Below, one piece after another: positions 1-64,000 of a stretch of DNA of 64,000 nt. Origin of the DNA: Mesorhizobium sp. RMAD-H1 (GTDB taxonomy: Bacteria; Pseudomonadota; Alphaproteobacteria; Rhizobiales; Rhizobiaceae). Made by a program: the position numbers and the translations under genes. The stretch lies in contig NZ_JACHWN010000002.1 of NCBI RefSeq assembly GCF_014191375.1, positions 496,001 to 560,000 on the forward strand. The letters run 5' to 3'. Every line of letters begins with the position of its first letter. The stretch's first letter is position 1. The notes below the pieces were generated by a model. It was not told the origin of the DNA. It made no database searches and worked only from the letters and a program-made list of their open reading frames with translations.

Positions 1-52
1 CTCCAGCCCCTCCTCCGGCGGTGCAAGGCGGATCCAGTCCGCAGGAGAAGGC

Positions 53-529
53 GTGCACGATCGTTCAAGACCGCCCATTGCTTCCCCGCTAATCACCTTG
101 CCCATGACTTCAGACATCATCCGCTTCGAAACCAAGATCGCCATTGTGGTTCGCGACGATCTCGCGACCTGGCAGAAACTCAACGTCGCCAGCTTCCTGG
201 CCGGCGGCATTGCCGGATCATATCCTGAACTCATCGGCGAGCGCTATGGCGATGCATCGGGAAAGGATTACGGCCCGCTCATCCGCCAGCCGATCCTGAT
301 CTTCGCCGCAAGCGGCGACGAGATGAAAAGGGTGCTCGACCGCGCCACGGACCGGGGCGTGACACCCTCGATCTATACGCGGGAGCTGTTCTCGACCGGC
401 AACGACCGGGACAACCGCGCCGCGGTCGCCGCCTTTCCCACCGACGCGCTCGATCTCGTCGGCCTCGGGCTGCATGCCGAGCGCAAGATCGTCGACAAGG
501 TCATCAGGGGGCTGTCGCTGCACCCGTGA
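53..529 (+). CDS. DUF2000 family protein
   Basis: This 158-residue protein resembles the DUF2000 family, whose biochemical function is unknown. The family-like core begins near residue 21 with FETKIAIVVRDDL and continues through a Gly-rich segment (AGGIAGSYPELIGERYG). The GTG start at 53 is chosen because an AGGAG ribosome-binding site lies about 7 nt upstream; an ATG at 104 would give a shorter protein that still keeps the whole domain, so the start is uncertain. The stop overlaps a GTG in the next gene, but that cupin gene more likely starts at 544, so the two genes probably form a tightly packed pair. Confidence 0.75.
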   Translation: MHDRSRPPIASPLITLPMTSDIIRFETKIAIVVRDDLATWQKLNVASFLAGGIAGSYPELIGERYGDASGKDYGPLIRQPILIFAASGDEMKRVLDRATDRGVTPSIYTRELFSTGNDRDNRAAVAAFPTDALDLVGLGLHAERKIVDKVIRGLSLHP

Positions 530-543
530 ACGAGGAGACCGCC

Positions 544-945
544 ATGCATCATACCAGCCGGCTCGCCGCCGAATTCGAGGCCATCGACAAATACTGGTCG
601 CCGCGCGTCATCGCTGCGGCCAATGGCCAATATGTCAAGATCGCCAAGGTCATGGGCGATTTCGTCTGGCACAGCCATGCCGGGGAGGATGAATTCTTTC
701 TTGTCCACCGCGGCACCTTCGTCCTGCGCTATCGCGACGGCAGCCGGACCGTCCTCAAGGCAGGCGATTTCCACGTCGTGCCGCGCGGGGTCGAGCATTT
801 TCCCTCGGCGCCGGAGGAAACCTGGATCCTCTTCGTGGAGCCGGCGCAGACGAAGCATGCCGGCGATACCGAAACGGAACGGACAAGGTCGATCGAGGAG
901 CAGACTGCGCATCTGCGGCGCGAAACCTCCGGGATCGAGGGATGA
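544..945 (+). CDS. Cupin domain protein
   Basis: A 133-residue small cupin. The metal-binding cupin motif 1 is visible as HSHAGEDEFFLVHRG, and motif 2 as GDFHVVPRGVEHFP, so His/Glu ligands for a metal appear intact. Substrate and reaction cannot be deduced; small single-domain cupins range from isomerases to binding proteins. The ATG at 544 is preferred because GAGGAGA lies 6-8 nt upstream, over a GTG at 526 that overlaps the upstream stop. It probably forms an operon with the DUF2000 gene. Its stop lies just before the 3' end of the convergent rnpB gene. Confidence 0.8.
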   Translation: MHHTSRLAAEFEAIDKYWSPRVIAAANGQYVKIAKVMGDFVWHSHAGEDEFFLVHRGTFVLRYRDGSRTVLKAGDFHVVPRGVEHFPSAPEETWILFVEPAQTKHAGDTETERTRSIEEQTAHLRRETSGIEG

Positions 946-948
946 AAT

Positions 949-1432
949 GTCAGTTGGCCTGTAAGCCGGGTTCTGTATGGCCGGGCTTTCGCCCGACGTG
1001 GCAGCCATTCATCTGGGACGGATGTCGCCACCCGCCTCTTGCAACCTACCCGGACGGCTGATCCGGAAGCGGATCGCCGGGTTTTCACCCGACACGCCGT
1101 CCCTATTCGGTCTTGCTCCCGGTGGGGTTTACCGTGCCGTCGCCGTTGCCGGAGACGCGGTGGGCTCTTACCCCACCCTTTCACCCTTACCCCGTCATCC
1201 CTTGCGCCCGGCCCTGCTGGAGCATGGTCCCGAAAAGCTGACAGACTTTTCGGAGATCATGCGTCCCAAAAAGACGCGGCGCAACGGAAGACGGGGCGGT
1301 CTGCTTTCTGTGGCACTTTCCCTGGGGTCGCCCCCGCCGGGCATTACCCGGCACCGTGCTTCCCTGGAGCCCGGACTTTCCTCACCCGCCGCCTTTCGGC
1401 ATATGACAGGCGCGGCTGCCCGGCCAACTGAC
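949..1432 (-). ncRNA. rnpB: RNase P RNA (class A)
   Basis: This is the catalytic RNA of ribonuclease P, which matures tRNA 5' ends. Reading the minus strand, the hallmark segments occur in order: the P4/CR-I segment GAGGAAAGTCCGGGCTCC, ACAGAAAGCAGACC, GGTAAGGGTGAAAGGGTG, AGATGAATGGCTGCCAC and the 3' segment ACAGAACCCGGCTTACAGG. The ends pair as P1: GTCAGTTGGCC at the 5' end with GGCCAACTGAC at the 3' end. These limits give about 484 nt, longer than the roughly 400 nt usual for this class. The surplus lies in the P12 region, which contains a repeat-like palindrome at about 1220-1262 (separate entry). Confidence 0.96.
1220..1262. repeat. REP-like palindrome inside rnpB P12
   Basis: An imperfect palindrome with arms GCATGGTCCCGAAAAG and CTTTTCGGAGATCATGC. 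It matches the look of the GCATGAT...CCGAAAAG palindromes scattered through rhizobial intergenic regions. Here it lies in the variable P12 domain of RNase P RNA, where an extra hairpin should be tolerated. Confidence 0.65.
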
Positions 1433-1438
1433 ACCCCG

Positions 1439-1468
1439 TATAAAGGTGCTTCGCGCCCAAAACGCAAG
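1439..1468 (-). promoter_or_regulatory. Candidate rnpB promoter
   Basis: On the minus strand a -35-like CTTGCG (1463-1468) and a -10-like TTTATA (1439-1444) are separated by 18 bp and lie just upstream of the predicted RNA 5' end. The match to the alphaproteobacterial housekeeping consensus is only moderate. Confidence 0.45.
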
Positions 1469-1469
1469 A

Positions 1470-1540
1470 GCAAGTCCAGGAAAAGTGCGAAGCGGCTTTC
1501 CGTCCGATCCGAAGTTGCTTCATGGTCGAAAACCGCCTTT
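1470..1540. repeat. Rhizobial REP-like element upstream of rnpB
   Basis: The segment contains AGGAAAAGTGCGAAGCGGC followed by TTTCCGTCCGATCCGAAGTTGC, a sequence style typical of dispersed palindromic elements in rhizobial intergenic DNA (family recognised from memory). It abuts the candidate rnpB promoter. The remaining stretch to 1680 holds a second partial copy (TAGAGCATTTGCAGTCCGGAG near 1652) and no gene. Confidence 0.55.
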
Positions 1541-1680
1541 GGGGCGCTATGCGGCATCGGGCAGGCATTGCGGCGGCCTGACCTCCGCTTTGAACGCAAG
1601 AATCGGATCGCGAAACGTGAACCGGGATCATACGCTGCTCCAGGCTCGGCTAGAGCATTTGCAGTCCGGAGTTCATTTAC

Positions 1681-2106
1681 ATGACCATAAAAACCCACGA
1701 TCAAAATACCGCCATGCAGCTCTTGGAGCGCATGTTCGAAGTTGAGATGAAATTTCTCAAGTCAGATACGAAAGACGTCAAAATGCTCGCTGCTGCCTTC
1801 CATAACGATGTCGTGGTGCATGAACCCGCATCGCTTCCCTATGCAGGTGACTGGCAGGGGCTGGAAGGGATCGGTGCTCTGCTCCGCAAAATGGGCGAGA
1901 TATGGAGCAACGTTGAGGTGGAGGACCTTGCGGCTGCGCGTACAGGCGATACCGTCTTCATGACCTGTACGCTGCATCTCGTTTCCCGGGCCAGGGGCAC
2001 CGTCATCAAACAACCTTTCGCCGAAGTTCTTCGGTTCCGGAACGGTCTTCTGCTTGATGGCACACCGTTTTACTACGATACATGCGAGCTCGCCGCCGCT
2101 GTCTGA
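1681..2106 (+). CDS. NTF2-like (SnoaL-type) protein
   Basis: A 141-residue protein with the pattern of an NTF2-like / SnoaL fold: an N-terminal helix, a segment describing a small alpha+beta cone (AAFHNDVVVHEPASLPYAGDW), and C-terminal strands (LRFRNGLLLDGTPFYYDT). Members are often small isomerases, hydrolases or ligand-binding proteins; nothing here fixes the function. The start is ATG with GGAG about 9 nt upstream. A strong bidirectional terminator follows at 2159. Confidence 0.65.
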   Translation: MTIKTHDQNTAMQLLERMFEVEMKFLKSDTKDVKMLAAAFHNDVVVHEPASLPYAGDWQGLEGIGALLRKMGEIWSNVEVEDLAAARTGDTVFMTCTLHLVSRARGTVIKQPFAEVLRFRNGLLLDGTPFYYDTCELAAAV

Positions 2107-2158
2107 CAGTCATCTTACATTCAGTGCGAAGCGGGTTTTGTCCAGACTCGCGGCAATG

Positions 2159-2186
2159 AAAAAGCCGGGCGAGAGCCCGGCTTTTT
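2159..2186. terminator. Bidirectional intrinsic terminator
   Basis: Perfect hairpin AAAAAGCCGGG / CCCGGCTTTTT with a short loop and T-runs on both strands. It sits between the convergent NTF2-like gene and the SLT transglycosylase gene. Confidence 0.9.
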
Positions 2187-2209
2187 GAGGCATTTTGTTT
2201 ATTTTTCGT

Positions 2210-2968
2210 TCAGAACGAGCGCATGTAGACCTTCACCTTGCTGCAATAGTTCGCAGAGATCGGGTTCATGCGGGTGGCGCCATGGCCGGCATTGTATTTC
2301 AGGATCGTGCCGCAGGTCGTGCCGCCGCTGAGCTTGCGCGCCATGGCAAGATATTTCATGCCGTACTGCACATTGGTGGCGGGATCGTAGAGCCCCTTGG
2401 CCGAACCGGTATAGCCGAGGCCCCGCGCCGTCGAAAGCTTGAGCTGCATCAGGCCGATCTCGCCCGCCGCGCCCCGCGCATCGGCCCGATAGCCGCTTTC
2501 GTGGCGGACCACCGCATGGGCGAGCGACGCCGGTACGCCATAGGTGGCGGCATAGCGGTTGATGATGCTGGCATAAGGCGTGCCGCCCTGCCGCGACGTC
2601 GTGACCTTGGCGGTAACAGCCTTTTTGGAAACATTTTTCCTGGAAACGACCTTGACCGTCTCCTTCTGGGAAACGGCTTTGGCCGTCTTCTTCCTGGAAA
2701 CGACTTTGGCCGTTTTCTTTCTGCTGGTCGCCTTCACGACCTTCTTCTTGGCGGGCGCCGCCTTGCGGGCCGTATGGCGCTTCTTATCGCCGGTTTTCGC
2801 TTCGGCTTTGGCAGCTTCCGCGGCCTCCGCCGCCGCTGCCTCTCTCTTTGCCTTCAAAATTGCGGCAATGCTCGTTTTCTCGATTGCCGGAGCACTGTAG
2901 GCCACATTCGAGCCAAGCAATCCCATTGCGCCGACGAGGGCGCACACAACACTAAATTTTTTACTCAT
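2210..2968 (-). CDS. Lytic transglycosylase, SLT domain
   Basis: A 252-residue secreted murein transglycosylase. Residues 1-26 form a signal peptide (MSKKFSVVCALVGAMGLLG...). Residues about 30-130 are Ala/Lys rich and include several degenerate repeats of the type VSRKKTAK, probably a flexible, cationic wall-binding linker. The C-terminal SLT domain carries the catalytic-glutamate motif HAVVRHESGY, then GEIGLMQL and the Tyr/Asn segment LKYNAGHG. It would cleave the glycan strand, leaving 1,6-anhydro-MurNAc ends, in the periplasm. Neighbouring genes include another wall enzyme (AmiD-type amidase). Confidence 0.87.
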   Translation of the reverse strand: MSKKFSVVCALVGAMGLLGSNVAYSAPAIEKTSIAAILKAKREAAAAEAAEAAKAEAKTGDKKRHTARKAAPAKKKVVKATSRKKTAKVVSRKKTAKAVSQKETVKVVSRKNVSKKAVTAKVTTSRQGGTPYASIINRYAATYGVPASLAHAVVRHESGYRADARGAAGEIGLMQLKLSTARGLGYTGSAKGLYDPATNVQYGMKYLAMARKLSGGTTCGTILKYNAGHGATRMNPISANYCSKVKVYMRSF

Positions 2969-3207
2969 ACCCTAACCGTTTGATTTGTTTCTTATAGGGG
3001 GCCGCCCCTCTGGTGAGGAAATCCCGGCCCGGTCTTTGCCCCTATGCGAGACGGCAGATCACAGCACCGCCTCAGGAAACATGGCTGTTGATCTGACGGC
3101 GAAATGCAGCCGAAGATTGGTTCGGAAAATAACTTTATATTAACGATTGCAACAAAATGCCCCGATCGCAACGATCGGAAACCGGAAAATCTTTATTTAT
3201 GAAGGAT

Positions 3208-3987
3208 TTAGCTTACGGATACCGGAAGCGACGAAAGCAGCCGATGCAGCGTTTCGATCGTCGAAACATCCGCGACACCGTCAACTTTTTGGGAGCGAAA
3301 ATGTCGTTGGAAGCCCTTTATGGCCGCTTCCGTCTCCGTTCCGAACACACCGTCGATCGGCACCTGATAGCCGTAAAGCGCCAGCATCGACTGCAGCGCT
3401 TCCACCGGCTGACCACGGTCGCCGAGGGCGAGAAAGCGCCCTCCCCGGATCGGCGCCGGCTCCACCCAATGGCCGATGCCGGCACGATGGAGCCGCTCCC
3501 ACGGAAACTTCTCGCCCGGATCTATCTTGCGCGAGGGCGCGATGTCCGAATGCGCCAGAACCCGTTCAGGGCGGATGGAGTGGCGCGCGCAGATATCCAG
3601 GCAAAGGGCTGTCACCCCCTCGATCTGCGCATCCGGAAAATCCGGAAAATCGCCGTGCGGGCCCTGATTGACGATCTCGATGCCGATCGAGCAGGAATTG
3701 ATGTCGGTCTCCCCCTGCCAGAAACTTTTCCCGGCATGCCAGGCGCGCTCGCCCTCGGGGACCATCTGCACGATGCGTCCGTCCTCATGCACGACGTAAT
3801 GCGCCGAGACCTCGCTCTCCGGACTTGCGAGCAGCGCCTCCGCCGCCTCGCCGTTTTCCATGCCCGTATAGTGCAGGATCAGCGTGGTGACGCGCTTGCC
3901 GTCCCGGCGCGGGCCGAAATTGGGTGAAGGGCGAACGAGCGCCCCCTCATGGTCGGGGGCGAAAACGCCGGCTTCGATCTCGCTCAT
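3208..3987 (-). CDS. N-acetylmuramoyl-L-alanine amidase with peptidoglycan-binding domain
   Basis: A 259-residue AmiD/AmpD-type zinc amidase. The Amidase_2 domain spans about residues 20-165, with candidate zinc ligands in LILHYTGM, VLAHSDIAP and KIDPGEKFPW. A PG_binding_1 domain follows (GDRGQPVEALQSMLALYGY ... GVFGTETEAAIKGFQ). No obvious signal peptide is seen, so the enzyme may be cytoplasmic (muropeptide recycling) or exported by an unrecognised route. The start codon overlaps the stop of the upstream J-domain gene (ATGA), indicating translational coupling. Confidence 0.9.
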   Translation of the reverse strand: MSEIEAGVFAPDHEGALVRPSPNFGPRRDGKRVTTLILHYTGMENGEAAEALLASPESEVSAHYVVHEDGRIVQMVPEGERAWHAGKSFWQGETDINSCSIGIEIVNQGPHGDFPDFPDAQIEGVTALCLDICARHSIRPERVLAHSDIAPSRKIDPGEKFPWERLHRAGIGHWVEPAPIRGGRFLALGDRGQPVEALQSMLALYGYQVPIDGVFGTETEAAIKGFQRHFRSQKVDGVADVSTIETLHRLLSSLPVSVS

Positions 3988-4694
3988 GCGGCCTTCAGTT
4001 CCCTCTCGAGCTTCTCCCAGGCGCCGTTGATCGCGGCGATGCGGTCGTTGGCGATCGTCAGGAACTCGTTGGGCACGCCGCGCGCGGCCAGCTTGTCCGG
4101 ATGATTCTCGGCGGCGAGCTGACGATACCGCCTGCGCGCCTCCTCGAAGCTCGCCCCGCGCGGCAGCCCGAGGATGACATAGGGGTCGGCTTCGCCGAGA
4201 TCGATATGCCGCGCGACGATGGCCTGGAAGTGCGCTTCGTCGAAACCGAATATTTCGCCGACCCGCGTCAGGAACGCCAATTCCTTCTCATGCACATAGT
4301 CATCGGCCTTGGCGATATGGAAGAGGCCGTCGAGGATGTCCTCGAGGCACTTGCAGTTCGGATGCCCCGATCCGCAGAGCGAGGCCATCTGCGCCGCATA
4401 GCTCTCGTAGCCCGCGGTATCCTGCTTCGCCAGGTTGTAGAGGCGGGCGACATGGGCGCGTTCCGATTCCGGAATGGAGAATATCTGCTGGAAGGCCCGG
4501 ATCTCCTTGTCGGTGACGATGCCGTCGGCCTTCGCCATCTTGGCCGAAAGCGCGATCATGGCAATGGAGAAGGCCACGCGCCTGCGGGTTTCCGGATCGC
4601 CTTCGAAGGCCGTGCGCACGGCTTCGACCACGCTCGTCAGAGCGTTCGACGCCACATTGGCCACGAAATCACCGACACGGACCCAGATCGACAT
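3984..4694 (-). CDS. TerB-J-domain protein (DjlA-like co-chaperone)
   Basis: A 236-residue protein with an N-terminal TerB-like helical domain (about residues 40-150, including KADGIVTDKEIRAFQQIF and KADDYVHEKELAFLTR) and a C-terminal J domain (about residues 168-236) with the obligatory HPD tripeptide in AAENHPDKLA. This architecture matches DjlA-type Hsp70 co-chaperones. The N-terminus lacks a clear transmembrane segment, unlike enterobacterial DjlA. It is translationally coupled to the downstream amidase gene, so the two are probably co-expressed. Confidence 0.88.
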   Translation of the reverse strand: MSIWVRVGDFVANVASNALTSVVEAVRTAFEGDPETRRRVAFSIAMIALSAKMAKADGIVTDKEIRAFQQIFSIPESERAHVARLYNLAKQDTAGYESYAAQMASLCGSGHPNCKCLEDILDGLFHIAKADDYVHEKELAFLTRVGEIFGFDEAHFQAIVARHIDLGEADPYVILGLPRGASFEEARRRYRQLAAENHPDKLAARGVPNEFLTIANDRIAAINGAWEKLERELKAA

Positions 4695-4831
4695 GCTGGC
4701 CTTCTAACCGCAAAGTGAGGAAATGGCGAGAGGCCGAAGCAATCGCCGGGAAGGTAAATCATAGAATATATCGGAAAAAAGAAGAAACCACTTTCCGCCC
4801 GGATTGCGAAAAGGACCATGCATGAAACGAA

Positions 4832-4854
4832 ACGGCCGGTGCTGGACCGGCCGT
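4832..4854 (-). terminator. Terminator of the lipoprotein gene at 4936
   Basis: GC-rich hairpin ACGGCCGGT / ACCGGCCGT, followed on the minus strand by TTCGTTTC. It lies downstream of the minus-strand lipoprotein gene. Confidence 0.75.
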
Positions 4855-4935
4855 GACGTTTCCGCATCTGGCATGGCATGCTGGCCGGGCATGGTGTTGC
4901 CGGCCCGGGGCATGGCCTGCACCAGCACGCGTGCC

Positions 4936-5277
4936 TTATTGCACGCCGAGCGCCTTCTGGGCAGCGGCAGCTGCCGCATTGCCCGCCTGCTGCACCAGCA
5001 TATCGCTCTGGCCCGCGGCTTTCGCCGCTGCTTCCGCCGCGCTGCGGGCTTCGTTCACCGCCGCCGTCTTCTGGGCAGGTGACATGGAGCTCGCCATCTG
5101 TTCCAGGCTCTTGGTCACCTCGGCGGCAATCGCTTCCGGTGTTTTCGCGCCCGCAGCCGGAACCGCTGCCGTTGTTGCGTTCTGGTCCGCCGCGGTGCTG
5201 GCGGCCTGCTCGCTCTCGCTGCAGCCAGCAAGAACAGTCATGGAAAGTGCTGCAATCGCAAAAATGAACTTCTTCAT
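4936..5277 (-). CDS. Small Ala-rich lipoprotein, function unknown
   Basis: A 113-residue predicted lipoprotein. The signal peptide MKKFIFAIAALSMTVLAGC ends in a lipobox (LAGC), giving an acylated Cys19. The mature part is dominated by Ala, Gln, Lys and Glu with helical periodicity (KTPEAIAAEVTKSLEQMASS, NEARSAAEAAAKAAG), suggesting one or two amphipathic helices. The internal ATG is chosen as start because the signal peptide begins there and AAGGG precedes it; longer frames to 5319 lack support. No family was recognised. Confidence 0.7.
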   Translation of the reverse strand: MKKFIFAIAALSMTVLAGCSESEQAASTAADQNATTAAVPAAGAKTPEAIAAEVTKSLEQMASSMSPAQKTAAVNEARSAAEAAAKAAGQSDMLVQQAGNAAAAAAQKALGVQ

Positions 5278-5476
5278 AAGATAACCCTTTCTGGGAGGTA
5301 GGATTCGCCTGCAGCACAATCATTCATACAAATATTAAGAAAAACACTCAGTCATTACTTCCAATTTTTCATATTTTATCGGAAATATCAGGAATAAACC
5401 TTGAAATTCGCGAATATTCGGCGATCTTTACATATAAACTTTTATAACGGACAGAAACATCAGCGTTATACAAGAA

Positions 5477-5530
5477 AGCGGCCCGGCAAAGCCGGACCGC
5501 TTCCATCTCGGGCCGGTTCGAAAACCGGCC
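5477..5530 (-). terminator. Tandem terminator hairpins after the small lipoprotein gene
   Basis: Two consecutive hairpins are seen: AAGCGGCCCGGC / GCCGGACCGCTT (5477-5502) and GGCCGGTT / AACCGGCC (5511-5530). The first is followed by a T-containing stretch on the minus strand, the direction of the upstream lipoprotein gene. Confidence 0.6.
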
Positions 5531-5553
5531 TGTGCCGCATCTCCTGCGGGCGT

Positions 5554-5778
5554 TTACTGGTTAGGCGCCGTCGTACCCTGGCCCGTACCGGGCGTCGTGC
5601 CGGGCTGCGCCGGAGTCGTCTCATTGGCCGGAGGCGTCATGTTCTGCTCCGTATTGGGCTGTGTCGCCGGCGCCTGGTCCGGCTGGGTAGCGTTTGTCGT
5701 GGTGTTGTCGGTATCGCTGCACGCAGCCAGCCCCATAACCGAGAGAGCGGCGATCGATGCGATCAGAACTTTTTTCAT
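5554..5778 (-). CDS. Short Thr/Pro/Gln-rich lipoprotein
   Basis: A 74-residue predicted lipoprotein with signal peptide MKKVLIASIAALSVMGLAAC and a lipobox (LAAC) at Cys20. The whole mature chain is low complexity, rich in Thr, Pro, Gln, Asn and Gly, with the repeated idea of PATQPNTEQN / AQPGTTPGTG, and is almost certainly disordered. An AGGAGA ribosome-binding site precedes the ATG. The function is unknown; such tails are typical of small outer-membrane-anchored proteins in rhizobia. Confidence 0.72.
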   Translation of the reverse strand: MKKVLIASIAALSVMGLAACSDTDNTTTNATQPDQAPATQPNTEQNMTPPANETTPAQPGTTPGTGQGTTAPNQ

Positions 5779-5977
5779 CAGTCTTCTCCTTCATCCGAGA
5801 TAACCCCGCCAGATGGGCGAAGCTAACGTCACAGCAAAAAACGGGCGGACTGATGAAAGGTTCTCTCAACTTCTCTTTCAGGCCGTTACACATGCGCAAC
5901 CTGCCCCGGCGTTGACGAACCCGCCTCCGGCGGATACCCGATTGGGTCGAAGCGACAGCTAAAGACAGGGAGCAGCC

Positions 5978-9724
<3,747 letters not shown>

Positions 9725-9883
9725 CTGGACGGTCTTTACGCGAAATCATTGTAAAAGAGGCCGTTTTCTGGGATAATGCGTGCAGTGCGTACGAACACCC
9801 GTTGAGGAGTTCGAGACGTATCACGCGCAAGCTCCTCACGGGCATCCGGTTACGCATAACCGTAGCCTGAAGGAGATTTTCTC

Positions 9884-10258
9884 ATGGCAACCACCAATGA
9901 TATGGGCCGCATGGGGCTGATGCAGCACCGTAGCTGGGAGGATATCGCCATGATGGCTCTGGGAGCCATCGTCTTCCTGTCGCCGTTCTTCTATCCCTTG
10001 GGCGGCAACGTGGCCATCGTCCTCAGCGCCGTGATCGCCGGCGCCGTCATCATGGCGGTCGGCATCATGGAAATGGTATCGCTCCGCCGCTGGGAGGAGA
10101 TGCTGGCATTCCTCGCCGGCCTGTGGATGATCATCGCGCCCTATGCTCTGAGCTATATGGGCCCGCTGCGCACCTGGCATGTCGCGCTCGGCCTCGTCGT
10201 TGCACTCCTCGCCGCCTTCCAGATGTGGCAGGACCGCAACCGCCGCTTCGACACGTAA
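9884..10258 (+). CDS. SPW-repeat membrane protein
   Basis: A 124-residue inner-membrane protein with four hydrophobic segments arranged as two tandem halves, each starting with an aromatic-acidic cap (SWEDIAMMALGAIVFLSP and RRWEEMLAFLAGLWMIIAP). This duplication is the mark of the SPW repeat family, whose function is unknown. GAAGGAGA provides a strong ribosome-binding site 6-8 nt before the ATG. It appears monocistronic, with a hairpin terminator at 10281. Confidence 0.8.
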   Translation: MATTNDMGRMGLMQHRSWEDIAMMALGAIVFLSPFFYPLGGNVAIVLSAVIAGAVIMAVGIMEMVSLRRWEEMLAFLAGLWMIIAPYALSYMGPLRTWHVALGLVVALLAAFQMWQDRNRRFDT

Positions 10259-10280
10259 GATCGCGACGCCGCCGAAATCC

Positions 10281-10305
10281 ACCGCCGGAGCCCCGCTCCG
10301 GCGGT
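10281..10305 (+). terminator. Terminator after SPW gene
   Basis: Strong stem ACCGCCGGAG / CTCCGGCGGT with a short loop followed by TTGCTT. It isolates the SPW gene from btaA. Confidence 0.8.
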
Positions 10306-10349
10306 TTGCTTCCTCAGAAACCTGTTTATCCGGCCCGACATGAGCCCCT

Positions 10350-10378
10350 TCGTCACGGGGCTGTTACATGCCGGTGAT
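10350..10378 (+). promoter_or_regulatory. Candidate Pho box upstream of btaA
   Basis: Three heptamers spaced exactly 11 bp apart are seen: TCGTCAC (10350), CTGTTAC (10361) and CGGTGAT (10372), each matching the rhizobial PhoB half-site CTGTCAT at 4-5 of 7 positions. Phosphate-starvation induction of btaAB is established in Sinorhizobium meliloti, which makes the weak match more credible. The box ends about 40 nt before the btaA start codon. Confidence 0.55.
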
Positions 10379-10416
10379 ACGCGGGGCGAACTCTTTCCCA
10401 GGAAGGGATTCGTGCC

Positions 10417-11673
10417 ATGTCCGCAATCAGGTCGAAGACGAAGCAAGCCGCCCCGCGCAATGAAAAGGTGAAAAGCGCCGTACAGCGCAATTCGCTGTTC
10501 TCGAAAGCGGGGATATCGGAACGGCTCTTCGCCCATCTGTTCAAGGGGCTGGTCTACCCGCAGATCTGGGAAGACCCGGAAGTCGACATGGAGGCGCTTC
10601 AAATCGGCCCCGGCCACCGTATCGTCACCATCGCGTCGGGCGGCTGCAACGCGCTCTCCTATCTGACCGCCGATCCGGCAAGCGTCGAGGCCGTCGATTT
10701 GAACCAGGCGCATGTGGCCTTCAACCGGCTGAAACTCGCCGCGCTTGCCCATCTGCCCAATTATGACGCCTTCTACCGCTTCTATGGCACCGCCGACGAC
10801 AAAGCCAATCTCAAGGCCTATGAGCGGTTCATCCGCCCGCATCTCGACCCGCAGAGCCGCGCCTATTGGGAAAAGCGGATGCTCTCCGGGCGCCGCCGCA
10901 TCTCCATCTTCTGGCGCGATCTCTACCGCCACGGCCTGCTCGGCATCTTCATCGGCATGGGCCACCGCGTCGCCCGCCTCTACGGCATCGACCCGCGCGA
11001 TATCCTTAAAAGCCGCACTCTCGAGGAACAGCGCACCTTCTTCGACACAGCGCTTGCGCCTCTCTTCGACAAGCGCATGATCCGCTGGGCGACGGCGCGC
11101 AAATCCTCGCTGTTCGGCCTCGGCATCCCGCCGCAGCAATATGATGCGCTGGCAACCGCCGGCAATGGCGACATGGCCGCCATCCTGCGCGGCCGGCTGG
11201 AGAAGCTCGCCTGCGGCTTTCCGCTCAACGAGAACTATTTCGCCTGGCAGGCCTTCGGCCGCGGCTATAGCAGCGATGCCGAGACCGGCCCGCTGCCGCC
11301 CTATCTCTCCCGCGCCAACTTTGACAGAGTGCGCGCCCGCGTCGCCCGCATGAGCGTCGTCAACGCCTCCTATACGGAATTCCTTGCCGCCAAGCCCGAT
11401 GCCTCGGTCGACCGTTTCATCCTGCTCGACGCGCAGGACTGGATGAACGATACGCAGTTGAACGATCTCTGGCGCGAGATCACCCGCACCGCCGCACCGG
11501 GGGCGCGCGTCATCTTCCGTACCGCCGCCGAGCCGAGCCTGCTGCCCGGCCGCGTTGTTTCAGCCATTCTGGACCGCTGGGACTATCGCGAGGAACAGTC
11601 TCGTGCGCTGCACGCCCGCGACCGCTCCTCGATCTATGGCGGCTTCCATCTCTATTGCCTGAAGGACGCCTGA
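10417..11673 (+). CDS. btaA: S-adenosylmethionine:diacylglycerol 3-amino-3-carboxypropyl transferase
   Basis: A 418-residue DUF3419-family enzyme that moves the aminocarboxypropyl group of SAM onto diacylglycerol, giving diacylglyceryl homoserine, the first step in betaine lipid (DGTS) synthesis. Visible features are the SAM-binding segment TIASGGCNALSYL (about residue 70) followed by the acidic VEAVDLNQAHVAF, and a C-terminal second Rossmann-like segment FILLDAQDWMND. The length is usual for BtaA. The next gene (btaB) starts 2 nt after the stop. A phosphate-control site is proposed upstream. Confidence 0.93.
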   Translation: MSAIRSKTKQAAPRNEKVKSAVQRNSLFSKAGISERLFAHLFKGLVYPQIWEDPEVDMEALQIGPGHRIVTIASGGCNALSYLTADPASVEAVDLNQAHVAFNRLKLAALAHLPNYDAFYRFYGTADDKANLKAYERFIRPHLDPQSRAYWEKRMLSGRRRISIFWRDLYRHGLLGIFIGMGHRVARLYGIDPRDILKSRTLEEQRTFFDTALAPLFDKRMIRWATARKSSLFGLGIPPQQYDALATAGNGDMAAILRGRLEKLACGFPLNENYFAWQAFGRGYSSDAETGPLPPYLSRANFDRVRARVARMSVVNASYTEFLAAKPDASVDRFILLDAQDWMNDTQLNDLWREITRTAAPGARVIFRTAAEPSLLPGRVVSAILDRWDYREEQSRALHARDRSSIYGGFHLYCLKDA

Positions 11674-11674
11674 C

Positions 11675-12337
11675 ATGTTCGGCAAGGCGAAAGCGATCGA
11701 CCATGGCAGCCTGATGGACCGCGTCTATCGCCGCCAGCGCCATTTCTACGATGCGACGCGCAAATATTACCTGCTCGGCCGCGACGAGATGATAGCCGGC
11801 CTGCGCATTCCCTCGGGCGGCAGCGTCCTTGAAATCGGCTGCGGCACCGGGCGCAATCTCATCAAGACGATGAATCAGTTTCCGAGCGCCGAGCCTTACG
11901 GCATTGATATATCGCGCGAAATGCTCGTCACCGCGCAAAAGGCGGCCGAGCGCGCAGGGCTCGGCGACAGGCTGCGGCTCGCCTATGCCGACGCTGCCCG
12001 TTTCGACCCAGAGGCACTGTTCGGACGCAAGGATTTCGACCGCATCTTCATCTCCTATGCCGTCTCGATGATCCCGCAATGGCAGGCCGTCATGCGCGAG
12101 GCGGTCGCCCATCTCGCCCCCGGCGGCGAGCTGCATGTGGTTGATTTCGGCGATCTGGAAAGGCTGCCGCGCTGGTTCCGCGCAGCCCTCTACCAGTGGC
12201 TCGAATGGTTCCACGTCACACCACGCAACGATCTCTTCGAGATCGCGAGCACGATCGCTGCCGATGCGGGTGCGCAAGCCGAGGCACATGTGCTCTATCG
12301 CGGCTTTGCCTGGATTTCGGTCATCAGGCGCCGCTGA
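11675..12337 (+). CDS. btaB: Diacylglyceryl homoserine N-methyltransferase
   Basis: A 220-residue class I SAM methyltransferase with motif I VLEIGCGTGRNL near residue 50, YGIDISREML as the acidic strand and FDRIFISYAVSMIP as the post-motif. Because it directly follows btaA with only one intervening base, it is assigned as BtaB, which methylates diacylglyceryl homoserine three times to DGTS. The N-terminal RQRHFYDATRKYYLLGRDE is typical of this family. Together the two genes let the cell replace phospholipids by a phosphorus-free zwitterionic lipid. Confidence 0.92.
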   Translation: MFGKAKAIDHGSLMDRVYRRQRHFYDATRKYYLLGRDEMIAGLRIPSGGSVLEIGCGTGRNLIKTMNQFPSAEPYGIDISREMLVTAQKAAERAGLGDRLRLAYADAARFDPEALFGRKDFDRIFISYAVSMIPQWQAVMREAVAHLAPGGELHVVDFGDLERLPRWFRAALYQWLEWFHVTPRNDLFEIASTIAADAGAQAEAHVLYRGFAWISVIRRR

Positions 12338-12422
12338 AACCCTTTTTCAACTTGAAAATAGATCATCCGCTAGTGACGAGCGCTGGCGGATCGCGTAACG
12401 CTTTGTAAACGCTGTTTCGAAT

Positions 12423-13274
12423 ATGGCCTTATTCATGAAACGCATCGTCACCGTCCTTTTGTCCCTGTTGCTGTCGGCCTGTACGTCGGTCGATTACAAT
12501 TTCACCGAAGCGACGCGGACCATCCGGACGGAACGCAAGATGACGTTCTCCTACCCGGCTGTCCGCGCACCCAAATTCGATGACCGCAAGCCGCACGACT
12601 GGAACGGCAAGACGCCCTGGCATTATCCCGTCCATGGCACCGATGTCTCCAAATACCAGGGGACGGTGGACTGGAAGACCGCGCGCGACAGCGGCATCTC
12701 CTTCGTCTTCATCAAGGCGACGGAAGGCGGCGACCGGGTGGATGAGCGCTTCGCCGAGCATTGGGCGGGAGCGCGGGCCGTAGGCCTGCCGCGCGGCGCC
12801 TATCATTTCTATTATTTCTGCCGGCCGGCGATCGAGCAGGCACAATGGTTCATCCGCAACGTGCCGCGCGACCCGGATGCGCTGCCGCCCGTTCTCGACA
12901 TGGAATGGAACCACCTTTCACCCACCTGCAAGAAGCGGCCGGATGCGGCGATCGTGCGTCGCGAGATGAAGATATTCCTCGATGCGGTCGAGCGTCATTA
13001 TGGCAAGCGCCCCGTCATCTACACGACCATCGATTTCTTCGACGACAATGATCTGCGGCGCATGAGGGAATATCCCTTCTGGCTGCGCTCCGTCGCCGGG
13101 CATCCGAACGAGAAATATGGCGAGCACCCTTGGACGTTCTGGCAATATACGGGGACCGGCAGCGTGCCGGGCATCAGGGGCGATGCCGATATCAATGTCT
13201 TTGCCGGCAGCCCCGAGCAGTGGCGTGCATGGGTCGAGGGCGGCAAGGAAACGCAGACCATTGCTTCGCAATGA
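12423..13274 (+). CDS. GH25 muramidase, lipoprotein
   Basis: A 283-residue glycoside hydrolase family 25 (lysozyme-type) enzyme. The signal segment MKRIVTVLLSLLLSAC ends in a lipobox, so the mature protein is probably lipid-anchored. The catalytic domain starts at GTDVSKYQGTVDW (about residue 73) and includes FVFIKATEGGD, GAYHFYYFCRP, VLDMEWNHL (the DXE catalytic pair) and WTFWQYTGTG, all typical of GH25. An ATG four codons downstream (12435) could be the true start; no strong ribosome-binding site settles it. It probably cleaves the MurNAc-GlcNAc bond of peptidoglycan. Confidence 0.9.
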   Translation: MALFMKRIVTVLLSLLLSACTSVDYNFTEATRTIRTERKMTFSYPAVRAPKFDDRKPHDWNGKTPWHYPVHGTDVSKYQGTVDWKTARDSGISFVFIKATEGGDRVDERFAEHWAGARAVGLPRGAYHFYYFCRPAIEQAQWFIRNVPRDPDALPPVLDMEWNHLSPTCKKRPDAAIVRREMKIFLDAVERHYGKRPVIYTTIDFFDDNDLRRMREYPFWLRSVAGHPNEKYGEHPWTFWQYTGTGSVPGIRGDADINVFAGSPEQWRAWVEGGKETQTIASQ

Positions 13275-13403
13275 TGCCGCGCCGGTCTGCATCATCACAC
13301 CGGAACGTTATTTCCTGTTAGCCGGGCCCGCAGCCCAAGAATAGTCTCAATTGCGCGTTTCGTGCTCTCCCAGAGAGCCAATGATCCCGAGAGAAATTCA
13401 TAA

Positions 13404-14621
13404 ATGAAGAAGACCGCCCTTCTGCTGGCAGCATCGTTCTTTGCCTCCACCGCCCTCGCGGCAGCGCAGCAGCCATCCGCCGCCCCCGCCGAAGACACGG
13501 CGGCGCCGAAGCCGGCCTGTGGCGGCGACATGGAAGCCTGGTTCGAGGGTGTCGTCCAGGAGGCGCGCGCCGCCGGCGTCGCCGACAAGGGCATCAATGA
13601 GCTCTACAAGGCCTCGATCGACGAGAAGGTTCTCGCCCGCGACCGCGCCCAGGGCGTCTTCAATCTGACCTTCGTCGATTTTTCCAAGCGGCTCATTTCC
13701 GAGGCACGGCTGAAGAAAGGCCGGGAAAACCTGGTCAAATATGCCGATGTTTTCAAGAAAGCCGAGGAAACCTACGGCGTTCCTGGCCCTGTCATCGCCG
13801 CTTTCTGGGGCCTCGAAACCGATTATGGCGCGATCCAGGGCGATTTCGACACGCTGAACGCGCTCTTCACGCTTTCCTACGATTGCCGCCGGCCGGAACT
13901 GTTCCGCCCGCAGCTGATCGCGCTCCTGAAGCTCTTCGACCAGGGTGTCGTCGATGCCAGCACGACGGGTGCATGGGCCGGCGAGATCGGCCAGATGCAG
14001 GTGCTGCCCCTCGATTATCTCGAGCGCGGCACCGATGGCGACGGTGACGGGCGCGTCGATCTGAAGAACAGCGTGCCCGATGCGGTGATGACGGCGGCGC
14101 GCATGCTGCACGATCTCGGCTGGCAGCGGGGCCAGCCCTGGCTGGAGGAAGTGCGGCTGACCCGCGATCTTCCCTGGGAACAGGCGAGCCGCACCAACCG
14201 CATGCCCCATTCCAAATGGGCGGCGTGGGGCGTGGAAGGGCTGAACGGTCCGCTCGGCCCCGATGATGGCGATGCCTCTCTGCTCCTGCCGATGGGGCGC
14301 AAGGGACCGGCTTTCCTCTCCTACCGGAATTTCGATATCTTCGTCGAATGGAACAAGTCGATCGTCTATGCGACCACGGCGGCCTATTTCGCCACCCGCC
14401 TCGCCGGCGCGCCTGCCTTTGAGGCAGGCAATCCCGAACAGGGCCTCACGACCGACCAGATGAAGGCGCTGCAGGAGAAGCTCGCCGCACGCGGCTACGA
14501 GATGGGCAAGATCGACGGCGTCTTCGGCCTGCTGACCCGCGATGCCGTGCGCGCCGAACAGCTCCGCCTTGGCATGCCGGCGGACGCCTGGCCAACGGTG
14601 GAACTGCTGAACAAGCTTTAG
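13404..14621 (+). CDS. Lytic murein transglycosylase B-type with peptidoglycan-binding domain
   Basis: A 405-residue MltB-family enzyme. A cleavable signal peptide (MKKTALLLAASFFASTALAAAQ) is followed by the SLT_2 domain with the catalytic glutamate in FWGLETDYGAIQG, the GEIGQMQVLPLDYLERG motif and an acidic DGDGDGRVDL loop. A C-terminal PG_binding_1 domain spans about residues 350-405 (LQEKLAARGYEMGKIDGVFG). Lipobox absent, so it is probably soluble and periplasmic. It is preceded by the GH25 gene, making a pair of wall lytic enzymes. Confidence 0.9.
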   Translation: MKKTALLLAASFFASTALAAAQQPSAAPAEDTAAPKPACGGDMEAWFEGVVQEARAAGVADKGINELYKASIDEKVLARDRAQGVFNLTFVDFSKRLISEARLKKGRENLVKYADVFKKAEETYGVPGPVIAAFWGLETDYGAIQGDFDTLNALFTLSYDCRRPELFRPQLIALLKLFDQGVVDASTTGAWAGEIGQMQVLPLDYLERGTDGDGDGRVDLKNSVPDAVMTAARMLHDLGWQRGQPWLEEVRLTRDLPWEQASRTNRMPHSKWAAWGVEGLNGPLGPDDGDASLLLPMGRKGPAFLSYRNFDIFVEWNKSIVYATTAAYFATRLAGAPAFEAGNPEQGLTTDQMKALQEKLAARGYEMGKIDGVFGLLTRDAVRAEQLRLGMPADAWPTVELLNKL

Positions 14622-14690
14622 GGAGTAGGGAGTAGAAAATAACCGAGTAGGGACTTTTATCTATTCCCTACTCCCTATTCCCTATTCCCT
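14621..14690. repeat. GGGAGTA-type inverted repeat between convergent genes
   Basis: The left arm GGGAGTAGGGAGTAG (14621-14635) pairs with CTATTCCCTACTCCC (14661-14675) with one mismatch, and is followed by two more TATTCCC units. It overlaps the stop codons of both flanking convergent genes and may serve as a transcription terminator, though its heptameric reiteration is unusual. Confidence 0.7.
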
Positions 14691-17263
14691 CACGCCACCC
14701 GCTTCTCCCCGCCGAAAAACGCGCCGATGATATCGGCGACATTCCCGGGCGCCACCGGCGGGCTGAACAGGAATCCCTGCAGCTCGCCGCAGCGCTCCGC
14801 CCGCAGCCTTTCGAGCTGGGCGGCCGTCTCCACCCCTTCCGCCGTGGTGTCGATGCCGAGGCTCGCGCCGAGCCCGATGATCGCCCGCACGATCGCCAGC
14901 GATTCCGGGCTGTTGTCGATCTCGCGCACGAAGGAACGGTCGATCTTCAGCCGGTTGAACGGAAACTGCTTGAGGTAGTGAAGGCTTGAATAGCCGGTGC
15001 CGAAATCGTCGAGCGCGATGCGCACGCCGCGCTCGCGAAGCTGCCTGAGCAGCGCGAGATGATCGGCGCTGTCGTCAAGCAGCACCGATTCCGTGATCTC
15101 GATCTCCAGCCTGTCCGGGGCAAGCCCGCTCGCGCGCAGCGCATCCTCGATCGCCTGGAAAAGCCCGCCGCTGCGGAACTGGACGGGAGAGACGTTTACC
15201 GCCACCATGAGCGGTGCGGGCCAGGAAACCGCCTGGGCACAAGCCTCGCGCAGCATCCAGCGTCCGAGCCGGTCCACCTGCCCGGTTTCTTCGGCGAGCG
15301 GAATGAATTCCGACGGAGGCACCATGCCGCGGCTTGGATGACGCCAGCGCATCAGCGCCTCGAAGCCGCATAATTTGCCGGTCTGCACCGAAAGAATCGG
15401 CTGGAAATGCGCCTCGAACTGGCTGGCAATATCGGCATTGCGCAGATCCATTTCCAGGAGCCGCCGGTCGCTGACCTGCGCATCCATTTCGGGCTCGAAG
15501 AAACGGACCACACCCTTGCTCGAGCCTTTGGCGCGGTAAAGCGCCAGATCGGCGCAGCGAAGCAGGTCGTCGGCAGCCGTTGCATCGACGGGAGCAACAG
15601 CCCCGCCGATGCTGGCGCCGATGCGTGCCGGACGGCCGTCGACGCTGGTGATCGACGACAGCTCCTGGCCGATGCGCCGGGCAAGAACCTCGATCTGCGC
15701 GCGCGCCTCCAGTCCCGGCGCAAGGATGGCGAACTCGTCTCCGCCGAGTCGGGCGACGATATCGGCTTCGCGCACGCGCTTTTTCAGCCGTTTCGTAACC
15801 TCGATCAGCAGGGCGTCGCCGGCGGCATGTCCCAGCGTGTCGTTGACGGCCTTGAAATCGTCGAGGTCGATCAGCAGCACGCCGAAGGCGCGCCCGCCCT
15901 CGGCGAGATTGCTGGCCGCCCGCTCGATCTCGCGCGTGAACACCGTCCGGTTGGCCGCCCCCGTCAGCGGGTCATGATGCGCAAGATAGGTGACATGCGC
16001 TTCGGCGCGGCGGCGCTCCGTAATGTCCATGATGGTCGAAAGCGTCGCCGGACGGCCATCCACCAGAACCTCGCTGGCATATTCGATGACGTCGAGAATC
16101 CGGCCGTCGGCCGTACGGTGGCGCAGGCTCGTCTCGGTCGAGGCTGCGTCGTTCTCCGCAGGGTCCTCGGCGCGGATGTCCGATACGCCGAGCGCGAGAA
16201 AGGCCTCGCGATCATAGCCGTAGAGATGCAGCGCCGCCTCGTTGACATTGAGGAACCCCTCCTCGCCCTGCGCCCGCACATACATCGGCGCCGGATTGTC
16301 GTCGAAAAGCGAGCGGAACAGCGTCACGCGGGATTTGAGCTCCCGGATATCTGTCAGGGTCACGGCGAGGATGCCGTCGGCCGTATCCACGCCGACCTGC
16401 AGGGCGAGCGGATTTGCATCGAGCTGATAGGCAAGCTCGAACGGCTCCATCGGCTCGCCGCGAGCCGCCCGCAGCAGCCGGTCCGGCATGTCGCCGATGC
16501 CCACGCGCGCCAGCGCTTCGGAAAGCAGGGTGAACTGCAGGAGATCGGGCTGCGAGCCGAGAAAGCGCGCCGCCGCATCGTTGATGCTCAGAATGTGGAA
16601 ATCGCGCGGCAGGCCATCCGCGCCCATGATGGGATTGAGCCCGAGGATGCCCTGCTGGGAGGCATTGATGAGCAGCTTCGGCAGGTTCAACTGCGCCCTG
16701 CGCGGGCGCATCATGAGCAGGAAATATTCACCCGTCCAGCGGCAGGAAAGCGGGAATGCGATGATCTCCAGGGTCGAAACCTTGTTTTCGATCAGCCACC
16801 GGCAGAGCGCAAGGCTCGGCTCGGCGGAACGCCGCGACTGGCCTATCGCCGAATCGATGGCCTGCCTGAAGATGAAGGGCACATCATCGAGATCGGGCGA
16901 CTGCCCCTCGCCGAGGCGGAGGATCGAGCGCACGGCCTTGCCGGCACGCAGCATTCTGGCGGCTTCGCCCGGCTTGCAGTGGACCACCGCGATCTCATCG
17001 GCGAAACGCCCCATATTGCCGAGCGTGAAATCCTCATAAGACGGCAGAGGCGTGTTGATGCGCGCCGCCTGCCAGCAATGCAGCATGTAGCGCACGTCAT
17101 CGAATTCGGTCGGGACCTCGATGGGCTCTTCCGGCAGGGCAGCTCTATCGGGATGCACGCTCTCCTGTCCCGGAGCCGGCACTTCCTCGCTCTCCTCCGT
17201 CCTGCCGGCACGCGGTGCGGACGTTCCCGCCGGCGACGCGGTTTCCCTCTTGAATGCGAACAT
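14690..17263 (-). CDS. PAS-GGDEF-EAL cyclic-di-GMP signalling protein
   Basis: An 857-residue cytoplasmic protein with an N-terminal PAS-like region (about residues 50-190), two further PAS-type segments (about 200-300 and 310-415), a GGDEF diguanylate cyclase domain (RLGGDEF near residue 505) and an EAL phosphodiesterase domain (GFEALMRW near 634, DDFGTGYSS, ETTAEGVE-type AEGVET). Both catalytic signatures look intact, so it may be bifunctional. No transmembrane segment is seen. The PAS domains probably sense an intracellular signal. It is transcribed alone. Confidence 0.92.
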   Translation of the reverse strand: MFAFKRETASPAGTSAPRAGRTEESEEVPAPGQESVHPDRAALPEEPIEVPTEFDDVRYMLHCWQAARINTPLPSYEDFTLGNMGRFADEIAVVHCKPGEAARMLRAGKAVRSILRLGEGQSPDLDDVPFIFRQAIDSAIGQSRRSAEPSLALCRWLIENKVSTLEIIAFPLSCRWTGEYFLLMMRPRRAQLNLPKLLINASQQGILGLNPIMGADGLPRDFHILSINDAAARFLGSQPDLLQFTLLSEALARVGIGDMPDRLLRAARGEPMEPFELAYQLDANPLALQVGVDTADGILAVTLTDIRELKSRVTLFRSLFDDNPAPMYVRAQGEEGFLNVNEAALHLYGYDREAFLALGVSDIRAEDPAENDAASTETSLRHRTADGRILDVIEYASEVLVDGRPATLSTIMDITERRRAEAHVTYLAHHDPLTGAANRTVFTREIERAASNLAEGGRAFGVLLIDLDDFKAVNDTLGHAAGDALLIEVTKRLKKRVREADIVARLGGDEFAILAPGLEARAQIEVLARRIGQELSSITSVDGRPARIGASIGGAVAPVDATAADDLLRCADLALYRAKGSSKGVVRFFEPEMDAQVSDRRLLEMDLRNADIASQFEAHFQPILSVQTGKLCGFEALMRWRHPSRGMVPPSEFIPLAEETGQVDRLGRWMLREACAQAVSWPAPLMVAVNVSPVQFRSGGLFQAIEDALRASGLAPDRLEIEITESVLLDDSADHLALLRQLRERGVRIALDDFGTGYSSLHYLKQFPFNRLKIDRSFVREIDNSPESLAIVRAIIGLGASLGIDTTAEGVETAAQLERLRAERCGELQGFLFSPPVAPGNVADIIGAFFGGEKRVA

Positions 17264-17477
17264 GACGGATATCCTGCTGGGAAGCGATGTCTTTGAAAAT
17301 CATGGGAGAAGATCATGGAACATGCCGACGGGACTCGGCCCCACGGAGCGGCATCATGCCTCGCGTGGACTTCAGGAGCCCCGCGCCGTTTCTGCACCGA
17401 CTTTATGCCGCCTATCTTACGAAGAATTTAAACGGACCGTCACCAAAGCGTCATTTGACGCAGCCCGGCAATGGCGG

Positions 17478-18698
17478 CTACCCTGCCATGGTTTCGAGCG
17501 AGGCGAAGCTGTCGGGCTTCTCGCCCTCGTCGAAGGGCGTTTCGACCTCCACGAAAGTATCGGGATAGAACCCGTTGAAGCGGGTGCGAAGCGCCATGGA
17601 ATAGGCGCCGATATGGCCGATCTCGATCCAGTCGCCGGTATCCACCGTCTCGGGCAGCCAGAAGGGCCGCGACAATATATCGACGGAATCGCATGTCGCC
17701 CCGCAGACGCGGAACGGCACGATCGTTTTGGAATTGCCGTTGCGGTTCTTGATCGCCGGATCAGGAATGAAGCGGGCGGGCAGCGTGATCTTGCCGGTCC
17801 ATGAATCCGACAGCGAGGCCCAGATGCCGTCATTGATGTAGATCCGCCTCCCCTTGCGCAGCAGCACCCGCACGATCAGCGAAAAGGCGCGCGCGACGAT
17901 CACGCGGCCCGGCTCTGCCACCAGCGGCAGATCGGCGAAGCCCCATTCCGCTATGTCGTTGCGCAGCCGCGACATCAATTGACCGAGCGACGGCATCTCG
18001 ACATGCTTGCGGCGGGGATCAAGGCCGTATTCGGCGGGAAAGCCGCCGCCGATGTCGAGCCCGGCCAGGGGAACGCCGGCACGGTTGCGCACCCAGTCCG
18101 CCGAACGCAGCGCCCGCTCGTAAGTATCGGGATCCTCGATCTGGCTGCCCACATGGAAGCATATGCCCGCCCTGTAGCCGGTCCGGTGCAGCCTCTGCAG
18201 AAGCTCGACCGCATGGGCGGGAGCGGCGCCGAATTTCTTCGAAAGTTCGTAAGCCGCATGGCCCTTGGTCTGGATGCGCACATAGATGGTGATCTGGCCG
18301 GGATCGATGTCGAGCGCGCGCACGATGCGCGTCACCTTCGTGATCTCGTCCTCATGGTCGACCGCCAGCACGCGGATACCATAGGTTTCGAGCGCCAGGC
18401 GTATATCCGACTGTGCCTTGACGGGATGCATATAGAGCATCCGCGCATGGGGCGCGGCCTCGCGCACGGCTGCGAATTCCGCCGGCGAAGCGACGTCGAA
18501 CAGGTCTATCCCGTTGGCGGCCAGGGTCTTGAGCACCATCGGCTCGCCATTGGTCTTGACCGCATAGGCGGTTTCGCCGGGAAACATTTCCATGAACCGG
18601 CGGGCATCCTCCACCAGCACCCGCGGGTGGAAGCAGTAGACCGGGTGATCCGGGCGCGTCGAAAGGGCGACATCCCGTGCGGTTTCGAATCGTTGCAT
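17478..18698 (-). CDS. Fold-type III ornithine/lysine decarboxylase
   Basis: A 406-residue PLP enzyme of the alanine-racemase-like fold. The PLP lysine lies in AYAVKTNGE (about residue 49); GFHVGSQ-type FHVGSQIEDPDTY, GGGFPAEYG and AEPGR match the group IV decarboxylases, and CGATCDSVDIL holds the cysteine contributed across the dimer interface. The short length and FDVASPAEFA segment are as in ornithine/lysine decarboxylases, which make putrescine or cadaverine. GGAGGG lies 5 nt before the ATG. Substrate preference cannot be read from sequence. Confidence 0.87.
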   Translation of the reverse strand: MQRFETARDVALSTRPDHPVYCFHPRVLVEDARRFMEMFPGETAYAVKTNGEPMVLKTLAANGIDLFDVASPAEFAAVREAAPHARMLYMHPVKAQSDIRLALETYGIRVLAVDHEDEITKVTRIVRALDIDPGQITIYVRIQTKGHAAYELSKKFGAAPAHAVELLQRLHRTGYRAGICFHVGSQIEDPDTYERALRSADWVRNRAGVPLAGLDIGGGFPAEYGLDPRRKHVEMPSLGQLMSRLRNDIAEWGFADLPLVAEPGRVIVARAFSLIVRVLLRKGRRIYINDGIWASLSDSWTGKITLPARFIPDPAIKNRNGNSKTIVPFRVCGATCDSVDILSRPFWLPETVDTGDWIEIGHIGAYSMALRTRFNGFYPDTFVEVETPFDEGEKPDSFASLETMAG

Positions 18699-19105
18699 CT
18701 GCCCTCCAAGCCGGTCTGGCGGGGGGAGCCTAACAAGGGTTCACGACAGAAAAAAGCATTAACCGCGACGGATCCGAGGCTTCTTTCCCTTTTGGCCTGC
18801 GCGCCGAGGGGGTTGCGATGCCATCAGCACGTCCACTGCTCCGCCGCCAATCCGAAAATGGCAAAATTCTGTTTTCCGTTCGGGTTGCTGTCATAGTTCA
18901 CGAAAAGTGAATGAGGGAGGTAAACGTTTTTTTTCAATCGTTTAGGCCGCGAAAAGGAAATATTTTCCTCATGATTGTCGCAGTGCAGCACGAATTCCGC
19001 TTTTTTTGTGACACAAGAGAGCATAGATTCTCCCGGGTTAACCCAGCGCCATTGGATGATCATCCGATTGTTGTATGAGCTATGGCGCGCGAAGGAGGCA
19101 GACCG
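18699..19105. other. Intergenic region with palindromes
   Basis: No convincing long gene is seen in this divergent intergenic region. It is somewhat AT-richer than its surroundings and contains the perfect palindromes GGGTTAACCC (19036-19045) and GGATGATCATCC (19054-19065), which could be operators, and an AAACG...CGTTT inverted repeat near 18923-18945. A 79-codon minus-strand frame (18824-19063) lacks family features and a ribosome-binding site. Confidence 0.5.
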
Positions 19106-19192
19106 ATGGGACTTACACGTTCGCTTAATGTCCTGATGATCTGTGCAGCGTTCGCATTCGTCGGTGCGATGGTGATGGGCCTTCTTCCATAA
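19106..19192 (+). CDS. 28-residue single-pass membrane micro-ORF
   Basis: A short frame begins with MGLTRSLNVLMICAAF and ends in MVMGLLP. It is preceded by a near-perfect ribosome-binding site (GAAGGAGG, 8-9 nt spacing) and its hydrophobic core of about 18 residues would span the membrane once. Its stop overlaps a second AAGGAGG. A strong terminator follows at 19249. Its function is unknown. The strong signal and clean isolation favour a real gene over chance. Confidence 0.65.
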   Translation: MGLTRSLNVLMICAAFAFVGAMVMGLLP

Positions 19193-19248
19193 GGAGGCCT
19201 GACAGACTGCGATAGGGGGTCCTTAATCCCTGGGGTAGAACAAAAGGA

Positions 19249-19278
19249 AAAAGCCCGGCATAGCGCCCGGGCTTTTTC
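19249..19278. terminator. Bidirectional terminator between micro-ORF and metF
   Basis: Hairpin AAAAAGCCCGGC / GCCCGGGCTTTTT with T-runs in both directions. It serves the plus-strand micro-ORF and the minus-strand metF. Confidence 0.88.
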
Positions 19279-19288
19279 ATTTCCGCTT

Positions 19289-20239
19289 TCAGGCGGCCGC
19301 GCCCGCCAGATCGGGCTTTACCGCCCTGGTCGGTTCCTTCTCCGATCCCTGCTTCTGCGGGCGGATGCCGATCAGATGGCAGATGGCGAAAGCGAGATCG
19401 GCCCGGTTCATCGTATAGAAATGGAAATCCTGCACGCCGCGCTCGATGAGATCGAGCACCTGTTCGGCGGCCACCGCGGCGGCAACCAGCATATGGGTCT
19501 GCGGATCGTTTTCGAGCCCGTCGAAGCGCTCGGCGAGCCAGGCCGGAATATGCGTGCCCGCGCGCGAGCAGAAATTCGTCACCTGGCTGAAATTGTGGAT
19601 GGGGAGGACGCCCGGCAGGATCGGAATATAGATGCCGGCCCTGCGCACCCGCTCGACATAGCGCTCGTAGAGGTCGTTGTCGAAGAAGAACTGGGTGATC
19701 GCCCGCGTCGCGCCATTGTCCACCTTGCGCTTCAGCATGTCGATATCGGTGGCGAAATCCGGGCTTTCCGGATGTTTTTCGGGATAGGCGGAAACCGAAA
19801 TATCGAAATCGGCAAAGGCCTTAAGCCCTGCGACCAGCTCGGCGGCGTTGAAATAGCCGCCCGGCGTCGGCCGGTACTGCTCGCCCACACCGCCTGCCGG
19901 ATCGCCGCGCAGTGCCACGAAGCGCTTGATGCCGAGGCCCGCGAATTCACGGATTACCGTATCGACTTCTTCCTTCGTGGCATCGACGCAGGTCAGATGC
20001 GCCGCCGGCGTGACGTCGGTTTCCTTGAGAATCCGCGCCACCGTGCGGGCCGTGCGCTCGCGCGTCGAGCCGCCCGCGCCATAGGTCACCGACACGAATT
20101 CGGGCTTCAATGGGGCCAGCCGCGTCACCGTCTCCCAGAGCCGCTTTTCCATTTCCTCCGTCTTCGGCGGAAAGAATTCGAAGGAGACCCGCGTCGTCTG
20201 ACCGATATCGGGACGGCGGGAAAGACCGAAAACGCTCAT
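19289..20239 (-). CDS. metF: 5,10-methylenetetrahydrofolate reductase
   Basis: A 316-residue FAD enzyme that reduces methylene-THF to methyl-THF, the methyl donor for methionine synthase. Family signatures include VSFEFFPPKTEEMEKRLW (catalytic glutamate), FVSVTYGAGGSTRERT, HLTCVDATKEEV, FVALRGDPAGG and TQFFFDNDLYERYV. The ATG overlaps the stop of the upstream ArsR-methyltransferase gene (TGATG), showing operon structure and probable autoregulated expression with that regulator. Confidence 0.96.
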   Translation of the reverse strand: MSVFGLSRRPDIGQTTRVSFEFFPPKTEEMEKRLWETVTRLAPLKPEFVSVTYGAGGSTRERTARTVARILKETDVTPAAHLTCVDATKEEVDTVIREFAGLGIKRFVALRGDPAGGVGEQYRPTPGGYFNAAELVAGLKAFADFDISVSAYPEKHPESPDFATDIDMLKRKVDNGATRAITQFFFDNDLYERYVERVRRAGIYIPILPGVLPIHNFSQVTNFCSRAGTHIPAWLAERFDGLENDPQTHMLVAAAVAAEQVLDLIERGVQDFHFYTMNRADLAFAICHLIGIRPQKQGSEKEPTRAVKPDLAGAAA

Positions 20240-21249
20240 CAAACACTCTCCGTCAAGTTTTGGGAGGAAACGGGATCTGCAATGATCAGGCGCGGATCGC
20301 AGGCAAGCCAGAGCTTAACCGTCAGCCCGGCATCCCCGCCTTTCGATTCCAGCTCCTGGATTTCTTCGACGGCGAGCCCCGCCTCGGTCAGCCAGGCGCG
20401 CATCTGCTCGTCGCCGAAGCCCAAACGCAGATGCGCGTGCTCCTCGCGCAGGAATTCCAGCGTATGCGGCGCGAAATCGACGATCAGCAGCCGCCCGCCG
20501 GGCCGGAGCGCCCTCGCCGCCTCGCGGATCGCCGCCTGCGGGTCTTCCAGGAAATGCAGCACCTGATGGATGGTGACGAGATCGAAGCTCTCCCGCTCAA
20601 CCGGCAGGGCATAGACATCCCCCTGCCTGACTTGTGCATTGGTGACGCCCGCACGGTCGAGATTGGCGCGCGCCACCGTCAGCATGTCGCGGTTGATGTC
20701 GATGCCGATGCCGCGCACATAAAGCGGCGAGAACAGCTCGAGAAGCCGTCCCGTGCCGGTGCCGACATCGAGCATAGACTGGAAGGGTTTCCTGCCGACG
20801 ATGCGCTTCAGCGCCGCTTCCACCGCGCTTTCGGAGACATGCAGCAGGCGGATGCGATCCCAGCTGCGGGCATTGGCGCTGAAATAGGCCGTCGCCTTCT
20901 CCTGACGCTGCGACTTCACCGCCGCCAGCCGTTCCAGGTCACGCTCCAGGAGCGGATCGGCATTGTCCAGCCGGGCGATCAGCGCACGGGCGATCTCGCC
21001 GCTCGACCCATCGTCGGACAGCCGGAAATAGGCCCAGGAGCCCTCCTGGTAGCGATTGATGAGGCCGGCTTCGTAAAGCAGCTTCAAATGGCGCGAGACG
21101 CGCGGCTGCGACTGGCCGAGAATGGAGGTGAGATCCGAAACCGTCAGATCGCCGTGCGACAGGAGCGCCAGAATGCGCAGCCGGCTGGATTCCGCCGCCG
21201 CTTTCAGCGTATCAACCATAGGGTCGAGATGAAGACTGCTGTTGCTCAT
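20239..21249 (-). CDS. ArsR-type regulator fused to SAM methyltransferase (SahR-like)
   Basis: A 336-residue two-domain protein: an N-terminal winged-helix ArsR domain (LAAAESSRLRILALL-type ESSRLRILALLSHGDLTVSD, LGQSQPRVSRHLKLLYEAGL) and a C-terminal class I methyltransferase-like domain (MLDVGTGTGRLLELF, GIDINRDMLTVAR, VTIHQVLHFLEDP). Fusion proteins of this kind precede metF in many rhizobia; ArsR regulators of the SahR type sense S-adenosylhomocysteine and repress methionine-cycle genes. The methyltransferase fold plausibly serves as the SAH/SAM sensor. The internal ATG at 21249 is preferred over longer frames reaching 21501, whose extra residues are low complexity. Confidence 0.85.
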   Translation of the reverse strand: MSNSSLHLDPMVDTLKAAAESSRLRILALLSHGDLTVSDLTSILGQSQPRVSRHLKLLYEAGLINRYQEGSWAYFRLSDDGSSGEIARALIARLDNADPLLERDLERLAAVKSQRQEKATAYFSANARSWDRIRLLHVSESAVEAALKRIVGRKPFQSMLDVGTGTGRLLELFSPLYVRGIGIDINRDMLTVARANLDRAGVTNAQVRQGDVYALPVERESFDLVTIHQVLHFLEDPQAAIREAARALRPGGRLLIVDFAPHTLEFLREEHAHLRLGFGDEQMRAWLTEAGLAVEEIQELESKGGDAGLTVKLWLACDPRLIIADPVSSQNLTESV

Positions 21250-21284
21250 GACCTGATCCCGTGCGAGGCTCTGCCTCAAAAGAT

Positions 21285-21300
21285 ATAAAGATATGTTTAT
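21285..21300. promoter_or_regulatory. Palindromic operator upstream of the SahR-like gene
   Basis: The site ATAAAGATATGTTTAT is an inverted repeat apart from one non-complementary position per arm, located 36 bp upstream of the ATG. The form ATAAAGATAT...TTTAT resembles operators reported for alphaproteobacterial SahR-type regulators, so autoregulation of the regulator-metF operon is likely. Confidence 0.65.
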
Positions 21301-21368
21301 GTGAAAATGGAAAATGACGCAAGCAAAAACCGTCGCGGGCGGAATCGAAGCGGAAAGGGAAGAAGGAA

Positions 21369-21686
21369 ATGAGCACCGGCACAGCACGCCAACGCGCCAT
21401 CGGCAAGGCTCTGACGGCGCTCCTGCCGGCCGTGCCCTATTCGGATTCCGAGCCGATCCGCGCCGCAGCTCAGGCCCCGCATATGAAGACGCTGCCGCCA
21501 TCCGTCGCCGTCTGGCTGGCGACGGTCGCGCACATACGCCACGTCCATACCGATTACGACGCGCTGCGCAACGAGGGCTATGACAAGGATTCGGCGCGTT
21601 TCTTCGTGCTCGACGCGATCAACGCCAAGCTGACGCAATGGCGCGCGACGAGATTGCTGGAGGCGGATGAGGAGGAAGGCGTGTAA
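21369..21686 (+). CDS. DUF2293 protein
   Basis: A 105-residue protein of the DUF2293 type. Family-like segments are LPAVPYSDSEPIRAAA, the central MKTLPPSVAVWLATVAHIRH and VHTDYDALRNEGYDKDSARF. The function is unknown. It is divergent from the SahR-like gene, sharing a 120-bp intergenic region that includes the proposed operator, so it might be co-regulated. Confidence 0.82.
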   Translation: MSTGTARQRAIGKALTALLPAVPYSDSEPIRAAAQAPHMKTLPPSVAVWLATVAHIRHVHTDYDALRNEGYDKDSARFFVLDAINAKLTQWRATRLLEADEEEGV

Positions 21687-21720
21687 AGTATCGCTCTAAC
21701 CTTGAGCGAGGCGGAGTTGA

Positions 21721-22227
21721 ATGATGGATAGAATTTTCATCATGGGGAACGGCGGAAGTGGCAAGACATGGCTGGCTCAAGAGCTAGCCCGCAGGCTACA
21801 ATTCCCGGCGTACCACCTCGATGATTTTCACTGGCTGCCGAATTTTGTAGGGGAGCGTCCACGCGACGAGCGTGACCAATTGGTTGCCCGGGCTGCGAAT
21901 GGCAACTCTTGGATCATGGAGGGCATCTACGGCTCAATCATTCAGCAAATGCTTCCGCGTATGACAACCCTGATTTGGCTCGATATCTCCGACGAGGAGT
22001 GCATTTCTAATCTCCTGCAACGAGGCCAAACGAATGGCGGAACTGAAGAACAATTCGAGGAGCTTCTGGAATACACGCGAGGCTACCGTCTTCGGAAAAA
22101 CCATCTGAATTCATTCGATGCTCATAAGCGGTTTTTCGAGGCGTATCCGTCGCATAAGCTAAAGCTGTGCGGTCGACTGGACGTTGCGGCATTTCTGACA
22201 TCAGTCGCGTTGCAAAATACAAAATAG
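21721..22227 (+). CDS. P-loop NTPase / small kinase-like protein
   Basis: A 168-residue P-loop protein resembling the DNA topology modulation protein FlaR / adenylate-kinase-like group. The Walker A motif is GNGGSGKTWLA; then come HLDDFHWLPNF and a Walker-B-like TTLIWLDIS. The C-terminal segment includes YRLRKNHLNSFDAHKRFFE. Base composition is visibly lower in GC than the flanking genes, suggesting recent acquisition. The stop lies 13 bp from the convergent MOSC gene's stop. GGAG precedes the start; the second in-frame ATG (21724) is equally possible. Confidence 0.75.
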   Translation: MMDRIFIMGNGGSGKTWLAQELARRLQFPAYHLDDFHWLPNFVGERPRDERDQLVARAANGNSWIMEGIYGSIIQQMLPRMTTLIWLDISDEECISNLLQRGQTNGGTEEQFEELLEYTRGYRLRKNHLNSFDAHKRFFEAYPSHKLKLCGRLDVAAFLTSVALQNTK

Positions 22228-22240
22228 GATCAACAGTCAC

Positions 22241-22870
22241 TCACCCCCGATAAATCCACTGCTCCGGTACCCGGGCCTCCACTTTCTCGCCAACCTTCAC
22301 CGTGCCCGGCTTCTCGACCCAGGCGACCAGCCCGCGCAAACGTTTGGATACGCGGACAAAGTCCAGCGCCGTCCCCGCCACATCGGCGACGCCCGCATTC
22401 TCGGCGAGCGCCGTGCCGGCGATCTTGCAGGGCGCGTTCTGGCCATCCACCCGCAGCGTCACGCCGCCCTCGAAGAACAGGAGCGTGCGTGGCGGCAGCA
22501 TGGAAAAGAGCGGAATGCCCTCGATATTCATGTTGGCGCCGATCCACTCCGGCTTGACTTCGGCAATGCCGAGACCACCGGCGATAGCGGCCAGTTCGTC
22601 GGGCGCGACGAGCGAAAGCTGGCGCTCGTTGCGCATCTCGGTGCCGCGCGGATACCATGGCTCGCGCCCGCCGGATTTGCGCGTCAGCCCCGCGTGGTAA
22701 TCGCCGCGGATGCCCTCGAACGACAGTTCCAGCTCATCCGCCGCCCGCGTGCCGAAATGCCCATGCAGCGCATCAAACAGCCCGGCAACTCTGCCGCTGA
22801 TCCGGCGGCCCGGCACGATTTCGGGCATTTTCCCGACATTGTCTTCAAGCTGCGATAAAAGATCGGTCAC
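22241..22870 (-). CDS. MOSC domain protein
   Basis: A 209-residue MOSC-domain protein (molybdenum-cofactor sulfurase C-terminal type). Evident pieces are FEGIRGDYHAGLTRKSGGREPW, the RNERQLSLVAPDELA segment and NMNIEGIPLFSMLP, with a conserved Cys in APCKIAG. MOSC domains bind sulfur or Moco and include YiiM/YcbX-type enzymes that reduce N-hydroxylated compounds with molybdenum cofactor; which of these applies is unclear. The start is GTG. Confidence 0.82.
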   Translation of the reverse strand: MTDLLSQLEDNVGKMPEIVPGRRISGRVAGLFDALHGHFGTRAADELELSFEGIRGDYHAGLTRKSGGREPWYPRGTEMRNERQLSLVAPDELAAIAGGLGIAEVKPEWIGANMNIEGIPLFSMLPPRTLLFFEGGVTLRVDGQNAPCKIAGTALAENAGVADVAGTALDFVRVSKRLRGLVAWVEKPGTVKVGEKVEARVPEQWIYRG

Positions 22871-22963
22871 GGCACGCCCCCTGCTTCATTCCGCTGATAT
22901 AAGCCAATCCACCGGCGCGGACCATTGCGAAGCGCTGATCAATCGCTGACAAATTCTGATGGG

Positions 22964-23731
22964 TCAGGCCTTCTGCGCCACAAGGAAGAAGCGCGGGAAC
23001 CGCAGGAGCGCCTTGCCGTCGCGCGCCAGCGGATAATGCTCCGCGATGCGCGTGGTATAGATGTCGAGATACGCCTTCTGCTCTTCCTCGCTGAGCGGGT
23101 CGAGGAAGGGTCTGAGCCCGGTCCCCTTCACCCATTCGACGATTGCCTCGGCCCCGGCCAGCGGGTGATTATAGATCGTGTGCCAGATATCGATGCGCGC
23201 CGCCGCAGGCGACAACGCATCATAATAGGCGGAAACCGGCGGCAGCGGATCGCGCGCCTTGGCCCCGATCCTTGTCGCCCAGCGGGGATCGAGCGCGACC
23301 TCCGTCATCAGCCTATGCGTCGGCTCGGTGAGATTGTCCGGCATCTGCACCGCCAGCACTGCTCCCGGCTTCAAGGCACCGAACAGCCGCCTGAGCTGCG
23401 CGACATGATCCGGCAGCCACTGGAAGACGGCATTCGAAAAGAGCAGATCGACATTCTCCTCCGGCGTCCAGCCGGCCACGTCGGCCAGTTCGAAACGAAG
23501 CTGCGGCAGGCGCGCCCTCGCCTTTTCGATCATGTCGGGCGAGGTATCGAAGCCCGATATCTCCGCCTCCGGCCAACGCGCGGCCAGAAGCTCGGTCGAA
23601 TTGCCCGGCCCGCAGCCGATATCGACGATCCTTTGCGGCGCTGCCAGCGGCACCTGCGCGATCAGATCCCGCGCCGGCCGGCTGCGCTCGTCCTCGAATT
23701 TCAGATATTGCGTCGCCGACCAGTCTTTCAT
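22964..23731 (-). CDS. tam: Trans-aconitate 2-methyltransferase
   Basis: A 255-residue SAM methyltransferase. The start [20 protein letters not shown] is characteristic of Tam, followed by motif [31 protein letters not shown] and [14 protein letters not shown]. The enzyme methyl-esterifies trans-aconitate, a spontaneous by-product that inhibits aconitase. Length and motifs agree with the family, and the gene is followed by a toxin-antitoxin module. Confidence 0.92.
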
Positions 23732-23749
23732 ACCTTCACCCCAATCATC

Positions 23750-24013
23750 TTACCGATAGACCTCGCGGCGGTTGCCGATGCGCACCACGTAAACCGTGAT
23801 TGCTCGATCGTCTATCCTGACGATCACACGATAGTCGCCTACCCTATAACGCCAAAAGCCGGAGAGCGAACCTGCAAGCGCATCGCCGATCGATCGCGGA
23901 TTCTCCGAAGGCGCGATGCGTTGTTGGAGGAATTTCAGAATTCGTTGACGATCAATGCTTGAAAGACGGCCAAGCTCCTTTTCGGCCTTGGCATCAAACC
24001 TGATCGCCCACAT
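23750..24013 (-). CDS. RelE/ParE-family toxin
   Basis: An 87-residue type II toxin. The fold signature is the central DAKAEKELGRLSSIDRQRI and the C-terminal strands FWRYRVGDYRVIVRIDD...VVRIGNRREVYR, typical of RelE mRNA interferases acting at the ribosome. Its start lies about 20 bp inside the upstream antitoxin gene, so the pair is translationally coupled, and the gene is short of any independent promoter. The basic residues expected of the active site are present (R, K, R clusters). Confidence 0.88.
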   Translation of the reverse strand: MWAIRFDAKAEKELGRLSSIDRQRILKFLQQRIAPSENPRSIGDALAGSLSGFWRYRVGDYRVIVRIDDRAITVYVVRIGNRREVYR

Positions 24014-24236
24014 CCGTCACGTCCTTGTCGGTCTCCTCATATTTCTTCACCACGTCCTCAAGCGGGATCGTCGGCCCGCTTTCCTTGACGCGCTGCTCGG
24101 CGAGATAGAGATCCTCAAGGTCATCAATATGTTCCAGAATAGCTTCGCGAGCATAATAGCTCTTCGTCCGGCCTGTCTTCCGGGCCAGGTCTTCCAGACG
24201 TTTCTCGATTTCGGGTGGCAGCCGCAATGCAAGCAT
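23994..24236 (-). CDS. RelB-like ribbon-helix-helix antitoxin
   Basis: An 80-residue antitoxin. The N-terminus MLALRLPPEIEKRLEDLARK is a ribbon-helix-helix DNA-binding segment (strand LALRLP, helix PEIEKRLEDLA, then TGRTKSYYAREAIL), and the acidic C-terminal tail (EDVVKKYEETDKDV) would wrap the toxin. The ribosome-binding site AAAGGAGCC lies inside a 34-bp perfect palindrome, the likely operator. It overlaps the toxin gene by 20 bp. Confidence 0.88.
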   Translation of the reverse strand: MLALRLPPEIEKRLEDLARKTGRTKSYYAREAILEHIDDLEDLYLAEQRVKESGPTIPLEDVVKKYEETDKDVTDVGDQV

Positions 24237-24241
24237 GGAAA

Positions 24242-24275
24242 GGCTCCTTTGCTATACATGTATAGCAAAGGAGCC
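24242..24275. promoter_or_regulatory. 34-bp perfect palindromic operator of the toxin-antitoxin module
   Basis: A perfect inverted repeat centred on TATACATGTATA and extended by CTCCTTTGC / GCAAAGGAG arms. It lies 6 bp upstream of the antitoxin start codon and includes its ribosome-binding site. RHH antitoxins autoregulate through such sites. As RNA the segment could also fold to hide the ribosome-binding site. Confidence 0.9.
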
Positions 24276-24298
24276 GAATTAACAACGGTCGTGACCGA

Positions 24299-25948
24299 TC
24301 AGCGCGTCAGCCGCTTATACGTCACCCGCTTCGGGTTGACGCTGTCGGGGCCGAGGCGGCGGATCTTGTCGGCCTCGTATTCCTCGAAATTGCCCTCGAA
24401 CCATTCGACATGGCTGTCGCCCTCGAAGGCGAGGATGTGCGTCGCCAGCCGGTCGAGGAACATGCGATCGTGGCTGATGATGACGGCGCAGCCGGCAAAG
24501 TTTTCCAGCGCGTCTTCCAGCGCCGAAAGCGTTTCGGTGTCGAGGTCGTTGGTCGGCTCGTCGAGCAGGATGACGTTGCCGCCGTCCTTCAGCATCTTGG
24601 CGAGATGCACACGGTTGCGCTGGCCGCCCGAGAGGTTGCCGACCTTCTGCTGCTGGTCGCCGCCCTTGAAGTTGAACGCGCCGCAATAGGCTCTGGAGTT
24701 CATCTCGTGACGACCGAGCTTGATGATGTCGTTGCCGCCGGAAATCTCCTCCCACACGGTCTTGTTGGGATCGAGGTGATCGCGGCTCTGGTCGACATAG
24801 CCCAGATGCACCGTATCGCCGATGCGGATCGAGCCGGAATCCGGCTTTTCCTGGCCGGTGATCATCTTGAACAGCGTCGACTTGCCCGCGCCGTTCGGGC
24901 CGATGACGCCGACGATGCCGCCGGGCGGCAGCTTGAAGTCGAGCCCGTCGATCAGCACGCGGTCGCCGAATGCCTTGGTCAGTCCCTCCGCCTCGATCAC
25001 CACCTGCCCCAGCCGCTCGCCGGCGGGGATGATGATCTGCGCCTCGCCCGGACGGCGGTCGTTCGCCGCCTTGACGAGTTCGTCATAGGCCTTGATGCGC
25101 GCCTTGGATTTTGCCTGGCGTGCCTTGGGGCTCGCCGCGATCCATTCGCGCTCGCGCTCCAGCGCCTTCTGGCGGGAGGCTTCCTCGCGACCCTCCTGCT
25201 GCATGCGCTTGGCCTTGGCTTCGAGATAGGCGGAATAATTGCCCTCATAGGGAATGCCGCGGCCGCGGTCGAGCTCGAGAATCCAGCCGGTGACATTGTC
25301 GAGGAAGTAGCGGTCGTGGGTGATGATCAGCACCGCGCCCGGATATTCCCTGAGATGCTTTTCGAGCCACGCCGTGGTTTCGGCGTCCAGATGGTTGGTC
25401 GGCTCGTCTAGAAGCAGCAGGTCCGGCTGCGAGAGCAGCAGCTTGCACAGCGCCACGCGGCGCTTCTCACCGCCCGAAAGCTTGGTGACGTCGGCATCGC
25501 CCGGCGGGCAGCGCAGCGCTTCCATCGCCATCTCGACCTGGGATTCGAGATCCCACAGGTTCTGGCTGTCGATGATGTCCTGAAGCTTCGCCCCCTCGTC
25601 CGCCGTCTCGTCGGAATAGTTCATCATCAGTTCGTTATAGCGGTCGATGATCGCCTTCTTCTTGGCGACGCCCTCCATGACATTGCCGAGCACGTCCTTG
25701 GACGCGTCCAGTTCCGGCTCCTGCGGGAGATATCCGCAGGTCGCGCCCTCGGCCAGCCATGCCTCGCCGGTATATTCCTTGTCGATCCCCGCCATGATGC
25801 GCAGGACCGTCGACTTACCCGCGCCGTTCGGGCCCAGAATGCCGATCTTGGCATCGGGATAGAAGGACAGATGCAGGTTTTCGAGGATCTTCTTGTTGCC
25901 GTAAGCCTTGTTGAGGCCGGCCATGTGATAGATGAATTGGCGTGCCAT
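24299..25948 (-). CDS. ettA: Energy-dependent translational throttle ABC-F protein
   Basis: A 549-residue ABC-F ATPase. Two nucleotide-binding domains are visible, with Walker [10 protein letters not shown] twice (about residues 39 and 357), signature motifs [11 protein letters not shown] and [11 protein letters not shown], and Walker [13 protein letters not shown] and [12 protein letters not shown]. The linker between them has the charged coiled arm typical of EttA. The start [17 protein letters not shown] is family-like, so the ATG at 25948 is chosen over a frame extending 20 residues upstream. EttA binds the ribosomal E site and gates the first peptide bond according to the ATP/ADP ratio. 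Confidence 0.95.
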
Positions 25949-26446
25949 TGCGCGCGTCGTCTCCGCTATTCGGGGGATTTGGTTGCGCCGTATGTAGGCC
26001 AATTGCAACGCCGGGGCAATGATGGAGAAGACCCATTCCCAAAAGTACGAAACCGGGCGCGGATATTTCCGTCACCCGGTTTCCCCTCTGGCTCCGCTTG
26101 CGGAAGCACCTCTCTTCCATGGGCGGCATGTAAAGCGTTGATGACAGTTTACCCGATCAGGGGCCGAGCCCCTGCGCAATGGCCCCGTCGAACGGGTTAT
26201 GTCGTCGTTGAAAAGAACACCCGATCAAGCCCGCCAGCCCCGAAATGTCGTCTCTCAACCAAGTCCGATGGGCACTTTCGCGCAGCTTTCCGGGATTTTC
26301 AAGAGGTTTTGCAAAATAAAATTGCACTGATCAAAACTTGAGCAGACGAGGTCATTCCTGCATATGACAAAGTCATGACAGAACGCTAATTGACTATTAC
26401 AGCGCCACGCAGTCAAGATTGCCGGCGTTCATTCGGGGGTAGTGGA
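25949..26446. other. Intergenic region between ettA and the alpha/beta hydrolase
   Basis: No supported gene is seen. The stretch contains a hairpin-forming repeat GAAACCGGG / CCCGGTTTC (26049-26083, 17-nt loop) of unknown role and a strong Pho-box match on the minus strand at 26364-26381. Confidence 0.5.
26364..26381 (-). promoter_or_regulatory. Candidate Pho box, minus-strand orientation
   Basis: Read on the minus strand the site is CTGTCATGACTTTGTCAT, matching the two-heptamer PhoB box CTGTCAT-N4-CTGTCAT at 13 of 14 positions. It lies 66 bp upstream of the TTG start of the plus-strand hydrolase and 416 bp upstream of ettA. Its orientation points toward ettA, which weakens a simple activation model for the hydrolase. 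Confidence 0.6.
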
Positions 26447-27397
26447 TTGCTTTTCCAGACAGCGGAAATTCTGGCCTCGCCATCCGGCGCGTCGCTCAGC
26501 GTGCGAAAGGCGCAGGCGCATGGCGCCCCGCGCGGCGTTGTCCAGATCAATCACGGCCTTGCCGAGCATTCCGCCCGCTATGCCCGCTTTGCCCAAAACC
26601 TCGCCGGGGCAGGCTTTCACGTCTATGCGCATGATCATCGCGGCCATGGCGAAACCAGGGCGCCGGAAGCGCCAAGGGGCATGTTCTCGCCTCGCGGCGG
26701 GGCCGAAAAGGTGCTCGCCGATGTCGCCGCCCTCAATGCGCGCATTCATGAGGACCATCCCGGCCTGCCCGTGGTCATCTTCGGCCATTCCATGGGCGGG
26801 CTCATCACGCTTGGCTATGTCCTGAAGCATCCTGAAACGGTCGATGCCGCAGCCGTCTGGAACGCCAATTTTTCCGCGGGCGCCGCCGGCAGGCTCGCCC
26901 GGATGATCCTCGCGGCGGAGCGGATGCTGCTTGGCTCCGACGTGCCGAGCCGCATCCTGCCCAAGCTTACCTTCCGCGAATGGGGACGCAAGATACCGGA
27001 TGCCCGCACGGCTTTCGACTGGCTCTCCCGTGACGGGAAGGAGGTCGACGCCTATATCGCCGACCCCCATTGCGGCTGGGATGCCTCGGTCGCCATGTGG
27101 ATCGACATTTTCGATTTTGTCTTCCGGGGCGCCGACGACAGGAATTTCGGCAAGGTTCCGCACGCCATGCCGTTCCATCTGGTCGGCGGCGAAAAAGACC
27201 CGGCGACCGACAATGGCAGGGCCGTGGCCGCGCTGGGCCGGCGCCTGCGGGCCATGGGCTTCACGGATGTGACGAAGCGGATCTATCCCGAGACCCGCCA
27301 CGAGAGCCTGAACGAGATCAACCGCGGGGCGATAACGCAGGATTTTATCGCCTGGCTTGATCGGGTTGTCGAACAATCACCGCAAAATCGGCAATAA
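26447..27397 (+). CDS. Alpha/beta hydrolase, monoacylglycerol-lipase-like
   Basis: A 316-residue serine hydrolase resembling lysophospholipase L2 / monoacylglycerol lipase. The oxyanion-hole motif INHGLAEHSARY, the HDHRGHGET segment, the nucleophile elbow GHSMGG and the C-terminal ETRHESLNE histidine are present. No ATG is suitably placed; TTG at 26447 with GGGGGT about 8 nt upstream is preferred, but a TTG at 26390 is possible. A Pho-box match upstream suggests a role in lipid turnover under phosphate limitation, which is only inference. Confidence 0.8.
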   Translation: MLFQTAEILASPSGASLSVRKAQAHGAPRGVVQINHGLAEHSARYARFAQNLAGAGFHVYAHDHRGHGETRAPEAPRGMFSPRGGAEKVLADVAALNARIHEDHPGLPVVIFGHSMGGLITLGYVLKHPETVDAAAVWNANFSAGAAGRLARMILAAERMLLGSDVPSRILPKLTFREWGRKIPDARTAFDWLSRDGKEVDAYIADPHCGWDASVAMWIDIFDFVFRGADDRNFGKVPHAMPFHLVGGEKDPATDNGRAVAALGRRLRAMGFTDVTKRIYPETRHESLNEINRGAITQDFIAWLDRVVEQSPQNRQ

Positions 27398-27471
27398 GAG
27401 CATCCATCGAGACACAGGAGAGTCTTCGTTGAAAAACACGCCGCAATACCTCCTTGGGGAAAATTGCCACC

Positions 27472-28650
27472 ATGTCTGAGGCACCGCTTTCCGGCATCAG
27501 GGTGATCGAGCTCGCGCGCGTGCTGGCCGGGCCGTGGGCGGGGCAGATCCTTGCCGATCTGGGCGCTGATGTCATCAAGGTCGAAAACCCCGATGGCGGC
27601 GACGAGACGCGCGGCTGGGGGCCTCCCTTCGTCACCGGCGCGGATGGCGAAAATCTTTCCGCCGCATACTTTCACTCCTGCAATCGCGGCAAACGGTCGA
27701 TCACCGCCGACTTCACCACGCCGGAAGGGCAGGAAACCGTCCGCGCCCTCTGCCGCACCGCCGATGTGGTGATCGAGAACTTCAAGGTTGGCGGGCTCAG
27801 GAAATACGGCCTCGACTATGAGAGTTTGAAGACGCTCAACCCGCGCCTGGTCTATTGCTCGATCACCGGCTTCGGCCAGACCGGCCCTTATGCCAAACAG
27901 GCGGGCTATGATTTCATCATCCAGGGCATGTCGGGCCTGATGTCGGTGACCGGCGAGCCGGACCGCGAGCCGCAGAAGGTCGGCCTCGCCGTCGCCGACA
28001 TCTTCACCGGCCTTTATGCCGCTACCGCCATTCAGGCGGCTCTCATCCATGCCTGCCGCACCGGCGAAGGACAATGGATCGACATGGCGCTGTTCGACGT
28101 GCAGTCCGCCGTCATGGCCAATCAGGCGATGAACTATCTCGTCAGCGGCAAGAGCCCCAACCGCATGGGCAACGCCCACCCCAATATCGCGCCTTACGAG
28201 GTGGTGCCGACCTCCGACGGTCATTTGATCCTCGCCGTCGGCAATGACGGCCAGTTCGCGCGTCTCTGCGCGATCCTCGGGCTCGACACCTTTCCGGCCG
28301 ATCCGCGCTTCGCCACCAACCGCGCCCGGCTCGACAATCGCGCCGCGCTGACGGCGGCGATCAGCGCCGAAACCGCGAAGCGTACCCGCGCCGACCTGCT
28401 CTATGCCTGTGTCCAGAACGGCGTCCCCGCCGGGCCGATCAACCGCATCGGCGAGATGTTCGCCGACCCGCAGATCGTCGCCCGCGGCCTGCGCCTCGAT
28501 CTCGACGATGGCCACGGCAACATCATCCCCACGGTGCGCACGCCCATCCTGATGTCGGCATGCCCACTCAGCTATGAGCGCCCCTCGCCGCGCCTCGGCG
28601 AGCATACGCAAGAGATATTGGAAGAATTGAACCGGGAGGAACGGAAATGA
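27472..28650 (+). CDS. CaiB/BaiF-type CoA transferase
   Basis: A 392-residue family III CoA transferase. Evidence includes GIRVIELARVLAGPWAGQIL, GADVIKVENPDGGDE, the catalytic-Asp-containing region CSITGFGQTGPY ... GYDFIIQGMSGLM, and GLYAATAIQAALIHA. The enzyme would transfer CoA between carboxylic acids; substrate is not deducible. The ATG at 27472 is preferred. Its stop overlaps the start of the following TPP-enzyme gene by ATGA, so the two proteins are almost certainly made together and may act on successive intermediates. Confidence 0.9.
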   Translation: MSEAPLSGIRVIELARVLAGPWAGQILADLGADVIKVENPDGGDETRGWGPPFVTGADGENLSAAYFHSCNRGKRSITADFTTPEGQETVRALCRTADVVIENFKVGGLRKYGLDYESLKTLNPRLVYCSITGFGQTGPYAKQAGYDFIIQGMSGLMSVTGEPDREPQKVGLAVADIFTGLYAATAIQAALIHACRTGEGQWIDMALFDVQSAVMANQAMNYLVSGKSPNRMGNAHPNIAPYEVVPTSDGHLILAVGNDGQFARLCAILGLDTFPADPRFATNRARLDNRAALTAAISAETAKRTRADLLYACVQNGVPAGPINRIGEMFADPQIVARGLRLDLDDGHGNIIPTVRTPILMSACPLSYERPSPRLGEHTQEILEELNREERK

Positions 28651-30296
28651 AGACGGGCGGCCAATTGATCGTCGAAGCGCTTGCCGCCAATGGCGTGGAG
28701 CGCCTGTTCTGCGTGCCGGGCGAGAGCTATCTCGCCGTGCTCGACGCGCTTTATGACGCCGATATCGCCGTCACTGTCTGCCGCGCGGAAGGCGGCGCGG
28801 CGATGATGGCGGAGACGTGGGGCAAGCTGACCGGCAGACCGGGCATCTGCTTCGTCACGCGCGGCCCCGGCGCCACCAACGCCTCCCCCGGCCTGCACAT
28901 CGCCATGCAGGATTCCACCCCGATGATCCTGTTCGTCGGCCAGGTCGCACGCGATGCGCGCGAGCGCGAGGCATTCCAGGAGGTGGAATATCGCCGCCAT
29001 TTCGCCGACATGGCCAAATGGGTGGCCGAGATCGACGACCCCGCCCGCATTCCCGAATTCATCACCCGCGCCTTCGCGGTTGCAACCTCAGGCAGGCCCG
29101 GCCCGGTCGTGCTGGCGCTGCCGGAGGACATGCTGGTCCAGCAGGCGGAAGCCCCTGCCCCGCAAGCCTGGCAACCGGTCGAGACCGCGCCCTCGCCCGC
29201 AGCGATGAAGAAGCTCGCTGAACTTCTCGAAACGGCGAAAAAGCCGTTCATGATCCTCGGCGGCTCGCGCTGGAGTCCGCAAGCCGTCGCCTGCATCACC
29301 CGCTTTGCGGAAGCGTGGGAGATGCCTGTCGGCTGCTCCTTCCGCCGGCAGATGCTGTTCGATCATCTCCATCCCAACTATGCCGGCGATGTCGGCATCG
29401 GCATCAATCCGGCACTCGCCGAACGGGTGAGACAGGCCGATCTCCTCCTCCTCGTCGGCGGCCGTTTCGGCGAGATGCCCTCCTCCGGCTATACGCTGAT
29501 GGAAATCCCCTATCCCCGCCAGATGCTGGTGCACGTCCATCCCGACCCGGAGGAGCTCGGCCGTGTCTATCGCCCGACCCTCGCCATCAACGCCGCGCCC
29601 GATGCCTTTGCCGAGGCCGTGAGCGTGTTGACGCCGATCGGCCCGCTGCCCTGGTCGGGTGAGGCCGCTGCCGCCCACGCCAGCTATCTCAAATGGTCGA
29701 TACCGCCCGAAACAGGCCCCGGCGCGGTCGCCATGGGCCCGGTCATGGCCTGGCTCGAGGCAAACCTTCCGGAAGATGCCATCATGACCAATGGCGCGGG
29801 CAACTACGCCACCTGGCTGCACCGCTTCCACCGCTTCCGCCGCTATGGCACGCAGGCCGCGCCGACTTCCGGTTCCATGGGCTACGGCCTCCCCGCCGCC
29901 GTCGCAGCCAAGGCGCTGCACCCGGAGCGCATGGTGGTCTGCTTCGCGGGCGATGGCTGCTTCTTGATGAACGGGCAGGATTTCGCCACCGCCGTGCAAT
30001 ATGGCTGGCCGATCATCGTGCTCGTCATCAACAACGGCATGTACGGCACGATCCGGATGCATCAGGAGCGGGAATATCCCGGCCGCATTTCCGCAACCGC
30101 GCTCACCAATCCGGATTTCGCCGCCCTCGCCCGCGCCTATGGCGGCCATGGGGAAACGGTTGAAAAGACGCAGGATTTCGGCCCCGCCTTCGAACGCGCG
30201 CGCGCAAGCGGCAGGCCGGCGATCATCGAGATCAGGCTCGATCCTGAAGCCATCACCCCGGCCAGGACACTGACCGATATCCGCGAAAAACGCTAG
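28647..30296 (+). CDS. Thiamine-diphosphate enzyme, acetolactate-synthase-like
   Basis: A 549-residue ThDP-dependent enzyme of the acetolactate synthase / benzoylformate decarboxylase superfamily. The N-terminal domain has ALAANGVERLFCVPGESYL and the glutamate in VTVCRAEGGAAMMAE; the C-terminal domain has the GDG...N ThDP motif (CFAGDGCFLMNG ... VLVINNGMYG). Partner CaiB gene overlap suggests decarboxylation or ligation of an acyl-CoA or its free acid, as in oxalyl-CoA decarboxylase pairs, but the sequence is not plainly Oxc. It is not ilvB, as the small regulatory subunit and biosynthetic context are missing. Confidence 0.85.
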   Translation: MKTGGQLIVEALAANGVERLFCVPGESYLAVLDALYDADIAVTVCRAEGGAAMMAETWGKLTGRPGICFVTRGPGATNASPGLHIAMQDSTPMILFVGQVARDAREREAFQEVEYRRHFADMAKWVAEIDDPARIPEFITRAFAVATSGRPGPVVLALPEDMLVQQAEAPAPQAWQPVETAPSPAAMKKLAELLETAKKPFMILGGSRWSPQAVACITRFAEAWEMPVGCSFRRQMLFDHLHPNYAGDVGIGINPALAERVRQADLLLLVGGRFGEMPSSGYTLMEIPYPRQMLVHVHPDPEELGRVYRPTLAINAAPDAFAEAVSVLTPIGPLPWSGEAAAAHASYLKWSIPPETGPGAVAMGPVMAWLEANLPEDAIMTNGAGNYATWLHRFHRFRRYGTQAAPTSGSMGYGLPAAVAAKALHPERMVVCFAGDGCFLMNGQDFATAVQYGWPIIVLVINNGMYGTIRMHQEREYPGRISATALTNPDFAALARAYGGHGETVEKTQDFGPAFERARASGRPAIIEIRLDPEAITPARTLTDIREKR

Positions 30297-30435
30297 GAAA
30301 CGCCGCGATATCATAAGTTCTTCGTGGCAATGTCACGTTTTCGGTGCTATTCAGCCGCGCATTATTCGGCTGGGGTGGGGTCGATGAATGTGGAATCCGT
30401 GCGCCCGCACATGCCGCTCCGAAGGATTTGAATAG

Positions 30436-31167
30436 TTGACTGATACGATGATCTCGGTGGTCATTCCCTGCCGGAACGAAGCCGATAATCTCGCATTCCT
30501 GCTCGACGAAGTGGACGCAGCCATGAAAGGCCGCGCCTATGAGGTCATCGTTGTCGACGATGGCTCGACCGACGCGACGGGCGAGGTTCTGGCGAAGCGG
30601 ATAAAGGCCGGCCTGCCGCTGCGCCATATCCGCCATGACCGCTCCGCCGGGCAAAGCGCCGCCGTGCGCTCCGGCGTCTTCGCCGCGAAGGGCGGGATCG
30701 TCGCGACGATGGACGGGGACGGCCAGAACAACCCCGCCTACCTGCCGAAGCTGGCGGACGCCCTGCTCGCCGCCGGCCCCTCGACGGGCATAGCGGCGGG
30801 GCAGCGGCTGAAGCGCACCGACACCAAACTCAAGCAGGTCGCCTCACGCCTCGCCAACAAGCTTCGCGGCGCGCTTCTGAAGGACAATACGCGCGATTCC
30901 GGCTGCGGGCTGAAAGCGATTCATACCGAGCTCTTCCGCCAATTGCCCTTTTTCGACGGCTGGCACCGCTATCTGCCCGCGCTGGTGATCCGGGAAGGCT
31001 ATGGCGCCGTCCATGTCGATGTGGTCGACCGCGAGCGTCGCCACGGCAAATCCAACTACGGCATATTGGATCGCGGAGCGCGCGGCATTCTCGATCTCTA
31101 CGGCGTTTGGTGGCTGCGCCGCCGCCGCAAGGTCGTGCCGCGCGTGACGGAGATTACCCATGGCTGA
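30436..31167 (+). CDS. Family 2 glycosyltransferase (dolichyl-phosphate-mannose-synthase-like)
   Basis: A 243-residue GT2 enzyme with the nucleotide-sugar-binding segment VVIPCRNEADNLAFLL, YEVIVVDDGSTDATGEVL and the acidic DMDGDGQ-type TMDGDGQNNPAYLP. It likely moves a sugar from a nucleotide donor to a polyprenyl phosphate. No membrane segment is evident. TTG at 30436 is the chosen start because GAAGGA lies about 7 nt upstream; ATG at 30448 is an alternative. It overlaps the LAB_N gene by 8 bp, so both probably serve one lipid-linked glycan route. Confidence 0.82.
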   Translation: MTDTMISVVIPCRNEADNLAFLLDEVDAAMKGRAYEVIVVDDGSTDATGEVLAKRIKAGLPLRHIRHDRSAGQSAAVRSGVFAAKGGIVATMDGDGQNNPAYLPKLADALLAAGPSTGIAAGQRLKRTDTKLKQVASRLANKLRGALLKDNTRDSGCGLKAIHTELFRQLPFFDGWHRYLPALVIREGYGAVHVDVVDRERRHGKSNYGILDRGARGILDLYGVWWLRRRRKVVPRVTEITHG

Positions 31168-31489
31168 TTTGTTCGTCCATCTGGCGGATTGGTTCCACGA
31201 CGTCTTCATCAAGCAGTTCGATGCCTGGGTATTGCTCGGTTTCGTCGCCCAGATCTGTTTCAGCATGCGTTTCGTGGTGCAATGGATCGCCTCCGAGAGG
31301 GCCAGGCGCAGCGTCGTGCCCGTCGCCTTCTGGTTCTTTTCGCTCGGCGGCGGTGCGCTGCTTCTCATCTACGCCATCCAGCGCGAGGACCCCGTCTTCA
31401 TCGCCGGCCAGGGCATGGGCCTCTTCATCTATATCCGCAATCTCTGGCTGATCGCCAACGAGAAGAAATCCGTCACCAAGGTCGACTGA
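31160..31489 (+). CDS. LpxB N-terminal-domain-like (LAB_N) membrane protein
   Basis: A 109-residue membrane protein with about three hydrophobic segments (LLGFVAQICFSMRFVVQW, FWFFSLGGGALLLIYAIQ, GQGMGLFIYIRNLWLI), which matches the LAB_N domain found alone or at the N-terminus of lipid-A-disaccharide synthases. It overlaps the GT2 gene by 8 bp. A polyprenyl-phosphate-sugar partner would be expected next, as in many LAB_N operons; no glycosyltransferase family 39 gene follows, only repeat DNA. Its role is probably lipid-linked sugar transfer or flipping. Confidence 0.85.
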   Translation: MADLFVHLADWFHDVFIKQFDAWVLLGFVAQICFSMRFVVQWIASERARRSVVPVAFWFFSLGGGALLLIYAIQREDPVFIAGQGMGLFIYIRNLWLIANEKKSVTKVD

Positions 31490-31535
31490 TCGGGAATCCA
31501 GTCATCCGCCCCCGTAGCAGCCGCGGCGCCGTCGA

Positions 31536-31685
31536 GGCATCGATTCCAGTGACGAGCACTGGAATGACGGGATGGAGATGATTACGCCCCGCCGGCAACC
31601 ATTCTCTGCGGGCGGAGAGGCTGAAGGCTCTCGGCCGACATCCAAACTGTCGTCATTCCAGTGCTCGTCACTGGAATCCATGCCT
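31536..31685. repeat. Long inverted repeat with nested palindromes
   Basis: Arm 1 (31536-31575) and arm 2 (31651-31685) are inverted copies of each other over about 35 bp. Each arm contains an internal palindrome, CCAGTGACGAGCACTGG in arm 1. The motif family (a GATTCCAGTGACGAGCACTGG-type element) is dispersed in rhizobial genomes. The stretch from 31490 to 31762 contains no gene. Confidence 0.75.
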
Positions 31686-31762
31686 CGCCCTCTCCGCCGC
31701 AATAACGATTCAGAATGATCTCCTCGACCGCCACTGATGCCGGGGGCGGCTGAAGATCATCC

Positions 31763-32812
31763 TCAATGCTTGCGCTCGGGGCCCGGCCGCTCGGCCGAAG
31801 CCGCCCAGAGATTGACATTGGCGTCCTGGGCGTACCCGTCGATCTCGCGCAGTTCCTCCTCGGTGAACTCCGCATTCTCCAGTGCCTTGACGCAATCGGC
31901 GATCTGCTCGGGACGGCTCGCGCCGATGAGAGCGGAGGTGACGCGCCCGCCGCGCAGCACCCAGGCGAGCGCCATCTGCGCCAGCGTCTGCCCGCGTCGT
32001 TCGGCAATGCTGTTGAGCCCGCGAATGCGTGCGATCGTCTCCTCGTTGATGAATTCCGTCCTGAGCGACTTGCCTTTCGCCGCGCGGCTCTCCTCCGGTA
32101 TCCCCTTGAGATATTTCGAGGTCAGCATGCCCTGCGCCAGCGGCGTGAAGGCGATGGAGCCGATGCCGAGCTCCTCCAGCGTGTCGATCAGCCCGTCCTC
32201 CTCGACCCAGCGATTGATCATGGAATAGCTCGGCTGGTGGATCACGCAGGGCGTGCCGAGTTCCTCGAGGATCGCCATGGCTTCGCGCGTGCGCTTCGAA
32301 TTATAGGAGGAGATGCCGACATAGAGCGCGCGGCCCGAACGCACGATATGGTCGAGCGCCTGCATGGTTTCCTCGAGCGGCGTCTCGGGGTCGAAGCGGT
32401 GCGAATAGAAGATATCGACATAATCCAGCCCAAGCCGCTTGAGGCTCTGGTCGCAGCTCGCGATCAGATATTTGCGGCTGCCCCATTCGCCATGCGGTCC
32501 GGGCCACATGCGGTAGCCCGCCTTCGACGAGATGATCAACTCGTCGCGGTAACCCCGGAAATCCTCGCGCAGGATACGGCCGAAGGCGATCTCCGCCGAG
32601 CCGGGAGGCGGACCGTAATTGTTGGCGAGGTCGAAATGATTGATGCCGAGGTCGAACGCCGTGCGACAGAGCGTCTGCTTCAGCGCATGTGGCGTGTCGT
32701 CGCCGAAATTGTGCCACAGCCCCAGCGAGATCGCCGGCAGATGCAGGCCGCTGCGTCCGCAGCGATTGTATTTCATCGTGTCATATCGGTCGGCACGCGG
32801 TTCCCATCCCAT
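31763..32812 (-). CDS. Aldo-keto reductase, YghZ-like
   Basis: A 349-residue aldo/keto reductase. Family traits are the N-terminal MKYNRCGRSGLHLPAISLGLW and catalytic tetrad segments: FDLANNYGPPPGSAE with Asp and Tyr, DELIISSKAGYRMWPGPHGEWGS (Lys) and FYSHRFDPETPLEE (His). It is close in design to Escherichia coli YghZ (GpsD-like L-glyceraldehyde-3-phosphate reductase). ATG at 32812 is chosen because AAAGGA precedes it; a TTG five codons upstream is a poorer start. It reads in the same direction as the lyxose isomerase upstream but is separated by a terminator. Confidence 0.9.
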   Translation of the reverse strand: MGWEPRADRYDTMKYNRCGRSGLHLPAISLGLWHNFGDDTPHALKQTLCRTAFDLGINHFDLANNYGPPPGSAEIAFGRILREDFRGYRDELIISSKAGYRMWPGPHGEWGSRKYLIASCDQSLKRLGLDYVDIFYSHRFDPETPLEETMQALDHIVRSGRALYVGISSYNSKRTREAMAILEELGTPCVIHQPSYSMINRWVEEDGLIDTLEELGIGSIAFTPLAQGMLTSKYLKGIPEESRAAKGKSLRTEFINEETIARIRGLNSIAERRGQTLAQMALAWVLRGGRVTSALIGASRPEQIADCVKALENAEFTEEELREIDGYAQDANVNLWAASAERPGPERKH

Positions 32813-32840
32813 CTCAGTTCCTTTCAAATTGCTGGAAAAG

Positions 32841-32866
32841 AAAAGCCGGGCGCATCACCCGGCTTT
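32841..32866 (-). terminator. Terminator after the lyxose isomerase gene
   Basis: Hairpin AAAAGCCGGG / CCCGGCTTT with T-rich sequence on the minus strand downstream. It separates the isomerase from the aldo-keto reductase. Confidence 0.8.
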
Positions 32867-32883
32867 CAACATCAGGCAACCAG

Positions 32884-33573
32884 TCAGGCAAGCCATTGGT
32901 CGTAATCGGACACCAGCAGGTGGAGCGGCGCAACATCCTCCTCGATGGTCGAGAAACGCCCGATCTTCTCGCGGAAGATGTTGTCGGTCAGATCGTCATT
33001 GACGGTCGAGACCTCGCCGATCAGCACGTCACCGCCCTCGCCCCAGAAGGCATGCCAGTTGCCCGGCAGGAGCGTGACGCTCTCGCCCGGCTTCAACTTC
33101 AAAAGCCCGCCCGCCTTCAGCGTGACGAGGCGGCCGTCGGTCGCCACCGTCACGTCGCTCTCCTCGTCCACGCTGCCGTCGGGCAGCGAATTGAAGAGCT
33201 CGAGCGTCAGCGTCGCGCCGCCACGGTTGATGATGTCCTCCGCCTTCACGATATGGCGGTGCATCGGCGAAAGCTGGTCCTTGCGCGAGATCATGATCTT
33301 CTCGGCATAGAGCATGCCGGTGCCCTTCTTCAGATCCTCCGCATTGCCATTGCGCGTGGTGAAGAGAAAGAGCCCGAGATCGGCGAACTTGCCCTGCCCG
33401 TAATCGGTGATGTCCCAGCCCAGCCGCGCATCGCGGATCGCCGCCGCGTCGCTCGCCGTGCGCGCCTTCATCTCCTCCGGCGACCAGTAGGCGAAGGGCG
33501 GCATGACATAGCCGAAAGAGCGGATGAAGGCGTCGCTTTCGCGGATGATCTCGTTGATTTCTGAGCGTTTCAT
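32884..33573 (-). CDS. D-lyxose ketol-isomerase family protein
   Basis: A 229-residue cupin-type sugar isomerase resembling YdaE / D-lyxose isomerase. The N-terminal INEIIRESDAFIRSFGYVMPPFAYW and the conserved pieces LGWDITDYGQGKF and MHRHIVKAEDIINRGGATL (metal-binding His and Glu) match the family, as does PGNWHAFWGEGG. It would interconvert D-lyxose and D-xylulose, or D-mannose and D-fructose. It could make a fuel for the adjacent reductase, but no transporter or sugar kinase is nearby. Confidence 0.88.
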   Translation of the reverse strand: MKRSEINEIIRESDAFIRSFGYVMPPFAYWSPEEMKARTASDAAAIRDARLGWDITDYGQGKFADLGLFLFTTRNGNAEDLKKGTGMLYAEKIMISRKDQLSPMHRHIVKAEDIINRGGATLTLELFNSLPDGSVDEESDVTVATDGRLVTLKAGGLLKLKPGESVTLLPGNWHAFWGEGGDVLIGEVSTVNDDLTDNIFREKIGRFSTIEEDVAPLHLLVSDYDQWLA

Positions 33574-33760
33574 GTTTCTATCCTCCCCATCGGGATTATT
33601 TCCAGGCTGGCGGCATGTGGTAGCCGCCTTCCCGCCCTCGTGACAATCCTAAAAGTGTGATGAATGCCACATTCCCCCATTCGTAAACCGTGTCGTCTTT
33701 ATGCGAAAGCGATGTCGTTTCTGCATGCGCGTCAGGGCCCGCCCGCTGATTAGATCATGA

Positions 33761-33971
33761 CAATTCAGGTGCAGCCATTTCGGTGGAGTGGAGCTCGCTC
33801 CACCTGGGATGGCGATAATTGGGAAATCGGTGGGAGACCGATGCTGCCCCCGCAACGGTAACGGAGTTGAAGCGGCGATAGGACCACTGGGCTGTTCCAG
33901 CCTGGGAAGGTGCCGCAATCATCCGCAAGGATCGCTCCGCAGCCCGGAAACCAGCCTGAAGGACAGAATTC
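33761..33971 (+). ncRNA. Cobalamin riboswitch
   Basis: The signature core is unmistakable: TTGGGAAATCGGTG, ACCGATGCTGCCCCCGC and AACGGTAAC in order, then the B12 box AGCCCGGAAACCAGCCTG (33941-33958). Outer P1 pairing is visible as AATTC (33762-33766) with GAATT (33966-33970). It lies on the plus strand about 120 nt before gbcA, with no other gene between. The expression platform (33972-34092) cannot be folded confidently by eye. A cobalamin-bound switch normally lowers downstream expression. Confidence 0.94.
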
Positions 33972-34092
33972 GACTGATCGCGGCGGGCGGTCAAGCGGAG
34001 TCCCGAGCGTGTCATGACTCTGACCGGGGTCGTGCGCCGTCCCAGGCCTCTTCTCCCCCTCGCCGGCCCACCAGATGACGCGAGGCAAAGCC

Positions 34093-35340
34093 ATGGACGT
34101 TCGCAATGAAATGCTGGGATATCTGAAAGGGCGCGATGCCGGTTTCAGCCTGGAGCAGAAATTCTATACCGACCCCGATTATTTCAGGCTGGATCTCGAG
34201 CATATCTTCTATCGCGAATGGATTTTCGTCGGTCATGATTGCGAGTTGCCGAAAACCGGCAGTTATCTGACCGTACAGATCGGCGCCTATCCGGTGGTGG
34301 TGGTGCGCGACGCGCAGGGCGGCATCCGCGCCTTCCACAATTCCTGCCGCCACCGCGGCTCGCGCATCTGCTCGGGCGAAAAGGGAACGGCGGCGAAACT
34401 CGTCTGCCCCTATCATCAGTGGACTTATGAGCTGGACGGCCGCCTGCTTTTCGCCCGCCAGGTCGGCCCGGATTTCAACCCCGCCCAATACGGCCTGAAG
34501 CCGGTTCATTGCGAGAGCGTGGCGGGCTGCATCTATGTCTGCGTCGCCGATGATGCGCCGGATTTCGGCGCGTTCCGCGCGACCGTGGAACCCTATCTCG
34601 CGCCTCATGACATCGGAAATGCCAAGGTCGCCCATGAGAGCACCATCATCGAGAAGGGCAATTGGAAGCTCGTCTGGGAGAACAACCGCGAGTGCTATCA
34701 CTGCGCGGCCAATCATCCCGAGCTCTGCCGCACCTATCCCGAGGCGCCGACGGCGACGGGCGTCCAGGGCGTGATGGAAGACCCGGAAATCAATGAACTC
34801 TGGCGGAACTGCGAGACGGTCGGCCTGCCCGCGAAATTCCATATTGCGGAGGACGGCCAGTACCGCGTCACCCGCATTCCGCTCCTGCGCGGCGCGGTCA
34901 GCTACACCATGTCGGGCAGGCCTGCGGTGAAGCGGCCGCTGGGGAACCGGGTTTCCGGCGACACCAATATCGGCGCGCTGCTGCTCTTCAACTACCCCTC
35001 CACATGGAACCATCTGATGGCCGATCACGCGATCTCCTTCCGCGTGCTGCCGATCAGCGCCGACGAGACGCAGGTCACCACCAAATGGCTGGTCAACAAG
35101 GATGCGGTCGAAGGCGTCGATTACGACATCGACGAGCTGGCCCATGTCTGGATCGAGACCAATGACCAGGACCGCCGCATCGTCGAGGAGAACGCCGTCG
35201 GCATCAGATCGCCCGCCTATCAGCCCGGCCCCTATTCGGTCGAGCACGAAGGCGGCGTGATGCAGTTCCTCGAATGGTACACGAATTTCATTACCCCGCG
35301 CCTTGAGGGGGAAACCGTTCCGCTCAGCCGCGTTGCGTGA
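34093..35340 (+). CDS. gbcA: Glycine betaine demethylase, Rieske oxygenase subunit
   Basis: A 415-residue Rieske-type oxygenase. The [2Fe-2S] ligands are seen in NSCRHRGSRICS and CPYHQWTYEL, and the mononuclear iron pocket in ENNRECYHCAANHPEL. The order and wording (YTDPDYFRLDLEHIFYREWIF, EGVDYDIDELAHVW) match GbcA, which removes a methyl from glycine betaine as formaldehyde, using O2 and electrons from GbcB. A stachydrine-type demethylase is an alternative. ATG at 34093 has GAGG about 9 nt upstream; an in-frame ATG at 34075 is less likely. The upstream cobalamin riboswitch is unusual for this gene. Confidence 0.88.
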   Translation: MDVRNEMLGYLKGRDAGFSLEQKFYTDPDYFRLDLEHIFYREWIFVGHDCELPKTGSYLTVQIGAYPVVVVRDAQGGIRAFHNSCRHRGSRICSGEKGTAAKLVCPYHQWTYELDGRLLFARQVGPDFNPAQYGLKPVHCESVAGCIYVCVADDAPDFGAFRATVEPYLAPHDIGNAKVAHESTIIEKGNWKLVWENNRECYHCAANHPELCRTYPEAPTATGVQGVMEDPEINELWRNCETVGLPAKFHIAEDGQYRVTRIPLLRGAVSYTMSGRPAVKRPLGNRVSGDTNIGALLLFNYPSTWNHLMADHAISFRVLPISADETQVTTKWLVNKDAVEGVDYDIDELAHVWIETNDQDRRIVEENAVGIRSPAYQPGPYSVEHEGGVMQFLEWYTNFITPRLEGETVPLSRVA

Positions 35341-35354
35341 AGGAGAAGCAGGTC

Positions 35355-36449
35355 ATGAGCGTCATGCCGTCTCATCCCATACGACATCTCGACGAGATGC
35401 TGCCCTGGAACGACAAGCTGCAGATGCTGGAATGCATCTCGGCCGTCGAGGAGGCGCCCGATGTCATGACCTTCTCCTTCCGCACGCCGGATCAGAACTG
35501 GTTCCGCTACGCGCCGGGCCAGTTCGTCACGCTTGAGCTGCCGGTCTCGCCCGAGCCGGTGATGCGCACCTATACGCTCTCCTCCACCCCGTCGCGGCCC
35601 TATTCGATCGCGGTGACGGTCAAGGCGCAGCAAGGCTCGGTGGGGACGCGCTGGATGCTCGACCATTTGAGGCCGGGCATGCGGATCAGGGCCTACGGTC
35701 CTGCCGGCGATTTTTCCCTGGCGAGCCGTCCGGCCGAAAAATATCTCTTCATATCGGCGGGTTCCGGCATCACGCCGATGATGTCGATGACCCGCTGGCT
35801 GCACGATTGCGCCCCATCGACGGACACCATCTTCATCAACTGCGCCCGCCGCCCGGACGAGATCATCTTCCATGACGAGCTGCGATTGCTCGCCAGCCGG
35901 ATGGAGGCACTGAAGCTCGCCTTCATCGTCGGGCGATCCCTGCCGCGCCATGGTTGGAGCGGTCTCCATGGCAGGATCGACCGGGCGAGGCTGGAGCTGA
36001 TCGCGCCCGACATCCACCATCGCACCGTCTTCTGCTGCGGGCCCGAACCCTTCATGCGCGCCATGCGCGAGGCGCTGCAGGCGATGGGCTTCGACATGGC
36101 GCGCTATCATCAGGAGAGTTTCCAGCCCGCCGCCGAAACCGTGGGGACGCCTCCCTCGCCCGCGAGCGGTCCCGAAACCGCGGCGCAGGCCGCCACGGTG
36201 CGGTTCACCCGCTCCGGCGTCGAAACGGCATGCGCGGCCGATGACACCATTCTCCTTGCGGCCCGCAGCGCCGGGCTGAAGATCCCGAGCGCCTGCGAGT
36301 TCGGCGTCTGCGGCACCTGCAAGGTGCTGTGCAGCGGCGGCGAAACCGTGATGAACCACAATGGCGGCATCCGCGACGACGAGATCGCGGAAGGCTATGT
36401 CCTCGCCTGCTGCACCCGCCCGGTTGGACCGGTGGAGATCGACGTCTGA
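35355..36449 (+). CDS. gbcB: Glycine betaine demethylase, ferredoxin-NAD(P)H reductase subunit
   Basis: A 364-residue reductase with three modules: an FAD-binding barrel (MRTYTLSSTPSRPYSI), an NAD(P)-binding domain (ISAGSGITPMMSM; FCCGPEPFMRAM), and a C-terminal plant-type ferredoxin domain with CEFGVCGTCKVLCSG and a final Cys pair (LACC). It supplies electrons to GbcA. AGGAG lies about 10 nt before the ATG at 35355, and it follows gbcA by only 14 bp, so both should be one transcript. The arrangement matches other GbcB proteins. Confidence 0.9.
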   Translation: MSVMPSHPIRHLDEMLPWNDKLQMLECISAVEEAPDVMTFSFRTPDQNWFRYAPGQFVTLELPVSPEPVMRTYTLSSTPSRPYSIAVTVKAQQGSVGTRWMLDHLRPGMRIRAYGPAGDFSLASRPAEKYLFISAGSGITPMMSMTRWLHDCAPSTDTIFINCARRPDEIIFHDELRLLASRMEALKLAFIVGRSLPRHGWSGLHGRIDRARLELIAPDIHHRTVFCCGPEPFMRAMREALQAMGFDMARYHQESFQPAAETVGTPPSPASGPETAAQAATVRFTRSGVETACAADDTILLAARSAGLKIPSACEFGVCGTCKVLCSGGETVMNHNGGIRDDEIAEGYVLACCTRPVGPVEIDV

Positions 36450-36594
36450 GCCAGACACCATTCTGTCAGTTGACGAAACCGCATTTCTGACGCACCTCTT
36501 CTTCCGGAAAAAGACCAGAGCAAATCAGAAATGAGGGTGGTTCGGCGATCTTTAGGGTCGGAATCGCTCCGGAAACGCGTCGCAGGAGGTTCGA

Positions 36595-37194
36595 ATGGCG
36601 GAAGAAGCATTGATCGTGATCGATGTGCAGAATGATTTCTGCCCCGGTGGCGCGCTGGCCGTCGATGGCGGCGATGAGATCATTCCCGAGATCAACCGCC
36701 GCATCGGCGCATTCGAGCATGTCATCCTGACGCAGGACTGGCATCCGGCCGGCCATTCGAGCTTTGCCTCGACCCATCCCGGCAAGAGCCCGTTCGAGAC
36801 GGTGGCCATGCCCTATGGCGAGCAGAAGCTCTGGCCCGACCATTGCGTCCAGGGAACGCGCGGCGCCGATTTTCACCCCGGACTGGAATGGACCAGGGCG
36901 GAGCTGGTGGTGCGCAAGGGCTTCCGGCCGTCGATCGACAGCTATTCGGCCTTCTTCGAGAACGACCACACCACGCCGACCGGGCTCGGCGGTTACCTGC
37001 GCGAGCGCGGCATCCGGCGCCTGACCCTGGCGGGGCTGGCGACCGATTTCTGTGTCGCTTACTCCGCGCTCGATGCGGTCGGGCAAGGCTTTGACGTCAG
37101 GGTGCTTCTTGAGGCGAGCCGCGGCATCGACCTCGGCGGATCGATGGCGGAGATGACCGGCCGGATGCGCGAGCAAGGCGTCGTCCTCGCCTGA
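36595..37194 (+). CDS. pncA: Nicotinamidase
   Basis: A 199-residue isochorismatase-fold amidase that converts nicotinamide to nicotinate. The catalytic Asp lies in LIVIDVQNDFCPGG (D10), the metal site in LTQDWHPAGHSSFAS, the lysine in VVRKGFRP and the nucleophilic cysteine in ATDFCVAYSA. Length and order of motifs match PncA. AGGAGG precedes the ATG by about 6 nt. It forms part of NAD salvage and stands alone. Confidence 0.95.
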   Translation: MAEEALIVIDVQNDFCPGGALAVDGGDEIIPEINRRIGAFEHVILTQDWHPAGHSSFASTHPGKSPFETVAMPYGEQKLWPDHCVQGTRGADFHPGLEWTRAELVVRKGFRPSIDSYSAFFENDHTTPTGLGGYLRERGIRRLTLAGLATDFCVAYSALDAVGQGFDVRVLLEASRGIDLGGSMAEMTGRMREQGVVLA

Positions 37195-37297
37195 AGGGAC
37201 CAGCTTTCTTACACCGCCGGCGCCTGACGACCTCCCGCTTTCACGGGCAATTCGCCCTTCTTGCGGGAATCCCGTCGCCGTCGGCATCACGATTTCT

Positions 37298-37318
37298 CCC
37301 GTTTTCACGGGCTTTTTT
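37298..37318 (+). terminator. Possible terminator after pncA
   Basis: A small hairpin CCCGT / ACGGG with a four-base loop, followed by CTTTTTT. The short stem makes it a weak candidate. It lies only 14 bp before the MATE start codon. Confidence 0.45.
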
Positions 37319-37331
37319 CCGGTTTGCTACA

Positions 37332-38729
37332 ATGACCACGACAATGGAAGCGCGTTTGCGCGGTATCGACATTTTCTGGCAGGAAGCGCGCATCATGCTG
37401 ACGCTCGCCTGGCCGATGATCCTGACCAATCTTGCCCAGACGGCGATGACGGCGACCGACGTCATGATGATGGGCTGGATCGGCCCGGATGCGCTCGCTG
37501 CCGGCGCCCTCGGCTCCAATCTCTATTACACGCCGATGTTCTTCGGCATGGGGCTGATCCTCGCCACCTCCCCCATGCTCGCCAAGGAGCTGGGGGCGAA
37601 CCGCCACTCCGTGCGCGAGGTCAGGCGCACCGTGCGCCAGGGCTGCTGGATGGCGCTGTTCATCTCCATACCGCTCTGGCTCCTGCTCTGGCAGGCCGAG
37701 ACGATCCTGCTCCTGATGGGACAGGAACCGCATCTCGCCCATCAGGCGGGACAATACATGCATGCGCTGCAGTGGAGCATCCTGCCCTTCTATCTCTATA
37801 TCGTGCTGCGCTCCTTCATATCGGCGCTCGAGCGGCCGGGCTGGGCCATGGTCGTGGTCGCCTTCGCCGTGCCGTTCAACGCGCTGGCGAACTGGTGCCT
37901 GATGTTCGGCCATCTCGGCTTCCCCGCGCTCGGCGTCGTCGGCTCAGGGATCGCCACGACACTCTCGAACAGCCTGATGTTCCTGGGGCTTGCCGTCGTC
38001 GTGCTCAGGGAAAGGCAGTTCCGCCGCTACCGGCTCTTCGGCCGCTTCTGGCGTGCCGACTGGCCGCGCTTTTTCCAGATCCTGCGGCTCGGCCTGCCGA
38101 TCGCGGCAATCGTCGTCTTCGAGGTCTCGCTCTTCAACGGCGCTGCCCTGCTGATGGGCCTGATCGGCCCCTCCTCGCTCGCCGCGCACGCCATCGCCAT
38201 CCAGATCAGCGGCCTGGCCTTCATGGTGCCGCTCGGCTTCGGCCAGGCGGCGACCATTCGCGTCGGGCGCTTCTTCGGCGCCGGCGACAAGGAGGGCATC
38301 CGCCGTGCCGGCTGGACCGCCTATGCCCTCGGCGTCGGCTTCATGACGCTGACGGCGCTTTTGATGGTGCTGGCGCCGCGCCTCCTGATCAGCGCCTTCA
38401 TCGACATTCACGATGCCAACAATGCGCAGGTGGTCGCCCACGCCATCACCTTCCTCATCTTCGCCGCCCTTTTCCAGATCGCCGATGGCGCGCAGGCCGT
38501 CGGCAGCGGCATGCTGCGCGGCCTCCACGACACCAAGATGCCGATGATCTATGCGGCGGCCGGCTATTGGGGCGTCGGCATGCCGCTCGGCGCCTTCCTG
38601 GCCTTCCGGATGGGGTTTGGCGGTGCAGGCATATGGACGGGCCTGTTCCTCGGCCTTGCCGTGGTGGCCGCGCTCCTGCTCTGGCGCTGGCTTACCCGTG
38701 CCAGATGGGCCCCGGCGGAGGTGGCATGA
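37332..38729 (+). CDS. MATE-family efflux transporter
   Basis: A 465-residue multidrug/toxin extrusion (NorM-like) transporter with about 12 membrane segments in two homologous halves (for example MLTLAWPMILTNLAQTAMTA and FQILRLGLPIAAIVVFEVSL). The pump would extrude cationic drugs or metabolites using Na+ or H+ gradient. The GMGLILATSPMLAKELGANR loop is family-typical. It starts 14 bp after a hairpin that may be a terminator of pncA and is convergent with the DUF475 gene, leaving 19 bp between stops. Confidence 0.93.
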   Translation: MTTTMEARLRGIDIFWQEARIMLTLAWPMILTNLAQTAMTATDVMMMGWIGPDALAAGALGSNLYYTPMFFGMGLILATSPMLAKELGANRHSVREVRRTVRQGCWMALFISIPLWLLLWQAETILLLMGQEPHLAHQAGQYMHALQWSILPFYLYIVLRSFISALERPGWAMVVVAFAVPFNALANWCLMFGHLGFPALGVVGSGIATTLSNSLMFLGLAVVVLRERQFRRYRLFGRFWRADWPRFFQILRLGLPIAAIVVFEVSLFNGAALLMGLIGPSSLAAHAIAIQISGLAFMVPLGFGQAATIRVGRFFGAGDKEGIRRAGWTAYALGVGFMTLTALLMVLAPRLLISAFIDIHDANNAQVVAHAITFLIFAALFQIADGAQAVGSGMLRGLHDTKMPMIYAAAGYWGVGMPLGAFLAFRMGFGGAGIWTGLFLGLAVVAALLLWRWLTRARWAPAEVA

Positions 38730-38748
38730 AGCCCGGCGCGGGCGGTTT

Positions 38749-39813
38749 TCACCGCCCGTGCGCCTCCTCCTTTTCCTGCCATCCCGGATTGGCCTTGTTG
38801 TAGCGCAGCGACGAGACGAACGAGAACAGGATTAAGGCCGCGCCGATGAGCCCTGTGATGACTTCCGGTATGTGCACCAGCGTCTGGGCATACATGATCG
38901 CGGCGAGGACGATGATGGCGTAGAACGCGCCATGTTCGAGATAGCGGTATTGGCCGAGCGTCTGCTTGTCGACCAGCATGATGGTGAGCGAACGCACGTA
39001 GAAGGCGCCGATGCCCAGCCCGATGGCGATGACGAAGAGATTGGTCGAAAGCGCGAAGGCGCCGATCACGCCGTCGAAGGAGAAGCTGGCGTCGAGCACT
39101 TCCAGATAGATGAACGCGCCGAGCCCTCCTTTGTGCACGGTTTCCATCTGCTCCTGCGTGGCGTCGAGCACCTCGCCCAGCCCCTCCACGGCGAGGAAGG
39201 TCAGGAGCCCGTAGATCGCCGCCGTCATGAACGTATGGGCCTCGTCGCCCGGCAACTGCCTGGAGAAAAACAGGATCAGAAGCAGCACGATGCCGATTTC
39301 CACCCCCTGCACCGAGGCGAATTTCGACAGGCGGCTTTCCAGCACCTGGATCCAGTGCACCTCCTTCTCGACATCGAAGAAATATTTCATCCCCACCATC
39401 ATAAGGAAGCTGCCGCCGAAGGCGGCGATCCCCGTATGCGCTTCGCCGATGATGCGGGCATATTCGGCCGGCTGGAAGATCGCCAGGCGCAGGGCCGAGA
39501 TCGGGTCGATCCAGGCCGCGATGGCGACGACGGCGAGCGGAAAGATGATCCGCATCCCGAAGACGGCGATGATGATGCCCCAGGTCAGGAAGCGCCGCTG
39601 CCATCTGGGCGTCATGTCGCGTAGGATGCGCGCATTGACGATGGCGTTGTCGAAGGAGAGCGAGATTTCCAGAATGCCCAGCACCAGACAGATGAAGAAG
39701 ACCGAAAGAGCGCCCTCCACCGTGCCCGTCGTCTCATATCCAAGCCATGCGCCAAGCGCCAGGCCGACAATCGTGAAGAGGAAGGCCCAGGTGAAATAGC
39801 GAAAAATGGCCAT
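38749..39813 (-). CDS. DUF475 (TerC-like) membrane protein
   Basis: A 354-residue integral membrane protein of the DUF475 / TerC superfamily. Characteristic acidic motifs inside membrane segments are ILEISLSFDNAIVNARIL and LEVLDASFSFDGVIGAFAL; TerC members use such motifs in metal or tellurite resistance and manganese export. About nine hydrophobic segments are visible. ATG at 39813 starts MAIFRYFTWAF; an ATG eleven codons upstream (39846) is possible. Confidence 0.87.
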   Translation of the reverse strand: MAIFRYFTWAFLFTIVGLALGAWLGYETTGTVEGALSVFFICLVLGILEISLSFDNAIVNARILRDMTPRWQRRFLTWGIIIAVFGMRIIFPLAVVAIAAWIDPISALRLAIFQPAEYARIIGEAHTGIAAFGGSFLMMVGMKYFFDVEKEVHWIQVLESRLSKFASVQGVEIGIVLLLILFFSRQLPGDEAHTFMTAAIYGLLTFLAVEGLGEVLDATQEQMETVHKGGLGAFIYLEVLDASFSFDGVIGAFALSTNLFVIAIGLGIGAFYVRSLTIMLVDKQTLGQYRYLEHGAFYAIIVLAAIMYAQTLVHIPEVITGLIGAALILFSFVSSLRYNKANPGWQEKEEAHGR

Positions 39814-40117
39814 GACAATCCGCTGAAAGGAAATGACGATCCGCATCCTGCCCCGGAGACTCCTTCGGCAGGCCCACGGCAGCGCAATTTCTCACGAAAC
39901 CGTTATCTGTCTATTTAGAGATGGGGCGGAGCAGCAGCAAGGGAAGATGGAGGATTTCGAATGCCAGGGCAGATGGCCCAATCGCCTGCGATTAACATGA
40001 GAACGCGAGCCTAGCCGCGGGACGAAACGCCACGATTCCTTTAGGCGAGAAGCGGGTCGCGCGCCAGTCCCATCGGATTACGCGCGATTGATGCATAGGC
40101 GCACGATCCCTCCTGAA
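39814..40117. other. Intergenic region left of the HsdR_N gene
   Basis: No gene, repeat or tRNA remnant is recognisable. It marks the boundary between typical high-GC chromosome and the low-GC gene at 40118. Confidence 0.4.
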
Positions 40118-41164
40118 TCAACCGTATTTTTGAGCGGCTGCCTTGATACGATCGCCAAATTCGTAAATCTGGTCCAAAGAGTCTACAAACACACGATCCT
40201 CGGCATCACCATCAAAAAGGCTGATATATTTTGTCGCTCGATTGAAGTGCATCCGGACGATCGGCTTTCGGTTGTTGTCATCAAGCAAAATCGCGCAATA
40301 AGATTTTGCATCACGCATAGCTATACGTTTAGCGGCAACAACTTCACGGCAAATTGCTCGAACGATCATATAACCTTCGATTTCTTCCTCGGTAGTGACG
40401 ATCTCGGGCTCTTCTTGTGGGCTATCAACCTGCTGCACCACCTGCTCGGTATCAGCAAGTGCATTTGTGAGGCGACTCTTAACCGCATCCATGATCACTT
40501 CCCGGAATGCTGCGCGGGTAACACCGGTAAGCATCTCTTTGGCACCTGCTGTAAATCGGCCTTCATACGCATCAGCAGCAACAATGCGTACAAACTCCTC
40601 AGACGGGTCTTCGATAAGTTTGTTGATCGTTTTTTTAATGCCAGAGGTATATTTGAGTCTTTCAGCTGTCGCGAGAATACTCTCGACGTTGAAGGTGCCC
40701 TTTTCGAATTTCTTCAACTCAGAGGCAATGCCTGAGTTTAAATCTGAAAGATCGAAAACGAAGAATGGTTTTGAATCCAGTTTATTTTGGGCCTCCAAAT
40801 CAGTAAAAAAATTAAAAGTTCGTCCGTTAGTCAGTATCGCAAACTTCGCATTCGTAACGCTGAAATATCGATAGAGCTGATCGAGATGCTTCTTCTCAAG
40901 ATTAACTGTAATAGGCTTACATTCAATTAGGATTCTAATTTCACCGTCAACTTGGATAGCATAGTCGACCTTTTCGCCCTTTTTCCCAACAGCATCAGCT
41001 GTAAACGCAGGAATGACTTCATATGGATCGAAAACATCATATCCAAGGGCTCTGAGAAAAGGGAGCACAACGGCGGTCTTTACGGCTTCTTCCGTCGCCA
41101 TTGTACTGGAATGCGTTTTAACCTTTTCCGCTATTGATTTAATGCTCTCTTCAAACGAACTCAT
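40118..41164 (-). CDS. Type I restriction enzyme R N-terminal-domain (HSDR_N) protein, stand-alone
   Basis: A 348-residue protein whose N-terminal part resembles the HSDR_N_2 domain: VVLPFLRALGYDVFDPYEVIPAF, KKGEKVDYAIQVDGEIRILIECK with the nuclease-like D...ECK motif, and a folded region following. No helicase domain, hsdS or hsdM is nearby. GC content is clearly lower than the surroundings. It lies next to the 3' side of a tRNA gene, a common landing site for acquired DNA. The C-terminal part (YMIVRAICREVVAAKRI) is also seen in many phage-defence-linked singletons. Its role is not established. Confidence 0.75.
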   Translation of the reverse strand: MSSFEESIKSIAEKVKTHSSTMATEEAVKTAVVLPFLRALGYDVFDPYEVIPAFTADAVGKKGEKVDYAIQVDGEIRILIECKPITVNLEKKHLDQLYRYFSVTNAKFAILTNGRTFNFFTDLEAQNKLDSKPFFVFDLSDLNSGIASELKKFEKGTFNVESILATAERLKYTSGIKKTINKLIEDPSEEFVRIVAADAYEGRFTAGAKEMLTGVTRAAFREVIMDAVKSRLTNALADTEQVVQQVDSPQEEPEIVTTEEEIEGYMIVRAICREVVAAKRIAMRDAKSYCAILLDDNNRKPIVRMHFNRATKYISLFDGDAEDRVFVDSLDQIYEFGDRIKAAAQKYG

Positions 41165-41462
41165 ATTTGCCCCCGTCGTAGATAACTACCTGATAATTTC
41201 AAACCTTCCTAAAGCGCACTCACCATAGGCAGACATAGATATTTCCGCACGCGACTTACGCATGGAAAGCCACGGCAAGAATTTGAATTATCATTGAAAA
41301 TGATGCCCCTCCGATATTTCCCAAGATATAGATTAAGAGAAACAAAAGCGTCATACAAGCTGTGGTAGGTTAATTATTCTCTCCGCAACCAACCGCAGGA
41401 GGCGCTCTGTGGAGAGCAAAACAAAAAGGCTCAGCGGTTTCCCGCTAAGCCTTTGAAATATC
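41165..41462. other. Low-GC intergenic stretch between HsdR_N gene and tRNA
   Basis: No open gene or recognisable att site is found, although the base composition matches the foreign-looking gene next to it. The tRNA terminator lies at 41424-41453. Confidence 0.4.
41424..41453 (-). terminator. Terminator of the tRNA-Ile2 gene
   Basis: Hairpin AAAGGCTCAGCGG / CCGCTAAGCCTTT (one mismatch) with a T-run on the minus strand after it, directly downstream of the tRNA. Confidence 0.8.
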
Positions 41463-41539
41463 TGGTGGGCCCGGAGGGACTCGAACCCCCAACCAAGCGG
41501 TTATGAGCCGCCGGCTCTAACCAATTGAGCTACAGGCCC
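41463..41539 (-). tRNA. ileX: tRNA-Ile2 (CAT anticodon)
   Basis: A complete 77-nt cloverleaf read on the minus strand: acceptor GGGCCTG / CGGGCCC with encoded CCA, D arm GCTC...GAGC, anticodon stem GGCGG / CCGCT with loop CTCATAA, and T arm GGGGG TTCGAGT CCCTC. The anticodon is CAT. Base pairs C4-G69 and C5-G68 match TilS recognition elements of the minor isoleucine tRNA, whose C34 is changed to lysidine to read AUA. The elongator-Met call is less likely, because the acceptor stem differs from typical alphaproteobacterial tRNA-Met. Confidence 0.9.
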
Positions 41540-41655
41540 CACGCGATACTGCCCTAGCCCAAACGGCTCGCTTTCACAAGCCTTCTGCCCTATTACGCAC
41601 ATATTCGCTTGGCAGCGATGCATTGTTGGGACATTTTTGAATCGGAGCTTTCTTC

Positions 41656-42408
41656 ATGACTAAGGCAACACAGGCATTTTTCGGCCCCGCGCTTTTCGCC
41701 GCCGCGCTCTTCAGTGCCGCATCCCTCCCCGCCATGGCCCAGGAGAACGACATGTCGAAGCCCGTGCCGCGCATCATCGTCACCGGCGAAGGCGAGACGA
41801 CCGCCGCGCCCGACATGGCGGTGCTCACCCTGAGCGTGCTGCGCGAGGCCGATACCGCGCGCGACGCCATGACCGCCAACAACGACGCCATGGGCAAGGT
41901 TCTCGCCGCCATGAAGGAAGCCGGCATAGAGGATCGCGATCTCCAGACCTCCGGCGTCAGCATCCAGCCGCGCTATCAGTATCCCGACGACAAGAACGGC
42001 CTGAAGGAACCCAAGATCACCGGCTACACCGTCACCAACACGCTCACCGTGCGCGTGCGTGATCTCGACAAGGTCGGCACCGTGCTCGACAAGTCGGTCT
42101 CGCTCGGCGTCAACCAGGGCGGCGACCTGCAATTCACCAAGGACAATCCCGAGGCCGCCATCAACGAGGCGCGCAAGCGCGCCATGGCCGATGCCATCGC
42201 CAAGGCGAGGACGCTGACGGACGCCGCGGGAGTCGGCCTCGGTCGCGTGATCGAGATCAGCGAACAGTCCTTCCGCCCGCGTCCCATCCCCTTCGCCCGC
42301 GCCAACAAGATGATGGTCGAGACGCAGGCCGCCGATGCCGTGCCGGTGGCACCGGGCGAAAACACCTACAATGTCACGGTGAACGTCACCTTCGAGCTCA
42401 AGCAGTAA
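41656..42408 (+). CDS. SIMPL-domain (DUF541) periplasmic protein
   Basis: A 250-residue exported protein. A signal peptide ([20 protein letters not shown]) is followed by the DUF541/SIMPL domain, recognisable from [37 protein letters not shown] and [18 protein letters not shown], with the C-terminal [13 protein letters not shown] strand. SIMPL proteins form ring-like oligomers and are linked to stress responses, but the exact role is unclear. GGAG lies about 9 nt before the ATG. Confidence 0.9.
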
Positions 42409-42466
42409 AGCAGGTAACGGGGACCGGCTTGCCGGTTCCCGTCTTCCGACACTGTTTACCGCAATG

Positions 42467-42493
42467 AAAAAGGGCGCCGCAGGGCGCCCTTTC
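42467..42493. terminator. Terminator between SIMPL and the secreted basic protein gene
   Basis: GC-rich stem AGGGCGCC / GGCGCCCT with flanking A and T runs. It serves convergent genes on both sides. Confidence 0.85.
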
Positions 42494-42512
42494 TGTTTCG
42501 CGGTTTCCGCCT

Positions 42513-42869
42513 TTAGCGGATGATCGGGCATCCGGGGGAACGTGCGAAGACCACGCTGCGGGGGCGGCCATGCCGCCAGCCATTGACGCGCACCACATTG
42601 CGGCGGACGATGACGCGCGGATTGCGGATGCCCATGCGGGCGGCCTTGCGCGCAGCCTGGTTCGCCGTGCAGGCCCGGCGAACGACCGGGCGATAGTGGG
42701 GACGATGGCCCCAGCGATGATCGACCCGCACCACATTGCCCTCAATACCGGAGGCGACGGCAGCCGCCGGCGCGATGGGCGCGGCATTGGCCGGCGCACC
42801 GGCCGAGAATGCCGCGGCAAGGCCGATCACCGCCGGCAGGACAAGACGCTTCAGGGAAATGCGAGACAT
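42513..42869 (-). CDS. Small secreted basic protein, function unknown
   Basis: A 118-residue exported protein with a Sec signal (LPAVIGLAAAFSAGAPANAAP). The mature domain is Arg/Val-rich, with two Cys residues (RRACTANQ and RSPGCPII) that may form a disulfide. GGAGG lies 6 nt before the ATG. The repeated R/V/N words (RVIVRRNVVRVNGWRHGRP) suggest a beta-rich basic fold. No family was recognised with confidence. Confidence 0.72.
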   Translation of the reverse strand: MSRISLKRLVLPAVIGLAAAFSAGAPANAAPIAPAAAVASGIEGNVVRVDHRWGHRPHYRPVVRRACTANQAARKAARMGIRNPRVIVRRNVVRVNGWRHGRPRSVVFARSPGCPIIR

Positions 42870-43020
42870 GGAATTACCTCCAATATTCGATTAGCGGCTG
42901 GCCATCCGTTTGCCAGCTCTGGTATATTGGATATCACGCAAAAGCTGAATAAACGGCCAACCGGCCATTCATCTACCATTCATTCGGACCGGAATTGAGG
43001 CGGATGGCGCGGCCTGGCCG

Positions 43021-43464
43021 TCAGCCGGTTCCCGTCATGTGCTCGAGATAGTCCTCGTCGCTTTCCATCTCGTGGTCGAAGGCGGTGACCTTGCCGCGCA
43101 CGGAGATGCCGGCCTCATGCACCGTATTGGGATCGCCCGAGACCAGAGGATGCCACCAGTAGAGATCCTGCCCTTGCGCCACCAGCCGGTAGGCGCAGGT
43201 CTTGGGCAGCCAGTCCGCCTCCTCGACGATCTCCGGCGTCAGGAAGACGCAGTCCGGCACCTTTTTCTTGCGGTTCGGATAATCGGAGCACTGGCAGCTG
43301 TCCGTGTCGAGCAGCGTGCAGGCGACGCTCGTCCAGTAGATCTCGTCCGTATCCTCGTCCTGCAGCTTGTGTAGGCAGCACTGGCCGCAGCCGTCGCAAA
43401 GGCTTTCCCACTCCTTGCGGCTGAGCTCCTCCAGCGTCTTCGTCTGCCAAAAAGGTCGCTTCAT
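43021..43464 (-). CDS. YcgN-family cysteine cluster protein (UPF0260)
   Basis: A 147-residue protein of the YcgN/YkgJ zinc- or iron-cluster group. The Cys pattern [12 protein letters not shown], a [17 protein letters not shown] segment and VPDCVFLTP with [10 protein letters not shown] match the family exactly. Biochemical function is not known. The stop lies near the end of the preceding intergenic region, and the gene is divergent from the OmpA gene. Confidence 0.92.
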
Positions 43465-43666
43465 CCGGGCGGGATACAGCGACCTGGCCCGTTCGTCCAG
43501 TCAAGATGGCGTGCGGATGAACGGATGTTTCAGCGATGGGCGAGATTTGAACGGCGGATGCGGCAACGCCGCACCAGCGTCCGAAACGGAACAAAGTGCA
43601 GTCCCATTCGTTTGTCAGGCCTTGGCGTCAACGAGAACAAGAACCCAGAAGTCCAAGGAAAACCCG

Positions 43667-45709
43667 ATGAAACCTTCTGCCCTATTGCTCGCCTCGACCG
43701 CTTTGCTGCTGGCCGGCCCCGCCGGCGCGGAGACAAGCGGACCGCTTCATCGCCTGCAGTCCCATCAGACGGAAAATCGCATTCTCCTGGCCCAGGAGGA
43801 GGGCGAATCGCCCGCCGCCGAGCCGCAGGCGGAGGAACTGTTCAAACGGCAGGAGAAGGAAGCCGAGGAGGCAAAGCGTACCGCACAGGAAGAAGCCGAG
43901 CGGCAACTGAAGGAGCAGCGCGCGGCCGAGCGGGACGCCAAGCGCCAGGCCGACGAAGCCGCGCAGGAAGCAGCCGAAGCCCAGAAGCAGGTGGAGGAAA
44001 GGGCCCGCCGCCAGGCCGACCGGGAAGCCGCCAAGCAGGCCGAGAAGGCCGAAAGGCAGGCTCAGGACGAAAAGGCCAAGCGCATAACCGAGGAAGAGCA
44101 GAGGAAGACCGAATCAGAACTCCGGCAACGCGCCGAAAGGGCGAAAAGGGAAACGGACACTGAGATCCGGGAAACCGAAGAAATCCAGGAGAAGGCGACG
44201 GAGCGGGCCAAGCGCGATACCCGGGCCGCCCAGCGAGAAGCCGAGAAGGAGGCTGAAAAGGCTGCAGAACAGGCCAAGCGGCAAGCCGACAGAGCAGTGA
44301 GGCGGCAGCAGGAAGAACAGCCCGCGCCGACATCCGATCCCGAACGCACCCCTCGCGGCGATGCGGAAAAAGCGGCTCCGGAGCGCTCGACCACGGAACG
44401 GGATCCCGGAAGGCCAACCCCGGGCGAGCGACCCGCCAGATCCGAAGAGGCGGCACCCGCGGATGAACAGGCCGCCCCTCCCCGGCCCTCCGACCAGGCG
44501 GAGCAGCCAGCTCCCGCGCCTGACGATGGCAGGAGAGCGCAACAGCCTCCTGCGTCGGAAGAAGAAGCCGCACCGCGGCCTGAAAATGCCGCGCCTGCGC
44601 TCGACAGCGCCAAGGAGGCGGCACCCGCAACCCGGGAAGGCGACAGGCCGCTGAGACGCCTGCAACGCGAGCCGGACGGCGTGGAGGAAACCGCGCCTGC
44701 CCCTGCAGCGCCCATTGATCAGGCCGAACGGCCCGCGCCGCCGCCCGGCAATGACGCCGAAGCGCAGCGGCTGGAAAACCCTGTCCGCGTCGAATCGATC
44801 CGCTCCGAGGAAGGCAGGCGCGTCGACCGCGCCCCGCGCTGGGAACGCCCGAGGGAGGCGCAGGTGCTGCAGCGCTTCGAGGACCGCACGCTGGTCGAGG
44901 TCAACAACAATATCTATGTCGAGAGCCCTGATCGCCCACGCCTCTCGCGCGATGCTCGCGAGGTCTATTACGAGGACCTGCCGCGCCAGCGCGTCCGCGA
45001 AACCATCGTGCGGCCGAACGGCGTCCAGATCATCACCATCCGCAACCGCTATGGCGATGTCATCCAGCGCTCGCGCATCATGCCGGACGGCAATGAAATC
45101 CTGCTGAGCTATACGCCGGATGACGACCGCGATGAACTCGTCGCCTGGCGTGACCCGGGCGAAGACCTGCCGCCGCTGCGGCTGGCGATATCCGAGGATG
45201 AATATATCTTCGACGATCCCGACGCGCCCGAGGACGAGGTCTACGCATTCCTCTCCCAGCCGCCGGTGGAGCCGGTGGAGCGGACCTATTCGATCGACGA
45301 GGTCAAGCGTTCGGCGCGCATCCGCGACAAGCTCCGCCGCATTGATCTCGACACGATCACCTTCGGTTTCGGCTCGGCCGAGATCGCGGAAGATCAGGTC
45401 GCCCGCATGGAGAATGTCGCCAACGCCATGCTGGAGATCCTGAAGAAGAACCCGGCGGAAACCTTCCTGATCGAAGGCCATACCGATGCCGTCGGCTCAG
45501 ACCGGGCCAATCTGGTGCTTTCGGACCGGCGCGCCGAGGCGGTCGCCGAAGCGCTCACGAACGTCTTCGAAATTCCGCCGGAGAACATGGCGACCCAAGG
45601 CTATGGCGAGCGTTATCTCAAGATCGACACGCCGGAGCCGGAGCAGGAAAACCGCCGTGTTGCCATCCGCCGCATCACGCCGCTGGTCGCACCCGTGGCG
45701 AGCAGGTGA
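43667..45709 (+). CDS. OmpA-family protein with long charged coiled-coil region
   Basis: A 680-residue envelope protein. It has a signal peptide (MKPSALLLASTALLLAGPAGA), a roughly 180-residue Glu/Lys/Arg/Ala-rich segment (about residues 55-220) likely forming a long helix, an acidic Pro/Ala/Glu-rich disordered stretch (about 225-370), then an unidentified conserved region (PREAQVLQRFEDRTLVEVNN) and a C-terminal OmpA peptidoglycan-binding domain (VDLD-type IDLDTITFGFGSAEI, FLIEGHTDAVGSD, LSDRRAEAVAEAL). It probably bridges the peptidoglycan and another envelope layer. ATG at 43667 starts the signal peptide; longer frames from 43367 overlap a divergent gene and are rejected. Confidence 0.88.
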   Translation: MKPSALLLASTALLLAGPAGAETSGPLHRLQSHQTENRILLAQEEGESPAAEPQAEELFKRQEKEAEEAKRTAQEEAERQLKEQRAAERDAKRQADEAAQEAAEAQKQVEERARRQADREAAKQAEKAERQAQDEKAKRITEEEQRKTESELRQRAERAKRETDTEIRETEEIQEKATERAKRDTRAAQREAEKEAEKAAEQAKRQADRAVRRQQEEQPAPTSDPERTPRGDAEKAAPERSTTERDPGRPTPGERPARSEEAAPADEQAAPPRPSDQAEQPAPAPDDGRRAQQPPASEEEAAPRPENAAPALDSAKEAAPATREGDRPLRRLQREPDGVEETAPAPAAPIDQAERPAPPPGNDAEAQRLENPVRVESIRSEEGRRVDRAPRWERPREAQVLQRFEDRTLVEVNNNIYVESPDRPRLSRDAREVYYEDLPRQRVRETIVRPNGVQIITIRNRYGDVIQRSRIMPDGNEILLSYTPDDDRDELVAWRDPGEDLPPLRLAISEDEYIFDDPDAPEDEVYAFLSQPPVEPVERTYSIDEVKRSARIRDKLRRIDLDTITFGFGSAEIAEDQVARMENVANAMLEILKKNPAETFLIEGHTDAVGSDRANLVLSDRRAEAVAEALTNVFEIPPENMATQGYGERYLKIDTPEPEQENRRVAIRRITPLVAPVASR

Positions 45710-45824
45710 TCTGTTCCGGAGGCTCGGTGACTGTATTTATGCCCATGCTGTCTGAACGGCGAAGCAGCTGCATCACAACCGCAGGGTAATCACATATGAG
45801 CACTCCTCATCTGCCTGCCGGCAT

Positions 45825-45911
45825 CTTCTCCCCGCACGCGGAGAGAAGAAAGAAGCGGAAACGCTGGTGTCCCCTCTCCCTGCTTGCGGGGAGAGGGTAA
45901 GGGTGAGGGGC
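45825..45911. repeat. RIME-like repeat
   Basis: Two palindromic segments, CTTCTCCCCGCACGCGGAGAG and CCCCTCTCCCTGCTTGCGGGG, end in GGGTAAGGGTGAGGGGC, the same signature as the copy inside the 5-oxoprolinase gene. The rest of the stretch 45710-46015 holds no gene. Confidence 0.85.
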
Positions 45912-46015
45912 AATTGCGCCATATGCGATTGCCTTGCCCGCAGCCGGGCCCAGCGCTTCAACAAAAATGCGGCGCTGTTTTCGCACACCGCCGCCATCCC
46001 GCCTGGGAAAGGATT

Positions 46016-46315
46016 CTAGTCGAACATTCGTTCGCCCTGTTCATTGATGATCTGCCGTCCCTTGGAAAGAGAGACATTAACGGCATCATCGAGACTGGCG
46101 AACTTGTCGGCGCGGATGAACCTGTGTTCCTTCATCACGCCGTTCACCTCCTTGGAGATGACGCCGCAGGTCTGGTACTGCCCGCCCTCATTGTAGGGCG
46201 TGGCGCGGATGAGGAACCCGTTGTGCTCGGCTTCCTTGGCCGTGGCGGTCTCCGCCGGCGCTTCACCGGCGTCCCTGCCGCCGCCACCCCCGAAAAGACG
46301 CTTCAGAAACGACAT
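46016..46315 (-). CDS. HlyU-family protein
   Basis: A 99-residue protein of the HlyU transcriptional activator family (PF10115 type). The N-terminus MSFLKRLFGGGGG is a family feature, and the body HNGFLIRATPYNEGGQYQTCGVISKEV ... EHRFIRADKFASLDDAVNVSL matches it. GAGG lies about 5 nt before the ATG. In Vibrio HlyU activates haemolysin, but in rhizobia the function is unknown and a small DNA-binding protein role is possible. Confidence 0.85.
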   Translation of the reverse strand: MSFLKRLFGGGGGRDAGEAPAETATAKEAEHNGFLIRATPYNEGGQYQTCGVISKEVNGVMKEHRFIRADKFASLDDAVNVSLSKGRQIINEQGERMFD

Positions 46316-46382
46316 GCAAACCTCACTTTCGGTTTCAGGGGGAAACTAGCGGGTTCCACCCGTCCTGTCGAGGTGAGGACCA

Positions 46383-46676
46383 TCAGCCGAGCGAGGCGAT
46401 GATCTCGCGATAGGCGGCCTCCGGAAACGCCTTGAGCGTGCGCGTTCGCACATTGCCGGCCGAACTGAGCTGCAGCGCAAACCGCGCCGCAACCGCATCG
46501 TCAGGCGCTTCGCATATGGCCACCATGTCCCATTCGCCCATGGTGAGATAAAACGCCCTGATGGCGCCGCCCATCTCCTCGAGCTGCTTTTTTGCGATAT
46601 CCAGCCGGCGCGGCGATTCACGCAGGCTTTTTACACCCTGTTCCGTCCAGCTGATGAGCATGATGTAGGTCGTCAC
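46383..46676 (-). CDS. GYD domain protein
   Basis: A 97-residue protein of the GYD/ferredoxin-like fold group: VTTYIMLISWTEQGVKSLRESP, MGGAIRAFYLTMGEWDMVAICEAPDD, and the C-terminal VRTRTLKAFPEAAYREI. The start is GTG, with GGAGGAGG 9 nt upstream, much better than the upstream frame start at 46742. Function unknown; related proteins are stress-associated. Confidence 0.85.
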   Translation of the reverse strand: MTTYIMLISWTEQGVKSLRESPRRLDIAKKQLEEMGGAIRAFYLTMGEWDMVAICEAPDDAVAARFALQLSSAGNVRTRTLKAFPEAAYREIIASLG

Positions 46677-46898
46677 GGCACACCTCCTCCGGTGCCCCGC
46701 CCTTGCTTCCCGAAGTATGATCCCGTCGAGGGAAGCAGGCAAGCAAAGGCTGGCATTTCGCGCAGGCTTCCGTTATGGAAGCGCCGTTGCGCTTGTCGCG
46801 CACCGTAAGCGTCTCACGTCAGGCAACGCATTCAACCGGTCCCCGACCCGGAGGAATGCCATGCCAAGCACTTTCGTGATCGACGGACCCATTCTCCA

Positions 46899-47180
46899 AT
46901 GAGTGAGCTTATGAACTCGTATCGCGAACCCGCGTCACGCGGAAAGCTTCCGGCGCGCTATGCCTCCATCATCATGCCGCTGGTGCTACCGGTGCTGATG
47001 ACGTTCGTCGTCTCCGCCATCTCAACCCTCAAGGCGCTCGGGCCCACGGCCGCCTTCCTCAGGGAATGGCCCACCGCCTGGGCCCTGTCCTGGCTGGTGG
47101 CATTTCCCACGCTGCTGCTCGTCCTGCCGGTCGTGCGGCGCATCGTGGCGCTTGTCGTGGCCGGGCCGGCCAAATCATAG
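46899..47180 (+). CDS. DUF2798 membrane protein
   Basis: A 93-residue membrane protein with two hydrophobic segments (YASIIMPLVLPVLMTFVVSA and WALSWLVAFPTLLLVLPVVRRI) separated by LKALGPTAAFLREWPTAW, a DUF2798 arrangement. Its function is unknown. ATG at 46899 is listed; ATG at 46911 is equally plausible. A strong terminator follows at 47196. Confidence 0.8.
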   Translation: MSELMNSYREPASRGKLPARYASIIMPLVLPVLMTFVVSAISTLKALGPTAAFLREWPTAWALSWLVAFPTLLLVLPVVRRIVALVVAGPAKS

Positions 47181-47195
47181 CAATGCACGAAAACG

Positions 47196-47221
47196 AAAAG
47201 GGCGGCACAGGCCGCCCTTTT
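47196..47221. terminator. Bidirectional terminator between DUF2798 gene and rpoD
   Basis: Perfect hairpin AAAAGGGCGGC / GCCGCCCTTTT with a 4-nt loop. It ends both convergent genes. Confidence 0.9.
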
Positions 47222-47279
47222 TACCGATATCTGTCCTGCAAAGCCGATCAGCCGTCGAACGAGCGCAGCTCGCCTGTTT

Positions 47280-49298
<2,019 letters not shown>

Positions 49299-49636
49299 AT
49301 ATTCATCTCCAGGCGACCCGGTCGCTTTTAACTAAGGGGTAGAGAGTGCGGACGGCTTCGCCAATCGGGCTTCGCACATCGTCTTGATGATCAGCGAGTA
49401 GCTGTTTCCTGTTAATAGCCGATTAACCCTGTTTTCGGCCTCGCAGGAATTTCATATCCAGGCGGCGAACCACCTGTTTTCAGACAATTTTGCGGGAAAA
49501 ACCGCGGAGCCATTGCCGGTTTTCCATTTTTACCCAATGATTAAATCGTCCTGATTCCGTCATTTTGACCGCTCGTCAAGAGCGAGTCATCTGATTCGCT
49601 CCAAAAAAGCGAATCATTTTATGCACTGGTAGCGAA
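49299..49636. other. dnaG-rpoD intergenic region with inverted repeats
   Basis: The region contains a 25-bp inverted repeat with arms TGATTCGCT / AGCGAATCA at 49592-49616 and a third half-site (AGCGAATCAG) beside the dnaG stop near 49631. No gene is seen. It probably holds the rpoD promoter, which cannot be placed with confidence. Confidence 0.5.
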
Positions 49637-51601
49637 TCAGAAACCGCCGACCGGACGCCCGGACGGGATTCCAAATCCCTCGATCAATGCTTCAGTTGCC
49701 TCCGCCTTGCGGATTTCGTTCTGTATATCGATGAGACGCCCGAAAACTTCGCCCGTTTCATCCTCCATGAGCGCGGCTTCCACCGCTCTGAGCTCTTTAT
49801 GTAGAATTCTTGCGCGCTGATGCAAGTGAACAGCCTGCCGCAAGGCCTCGCGCGCGTCCTCTTCCGCCGCTCTTTCCGTCGCCGTCCAGATGCGGGCGCG
49901 CCGCACGATGGCCTCCAGCGCCTCGATCGCCTCGCCGTGGCCGGCCGCGCGCAGCGCCTCGCGCATCTCCGCCCCGCTCTGCAGATGGGCTTCCGCCATC
50001 GCATCCAGCATCGCCAGGTGCAGGCGGCGCAATTGCGGATGCTCGAGATCGAGCGCGGCCATCGCCTCGAAATCCTCCTCGATCAGCCGGGGATGGTTGA
50101 GGAGGATGAGCAGGATCGCCGTCTCGCGCAATGGCGGCATTGATGCCGAGGAGGCGCTTTTGACCAGCGAGGAGCGGGCGAGGCTTTCGGAAACGGCGAG
50201 CCGCGTGGGCGCTCCCCTGCCCCGCTGGCCGTATCCGCCCTGGCCATAGCCCCCCTGACCGAAATTGCGGCGGTTGCCTTGGCTGTTGCCGCCCTGCCGC
50301 GCCTGGCCGAAGAACTGTTGCGCTCGGTCGCGCATCTCCTGCACATAATGCCGCCGCACGTTCTCGTCGCCGATGCGCCCCGTGATCTCGCGTAAGCGCG
50401 CTTCCAGTTCGGCGCGCCGCTCCGGCGTGTCGAACACGCCGCCCGATGTCTCGCGCGTCCACAGCATGTCGGCGAGCGGCCGCGCATCCCTGAGCACCGC
50501 CTGGAACGCCTGGCTCCCCTCCGCCTTGACGAGATCGTCCGGGTCCTTGCCCTCCGGCAGCAGTGCGAAGCGCAGCGAGCGGCCGGGCTTCAACGCCGGC
50601 AGCCCGAGATCGACCGCGCGGTGGGCGGCGCGGATGCCTGCCTGGTCGCCATCGAAGCAGAGCACCGGCTCGGGGCTCATCCGCCACAGGAGCTCGAGCT
50701 GGTCCTCCGTCAGTGCCGTGCCGAGCGGCGCGACGACCTGATGGAACCCCGCCTGCGCCAGCGCGATGACATCCATATAGCCCTCGACGGCGATGACCGC
50801 CTTGGCCGGCTCGCCGCCCTGCGGCTGGCAGGCCTTGCGGGCGCGCTGCATGTTGTAGAGCATCCGCCCCTTGTGGAAGAGCTCGGTCTCAGGCGAGTTC
50901 AGATATTTGGCGGGCGCATCCGGCGACAGCGCCCGGCCGCCGAAGGCGACCACCCGCCCGCGCGTATCCTCGATCGGAAACATGACGCGGTCGCGGAAAC
51001 GGTCGTAGGAAACCGCGATGTCCTCGCCATGATAGACCAGGCCGCAGGCCTCGATCTGCTCGCGCGTCACGCCCTTGCCGGCCAGATATTCCTTCAGCGC
51101 ATTGCGGCTTTCCGGGGCATAGCCGAGGCGGAAGGCCTGCTGCGTCGCGGTCGAAAGGCCCCGGTCGCGCAAATAGGCGCGCGCCTTCGCCCCCGCCGCC
51201 GACTGCAATTGCTGCTCGAAGAAGCGCGCCGCCATATCCATCACATCGTGGAGCGTGGCGCGCTCGGCCTCGCGCTTTTCCGCTTCCGGGTCGCGCGCCG
51301 GCATCGGCACGCCGGCCATGTCGGCCACGCGCTGCACGGCCTCGGGGAAGCTCAGGCCCTCAAGCTCCGTCAGGAACTTGAAATGATCCCCCGTCAGGCC
51401 GCAGCCGAAGCAGTGATAGCGGCCCTTGCGGTCCTCGCAATGGAAGCTCGGCGTCTTTTCGCCATGGAACGGGCAGCAGGCCCAATAGTCACCCTTGGCG
51501 GCGTTGGTCTTCCTGCGGTCGAAGGAAACACGCGTCCCGATCAGCGTCGAGATCGGCACGCGGTCTCGTATCTCGTCGAGAAAGGAAGGCGGAAAACGCA
51601 T
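49637..51601 (-). CDS. dnaG: DNA primase
   Basis: A 654-residue primase. The N-terminal zinc finger is CPFHGEKTPSFHCEDRKGRYHCFGCG; the RNA-polymerase domain contains VMFPIEDTRGRVVAFGGR; the TOPRIM motif is in VIAVEGYMDVIAL and VLCFDGDQAG. A Gly/Gln-rich linker (GNSQGNRRNFGQGGYGQ) precedes the C-terminal DnaB-interacting domain. ATG at 51601 is preferred over the TTG two codons upstream. It synthesises primers for replication. Confidence 0.97.
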   Translation of the reverse strand: MRFPPSFLDEIRDRVPISTLIGTRVSFDRRKTNAAKGDYWACCPFHGEKTPSFHCEDRKGRYHCFGCGLTGDHFKFLTELEGLSFPEAVQRVADMAGVPMPARDPEAEKREAERATLHDVMDMAARFFEQQLQSAAGAKARAYLRDRGLSTATQQAFRLGYAPESRNALKEYLAGKGVTREQIEACGLVYHGEDIAVSYDRFRDRVMFPIEDTRGRVVAFGGRALSPDAPAKYLNSPETELFHKGRMLYNMQRARKACQPQGGEPAKAVIAVEGYMDVIALAQAGFHQVVAPLGTALTEDQLELLWRMSPEPVLCFDGDQAGIRAAHRAVDLGLPALKPGRSLRFALLPEGKDPDDLVKAEGSQAFQAVLRDARPLADMLWTRETSGGVFDTPERRAELEARLREITGRIGDENVRRHYVQEMRDRAQQFFGQARQGGNSQGNRRNFGQGGYGQGGYGQRGRGAPTRLAVSESLARSSLVKSASSASMPPLRETAILLILLNHPRLIEEDFEAMAALDLEHPQLRRLHLAMLDAMAEAHLQSGAEMREALRAAGHGEAIEALEAIVRRARIWTATERAAEEDAREALRQAVHLHQRARILHKELRAVEAALMEDETGEVFGRLIDIQNEIRKAEATEALIEGFGIPSGRPVGGF

Positions 51602-51999
51602 TTTCAAATCGCTCTGGGGGAACCGGCAGCTTCAAAGGCCATCCGGCATTATAGGCCAGACCCCTCTCGCACGCCACACGGCGAGTTGGCTTTATCCCCA
51701 CGCGAATTTGCATGCCCTGGATAATGCGATGATCGCCAGAACGCCTCGCATCCCGCAGAACGCCGGAATGCGACACCGATGGCGCGATCGCAAGGCCAAT
51801 CGTCATCAAACTGTCATAAAATCGTCACATGACTCATGGCGGATCGTGGGTTTCGGCCCCCTTTTCGCAGGCCGAAACTGTTTAGCCGGAACATATTTTG
51901 ACCTGTTAGGTTACATTAGTCTTTTCCTGTTAAGTTACGGTAGCTTGAACGGTGTTTCGGCCCTCAATCCGTAGCGCCTGCCCGGAAGGATGAGATCTC
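51602..51999. other. Regulatory intergenic region dnaG / Na-Pi cotransporter
   Basis: No gene is seen. It contains a triple-repeat Pho box (51800-51828), a stem GTTTCGGCC / GGCCGAAAC (51850-51878) and a direct repeat CCTGTTAGGTTAC / CCTGTTAAGTTAC (51902-51914 and 51926-51938), all in the leader of the cotransporter gene. Confidence 0.6.
51800..51828 (+). promoter_or_regulatory. Pho box upstream of Na/Pi cotransporter gene
   Basis: Three direct heptamers spaced exactly 11 bp apart are seen: TCGTCAT (51800), CTGTCAT (51811) and TCGTCAC (51822). The middle one is an exact PhoB half-site and the others each match at five or four positions. The box lies about 170 bp upstream of the GTG start. Confidence 0.78.
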
Positions 52000-53673
52000 G
52001 TGAACGGTTCTGTCGTCTTGCTGCATCTGGCCGGAGCGGTGGCCCTGCTCCTCTGGGCGACGCGCATGGTGCGCACGGGGGTGGAACGCACCTATGGCGA
52101 CCGCCTGCGCCGGCGGCTGCGCAGCGTGATGAAGCGGCCGGTGCTGGCGGTCGGCTTCGGCATGGCCATGGCCGTCGCCCTGCAAAGCTCGACCGCCGTC
52201 ACGCTTCTCGTCGGCTCCTTCGTCGGTTCCGGCTTCGTCAGCGGCATTGCCGGCCTCATGGCCGTTCGCGGCGCCGAGGTGGGCTCGGCGCTGGTCGTCA
52301 AGATCCTGAGCTATGACCTGACCCTCCTCGTGCCGATCTGCATCCTTGCCGGTACCATCATCTTCATGACGACGGAGCGCCGCGACTGGCGTCAAAACGG
52401 GCGCATCCTGGTCGGCATTGGCCTTCTCATCCTCTCGCTCGAAATGACCGGCCAGGCGACCGAACCGCTGCGCCACAGCCAGTTGCTGCCTGTTATCGTC
52501 AGCTACCTCTCGAGCGATCCGATCACCGCCTATCTGCTTGCCGCCCTCGTCACCTGGCTGTTCCATTCCAGCATTGCCGGCGTCATCCTGCTCATCAGCT
52601 TCGCCTCGCGGGGGCTCATCCAGCCGGAGCTCGGTCTCGTCATGGTGCTGGGCGTCAATCTCGGCTCCTCGGTCATCGCGCCGATCCTGACCCGCAGCGC
52701 GCCGCCCGAGACGCGCGTCGTGCCGCTCGGCAATCTCCTGATGCGCGGCGCCGGCTCGCTCATCGCGCTCACAATGTTCCTCACCTTCCATCCGCCGGTG
52801 AGCCTGCTCGGCAGCGATCCCGTCGACCAGATCGTCCACGCCCATATCCTGTTCAACCTCCTGATACTGCTGGCCGGCATCCCCCTTTCGGGGCTGGTGC
52901 TGCGCGCGACCGAGGCGCTGGTCAGCCTCAATGCGCCGAAGGCGAGGCCACATCAGCCTATGGCGATGGAGGAAGTCAGCGCGCTTGACCCGAGCGTTCT
53001 CGACACGCCGTCGCTGGCCCTTGCCAACGCGACGCGCGAGGTGGTGCGCGTCTGCGAGACAGTCGAACTGATGCTGCGGCGGATCATGGATCTCTATGAG
53101 AAGCCCGATCCGGTCCGCATCAAGGAGCTGGCGGCCCTTGATGATCTCGTCGACCGCCGCCATGCCGACATCAAGCTCTATCTCGCCCGCCTCGCCACCG
53201 GGAATCTTTCCGATTACGAGGCCTTGCGCACGCAGGAACTGCTCGGCGCCTGCGTCAAGCTGGAGCAGGTCGGCGACATCATCGTGCGCAACATGCTCGC
53301 CCATGCGCAGAAGAAGATGGACCGCAAGCTCGAATTCACCGAGGAAGGCTGGCGCGAGCTCTCGCAGTTCCACGCGCTGGTGGTCGCCAACGCCCATCTC
53401 GCCTTCAACGTGCTGATCTCGCGTGACGAGCATACCGCCCGCCAGCTCGTTCAGGAGAAGGACCGGCTGCGCGACATGGAAAAGGAAACCAGCCAGCAGC
53501 ATTTCTCGCGGCTGCGCGAAGGCACGACGCGCAGCGTCGAGACGAGCTCCATCCACCTCGATACCATCCGCGATCTGAAGCAGATCAACTCGCTGCTGGC
53601 CTCCATGGCCTATCCGGTCCTGGAGGAACAGGGCCTGCTTCGCGATACGAGGCTGAAGGTGGCGCAGAGCTGA
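52000..53673 (+). CDS. Na+/phosphate cotransporter with PhoU-like domain
   Basis: A 557-residue protein of the NptA/YjbB type. The N-terminal half has duplicated Na/Pi cotransport signatures ALQSSTAVTLLVGSFVG and LFHSSIAGVILLISF (QSS/HSS motifs), with about eight membrane segments; the C-terminal part (from about residue 330) is helical and PhoU-like (VCETVELMLRRIMDLYEKPDP, LEQVGDIIVRNMLAHAQKK). It imports or exports phosphate with sodium. The GTG start with GGATGAGAT upstream is used. A triple Pho box upstream suggests phosphate-starvation control. Confidence 0.9.
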   Translation: MNGSVVLLHLAGAVALLLWATRMVRTGVERTYGDRLRRRLRSVMKRPVLAVGFGMAMAVALQSSTAVTLLVGSFVGSGFVSGIAGLMAVRGAEVGSALVVKILSYDLTLLVPICILAGTIIFMTTERRDWRQNGRILVGIGLLILSLEMTGQATEPLRHSQLLPVIVSYLSSDPITAYLLAALVTWLFHSSIAGVILLISFASRGLIQPELGLVMVLGVNLGSSVIAPILTRSAPPETRVVPLGNLLMRGAGSLIALTMFLTFHPPVSLLGSDPVDQIVHAHILFNLLILLAGIPLSGLVLRATEALVSLNAPKARPHQPMAMEEVSALDPSVLDTPSLALANATREVVRVCETVELMLRRIMDLYEKPDPVRIKELAALDDLVDRRHADIKLYLARLATGNLSDYEALRTQELLGACVKLEQVGDIIVRNMLAHAQKKMDRKLEFTEEGWRELSQFHALVVANAHLAFNVLISRDEHTARQLVQEKDRLRDMEKETSQQHFSRLREGTTRSVETSSIHLDTIRDLKQINSLLASMAYPVLEEQGLLRDTRLKVAQS

Positions 53674-53706
53674 GTCAGTTTGATCTGATTTATTGGCCTG
53701 GAGATA

Positions 53707-54006
53707 TTAGATCCCCGGCGCAACGCCTTCCACGAGGACCAGATTACGGGATAATGCCGCGTCACGAAATGCGAGCGCCGCGGAATATTCCGGAGAGCTG
53801 TACCAGGCCCGAGCCCGGTCGGCATCGGGAAATTCAACAATTATGATTGGATTTGGCGACCACGCTCCTTCCAGCGTCTCCACTTTGCCACCGCGGACGA
53901 GATAGCGACCGCCATACTGGGTAATCGAATCGGCTGCACATGAACGGTAGGCTTCGAAAGCCTCGGGATTTCTGATCGTGACGTCTGAGATCAGGTAAAC
54001 GGCCAT
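53707..54006 (-). CDS. DUF1330 protein
   Basis: A 99-residue protein of the DUF1330 group, a dimeric ferredoxin-like fold (AVYLISDVTIRNPEAFEAYRS ... YGGRYLVRGGKVETLEG ... IIIVEFPDADRARAWYSSPEYSAALAFRDAA). Function unknown. ATG at 54006 has GGGGAA about 5 nt upstream; the longer frame to 54189 adds Pro/Arg-rich sequence without support. It stands alone between two housekeeping regions. Confidence 0.87.
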   Translation of the reverse strand: MAVYLISDVTIRNPEAFEAYRSCAADSITQYGGRYLVRGGKVETLEGAWSPNPIIIVEFPDADRARAWYSSPEYSAALAFRDAALSRNLVLVEGVAPGI

Positions 54007-54211
54007 CGGGTTCCCCATATTCAATATGGTTTGCGATCTGCCATCATATTGGTCGTCTTCCGAGATCGGCAATGGGGCGGGAGCGTTCCCGATCTGCCCC
54101 GGGAATCCATGGAAAGGCAAAAACGCCTGGCAGCTCTGTCGGCATTCCCCAAAAGCAAACGGCGGCCTGTTTCCAAGCCGCCGCCGCATTCTTCAAACCC
54201 TGTGCCCTGCC

Positions 54212-54664
54212 CTACTGGAGCAGTTCCTTGACGATGCCGCTCGCCTTGCTGAAGTCCATCTTGCCGGGGAAGCGCTCCTTCAGCGCATTCATGCACTTGC
54301 CCATGTCGCGCAGGCCGCCGGCACCGACTTCCTCCACGACATTGGCGCAGACCTTCTTCAGATCGGCCTCGCAAAGCTGCTCGGGCAGGAAGCCGCGGAT
54401 GATCTCGATCTCCGCGCGCTCGCCCTCGGCGAGTTCGAGGCGGTTGCCCTCCTCATAGATCCTGGCCGATTCCTCGCGCTGCTTGATCATCTTGACGAGG
54501 ATGGCGCGCAATTCGTCGTCCGAAACCGGATCCTTGCCCGCCGTGCGATGGGCGATGTCACGATCCTTCAGCGCCGCCATGATGAGGCGAAGCGTCGAAA
54601 TACGGCGTTTGTCCTGTGCCTTGAGAGCGGTAGTCAGTGCCTGGGCGATCTCGTCGCGCAGCAT
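54212..54664 (-). CDS. GatB/YqeY family protein
   Basis: A 150-residue YqeY-type protein. The N-terminal MLRDEIAQALTTALKAQDKRRISTL and the later GFLPEQLCEADLKKVC, VGAGGLRDMGKCMNAL segments are diagnostic, resembling the C-terminal tail of the GatB amidotransferase subunit. Its role is uncertain, possibly tRNA-related. AGGAG lies about 8 nt before the ATG at 54664. It is divergent from carA. Confidence 0.92.
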   Translation of the reverse strand: MLRDEIAQALTTALKAQDKRRISTLRLIMAALKDRDIAHRTAGKDPVSDDELRAILVKMIKQREESARIYEEGNRLELAEGERAEIEIIRGFLPEQLCEADLKKVCANVVEEVGAGGLRDMGKCMNALKERFPGKMDFSKASGIVKELLQ

Positions 54665-54787
54665 GGGGATATCTCCTGATTGGTTACCGAACATTAACGC
54701 TTCGTGAAGTCGAAATCAATTGCTGCCGGGGAGCAAGCAATTGAATTTCCTCACGAAATTATTCGGTGGAACGTTTGTTGTTAACGA

Positions 54788-54816
54788 TTGACCGAAGCGT
54801 CCGGTTTCTCTATTGT
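54788..54816 (+). promoter_or_regulatory. Candidate carA promoter
   Basis: TTGACC (54788-54793) and TATTGT (54811-54816) are separated by 17 bp, in a region about 130 bp upstream of carA. The match is typical of a housekeeping sigma-70 promoter. Confidence 0.55.
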
Positions 54817-54948
54817 CCAAAGCCTAGCTGGACATTGTCATGGACACGCGGCGGCAGGCTTTAATTGGCCCGTCGCGTTTTGTCATGTCATATGGAATGA
54901 AGCCGGCTGGCTTTCAAGCCCTGTTCAAGAACCGACCTGGAGTGCCCG

Positions 54949-56172
54949 ATGACCACCCCCGCCCCTAAGACAGCGCCGTGGACGACGACCAAACCGACCG
55001 CCCTGCTCGTTCTGGCTGATGGCACGGTCATCGAGGGCAAGGGCGTCGGCGCGACCGGTGCCGTCGAGGCCGAGGTCTGCTTCAACACCGCGCTGACGGG
55101 CTATCAGGAAATTCTGACCGACCCTTCCTATGCCGGGCAGATCGTCACCTTCACCTTTCCGCATATCGGCAATGTCGGAACCAATAATGAGGATATCGAA
55201 GACCTGACGCCGGCGAACCGTTCCGGTGCCGTCGGCGCGGTGTTCAAGGCGGATGTCACCGACCCCTCCAATTACCGCGCGGCCGCCCATCTCGACCAAT
55301 GGCTGAAGCAGCGGGGCATCATCGCGCTTTCCGGCATCGATACCCGCGCGCTGACGGCGCTGATCCGCGAGAAGGGAGCGCAGAATGCGGTCATCGCGCA
55401 TGATCCTTCCGGCGAATTCGATCTTCCCGCACTGAAGAAGCGCGCCGCCGCCTGGCACGGCCTTGAGAATCTCGATCTTGCCAAGGAGGTCACCTCCGGC
55501 CAGACCTCCGTCTGGACCGAGACGCCTTGGGCCTGGAACACGGGCTATGCCACCGAGGAGGCGCCGCGCTATCACGTGGTCGCCATCGATTACGGCGTGA
55601 AGCGCAACATCCTGCGCCTGATGGCCGGGCTCGGCGCCAAGGTCACGGTGCTGCCCGCCACGGCGACCGCCGAAGACGTGCTGGCGCATAATCCCGACGG
55701 CATTTTCCTGTCGAACGGCCCCGGTGATCCGGCGGCCACGGGCGAATATGCCGTCCCCACCATCAAGAAGCTGATCGAGACGGACATTCCGCTCTTCGGC
55801 ATCTGCCTCGGCCATCAGATGCTGGCGCTGGCGCTCGGCGCGAAGACGCAGAAGATGCATCAGGGCCATCACGGCGCCAACCACCCGGTCAAGGACCACA
55901 CCACGGGCAAGGTGGAAATCGTCTCGATGAACCACGGCTTCGCCGTCGATTCGGCCTCGCTGCCCAAGGGCGTCGACGAAACCCACATCTCTCTGTTCGA
56001 TGGCTCCAATTGCGGCCTGCGCCTTGCCGGCAAGCCGGTCTTCTCGGTGCAGCATCACCCGGAAGCCTCGCCTGGCCCTCAGGATTCGCATTATCTCTTC
56101 AACCGCTTCTTCAATCTGATCCGTGAGAAGAAGGGCGAGCCGGCGCTGCCGGAACGGCCGAAGGCGGCATGA
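54949..56172 (+). CDS. carA: Carbamoyl-phosphate synthase small subunit
   Basis: A 407-residue glutaminase subunit. The N-terminal domain (ALLVLADGTVIEGKGVG, NTALTGYQEILTDPSYAGQIV) is CarA-specific; the class I glutamine amidotransferase domain has the Cys nucleophile in FGICLGHQMLALALG and the HPE triad members in SVQHHPEASPGP. It hydrolyses glutamine and channels ammonia to CarB for arginine and pyrimidine synthesis. carB lies 4.5 kb away on the same strand, so the two are not contiguous. A terminator follows directly. Confidence 0.98.
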   Translation: MTTPAPKTAPWTTTKPTALLVLADGTVIEGKGVGATGAVEAEVCFNTALTGYQEILTDPSYAGQIVTFTFPHIGNVGTNNEDIEDLTPANRSGAVGAVFKADVTDPSNYRAAAHLDQWLKQRGIIALSGIDTRALTALIREKGAQNAVIAHDPSGEFDLPALKKRAAAWHGLENLDLAKEVTSGQTSVWTETPWAWNTGYATEEAPRYHVVAIDYGVKRNILRLMAGLGAKVTVLPATATAEDVLAHNPDGIFLSNGPGDPAATGEYAVPTIKKLIETDIPLFGICLGHQMLALALGAKTQKMHQGHHGANHPVKDHTTGKVEIVSMNHGFAVDSASLPKGVDETHISLFDGSNCGLRLAGKPVFSVQHHPEASPGPQDSHYLFNRFFNLIREKKGEPALPERPKAA

Positions 56173-56196
56173 CAAGCTGAAATATCGAAGATGAAG

Positions 56197-56223
56197 AAGC
56201 CGGCGCTATCCGCCGGCTTTTTT
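56197..56223 (+). terminator. carA terminator overlapping the 3' end of the Tet-type MFS gene
   Basis: Stem AAGCCGGCG / CGCCGGCTT with T-run. The CTA (stop codon TAG on the minus strand) of the convergent MFS gene lies in the loop, so its last codons form one arm. Confidence 0.82.
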
Positions 56224-57441
56224 CATTATTGGCGCCTTCACCTTGAAGACGAAGACCAGAAGTCCCACGAAAACGAACACGGCCGCGACGGCAAAGGGCG
56301 CGCCGGCAAAGGTGACGGGCGCGCTCGGCCCGGTGAAGAAACCGAACATCTGCGTGAAGATCAGCGGACCGATGATCGTCGTGATGCTGGAAAGGCTGGT
56401 AAGCGCCCCCTGCAGTTCGCCCTGCGCCGAGGGCGGCACCTTGGCGGCCGCGATGCTGCGCAGAGGCGGATCGGCAAGCCCTTCGAGCGCCGTCAGCAGG
56501 ATCACGGCATAGACCATCCAGCCCTGCCACGCGGCTGCATAGCCGAAAAGGCCGAGGGCACAGAAGGCAAGGCCGATCGCAGCCGTCTTCCACTCCCCCA
56601 GCACCGGCACGACGCGCGGCAGGATCACCCCCATGACGACGGCGCCGCCGATGCCGAATATGCCGAGCGACAGGCCGATCTGCCCCTCGCTCCAGCCATA
56701 GCGATAGGCGCCGACGAAAGCCCATACGGCGGGATAGACGGCATGGGCCAGCCAGTAGAGAAAGAAGACGAGCCCCACCCAGCCGATGCCGGGATAGTTG
56801 CGCATCTGCTTCAGCGCGCCGAGCGGATTGGCCCGCATCCATTCGAACTTGCGCCTGTGCTGCCGCTCCAGCGTCTCGGGCAGGAAGAGGAAGGCGACGG
56901 CGAAATTGGCGAAGGCAAGCGCGGCCGCGCCGTAGAACGGCACGCGCGGACCGAACTCGCCCAATATGCCGCCGAGCACCGGGCCGATGACGAACCCCGT
57001 GCCGAAGGCGATGCCGATCAGCCCGAAATTGCGCGCCCGGTTCTCGTCATTGCTGACATCGGCGATATAGGCGGAGGCCGTGGCGAAGCTCGCGCCGCTG
57101 ATGCCGGCGAGCACCCGCCCGACGAACAGCATCCAATAGCTCGTTGCGAGCGCGCAGATCAGATTGTCGATGGCGAAGGTCAGCACCGAGGCGAGCAGGA
57201 TCGGCCGCCGGCCGAACCGGTCGCTCAGGTTCCCGATCAGCGGCGCGAAGACGAACTGCATCCCCGCATAGACGAGCAGAAGCCAGCCGCCATCGATCGC
57301 CGCCTCGCTGAGGCTGGCGCCGGTCAGCTCTTCCAGGAATGCCGGCAGGACCGGCATGATGATGGCGATGCCGATGATGTCCAGGAACAGGATGACGAAA
57401 ACGAGCGATAGCCCGCGCCGGGCGAATTTTGGATCGATCAT
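56206..57441 (-). CDS. TCR/Tet-family MFS efflux transporter
   Basis: A 411-residue, 12-segment major facilitator. Segment 1 has FVILFLDIIGIAIIMPVLPAF with the Asp typical of Tet pumps, motif A is GNLSDRFGRRPILL, motif C is GFVIGPVLGGILG, and IGLSLGIFGIGGAVVMG is seen in the second half. It resembles tetracycline-type exporters (as in agrobacterial TetA), but no tetR-like repressor lies alongside, so the substrate is uncertain. The last codons are shared with the carA terminator. The gene is convergent with carA. Confidence 0.85.
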   Translation of the reverse strand: MIDPKFARRGLSLVFVILFLDIIGIAIIMPVLPAFLEELTGASLSEAAIDGGWLLLVYAGMQFVFAPLIGNLSDRFGRRPILLASVLTFAIDNLICALATSYWMLFVGRVLAGISGASFATASAYIADVSNDENRARNFGLIGIAFGTGFVIGPVLGGILGEFGPRVPFYGAAALAFANFAVAFLFLPETLERQHRRKFEWMRANPLGALKQMRNYPGIGWVGLVFFLYWLAHAVYPAVWAFVGAYRYGWSEGQIGLSLGIFGIGGAVVMGVILPRVVPVLGEWKTAAIGLAFCALGLFGYAAAWQGWMVYAVILLTALEGLADPPLRSIAAAKVPPSAQGELQGALTSLSSITTIIGPLIFTQMFGFFTGPSAPVTFAGAPFAVAAVFVFVGLLVFVFKVKAPIMKKAGG

Positions 57442-57593
57442 GGAAAACCCGAAATGAGAAAGCTCCCGATGGCGAGGCGGCCCGGGAGGCGAGATGCATA
57501 TTTGAAAAATTCAGGCGAAACAATCCAAGAACACATCAATATTGATGATGTCTATGGAGCGAAAACCTGATTTTTCAGCCGGTTTTCTACGAA

Positions 57594-57614
57594 AAAGGCG
57601 GCCGGTGCCGCCTT
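57594..57614 (-). terminator. Terminator after ypfJ-like gene
   Basis: Hairpin AAAGGCGG / CCGCCTTT with T-run on the minus strand, just downstream of the metallopeptidase gene. Confidence 0.8.
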
Positions 57615-57645
57615 TCTGCTTCCCAGCTGTCGCGGGTGAAAGGCG

Positions 57646-58575
57646 TCAGATATCGGCGTTGAACGTGTTGCAGGCGTCGATCTTGCCGGAATTGTAGCCA
57701 CGGGTGAACCACTCCGCCCGCTGCGCCGACGTGCCGTGGTTGAAGGTCTCCGGCACAACATAGCCCTGGGTGCGCTTCTGCAGCGTGTCGTCGCCGATCT
57801 GGTGGGCGGCATTGATCGCCTCTTCGAGATCACCCTGTTCGACGATGCCTTCCTGGTTGGTGTAATAGCCCCAGATGCCGGCGAAGCAGTCCGCCTGCAG
57901 TTCGACGCGCACCGAGAGCTTGTTGGCGTCGTCCTGGCTCATCGACTGCCGCATCTGGTTGACGCGCGGCAGGATGCCGAGCAGGTTCTGCACGTGATGG
58001 CCGACTTCATGGGCCAGCACATAGGCCTGGGCGAAATCGCCCGAGGCGCCGAAGCGATTGGCGAGCTCATTATAGAAGCTCAGATCGATATAGACCTTGC
58101 GGTCGCCGGGGCAGTAGAACGGGCCGGAGGCAGCGCTGGCGAAGCCGCATGCCGATCGCACCTGATTGCTGAACAGCACCAGGGTCGGCGGCGTATAGGT
58201 CGCGCCATTGGCCTTGAAGATCCCGCTCCACACATCCTCGGTTTCCGCCAGCACCGTCCTGACGAATTGCGTCATCTCGTCATTGCGCTGCTGGGTAGGC
58301 GCTCCCGATGTCTGGCTCGAGGTCTGGACCGGCGCCAGATTGCCGGTCAGCAGGAACTGCATGGGGTCGAGGCCGATGGCCTTCATCCCGAAGAACAGCA
58401 CTACCAGGATGATGATGCCGGAAATGCCGCCGCTGCGCACCAGCTGGAAGGCCGGCCCGACGAAACCGCCACCGCCCAGGCCTATCCCGCCCTGGCTGAG
58501 GCCGCCTTGCTGTCCGGCGTTCTCGTCGCGGAGATCTTCCACATTGTCACTTTGCCTGCCACCCTGCCAGCGCAT
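57646..58575 (-). CDS. Neutral zinc metallopeptidase, YpfJ-type
   Basis: A 309-residue membrane-anchored peptidase-like protein. The N-terminal MRWQGGRQSDNVEDLRD is diagnostic, followed by a Gly-rich segment and one transmembrane helix (GISGIIILVVLFFGMKAIG). The zinc motif is HEVGHHVQNLLG, and FYCPGDRKVYIDLSFYNEL and MELQADCFAG-type VELQADCFAGIWGYY are conserved. The start at 58575 has GAGGAG upstream. Proteolytic activity has not been shown for most family members. Confidence 0.92.
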   Translation of the reverse strand: MRWQGGRQSDNVEDLRDENAGQQGGLSQGGIGLGGGGFVGPAFQLVRSGGISGIIILVVLFFGMKAIGLDPMQFLLTGNLAPVQTSSQTSGAPTQQRNDEMTQFVRTVLAETEDVWSGIFKANGATYTPPTLVLFSNQVRSACGFASAASGPFYCPGDRKVYIDLSFYNELANRFGASGDFAQAYVLAHEVGHHVQNLLGILPRVNQMRQSMSQDDANKLSVRVELQADCFAGIWGYYTNQEGIVEQGDLEEAINAAHQIGDDTLQKRTQGYVVPETFNHGTSAQRAEWFTRGYNSGKIDACNTFNADI

Positions 58576-58723
58576 GATATCGACACTCCTCGACGGCCGC
58601 TCTCGATAGATTATTGGCGCAAAAGGCAACCATTCACAACCAACCTTAGCATATCCTAACAGAGGACGCCTTCACAGGCATGAAGGAACGGGAAATTCGG
58701 TATTCTCTTTCTTAAAATCCGGC

Positions 58724-59902
58724 TCAGGCAGCGCGCGCCGCCGCCAGTGCTGCGGGCTTTTGGAACAGCAGCACCGAGAATATCGCACAGATCTCGAAAA
58801 ACGCCGCGGCGAAGCCGAGTTCGGTCGGCGAGCCGTAGCGCAGCACCTCGGCCCCGATGAACGAGCCGAAGGCGATGCCGAGATAGAGCGCCGAATTGTT
58901 GAGCGACAGCGTGATGGGCGCCAGATCAGGCGAAACGCCGACGATATGGCTCGCCTGCGCCGGGGCAAATGCCCAGCCGACGATGCCCCAGGGAACCATG
59001 GCGGCAACAAGCAACAGTCCTGCGAGGGGCCGCGGCACGAAAAGCGGGATGATGGAGAACATGGCGAGCGCTACGGCCGTGAGCGCGAGCACGGTCAGCA
59101 CTGTTTGCATCGCGCCGAAGCGATCCGCGACATAGCCGCTGCTCAGGTTCCCGATCGCCGCGCTGACGCCGAAGGCGAGCAGCATGCCCGGAAGTACGCC
59201 GACGCCAAGCCCCGCCCCTTCCATCGCCAGCGGCGCGATATAGGAAAATACGGCGAAATGCCCGGTCATGCAGAGAAAGGTGGTGACGAGCGAGGGGAAG
59301 ATGCCGGGTCGCACCGCTGCCGTCAGGCGTTGGCTGAGCGCCAGCCGGGTGCCCCTTAGGCCGCGCGGCAGCCTGAGCCACAGAATGGCGGCAGCGACCG
59401 CGCCCAGAACAGCCACGGAGAGGAAAGTCCCGCGCCAGCCGAACGCCGCGCCGATCAGCGCGCCGAGCGGAGCACCGAACGCCACGGCCACCGTCGTGCC
59501 GCCGACGACTATGGAGATCGCCCGCGCCCGGTGCTCCGGGCCGGCCAGCGCCACGGCGGTCGCCTGTGCGGTCGCGGCGAAAAGGCCGGCCGCCAGCGCC
59601 ATGACGATTCGTGCCGTCAGAAGCAGGGCGAAGGACGAGCTCGCCGCCGCAAGGAGATTGCCGATGACGAAGAGCGCCATCGTCGCCGCGATGACGCGCC
59701 GGCGGTCGATCTCCCCTGCCAGCGTGGTAAGCACCGGCGCGCCGATCGCATAGGCCAGCGCAAAGGCGGTGATGAGATAGCCCGCCTGCGGCAGCGATAT
59801 GCCGGCATCGGCGGAAATCGCCGGCAGAAGGCTCGACATGACGAAACCTTCGGTACCGATCGTGAAGGACCCGACAGCCAGCCAGATGAATCGCTTGTCC
59901 AT
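58724..59902 (-). CDS. MFS transporter, arabinose-efflux-like
   Basis: A 392-residue, 12-segment major facilitator resembling the sugar-efflux/drug exporter group (FIWLAVGSFTIGTEGFVMSSLLP, with the conserved GTEG in segment 1; motif A-like LAGEIDRRRVIAATM). It is divergent from an ArsR-type regulator with a 226-bp region between, including a GTTCAA/TTGAAC palindrome close to its start. AGGAG lies about 6 nt before the ATG. The substrate is unknown. Confidence 0.88.
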   Translation of the reverse strand: MDKRFIWLAVGSFTIGTEGFVMSSLLPAISADAGISLPQAGYLITAFALAYAIGAPVLTTLAGEIDRRRVIAATMALFVIGNLLAAASSSFALLLTARIVMALAAGLFAATAQATAVALAGPEHRARAISIVVGGTTVAVAFGAPLGALIGAAFGWRGTFLSVAVLGAVAAAILWLRLPRGLRGTRLALSQRLTAAVRPGIFPSLVTTFLCMTGHFAVFSYIAPLAMEGAGLGVGVLPGMLLAFGVSAAIGNLSSGYVADRFGAMQTVLTVLALTAVALAMFSIIPLFVPRPLAGLLLVAAMVPWGIVGWAFAPAQASHIVGVSPDLAPITLSLNNSALYLGIAFGSFIGAEVLRYGSPTELGFAAAFFEICAIFSVLLFQKPAALAAARAA

Positions 59903-59915
59903 GAAGAACTCCTAA

Positions 59916-59941
59916 GTTCAAAGATTATTGAACTATTGAAC
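59916..59941. promoter_or_regulatory. Candidate operator for the ArsR-type regulator
   Basis: An inverted repeat GTTCAA-N6-TTGAAC is followed by a second TTGAAC two bases later. It lies 14 bp upstream of the MFS start codon, in a good position to block transcription, and the divergent regulator is the natural candidate to bind it. Confidence 0.6.
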
Positions 59942-60033
59942 ATAGGCGTCTCATATGTCAACGTGATGCCACAGCCCTGCTGACAGGCTTCTGTCAGGAG
60001 CAGGCCTTCGTCGTGGAATGCCTCTCATGAATG

Positions 60034-60075
60034 CTCTCCCGGGGTCACCGGGGAAGAGGATAAGGATAAGGGGCA
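60034..60075. repeat. Degenerate RIME-like repeat fragment
   Basis: The segment TCTCCCGGGGTCACCGGGGA with downstream AGAGGATAAGGATAAGGGGC is a worn copy of the RIME half also present at 6764-6808 and 45871-45911. It lies upstream of the ArsR-type gene. Confidence 0.65.
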
Positions 60076-60128
60076 ATGGCCCCCTGCCTCACATTGAATT
60101 CACCCCGGGCTGCGTTTATCTCTGGCTC

Positions 60129-60488
60129 ATGTCTCTGCCGCATCCGGATATCGACCAGATTGAGCTTTCCAACGTGCTGTCGGCGCTGGGTGATGACACG
60201 CGTTTGGCCATCGTCGGCTATCTCGCCCGCAATGATGGAAGCGCCGTGACCTGCAGCCGCTTCTATAATCTCGGCTCCAAGACCAACATCAGCTACCATC
60301 TGGCCAAGCTGCGGGAGGCCGGCGTCGTCAATGTCGAGCCTTCCGGCACCGCGCGGCTCGTCACGCTGCGCCGCGCCGATCTCGACCGCCGCTTCCCCGG
60401 TTTTCTCGACAGCATCATCGCCACCGCCATCCGGTTACCCCTCGTCGTCGGCGACCATAATATCGAGGATGGCGGCGACCGGGCCTAG
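60129..60488 (+). CDS. ArsR-type winged-helix regulator
   Basis: A 119-residue helix-turn-helix regulator: DIDQIELSNVLSALGDDTRLAIVGYL is the dimerisation/wing start, and SRFYNLGSKTNISYHLAKLREAGVVNVEP is the HTH with recognition helix SKTNISYHLAKL. No ArsR metal-binding Cys pair (CXC) is present, so it probably senses something other than arsenite. ATG at 60129 is chosen; longer frames from 60018 contain the repeat fragment. It is divergent from the MFS gene and is the likely regulator of it. Confidence 0.82.
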   Translation: MSLPHPDIDQIELSNVLSALGDDTRLAIVGYLARNDGSAVTCSRFYNLGSKTNISYHLAKLREAGVVNVEPSGTARLVTLRRADLDRRFPGFLDSIIATAIRLPLVVGDHNIEDGGDRA

Positions 60489-60671
60489 GTCAGGACGGCA
60501 TTCCGGCATAAACCCGAAGAAAACCATGAAAAATCGTGTTTTTGGGGGTTACGCCGCGACGATCCTTTGCCTATAAGGCGCGCTTAGCCTCATGAGATAA
60601 TCTGCTGCCAGCCCGCCAGGACCTTTCCTCGCGGGTTTTCCGGGCAGCGCGCCGAACGATGGGATAACGCC

Positions 60672-64000
<3,329 letters not shown>

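What the first reader, a model, noticed from the sequence alone, without database searches (positions are those of the whole stretch)
33761..36449. Cobalamin riboswitch placed directly before a glycine betaine demethylase operon
The core and B12 box of a cobalamin riboswitch are plainly readable on the plus strand, and the next gene on that strand is gbcA, not a cobalamin transporter, metE or nrdJ as is usual. Seen: the RNA and the two Rieske genes. Known: cobalamin-bound switches usually repress; betaine stimulates B12 production in Ensifer/Pseudomonas denitrificans-type strains, and corrinoid-dependent betaine demethylases exist. Inference: oxygen-dependent demethylation by GbcAB would be raised when cobalamin is scarce, for instance to recover one-carbon units when MetH is limited, or to replace a B12-dependent demethylation route.
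Basis: partly seen in the sequence, partly recalled or inferred. Interest (0 to 1): 0.8.

Follow-up and report, generated by a model that had tools for sequence, protein, structure and literature searches.

The report
Vitamin B12 switch controlling betaine demethylase
A vitamin B12-sensing RNA sits in front of genes for an oxygen-using betaine demethylase, apparently so that soil bacteria which also own a B12-dependent way to do the same job make the B12-free enzyme only when the vitamin runs short.

Summary
An Rfam cobalamin riboswitch (89.4 bits) lies at 33775-33973, 119 nt before a two-gene Rieske oxygenase/reductase operon of GbcAB type. The arrangement is conserved: 52 of 80 relatives have the element just upstream. 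Best explanation: isozyme switching, as for metE/metH and nrdAB/nrdJ. GbcAB would be the B12-free, oxygen-dependent alternative to a corrinoid-dependent betaine methyltransferase (MtgB/MtgC), repressed when cobalamin is present. Support: (1) in an even sample of the window's family, 30 of 32 gbcA-type genomes with MtgC have the switch, against 1 of 16 without, and that one is degraded. (2) Two Mesorhizobium genomes carry nrdAB, gbcAB and metE together, each with its own cobalamin riboswitch. (3) The window's genome encodes a corrinoid betaine cluster with a riboswitch-btuB unit inside it. (4) Leaders of relatives have a varying but always pairing P13 hairpin, and a sequestered ribosome site when P13 forms (50 of 53 below shuffles); the window's own leader is inconclusive. 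Independent pairs on the tree are few (6, none contrary, median p 0.06). Repression, ligand and substrate are untested. The oxygenase scores under the GbcA equivalog cut-off, so I call it GbcA-type.

The parts
33691..33717 (+). pair of TGTCG motifs 22 nt apart, probable operator of an activator, shared by loci with and without the riboswitch
   Evidence: Positions 33691 and 33713. At least two TGTCG in 45 of 52 riboswitch loci and 28 of 28 loci without it; means 2.0 and 2.7 against 0.28 and 0.27 in shuffles. A pair spaced 20-24 nt in 42 of 52 and 28 of 28.
33750..33755 (+). TTAGAT, possible -10 element 37 nt after the second TGTCG
   Evidence: TTAGAT upstream in 34 of 52 riboswitch loci and 4 of 28 others, most often 37 nt after a TGTCG. 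The sigma-70 consensus scan found no promoter here.
33775..33973 (+). cobalamin riboswitch aptamer (RF00174)
   Evidence: cmscan 89.4 bits, E 9.1e-21, whole model 1-189.
33843..33861 (+). conserved core with the L5 loop CCCCCGC
   Evidence: used with the B12 box as a search pattern.
33941..33956 (+). B12 box
33972..33992 (+). P13/L13 hairpin of the expression platform, loop CGGCGGG, able to pair with L5 through GCGG/CCGC
   Evidence: A stem of at least 5 pairs around CGGYGGG in all 53 leaders examined, 14 different stem sequences. The kissing contact is read from sequence only.
34058..34063 (+). predicted partner (CCTCGC) that pairs with the ribosome-binding site
   Evidence: Minimum-energy fold with P13 formed. 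For the window alone the effect is weak: 0.19 unpaired against 0.24 shuffled, and 0.19 with P13 forbidden.
34080..34086 (+). ribosome-binding site GCGAGGC
   Evidence: its position matches the conserved GAGGA of relatives.
34093..35340 (+). GbcA-type Rieske N-demethylase, oxygenase subunit (frame open from 34075)
   Evidence: Pfam Rieske and Ring_hydroxyl_A; NF058607 517 bits, under its cut-off of 670; closest solved structures 3n0q, 3vca, 4qup.
35337..36449 (+). GbcB-type reductase (FAD, NAD and 2Fe-2S domains); its start overlaps the end of the oxygenase gene
   Evidence: Pfam FAD_binding_6, NAD_binding_1, Fer2; NF058606 364.5 bits, under its cut-off of 500.

Best explanation
A cobalamin riboswitch in the 5' leader of a gbcAB-type operon switches between two enzymes for the same step. 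When corrinoid is plentiful it binds the aptamer, the L5-L13 kissing contact holds the P13 hairpin, the ribosome-binding site of gbcA stays paired, and little oxygenase is made; betaine methyl groups then go through the corrinoid-dependent MtgB/MtgC/MtgD system to tetrahydrofolate or homocysteine. When cobalamin is scarce the corrinoid route fails, the leader refolds, and the oxygen-dependent, B12-free GbcAB demethylates betaine instead. Shown here by computation: the RNA, its conserved place, the leader structure in relatives, the corrinoid cluster in the same genome, the co-occurrence and the isozyme island. Inferred: ligand, sign of regulation, substrate and physiological role.
For: Riboswitch. 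Conserved placement in 52 of 80 relatives: Rfam checks. Hand-chosen set of 50 genomes: MttB family (PF06253) in 23 of 23 with the switch and 1 of 27 without; MtgC at 80% identity or more in the same 24; all 50 have at least one cobalamin riboswitch, so B12 regulation as such is not lost. Even family sample of 131 genomes: 48 with the gene, MtgC scored in all, switch scored by Rfam (window): both 30, neither 15, MtgC only 2, switch only 1; Fisher p 1.9e-9, relatedness ignored; of 6 well-supported independent pairs 5.4 on average go the same way, 0 the other way. The one switch-only case (L157) has three changes in the core and three in the B12 box and scores 61.3 bits. MtgC does not track the gene itself (32 of 48 against 60 of 83 genomes). 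Corrinoid cluster in the own genome: bmt/mtgE, mttB, riboswitch-btuB, mtgC-type protein, pterin-binding methyltransferase, RACo-type activator. Island: L034 and L035 have switch-nrdAB, switch-gbcAB and switch-metE; L058 has switch-nrdAB and switch-gbcAB. All 7 metE genes found in 47 genomes have a switch pattern just upstream. Leader folding in relatives.
Against: No expression or binding data. In the window's own leader the predicted difference between the two states is nil (0.19 and 0.19); only 14 of 53 leaders gain more than 0.1 exposure of the ribosome site when P13 is forbidden, and 2 lose. Exceptions to the co-occurrence: L053 and L142 (genome G388) have MtgC but no switch; L166 (G376) also, but it groups with the stachydrine enzyme; L157 has a switch without MtgC; L125 has MtgC and a switch with an altered L5 loop (68.8 bits). 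In the class-wide sample two of five gene-bearing genomes with MtgC have no switch (L117, L118; both fall in the group with the stachydrine enzyme). Independent pairs are few: 6 and 5, median sign-test p 0.06 in both. The enzyme's two subunits miss the NCBIfam equivalog cut-offs, and so do the mttB, mtgC, RACo and btuB products under the models that named them; only bmt, the pterin-binding methyltransferase and the ABC ATPase pass theirs. An activating corrinoid riboswitch is known (PMC10653944, abstract and one section read). metH in the window's genome also follows a riboswitch (L096), which repression does not explain simply.
Confidence: 0.8

Rival explanations
1. The switch serves one-carbon supply or methionine synthesis in general: with MetH idle, demethylation of betaine by GbcAB supplies formaldehyde, sarcosine and glycine, which also feed tetrapyrrole and corrin synthesis. 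The corrinoid betaine route is not the point.
For: metH lies close to gbcAB in L021, L023, L033 and L072; MtgBCDE is itself a methionine synthase in Ruegeria (PMC12478193, abstract and discussion read).
Against: A MetH-type match occurs in 49 of 50 genomes with and without the switch (not in G037, which has metE). In 47 genomes of the family sample NrdJ is in 31 of 31 with the switch and 14 of 16 without, metE in 6 of 31 and 1 of 16. Of the traits tried only MttB/MtgC follows the switch.
Confidence: 0.12
2. Activating switch: cobalamin turns gbcAB on, to burn surplus betaine when the vitamin is plentiful.
For: Activating corrinoid riboswitches exist (PMC10653944, abstract and section 9 read); metH follows a switch in the window's genome.
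Against: With P13 formed the ribosome site is more sequestered than in shuffles in 50 of 53 leaders. Other genes with the element in these genomes are metE, nrdAB, btuB, cob genes and bluB, which are usually repressed (established knowledge).
Confidence: 0.06
3. Shared ancestry only: switch and MtgC were both ancestral and were lost together in a few clades for unrelated reasons.
For: In the first set the losses cluster in the window's nearest relatives (Brucella/Ochrobactrum type) and in Rhizobium/Agrobacterium. Independent pairs are too few for significance (median p 0.06).
Against: 10 to 12 changes of each trait on the gene trees, interleaved, and no independent pair in the opposite direction; the only switch-positive genome without MtgC has a decayed switch.
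Confidence: 0.1
4. The enzyme acts on another quaternary amine, such as proline betaine (stachydrine), and the corrinoid partner is a different MttB member.
For: The stachydrine-type enzyme of S. meliloti is about 58% identical to the window protein; many of the genomes with MttB hold several copies; the score lies under the GbcA cut-off.
Against: The window's clade is separate from the stachydrine group (support 89, not starred) and holds a Paracoccus protein flanked by a BCCT transporter, fdhA, etf genes, folD, purU and a large FAD oxidoreductase, a context that suits glycine betaine. That Paracoccus locus itself has no switch.
Confidence: 0.2

Closest known systems
Cobalamin riboswitch RF00174 before metE (paired with metH) and nrdAB (paired with nrdJ)
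   Same: Same RNA family and same logic: a B12-independent enzyme under the switch, with the B12-dependent counterpart in the same genome. In L034 and L035 all three sit side by side, each with its own switch.
   Different: The target is an oxygen-dependent Rieske N-demethylase and the counterpart a multi-protein corrinoid methyltransferase system.
MtgBCDE of Ruegeria pomeroyi and S. meliloti (PMC12478193)
   Same: The window's genome encodes mttB, an mtgC-type corrinoid protein, bmt (mtgE), a pterin-binding methyltransferase (mtgD type) and a RACo-type activator in one cluster.
   Different: The abstract, sections 7 and 9 and the passages read do not deal with regulation of gbcAB by a riboswitch; the one use of the word riboswitch is in a reference title.
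GbcAB glycine betaine monooxygenase (Pseudomonas, Chromohalobacter)
   Same: Same two-subunit architecture.
   Different: Scores under the curated cut-offs; carries a cobalamin riboswitch.
Stachydrine demethylase (Stc2/Stc4) of S. meliloti
   Same: Close relative, about 58% identity; reductase gene adjacent and annotated stc4.
   Different: Separate group in the tree; no riboswitch at the S. meliloti locus L108.
Riboswitch listed before SMc00982 of S. meliloti (PMC2245857, PMC2573895)
   Same: Probably the same arrangement: SMc00982 is 'likely encoding a dioxygenase' (PMC2848018, one passage).
   Different: Listed only; no function proposed in the passages seen. That SMc00982 is the orthologue is inference.

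Membership tests
Cobalamin riboswitch (RF00174) | covariance model score over the gathering threshold | tested here: met
   89.4 against 31.5 bits
Cobalamin riboswitch (RF00174) | conserved core and B12 box | tested here: met
   33843-33861 and 33941-33956
Cobalamin riboswitch (RF00174) | P13/L13 hairpin with kissing contact to L5 | tested here: inconclusive
   the hairpin is present and its stem varies while pairing in 53 leaders; the contact itself is judged from sequence only
Cobalamin riboswitch (RF00174) | corrinoid binding and change of expression | not testable with these tools
   needs a reporter or binding assay
Glycine betaine monooxygenase GbcA (NF058607) | curated equivalog cut-off of 670 bits | tested here: not met
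   517 bits; the ten relatives tried also lie under it, 375-535 bits
Glycine betaine monooxygenase GbcA (NF058607) | Rieske and mononuclear iron domains with an adjacent GbcB-type reductase | tested here: met
   but the reductase is under the GbcB cut-off
Glycine betaine monooxygenase GbcA (NF058607) | activity on glycine betaine | not testable with these tools
   needs an assay
Stachydrine demethylase Stc2 | groups with the Stc2-type protein in a tree | tested here: not met
   separate group, support 89, not starred
B12-independent isozyme under a cobalamin riboswitch | B12-dependent counterpart in the same genome | tested here: met
   mttB, mtgC-type protein and partners in G000
B12-independent isozyme under a cobalamin riboswitch | switch absent where the counterpart is absent | tested here: met
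   15 of 16 genomes without MtgC lack it, 30 of 32 with MtgC have it
B12-independent isozyme under a cobalamin riboswitch | repression by cobalamin | not testable with these tools
   leader folding in relatives agrees; the window's own leader is inconclusive

The most novel reading that the evidence does not exclude
Hyphomicrobiales run a coordinated B12-famine programme in which nrdAB, metE and gbcAB are alternative enzymes under separate cobalamin riboswitches. For betaine the choice of enzyme also decides the fate of the methyl group: kept as methyl-tetrahydrofolate or methionine with B12, or released as formaldehyde without it.
Probability: 0.45. Interest if true: 0.8.

Novelty: new member of a known kind. 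Interest (0 to 1): 0.72.

Why it matters
It would add a further isozyme pair, oxygen-dependent against corrinoid-dependent betaine demethylation, to the short list ruled by cobalamin riboswitches. It would tie betaine breakdown to B12 status in nitrogen-fixing and other plant-associated bacteria. It gives a ready test of the aerobic MtgBCD pathway described in 2025: the switch marks genomes that own it. It may also offer S. meliloti a second, B12-free betaine route, and a lead on the link between betaine and B12 production in Ensifer-type strains.

Tried and rejected
Rejected: chance match (89.4 bits, conserved place). Rejected: simple loss of B12 regulation in switch-negative genomes (all 27 keep at least one other cobalamin riboswitch). 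Rejected: NrdJ, MetE or MetH as the trait that explains the switch. Led nowhere: viral contigs (none); promoter and terminator scan (none anywhere in 33560-34120); class-wide even sample, too few genes (5 of 241 genomes at E 1e-130: all five have MtgC; the window, L116 and L119 have the switch, L117 and L118 do not). The first folding script, whose ban on P13 left the whole stretch unpaired, was redone. The GbdR site could not be compared with TGTCG (PMC5806209, passages only; the string TGTCG does not occur in its text). Barra 2006 is not held.

Print searches. No paper held joins 'cobalamin riboswitch' with 'gbcA' or with 'glycine betaine' and 'Rieske'. Of the 8 papers listed I opened one, PMC12478193; of 15 listed among 440, three (PMC12478193, PMC10653944, PMC9600662); of 14 listed, none. 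Only openly licensed papers are held, so absence from print is not shown.

In one search, 50 loci were given of 80 (27 of 28 negatives, 23 of 52 positives, chosen by hand, metagenome assemblies left out) and L020's genome was not held. In one search five near-copies and L166 were left out. In some searches G376 was left out as a paralogue (47 of 48). The Fisher test includes L166.
Full report
What is there. The window holds one cobalamin riboswitch, 33775-33973 on the plus strand, 89.4 bits and E 9.1e-21. It is one of six in the window's genome, G000. Downstream lie a Rieske oxygenase gene, most likely starting at 34093 (many relatives align from that methionine and a GAGG ribosome site precedes it), and an overlapping reductase gene, 35337-36449. 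Their best NCBIfam models are GbcA and GbcB, but the scores, 517 against 670 and 364.5 against 500, stay under the equivalog cut-offs. It is the only match to the GbcA model in the genome. The nearest solved structures are 3n0q, 3vca and 4qup; that 3vca and 4qup are stachydrine demethylases is recalled, not read from the calls. In a tree of 25 relatives the window's clade is separate from the group that holds the stachydrine-type protein of S. meliloti, support 89, not starred. Its clade includes a Paracoccus gene that stands among a BCCT transporter, fdhA, etf genes, folD, purU and a large FAD-dependent oxidoreductase, a neighbourhood that fits glycine betaine breakdown; that locus has no switch. 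I therefore call the enzyme GbcA-type and leave the substrate open.

Is the arrangement conserved? One scan of species genomes gave 80 relatives of the oxygenase, 66-85% identical, the best of 594. A core-plus-B12-box pattern found the element just upstream in 52 of 80, in Mesorhizobium, Rhizobium, Sinorhizobium/Ensifer, Shinella, Phyllobacterium, Labrys, Aminobacter, Inquilinus and others. It was missing in 28: the 11 loci nearest to the window (Brucella, Ochrobactrum, Falsochrobactrum, Pseudochrobactrum, and three under other labels: a 'Rhizobiales bacterium', a 'Bacillus subtilis' and a Brucellaceae assembly) and 17 mostly Rhizobium/Agrobacterium loci. Rfam found none in those 28 and confirmed all 10 positives that I gave it; the other 42 rest on the pattern, in each case with no mismatch in the B12 box pattern and at most two in the core. 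So the window's genome has the switch while its closest relatives, by this protein, have not; the same holds in the family sample (L120-L122).

The corrinoid route. In G000, between the ATPase gene of a betaine/proline/choline-type ABC transporter and a RACo-type activator gene, lie bmt (568 bits, over its cut-off of 338), mttB (PF06253, 791.8 bits), a cobalamin riboswitch with a btuB-type gene, a corrinoid protein whose best model is MtgC, a DUF1638 gene, and a pterin-binding methyltransferase over its cut-off. The mtgC, btuB and RACo products and mttB score under the NCBIfam cut-offs of the models that name them. The set corresponds to MtgE, MtgB, MtgC and MtgD of the aerobic betaine pathway shown in Ruegeria pomeroyi and reported as colocalised in S. 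meliloti (PMC12478193; abstract, sections 7 and 9 and passages read). [quoted passage not shown]

Co-occurrence. In 50 genomes chosen from those loci, MttB-family proteins occur in 23 of 23 with the gbcA switch and 1 of 27 without. An MtgC of at least 80% identity occurs in the same 24; in the other 26 the query found only a protein of MetH size at 33-36% identity. All 50 have at least one cobalamin riboswitch, so the negatives have not lost B12 regulation. A second sample was drawn evenly from the window's family: 131 genomes, 106 genera. The gene is in 48 (E 1e-170 or better), MtgC in 92 (E 1e-60 or better). I held or fetched all 48 leaders and scored them with Rfam (the window). Result: both 30, neither 15, MtgC only 2, switch only 1 (Fisher p 1.9e-9, which ignores relatedness). 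On the gene tree each trait needs 11 changes; of 6 well-supported independent pairs differing in MtgC, the switch goes the same way in 5.4 on average and never the other way. With 91 rows the figures are 4.4 of 5 and 0. The median sign-test p is 0.06 in both, so the pairs alone are not conclusive. MtgC is no commoner with the gene (32 of 48) than without (60 of 83), so it is the switch, not the gene, that follows MtgC.

The exceptions. L157 has a switch without MtgC, but its core and B12 box carry three changes each and it scores 61.3 bits: it looks like a decaying copy. L166 has MtgC without a switch but belongs with the stachydrine group. L142 (G388) and L053 (G013) are true exceptions, MtgC without a switch. 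L125 has MtgC and a switch with an altered L5 loop, 68.8 bits. In the class-wide sample L117 and L118 have MtgC in the genome and no switch; both fall in the group with the stachydrine-type protein, but so does the Phaeobacter gene L107, which has one. Controls in 47 genomes of the family sample: NrdJ in 31 of 31 with the switch and 14 of 16 without; metE in 6 of 31 and 1 of 16. Neither explains the pattern.

The island. In L034 (a Mesorhizobium metagenome assembly) and L035 (Mesorhizobium sp. J18) the order is switch-nrdA-nrdB, switch-gbcA-gbcB, then convergent metE with its own switch; L058 (Labrys) has the first two, its contig ending after gbcB. In L168 and L169, two genomes of one other genus, metE with a switch also faces gbcAB with a switch (the metE switches by pattern only). 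All 7 metE genes found in 47 genomes have a switch pattern just upstream. nrdAB and metE are the classic B12-independent partners of B12-dependent enzymes; the logic is stated for B12 elements and metE in PMC2211319 (two passages) and was tested for a metE/metH pair in PMC9600662 (passages).

How it works. In all 53 leaders (52 relatives and the window) a hairpin with loop CGGYGGG follows the aptamer, with 14 different stem sequences of at least five pairs; the loop can pair with L5. With P13 held formed, the ribosome site is on average 12% unpaired, against 38% when the stretch between P13 and the site is shuffled (12 shuffles each), and lower than the mean of its own shuffles in 50 of 53. 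With P13 forbidden, exposure rises by more than 0.1 in 14 of 53 and falls in 2; the clearest case, L031, goes from 0.22 to 0.94. Static folding does not show the switch in the other leaders, nor in the window, which reads 0.19 (formed), 0.19 (forbidden) and 0.24 (shuffled). I conclude that translational repression by cobalamin is likely for the family and unproven for the window. Upstream of the aptamer a pair of TGTCG motifs, mostly 21-22 nt apart, is conserved in loci with and without the switch. This suggests that transcription starts before the riboswitch and that an activator, perhaps betaine-responsive, acts as well; its identity is not known.

The other five switches of the genome precede a btuB-type gene, bluB, an ABC transporter of the corrinoid/siderophore type, a cbtA-cobU-cobW-cobN stretch, and metH. 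All but metH are ordinary targets.

What was known. The RNA before SMc00982 in S. meliloti is listed from Rfam in papers of 2007 and 2008 (PMC2245857, PMC2573895; passages), and SMc00982 is called a likely dioxygenase in a third (PMC2848018, one passage). No search of the held library turned up a paper that I could see to interpret it or to name gbcA as a target (most listed papers not opened). A relative in Phaeobacter (L107, 57.6% identical) has the switch at 120.3 bits, so the arrangement is not limited to Hyphomicrobiales.

Verdict. The finding is real, conserved and explained best as a new isozyme pair under a known riboswitch class. What remains is the experiment with and without cobalamin.

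Noticed in passing
L096 7887-8154 and 8686-12462 (G000:C4): A cobalamin riboswitch (78.2 bits) lies about 530 nt before metH, the B12-dependent enzyme; repression there would be odd, so an activating or indirect role is possible.
   Followed up: partly
L093 7499-9831 (G000:C2:366499-368831): A riboswitch-btuB unit sits between mttB and the mtgC-type gene in the window's genome, so B12 uptake is embedded in the corrinoid betaine cluster.
   Followed up: partly
L029, L030, L054, L056, L059, L063, L076, L078, L079, L082, L083, L086, L087: In 13 of the 17 Rhizobium/Agrobacterium-type loci without a switch the reductase gene is also missing next to the oxygenase gene, while all 52 loci with a switch keep it.
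   Followed up: no
window 33691-33717: Tandem TGTCG motifs upstream of gbcA, 22 nt apart here and mostly 21-22 nt in relatives with and without the switch, a probable conserved operator.
   Followed up: partly
L157 2889-3083: Apparently decaying cobalamin riboswitch (61.3 bits) before gbcA in a genome without MtgC.
   Followed up: yes
L107 2695-2897: Phaeobacter plasmid: strong cobalamin riboswitch (120.3 bits) before a more distant Rieske demethylase of the same family.
   Followed up: partly
L017: A record titled Bacillus subtilis strain SK6B4 carries a locus 80% identical at protein level and with the gene order of the Brucellaceae loci; the title or the assembly looks wrong.
   Followed up: no
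window 19084-19275: Rfam match to the Rhizobiales sRNA Atu_C9 (47.3 bits).
   Followed up: no
L002 400-487: Glycine riboswitch about 1 kb from the bluB riboswitch in the window's genome.
   Followed up: no
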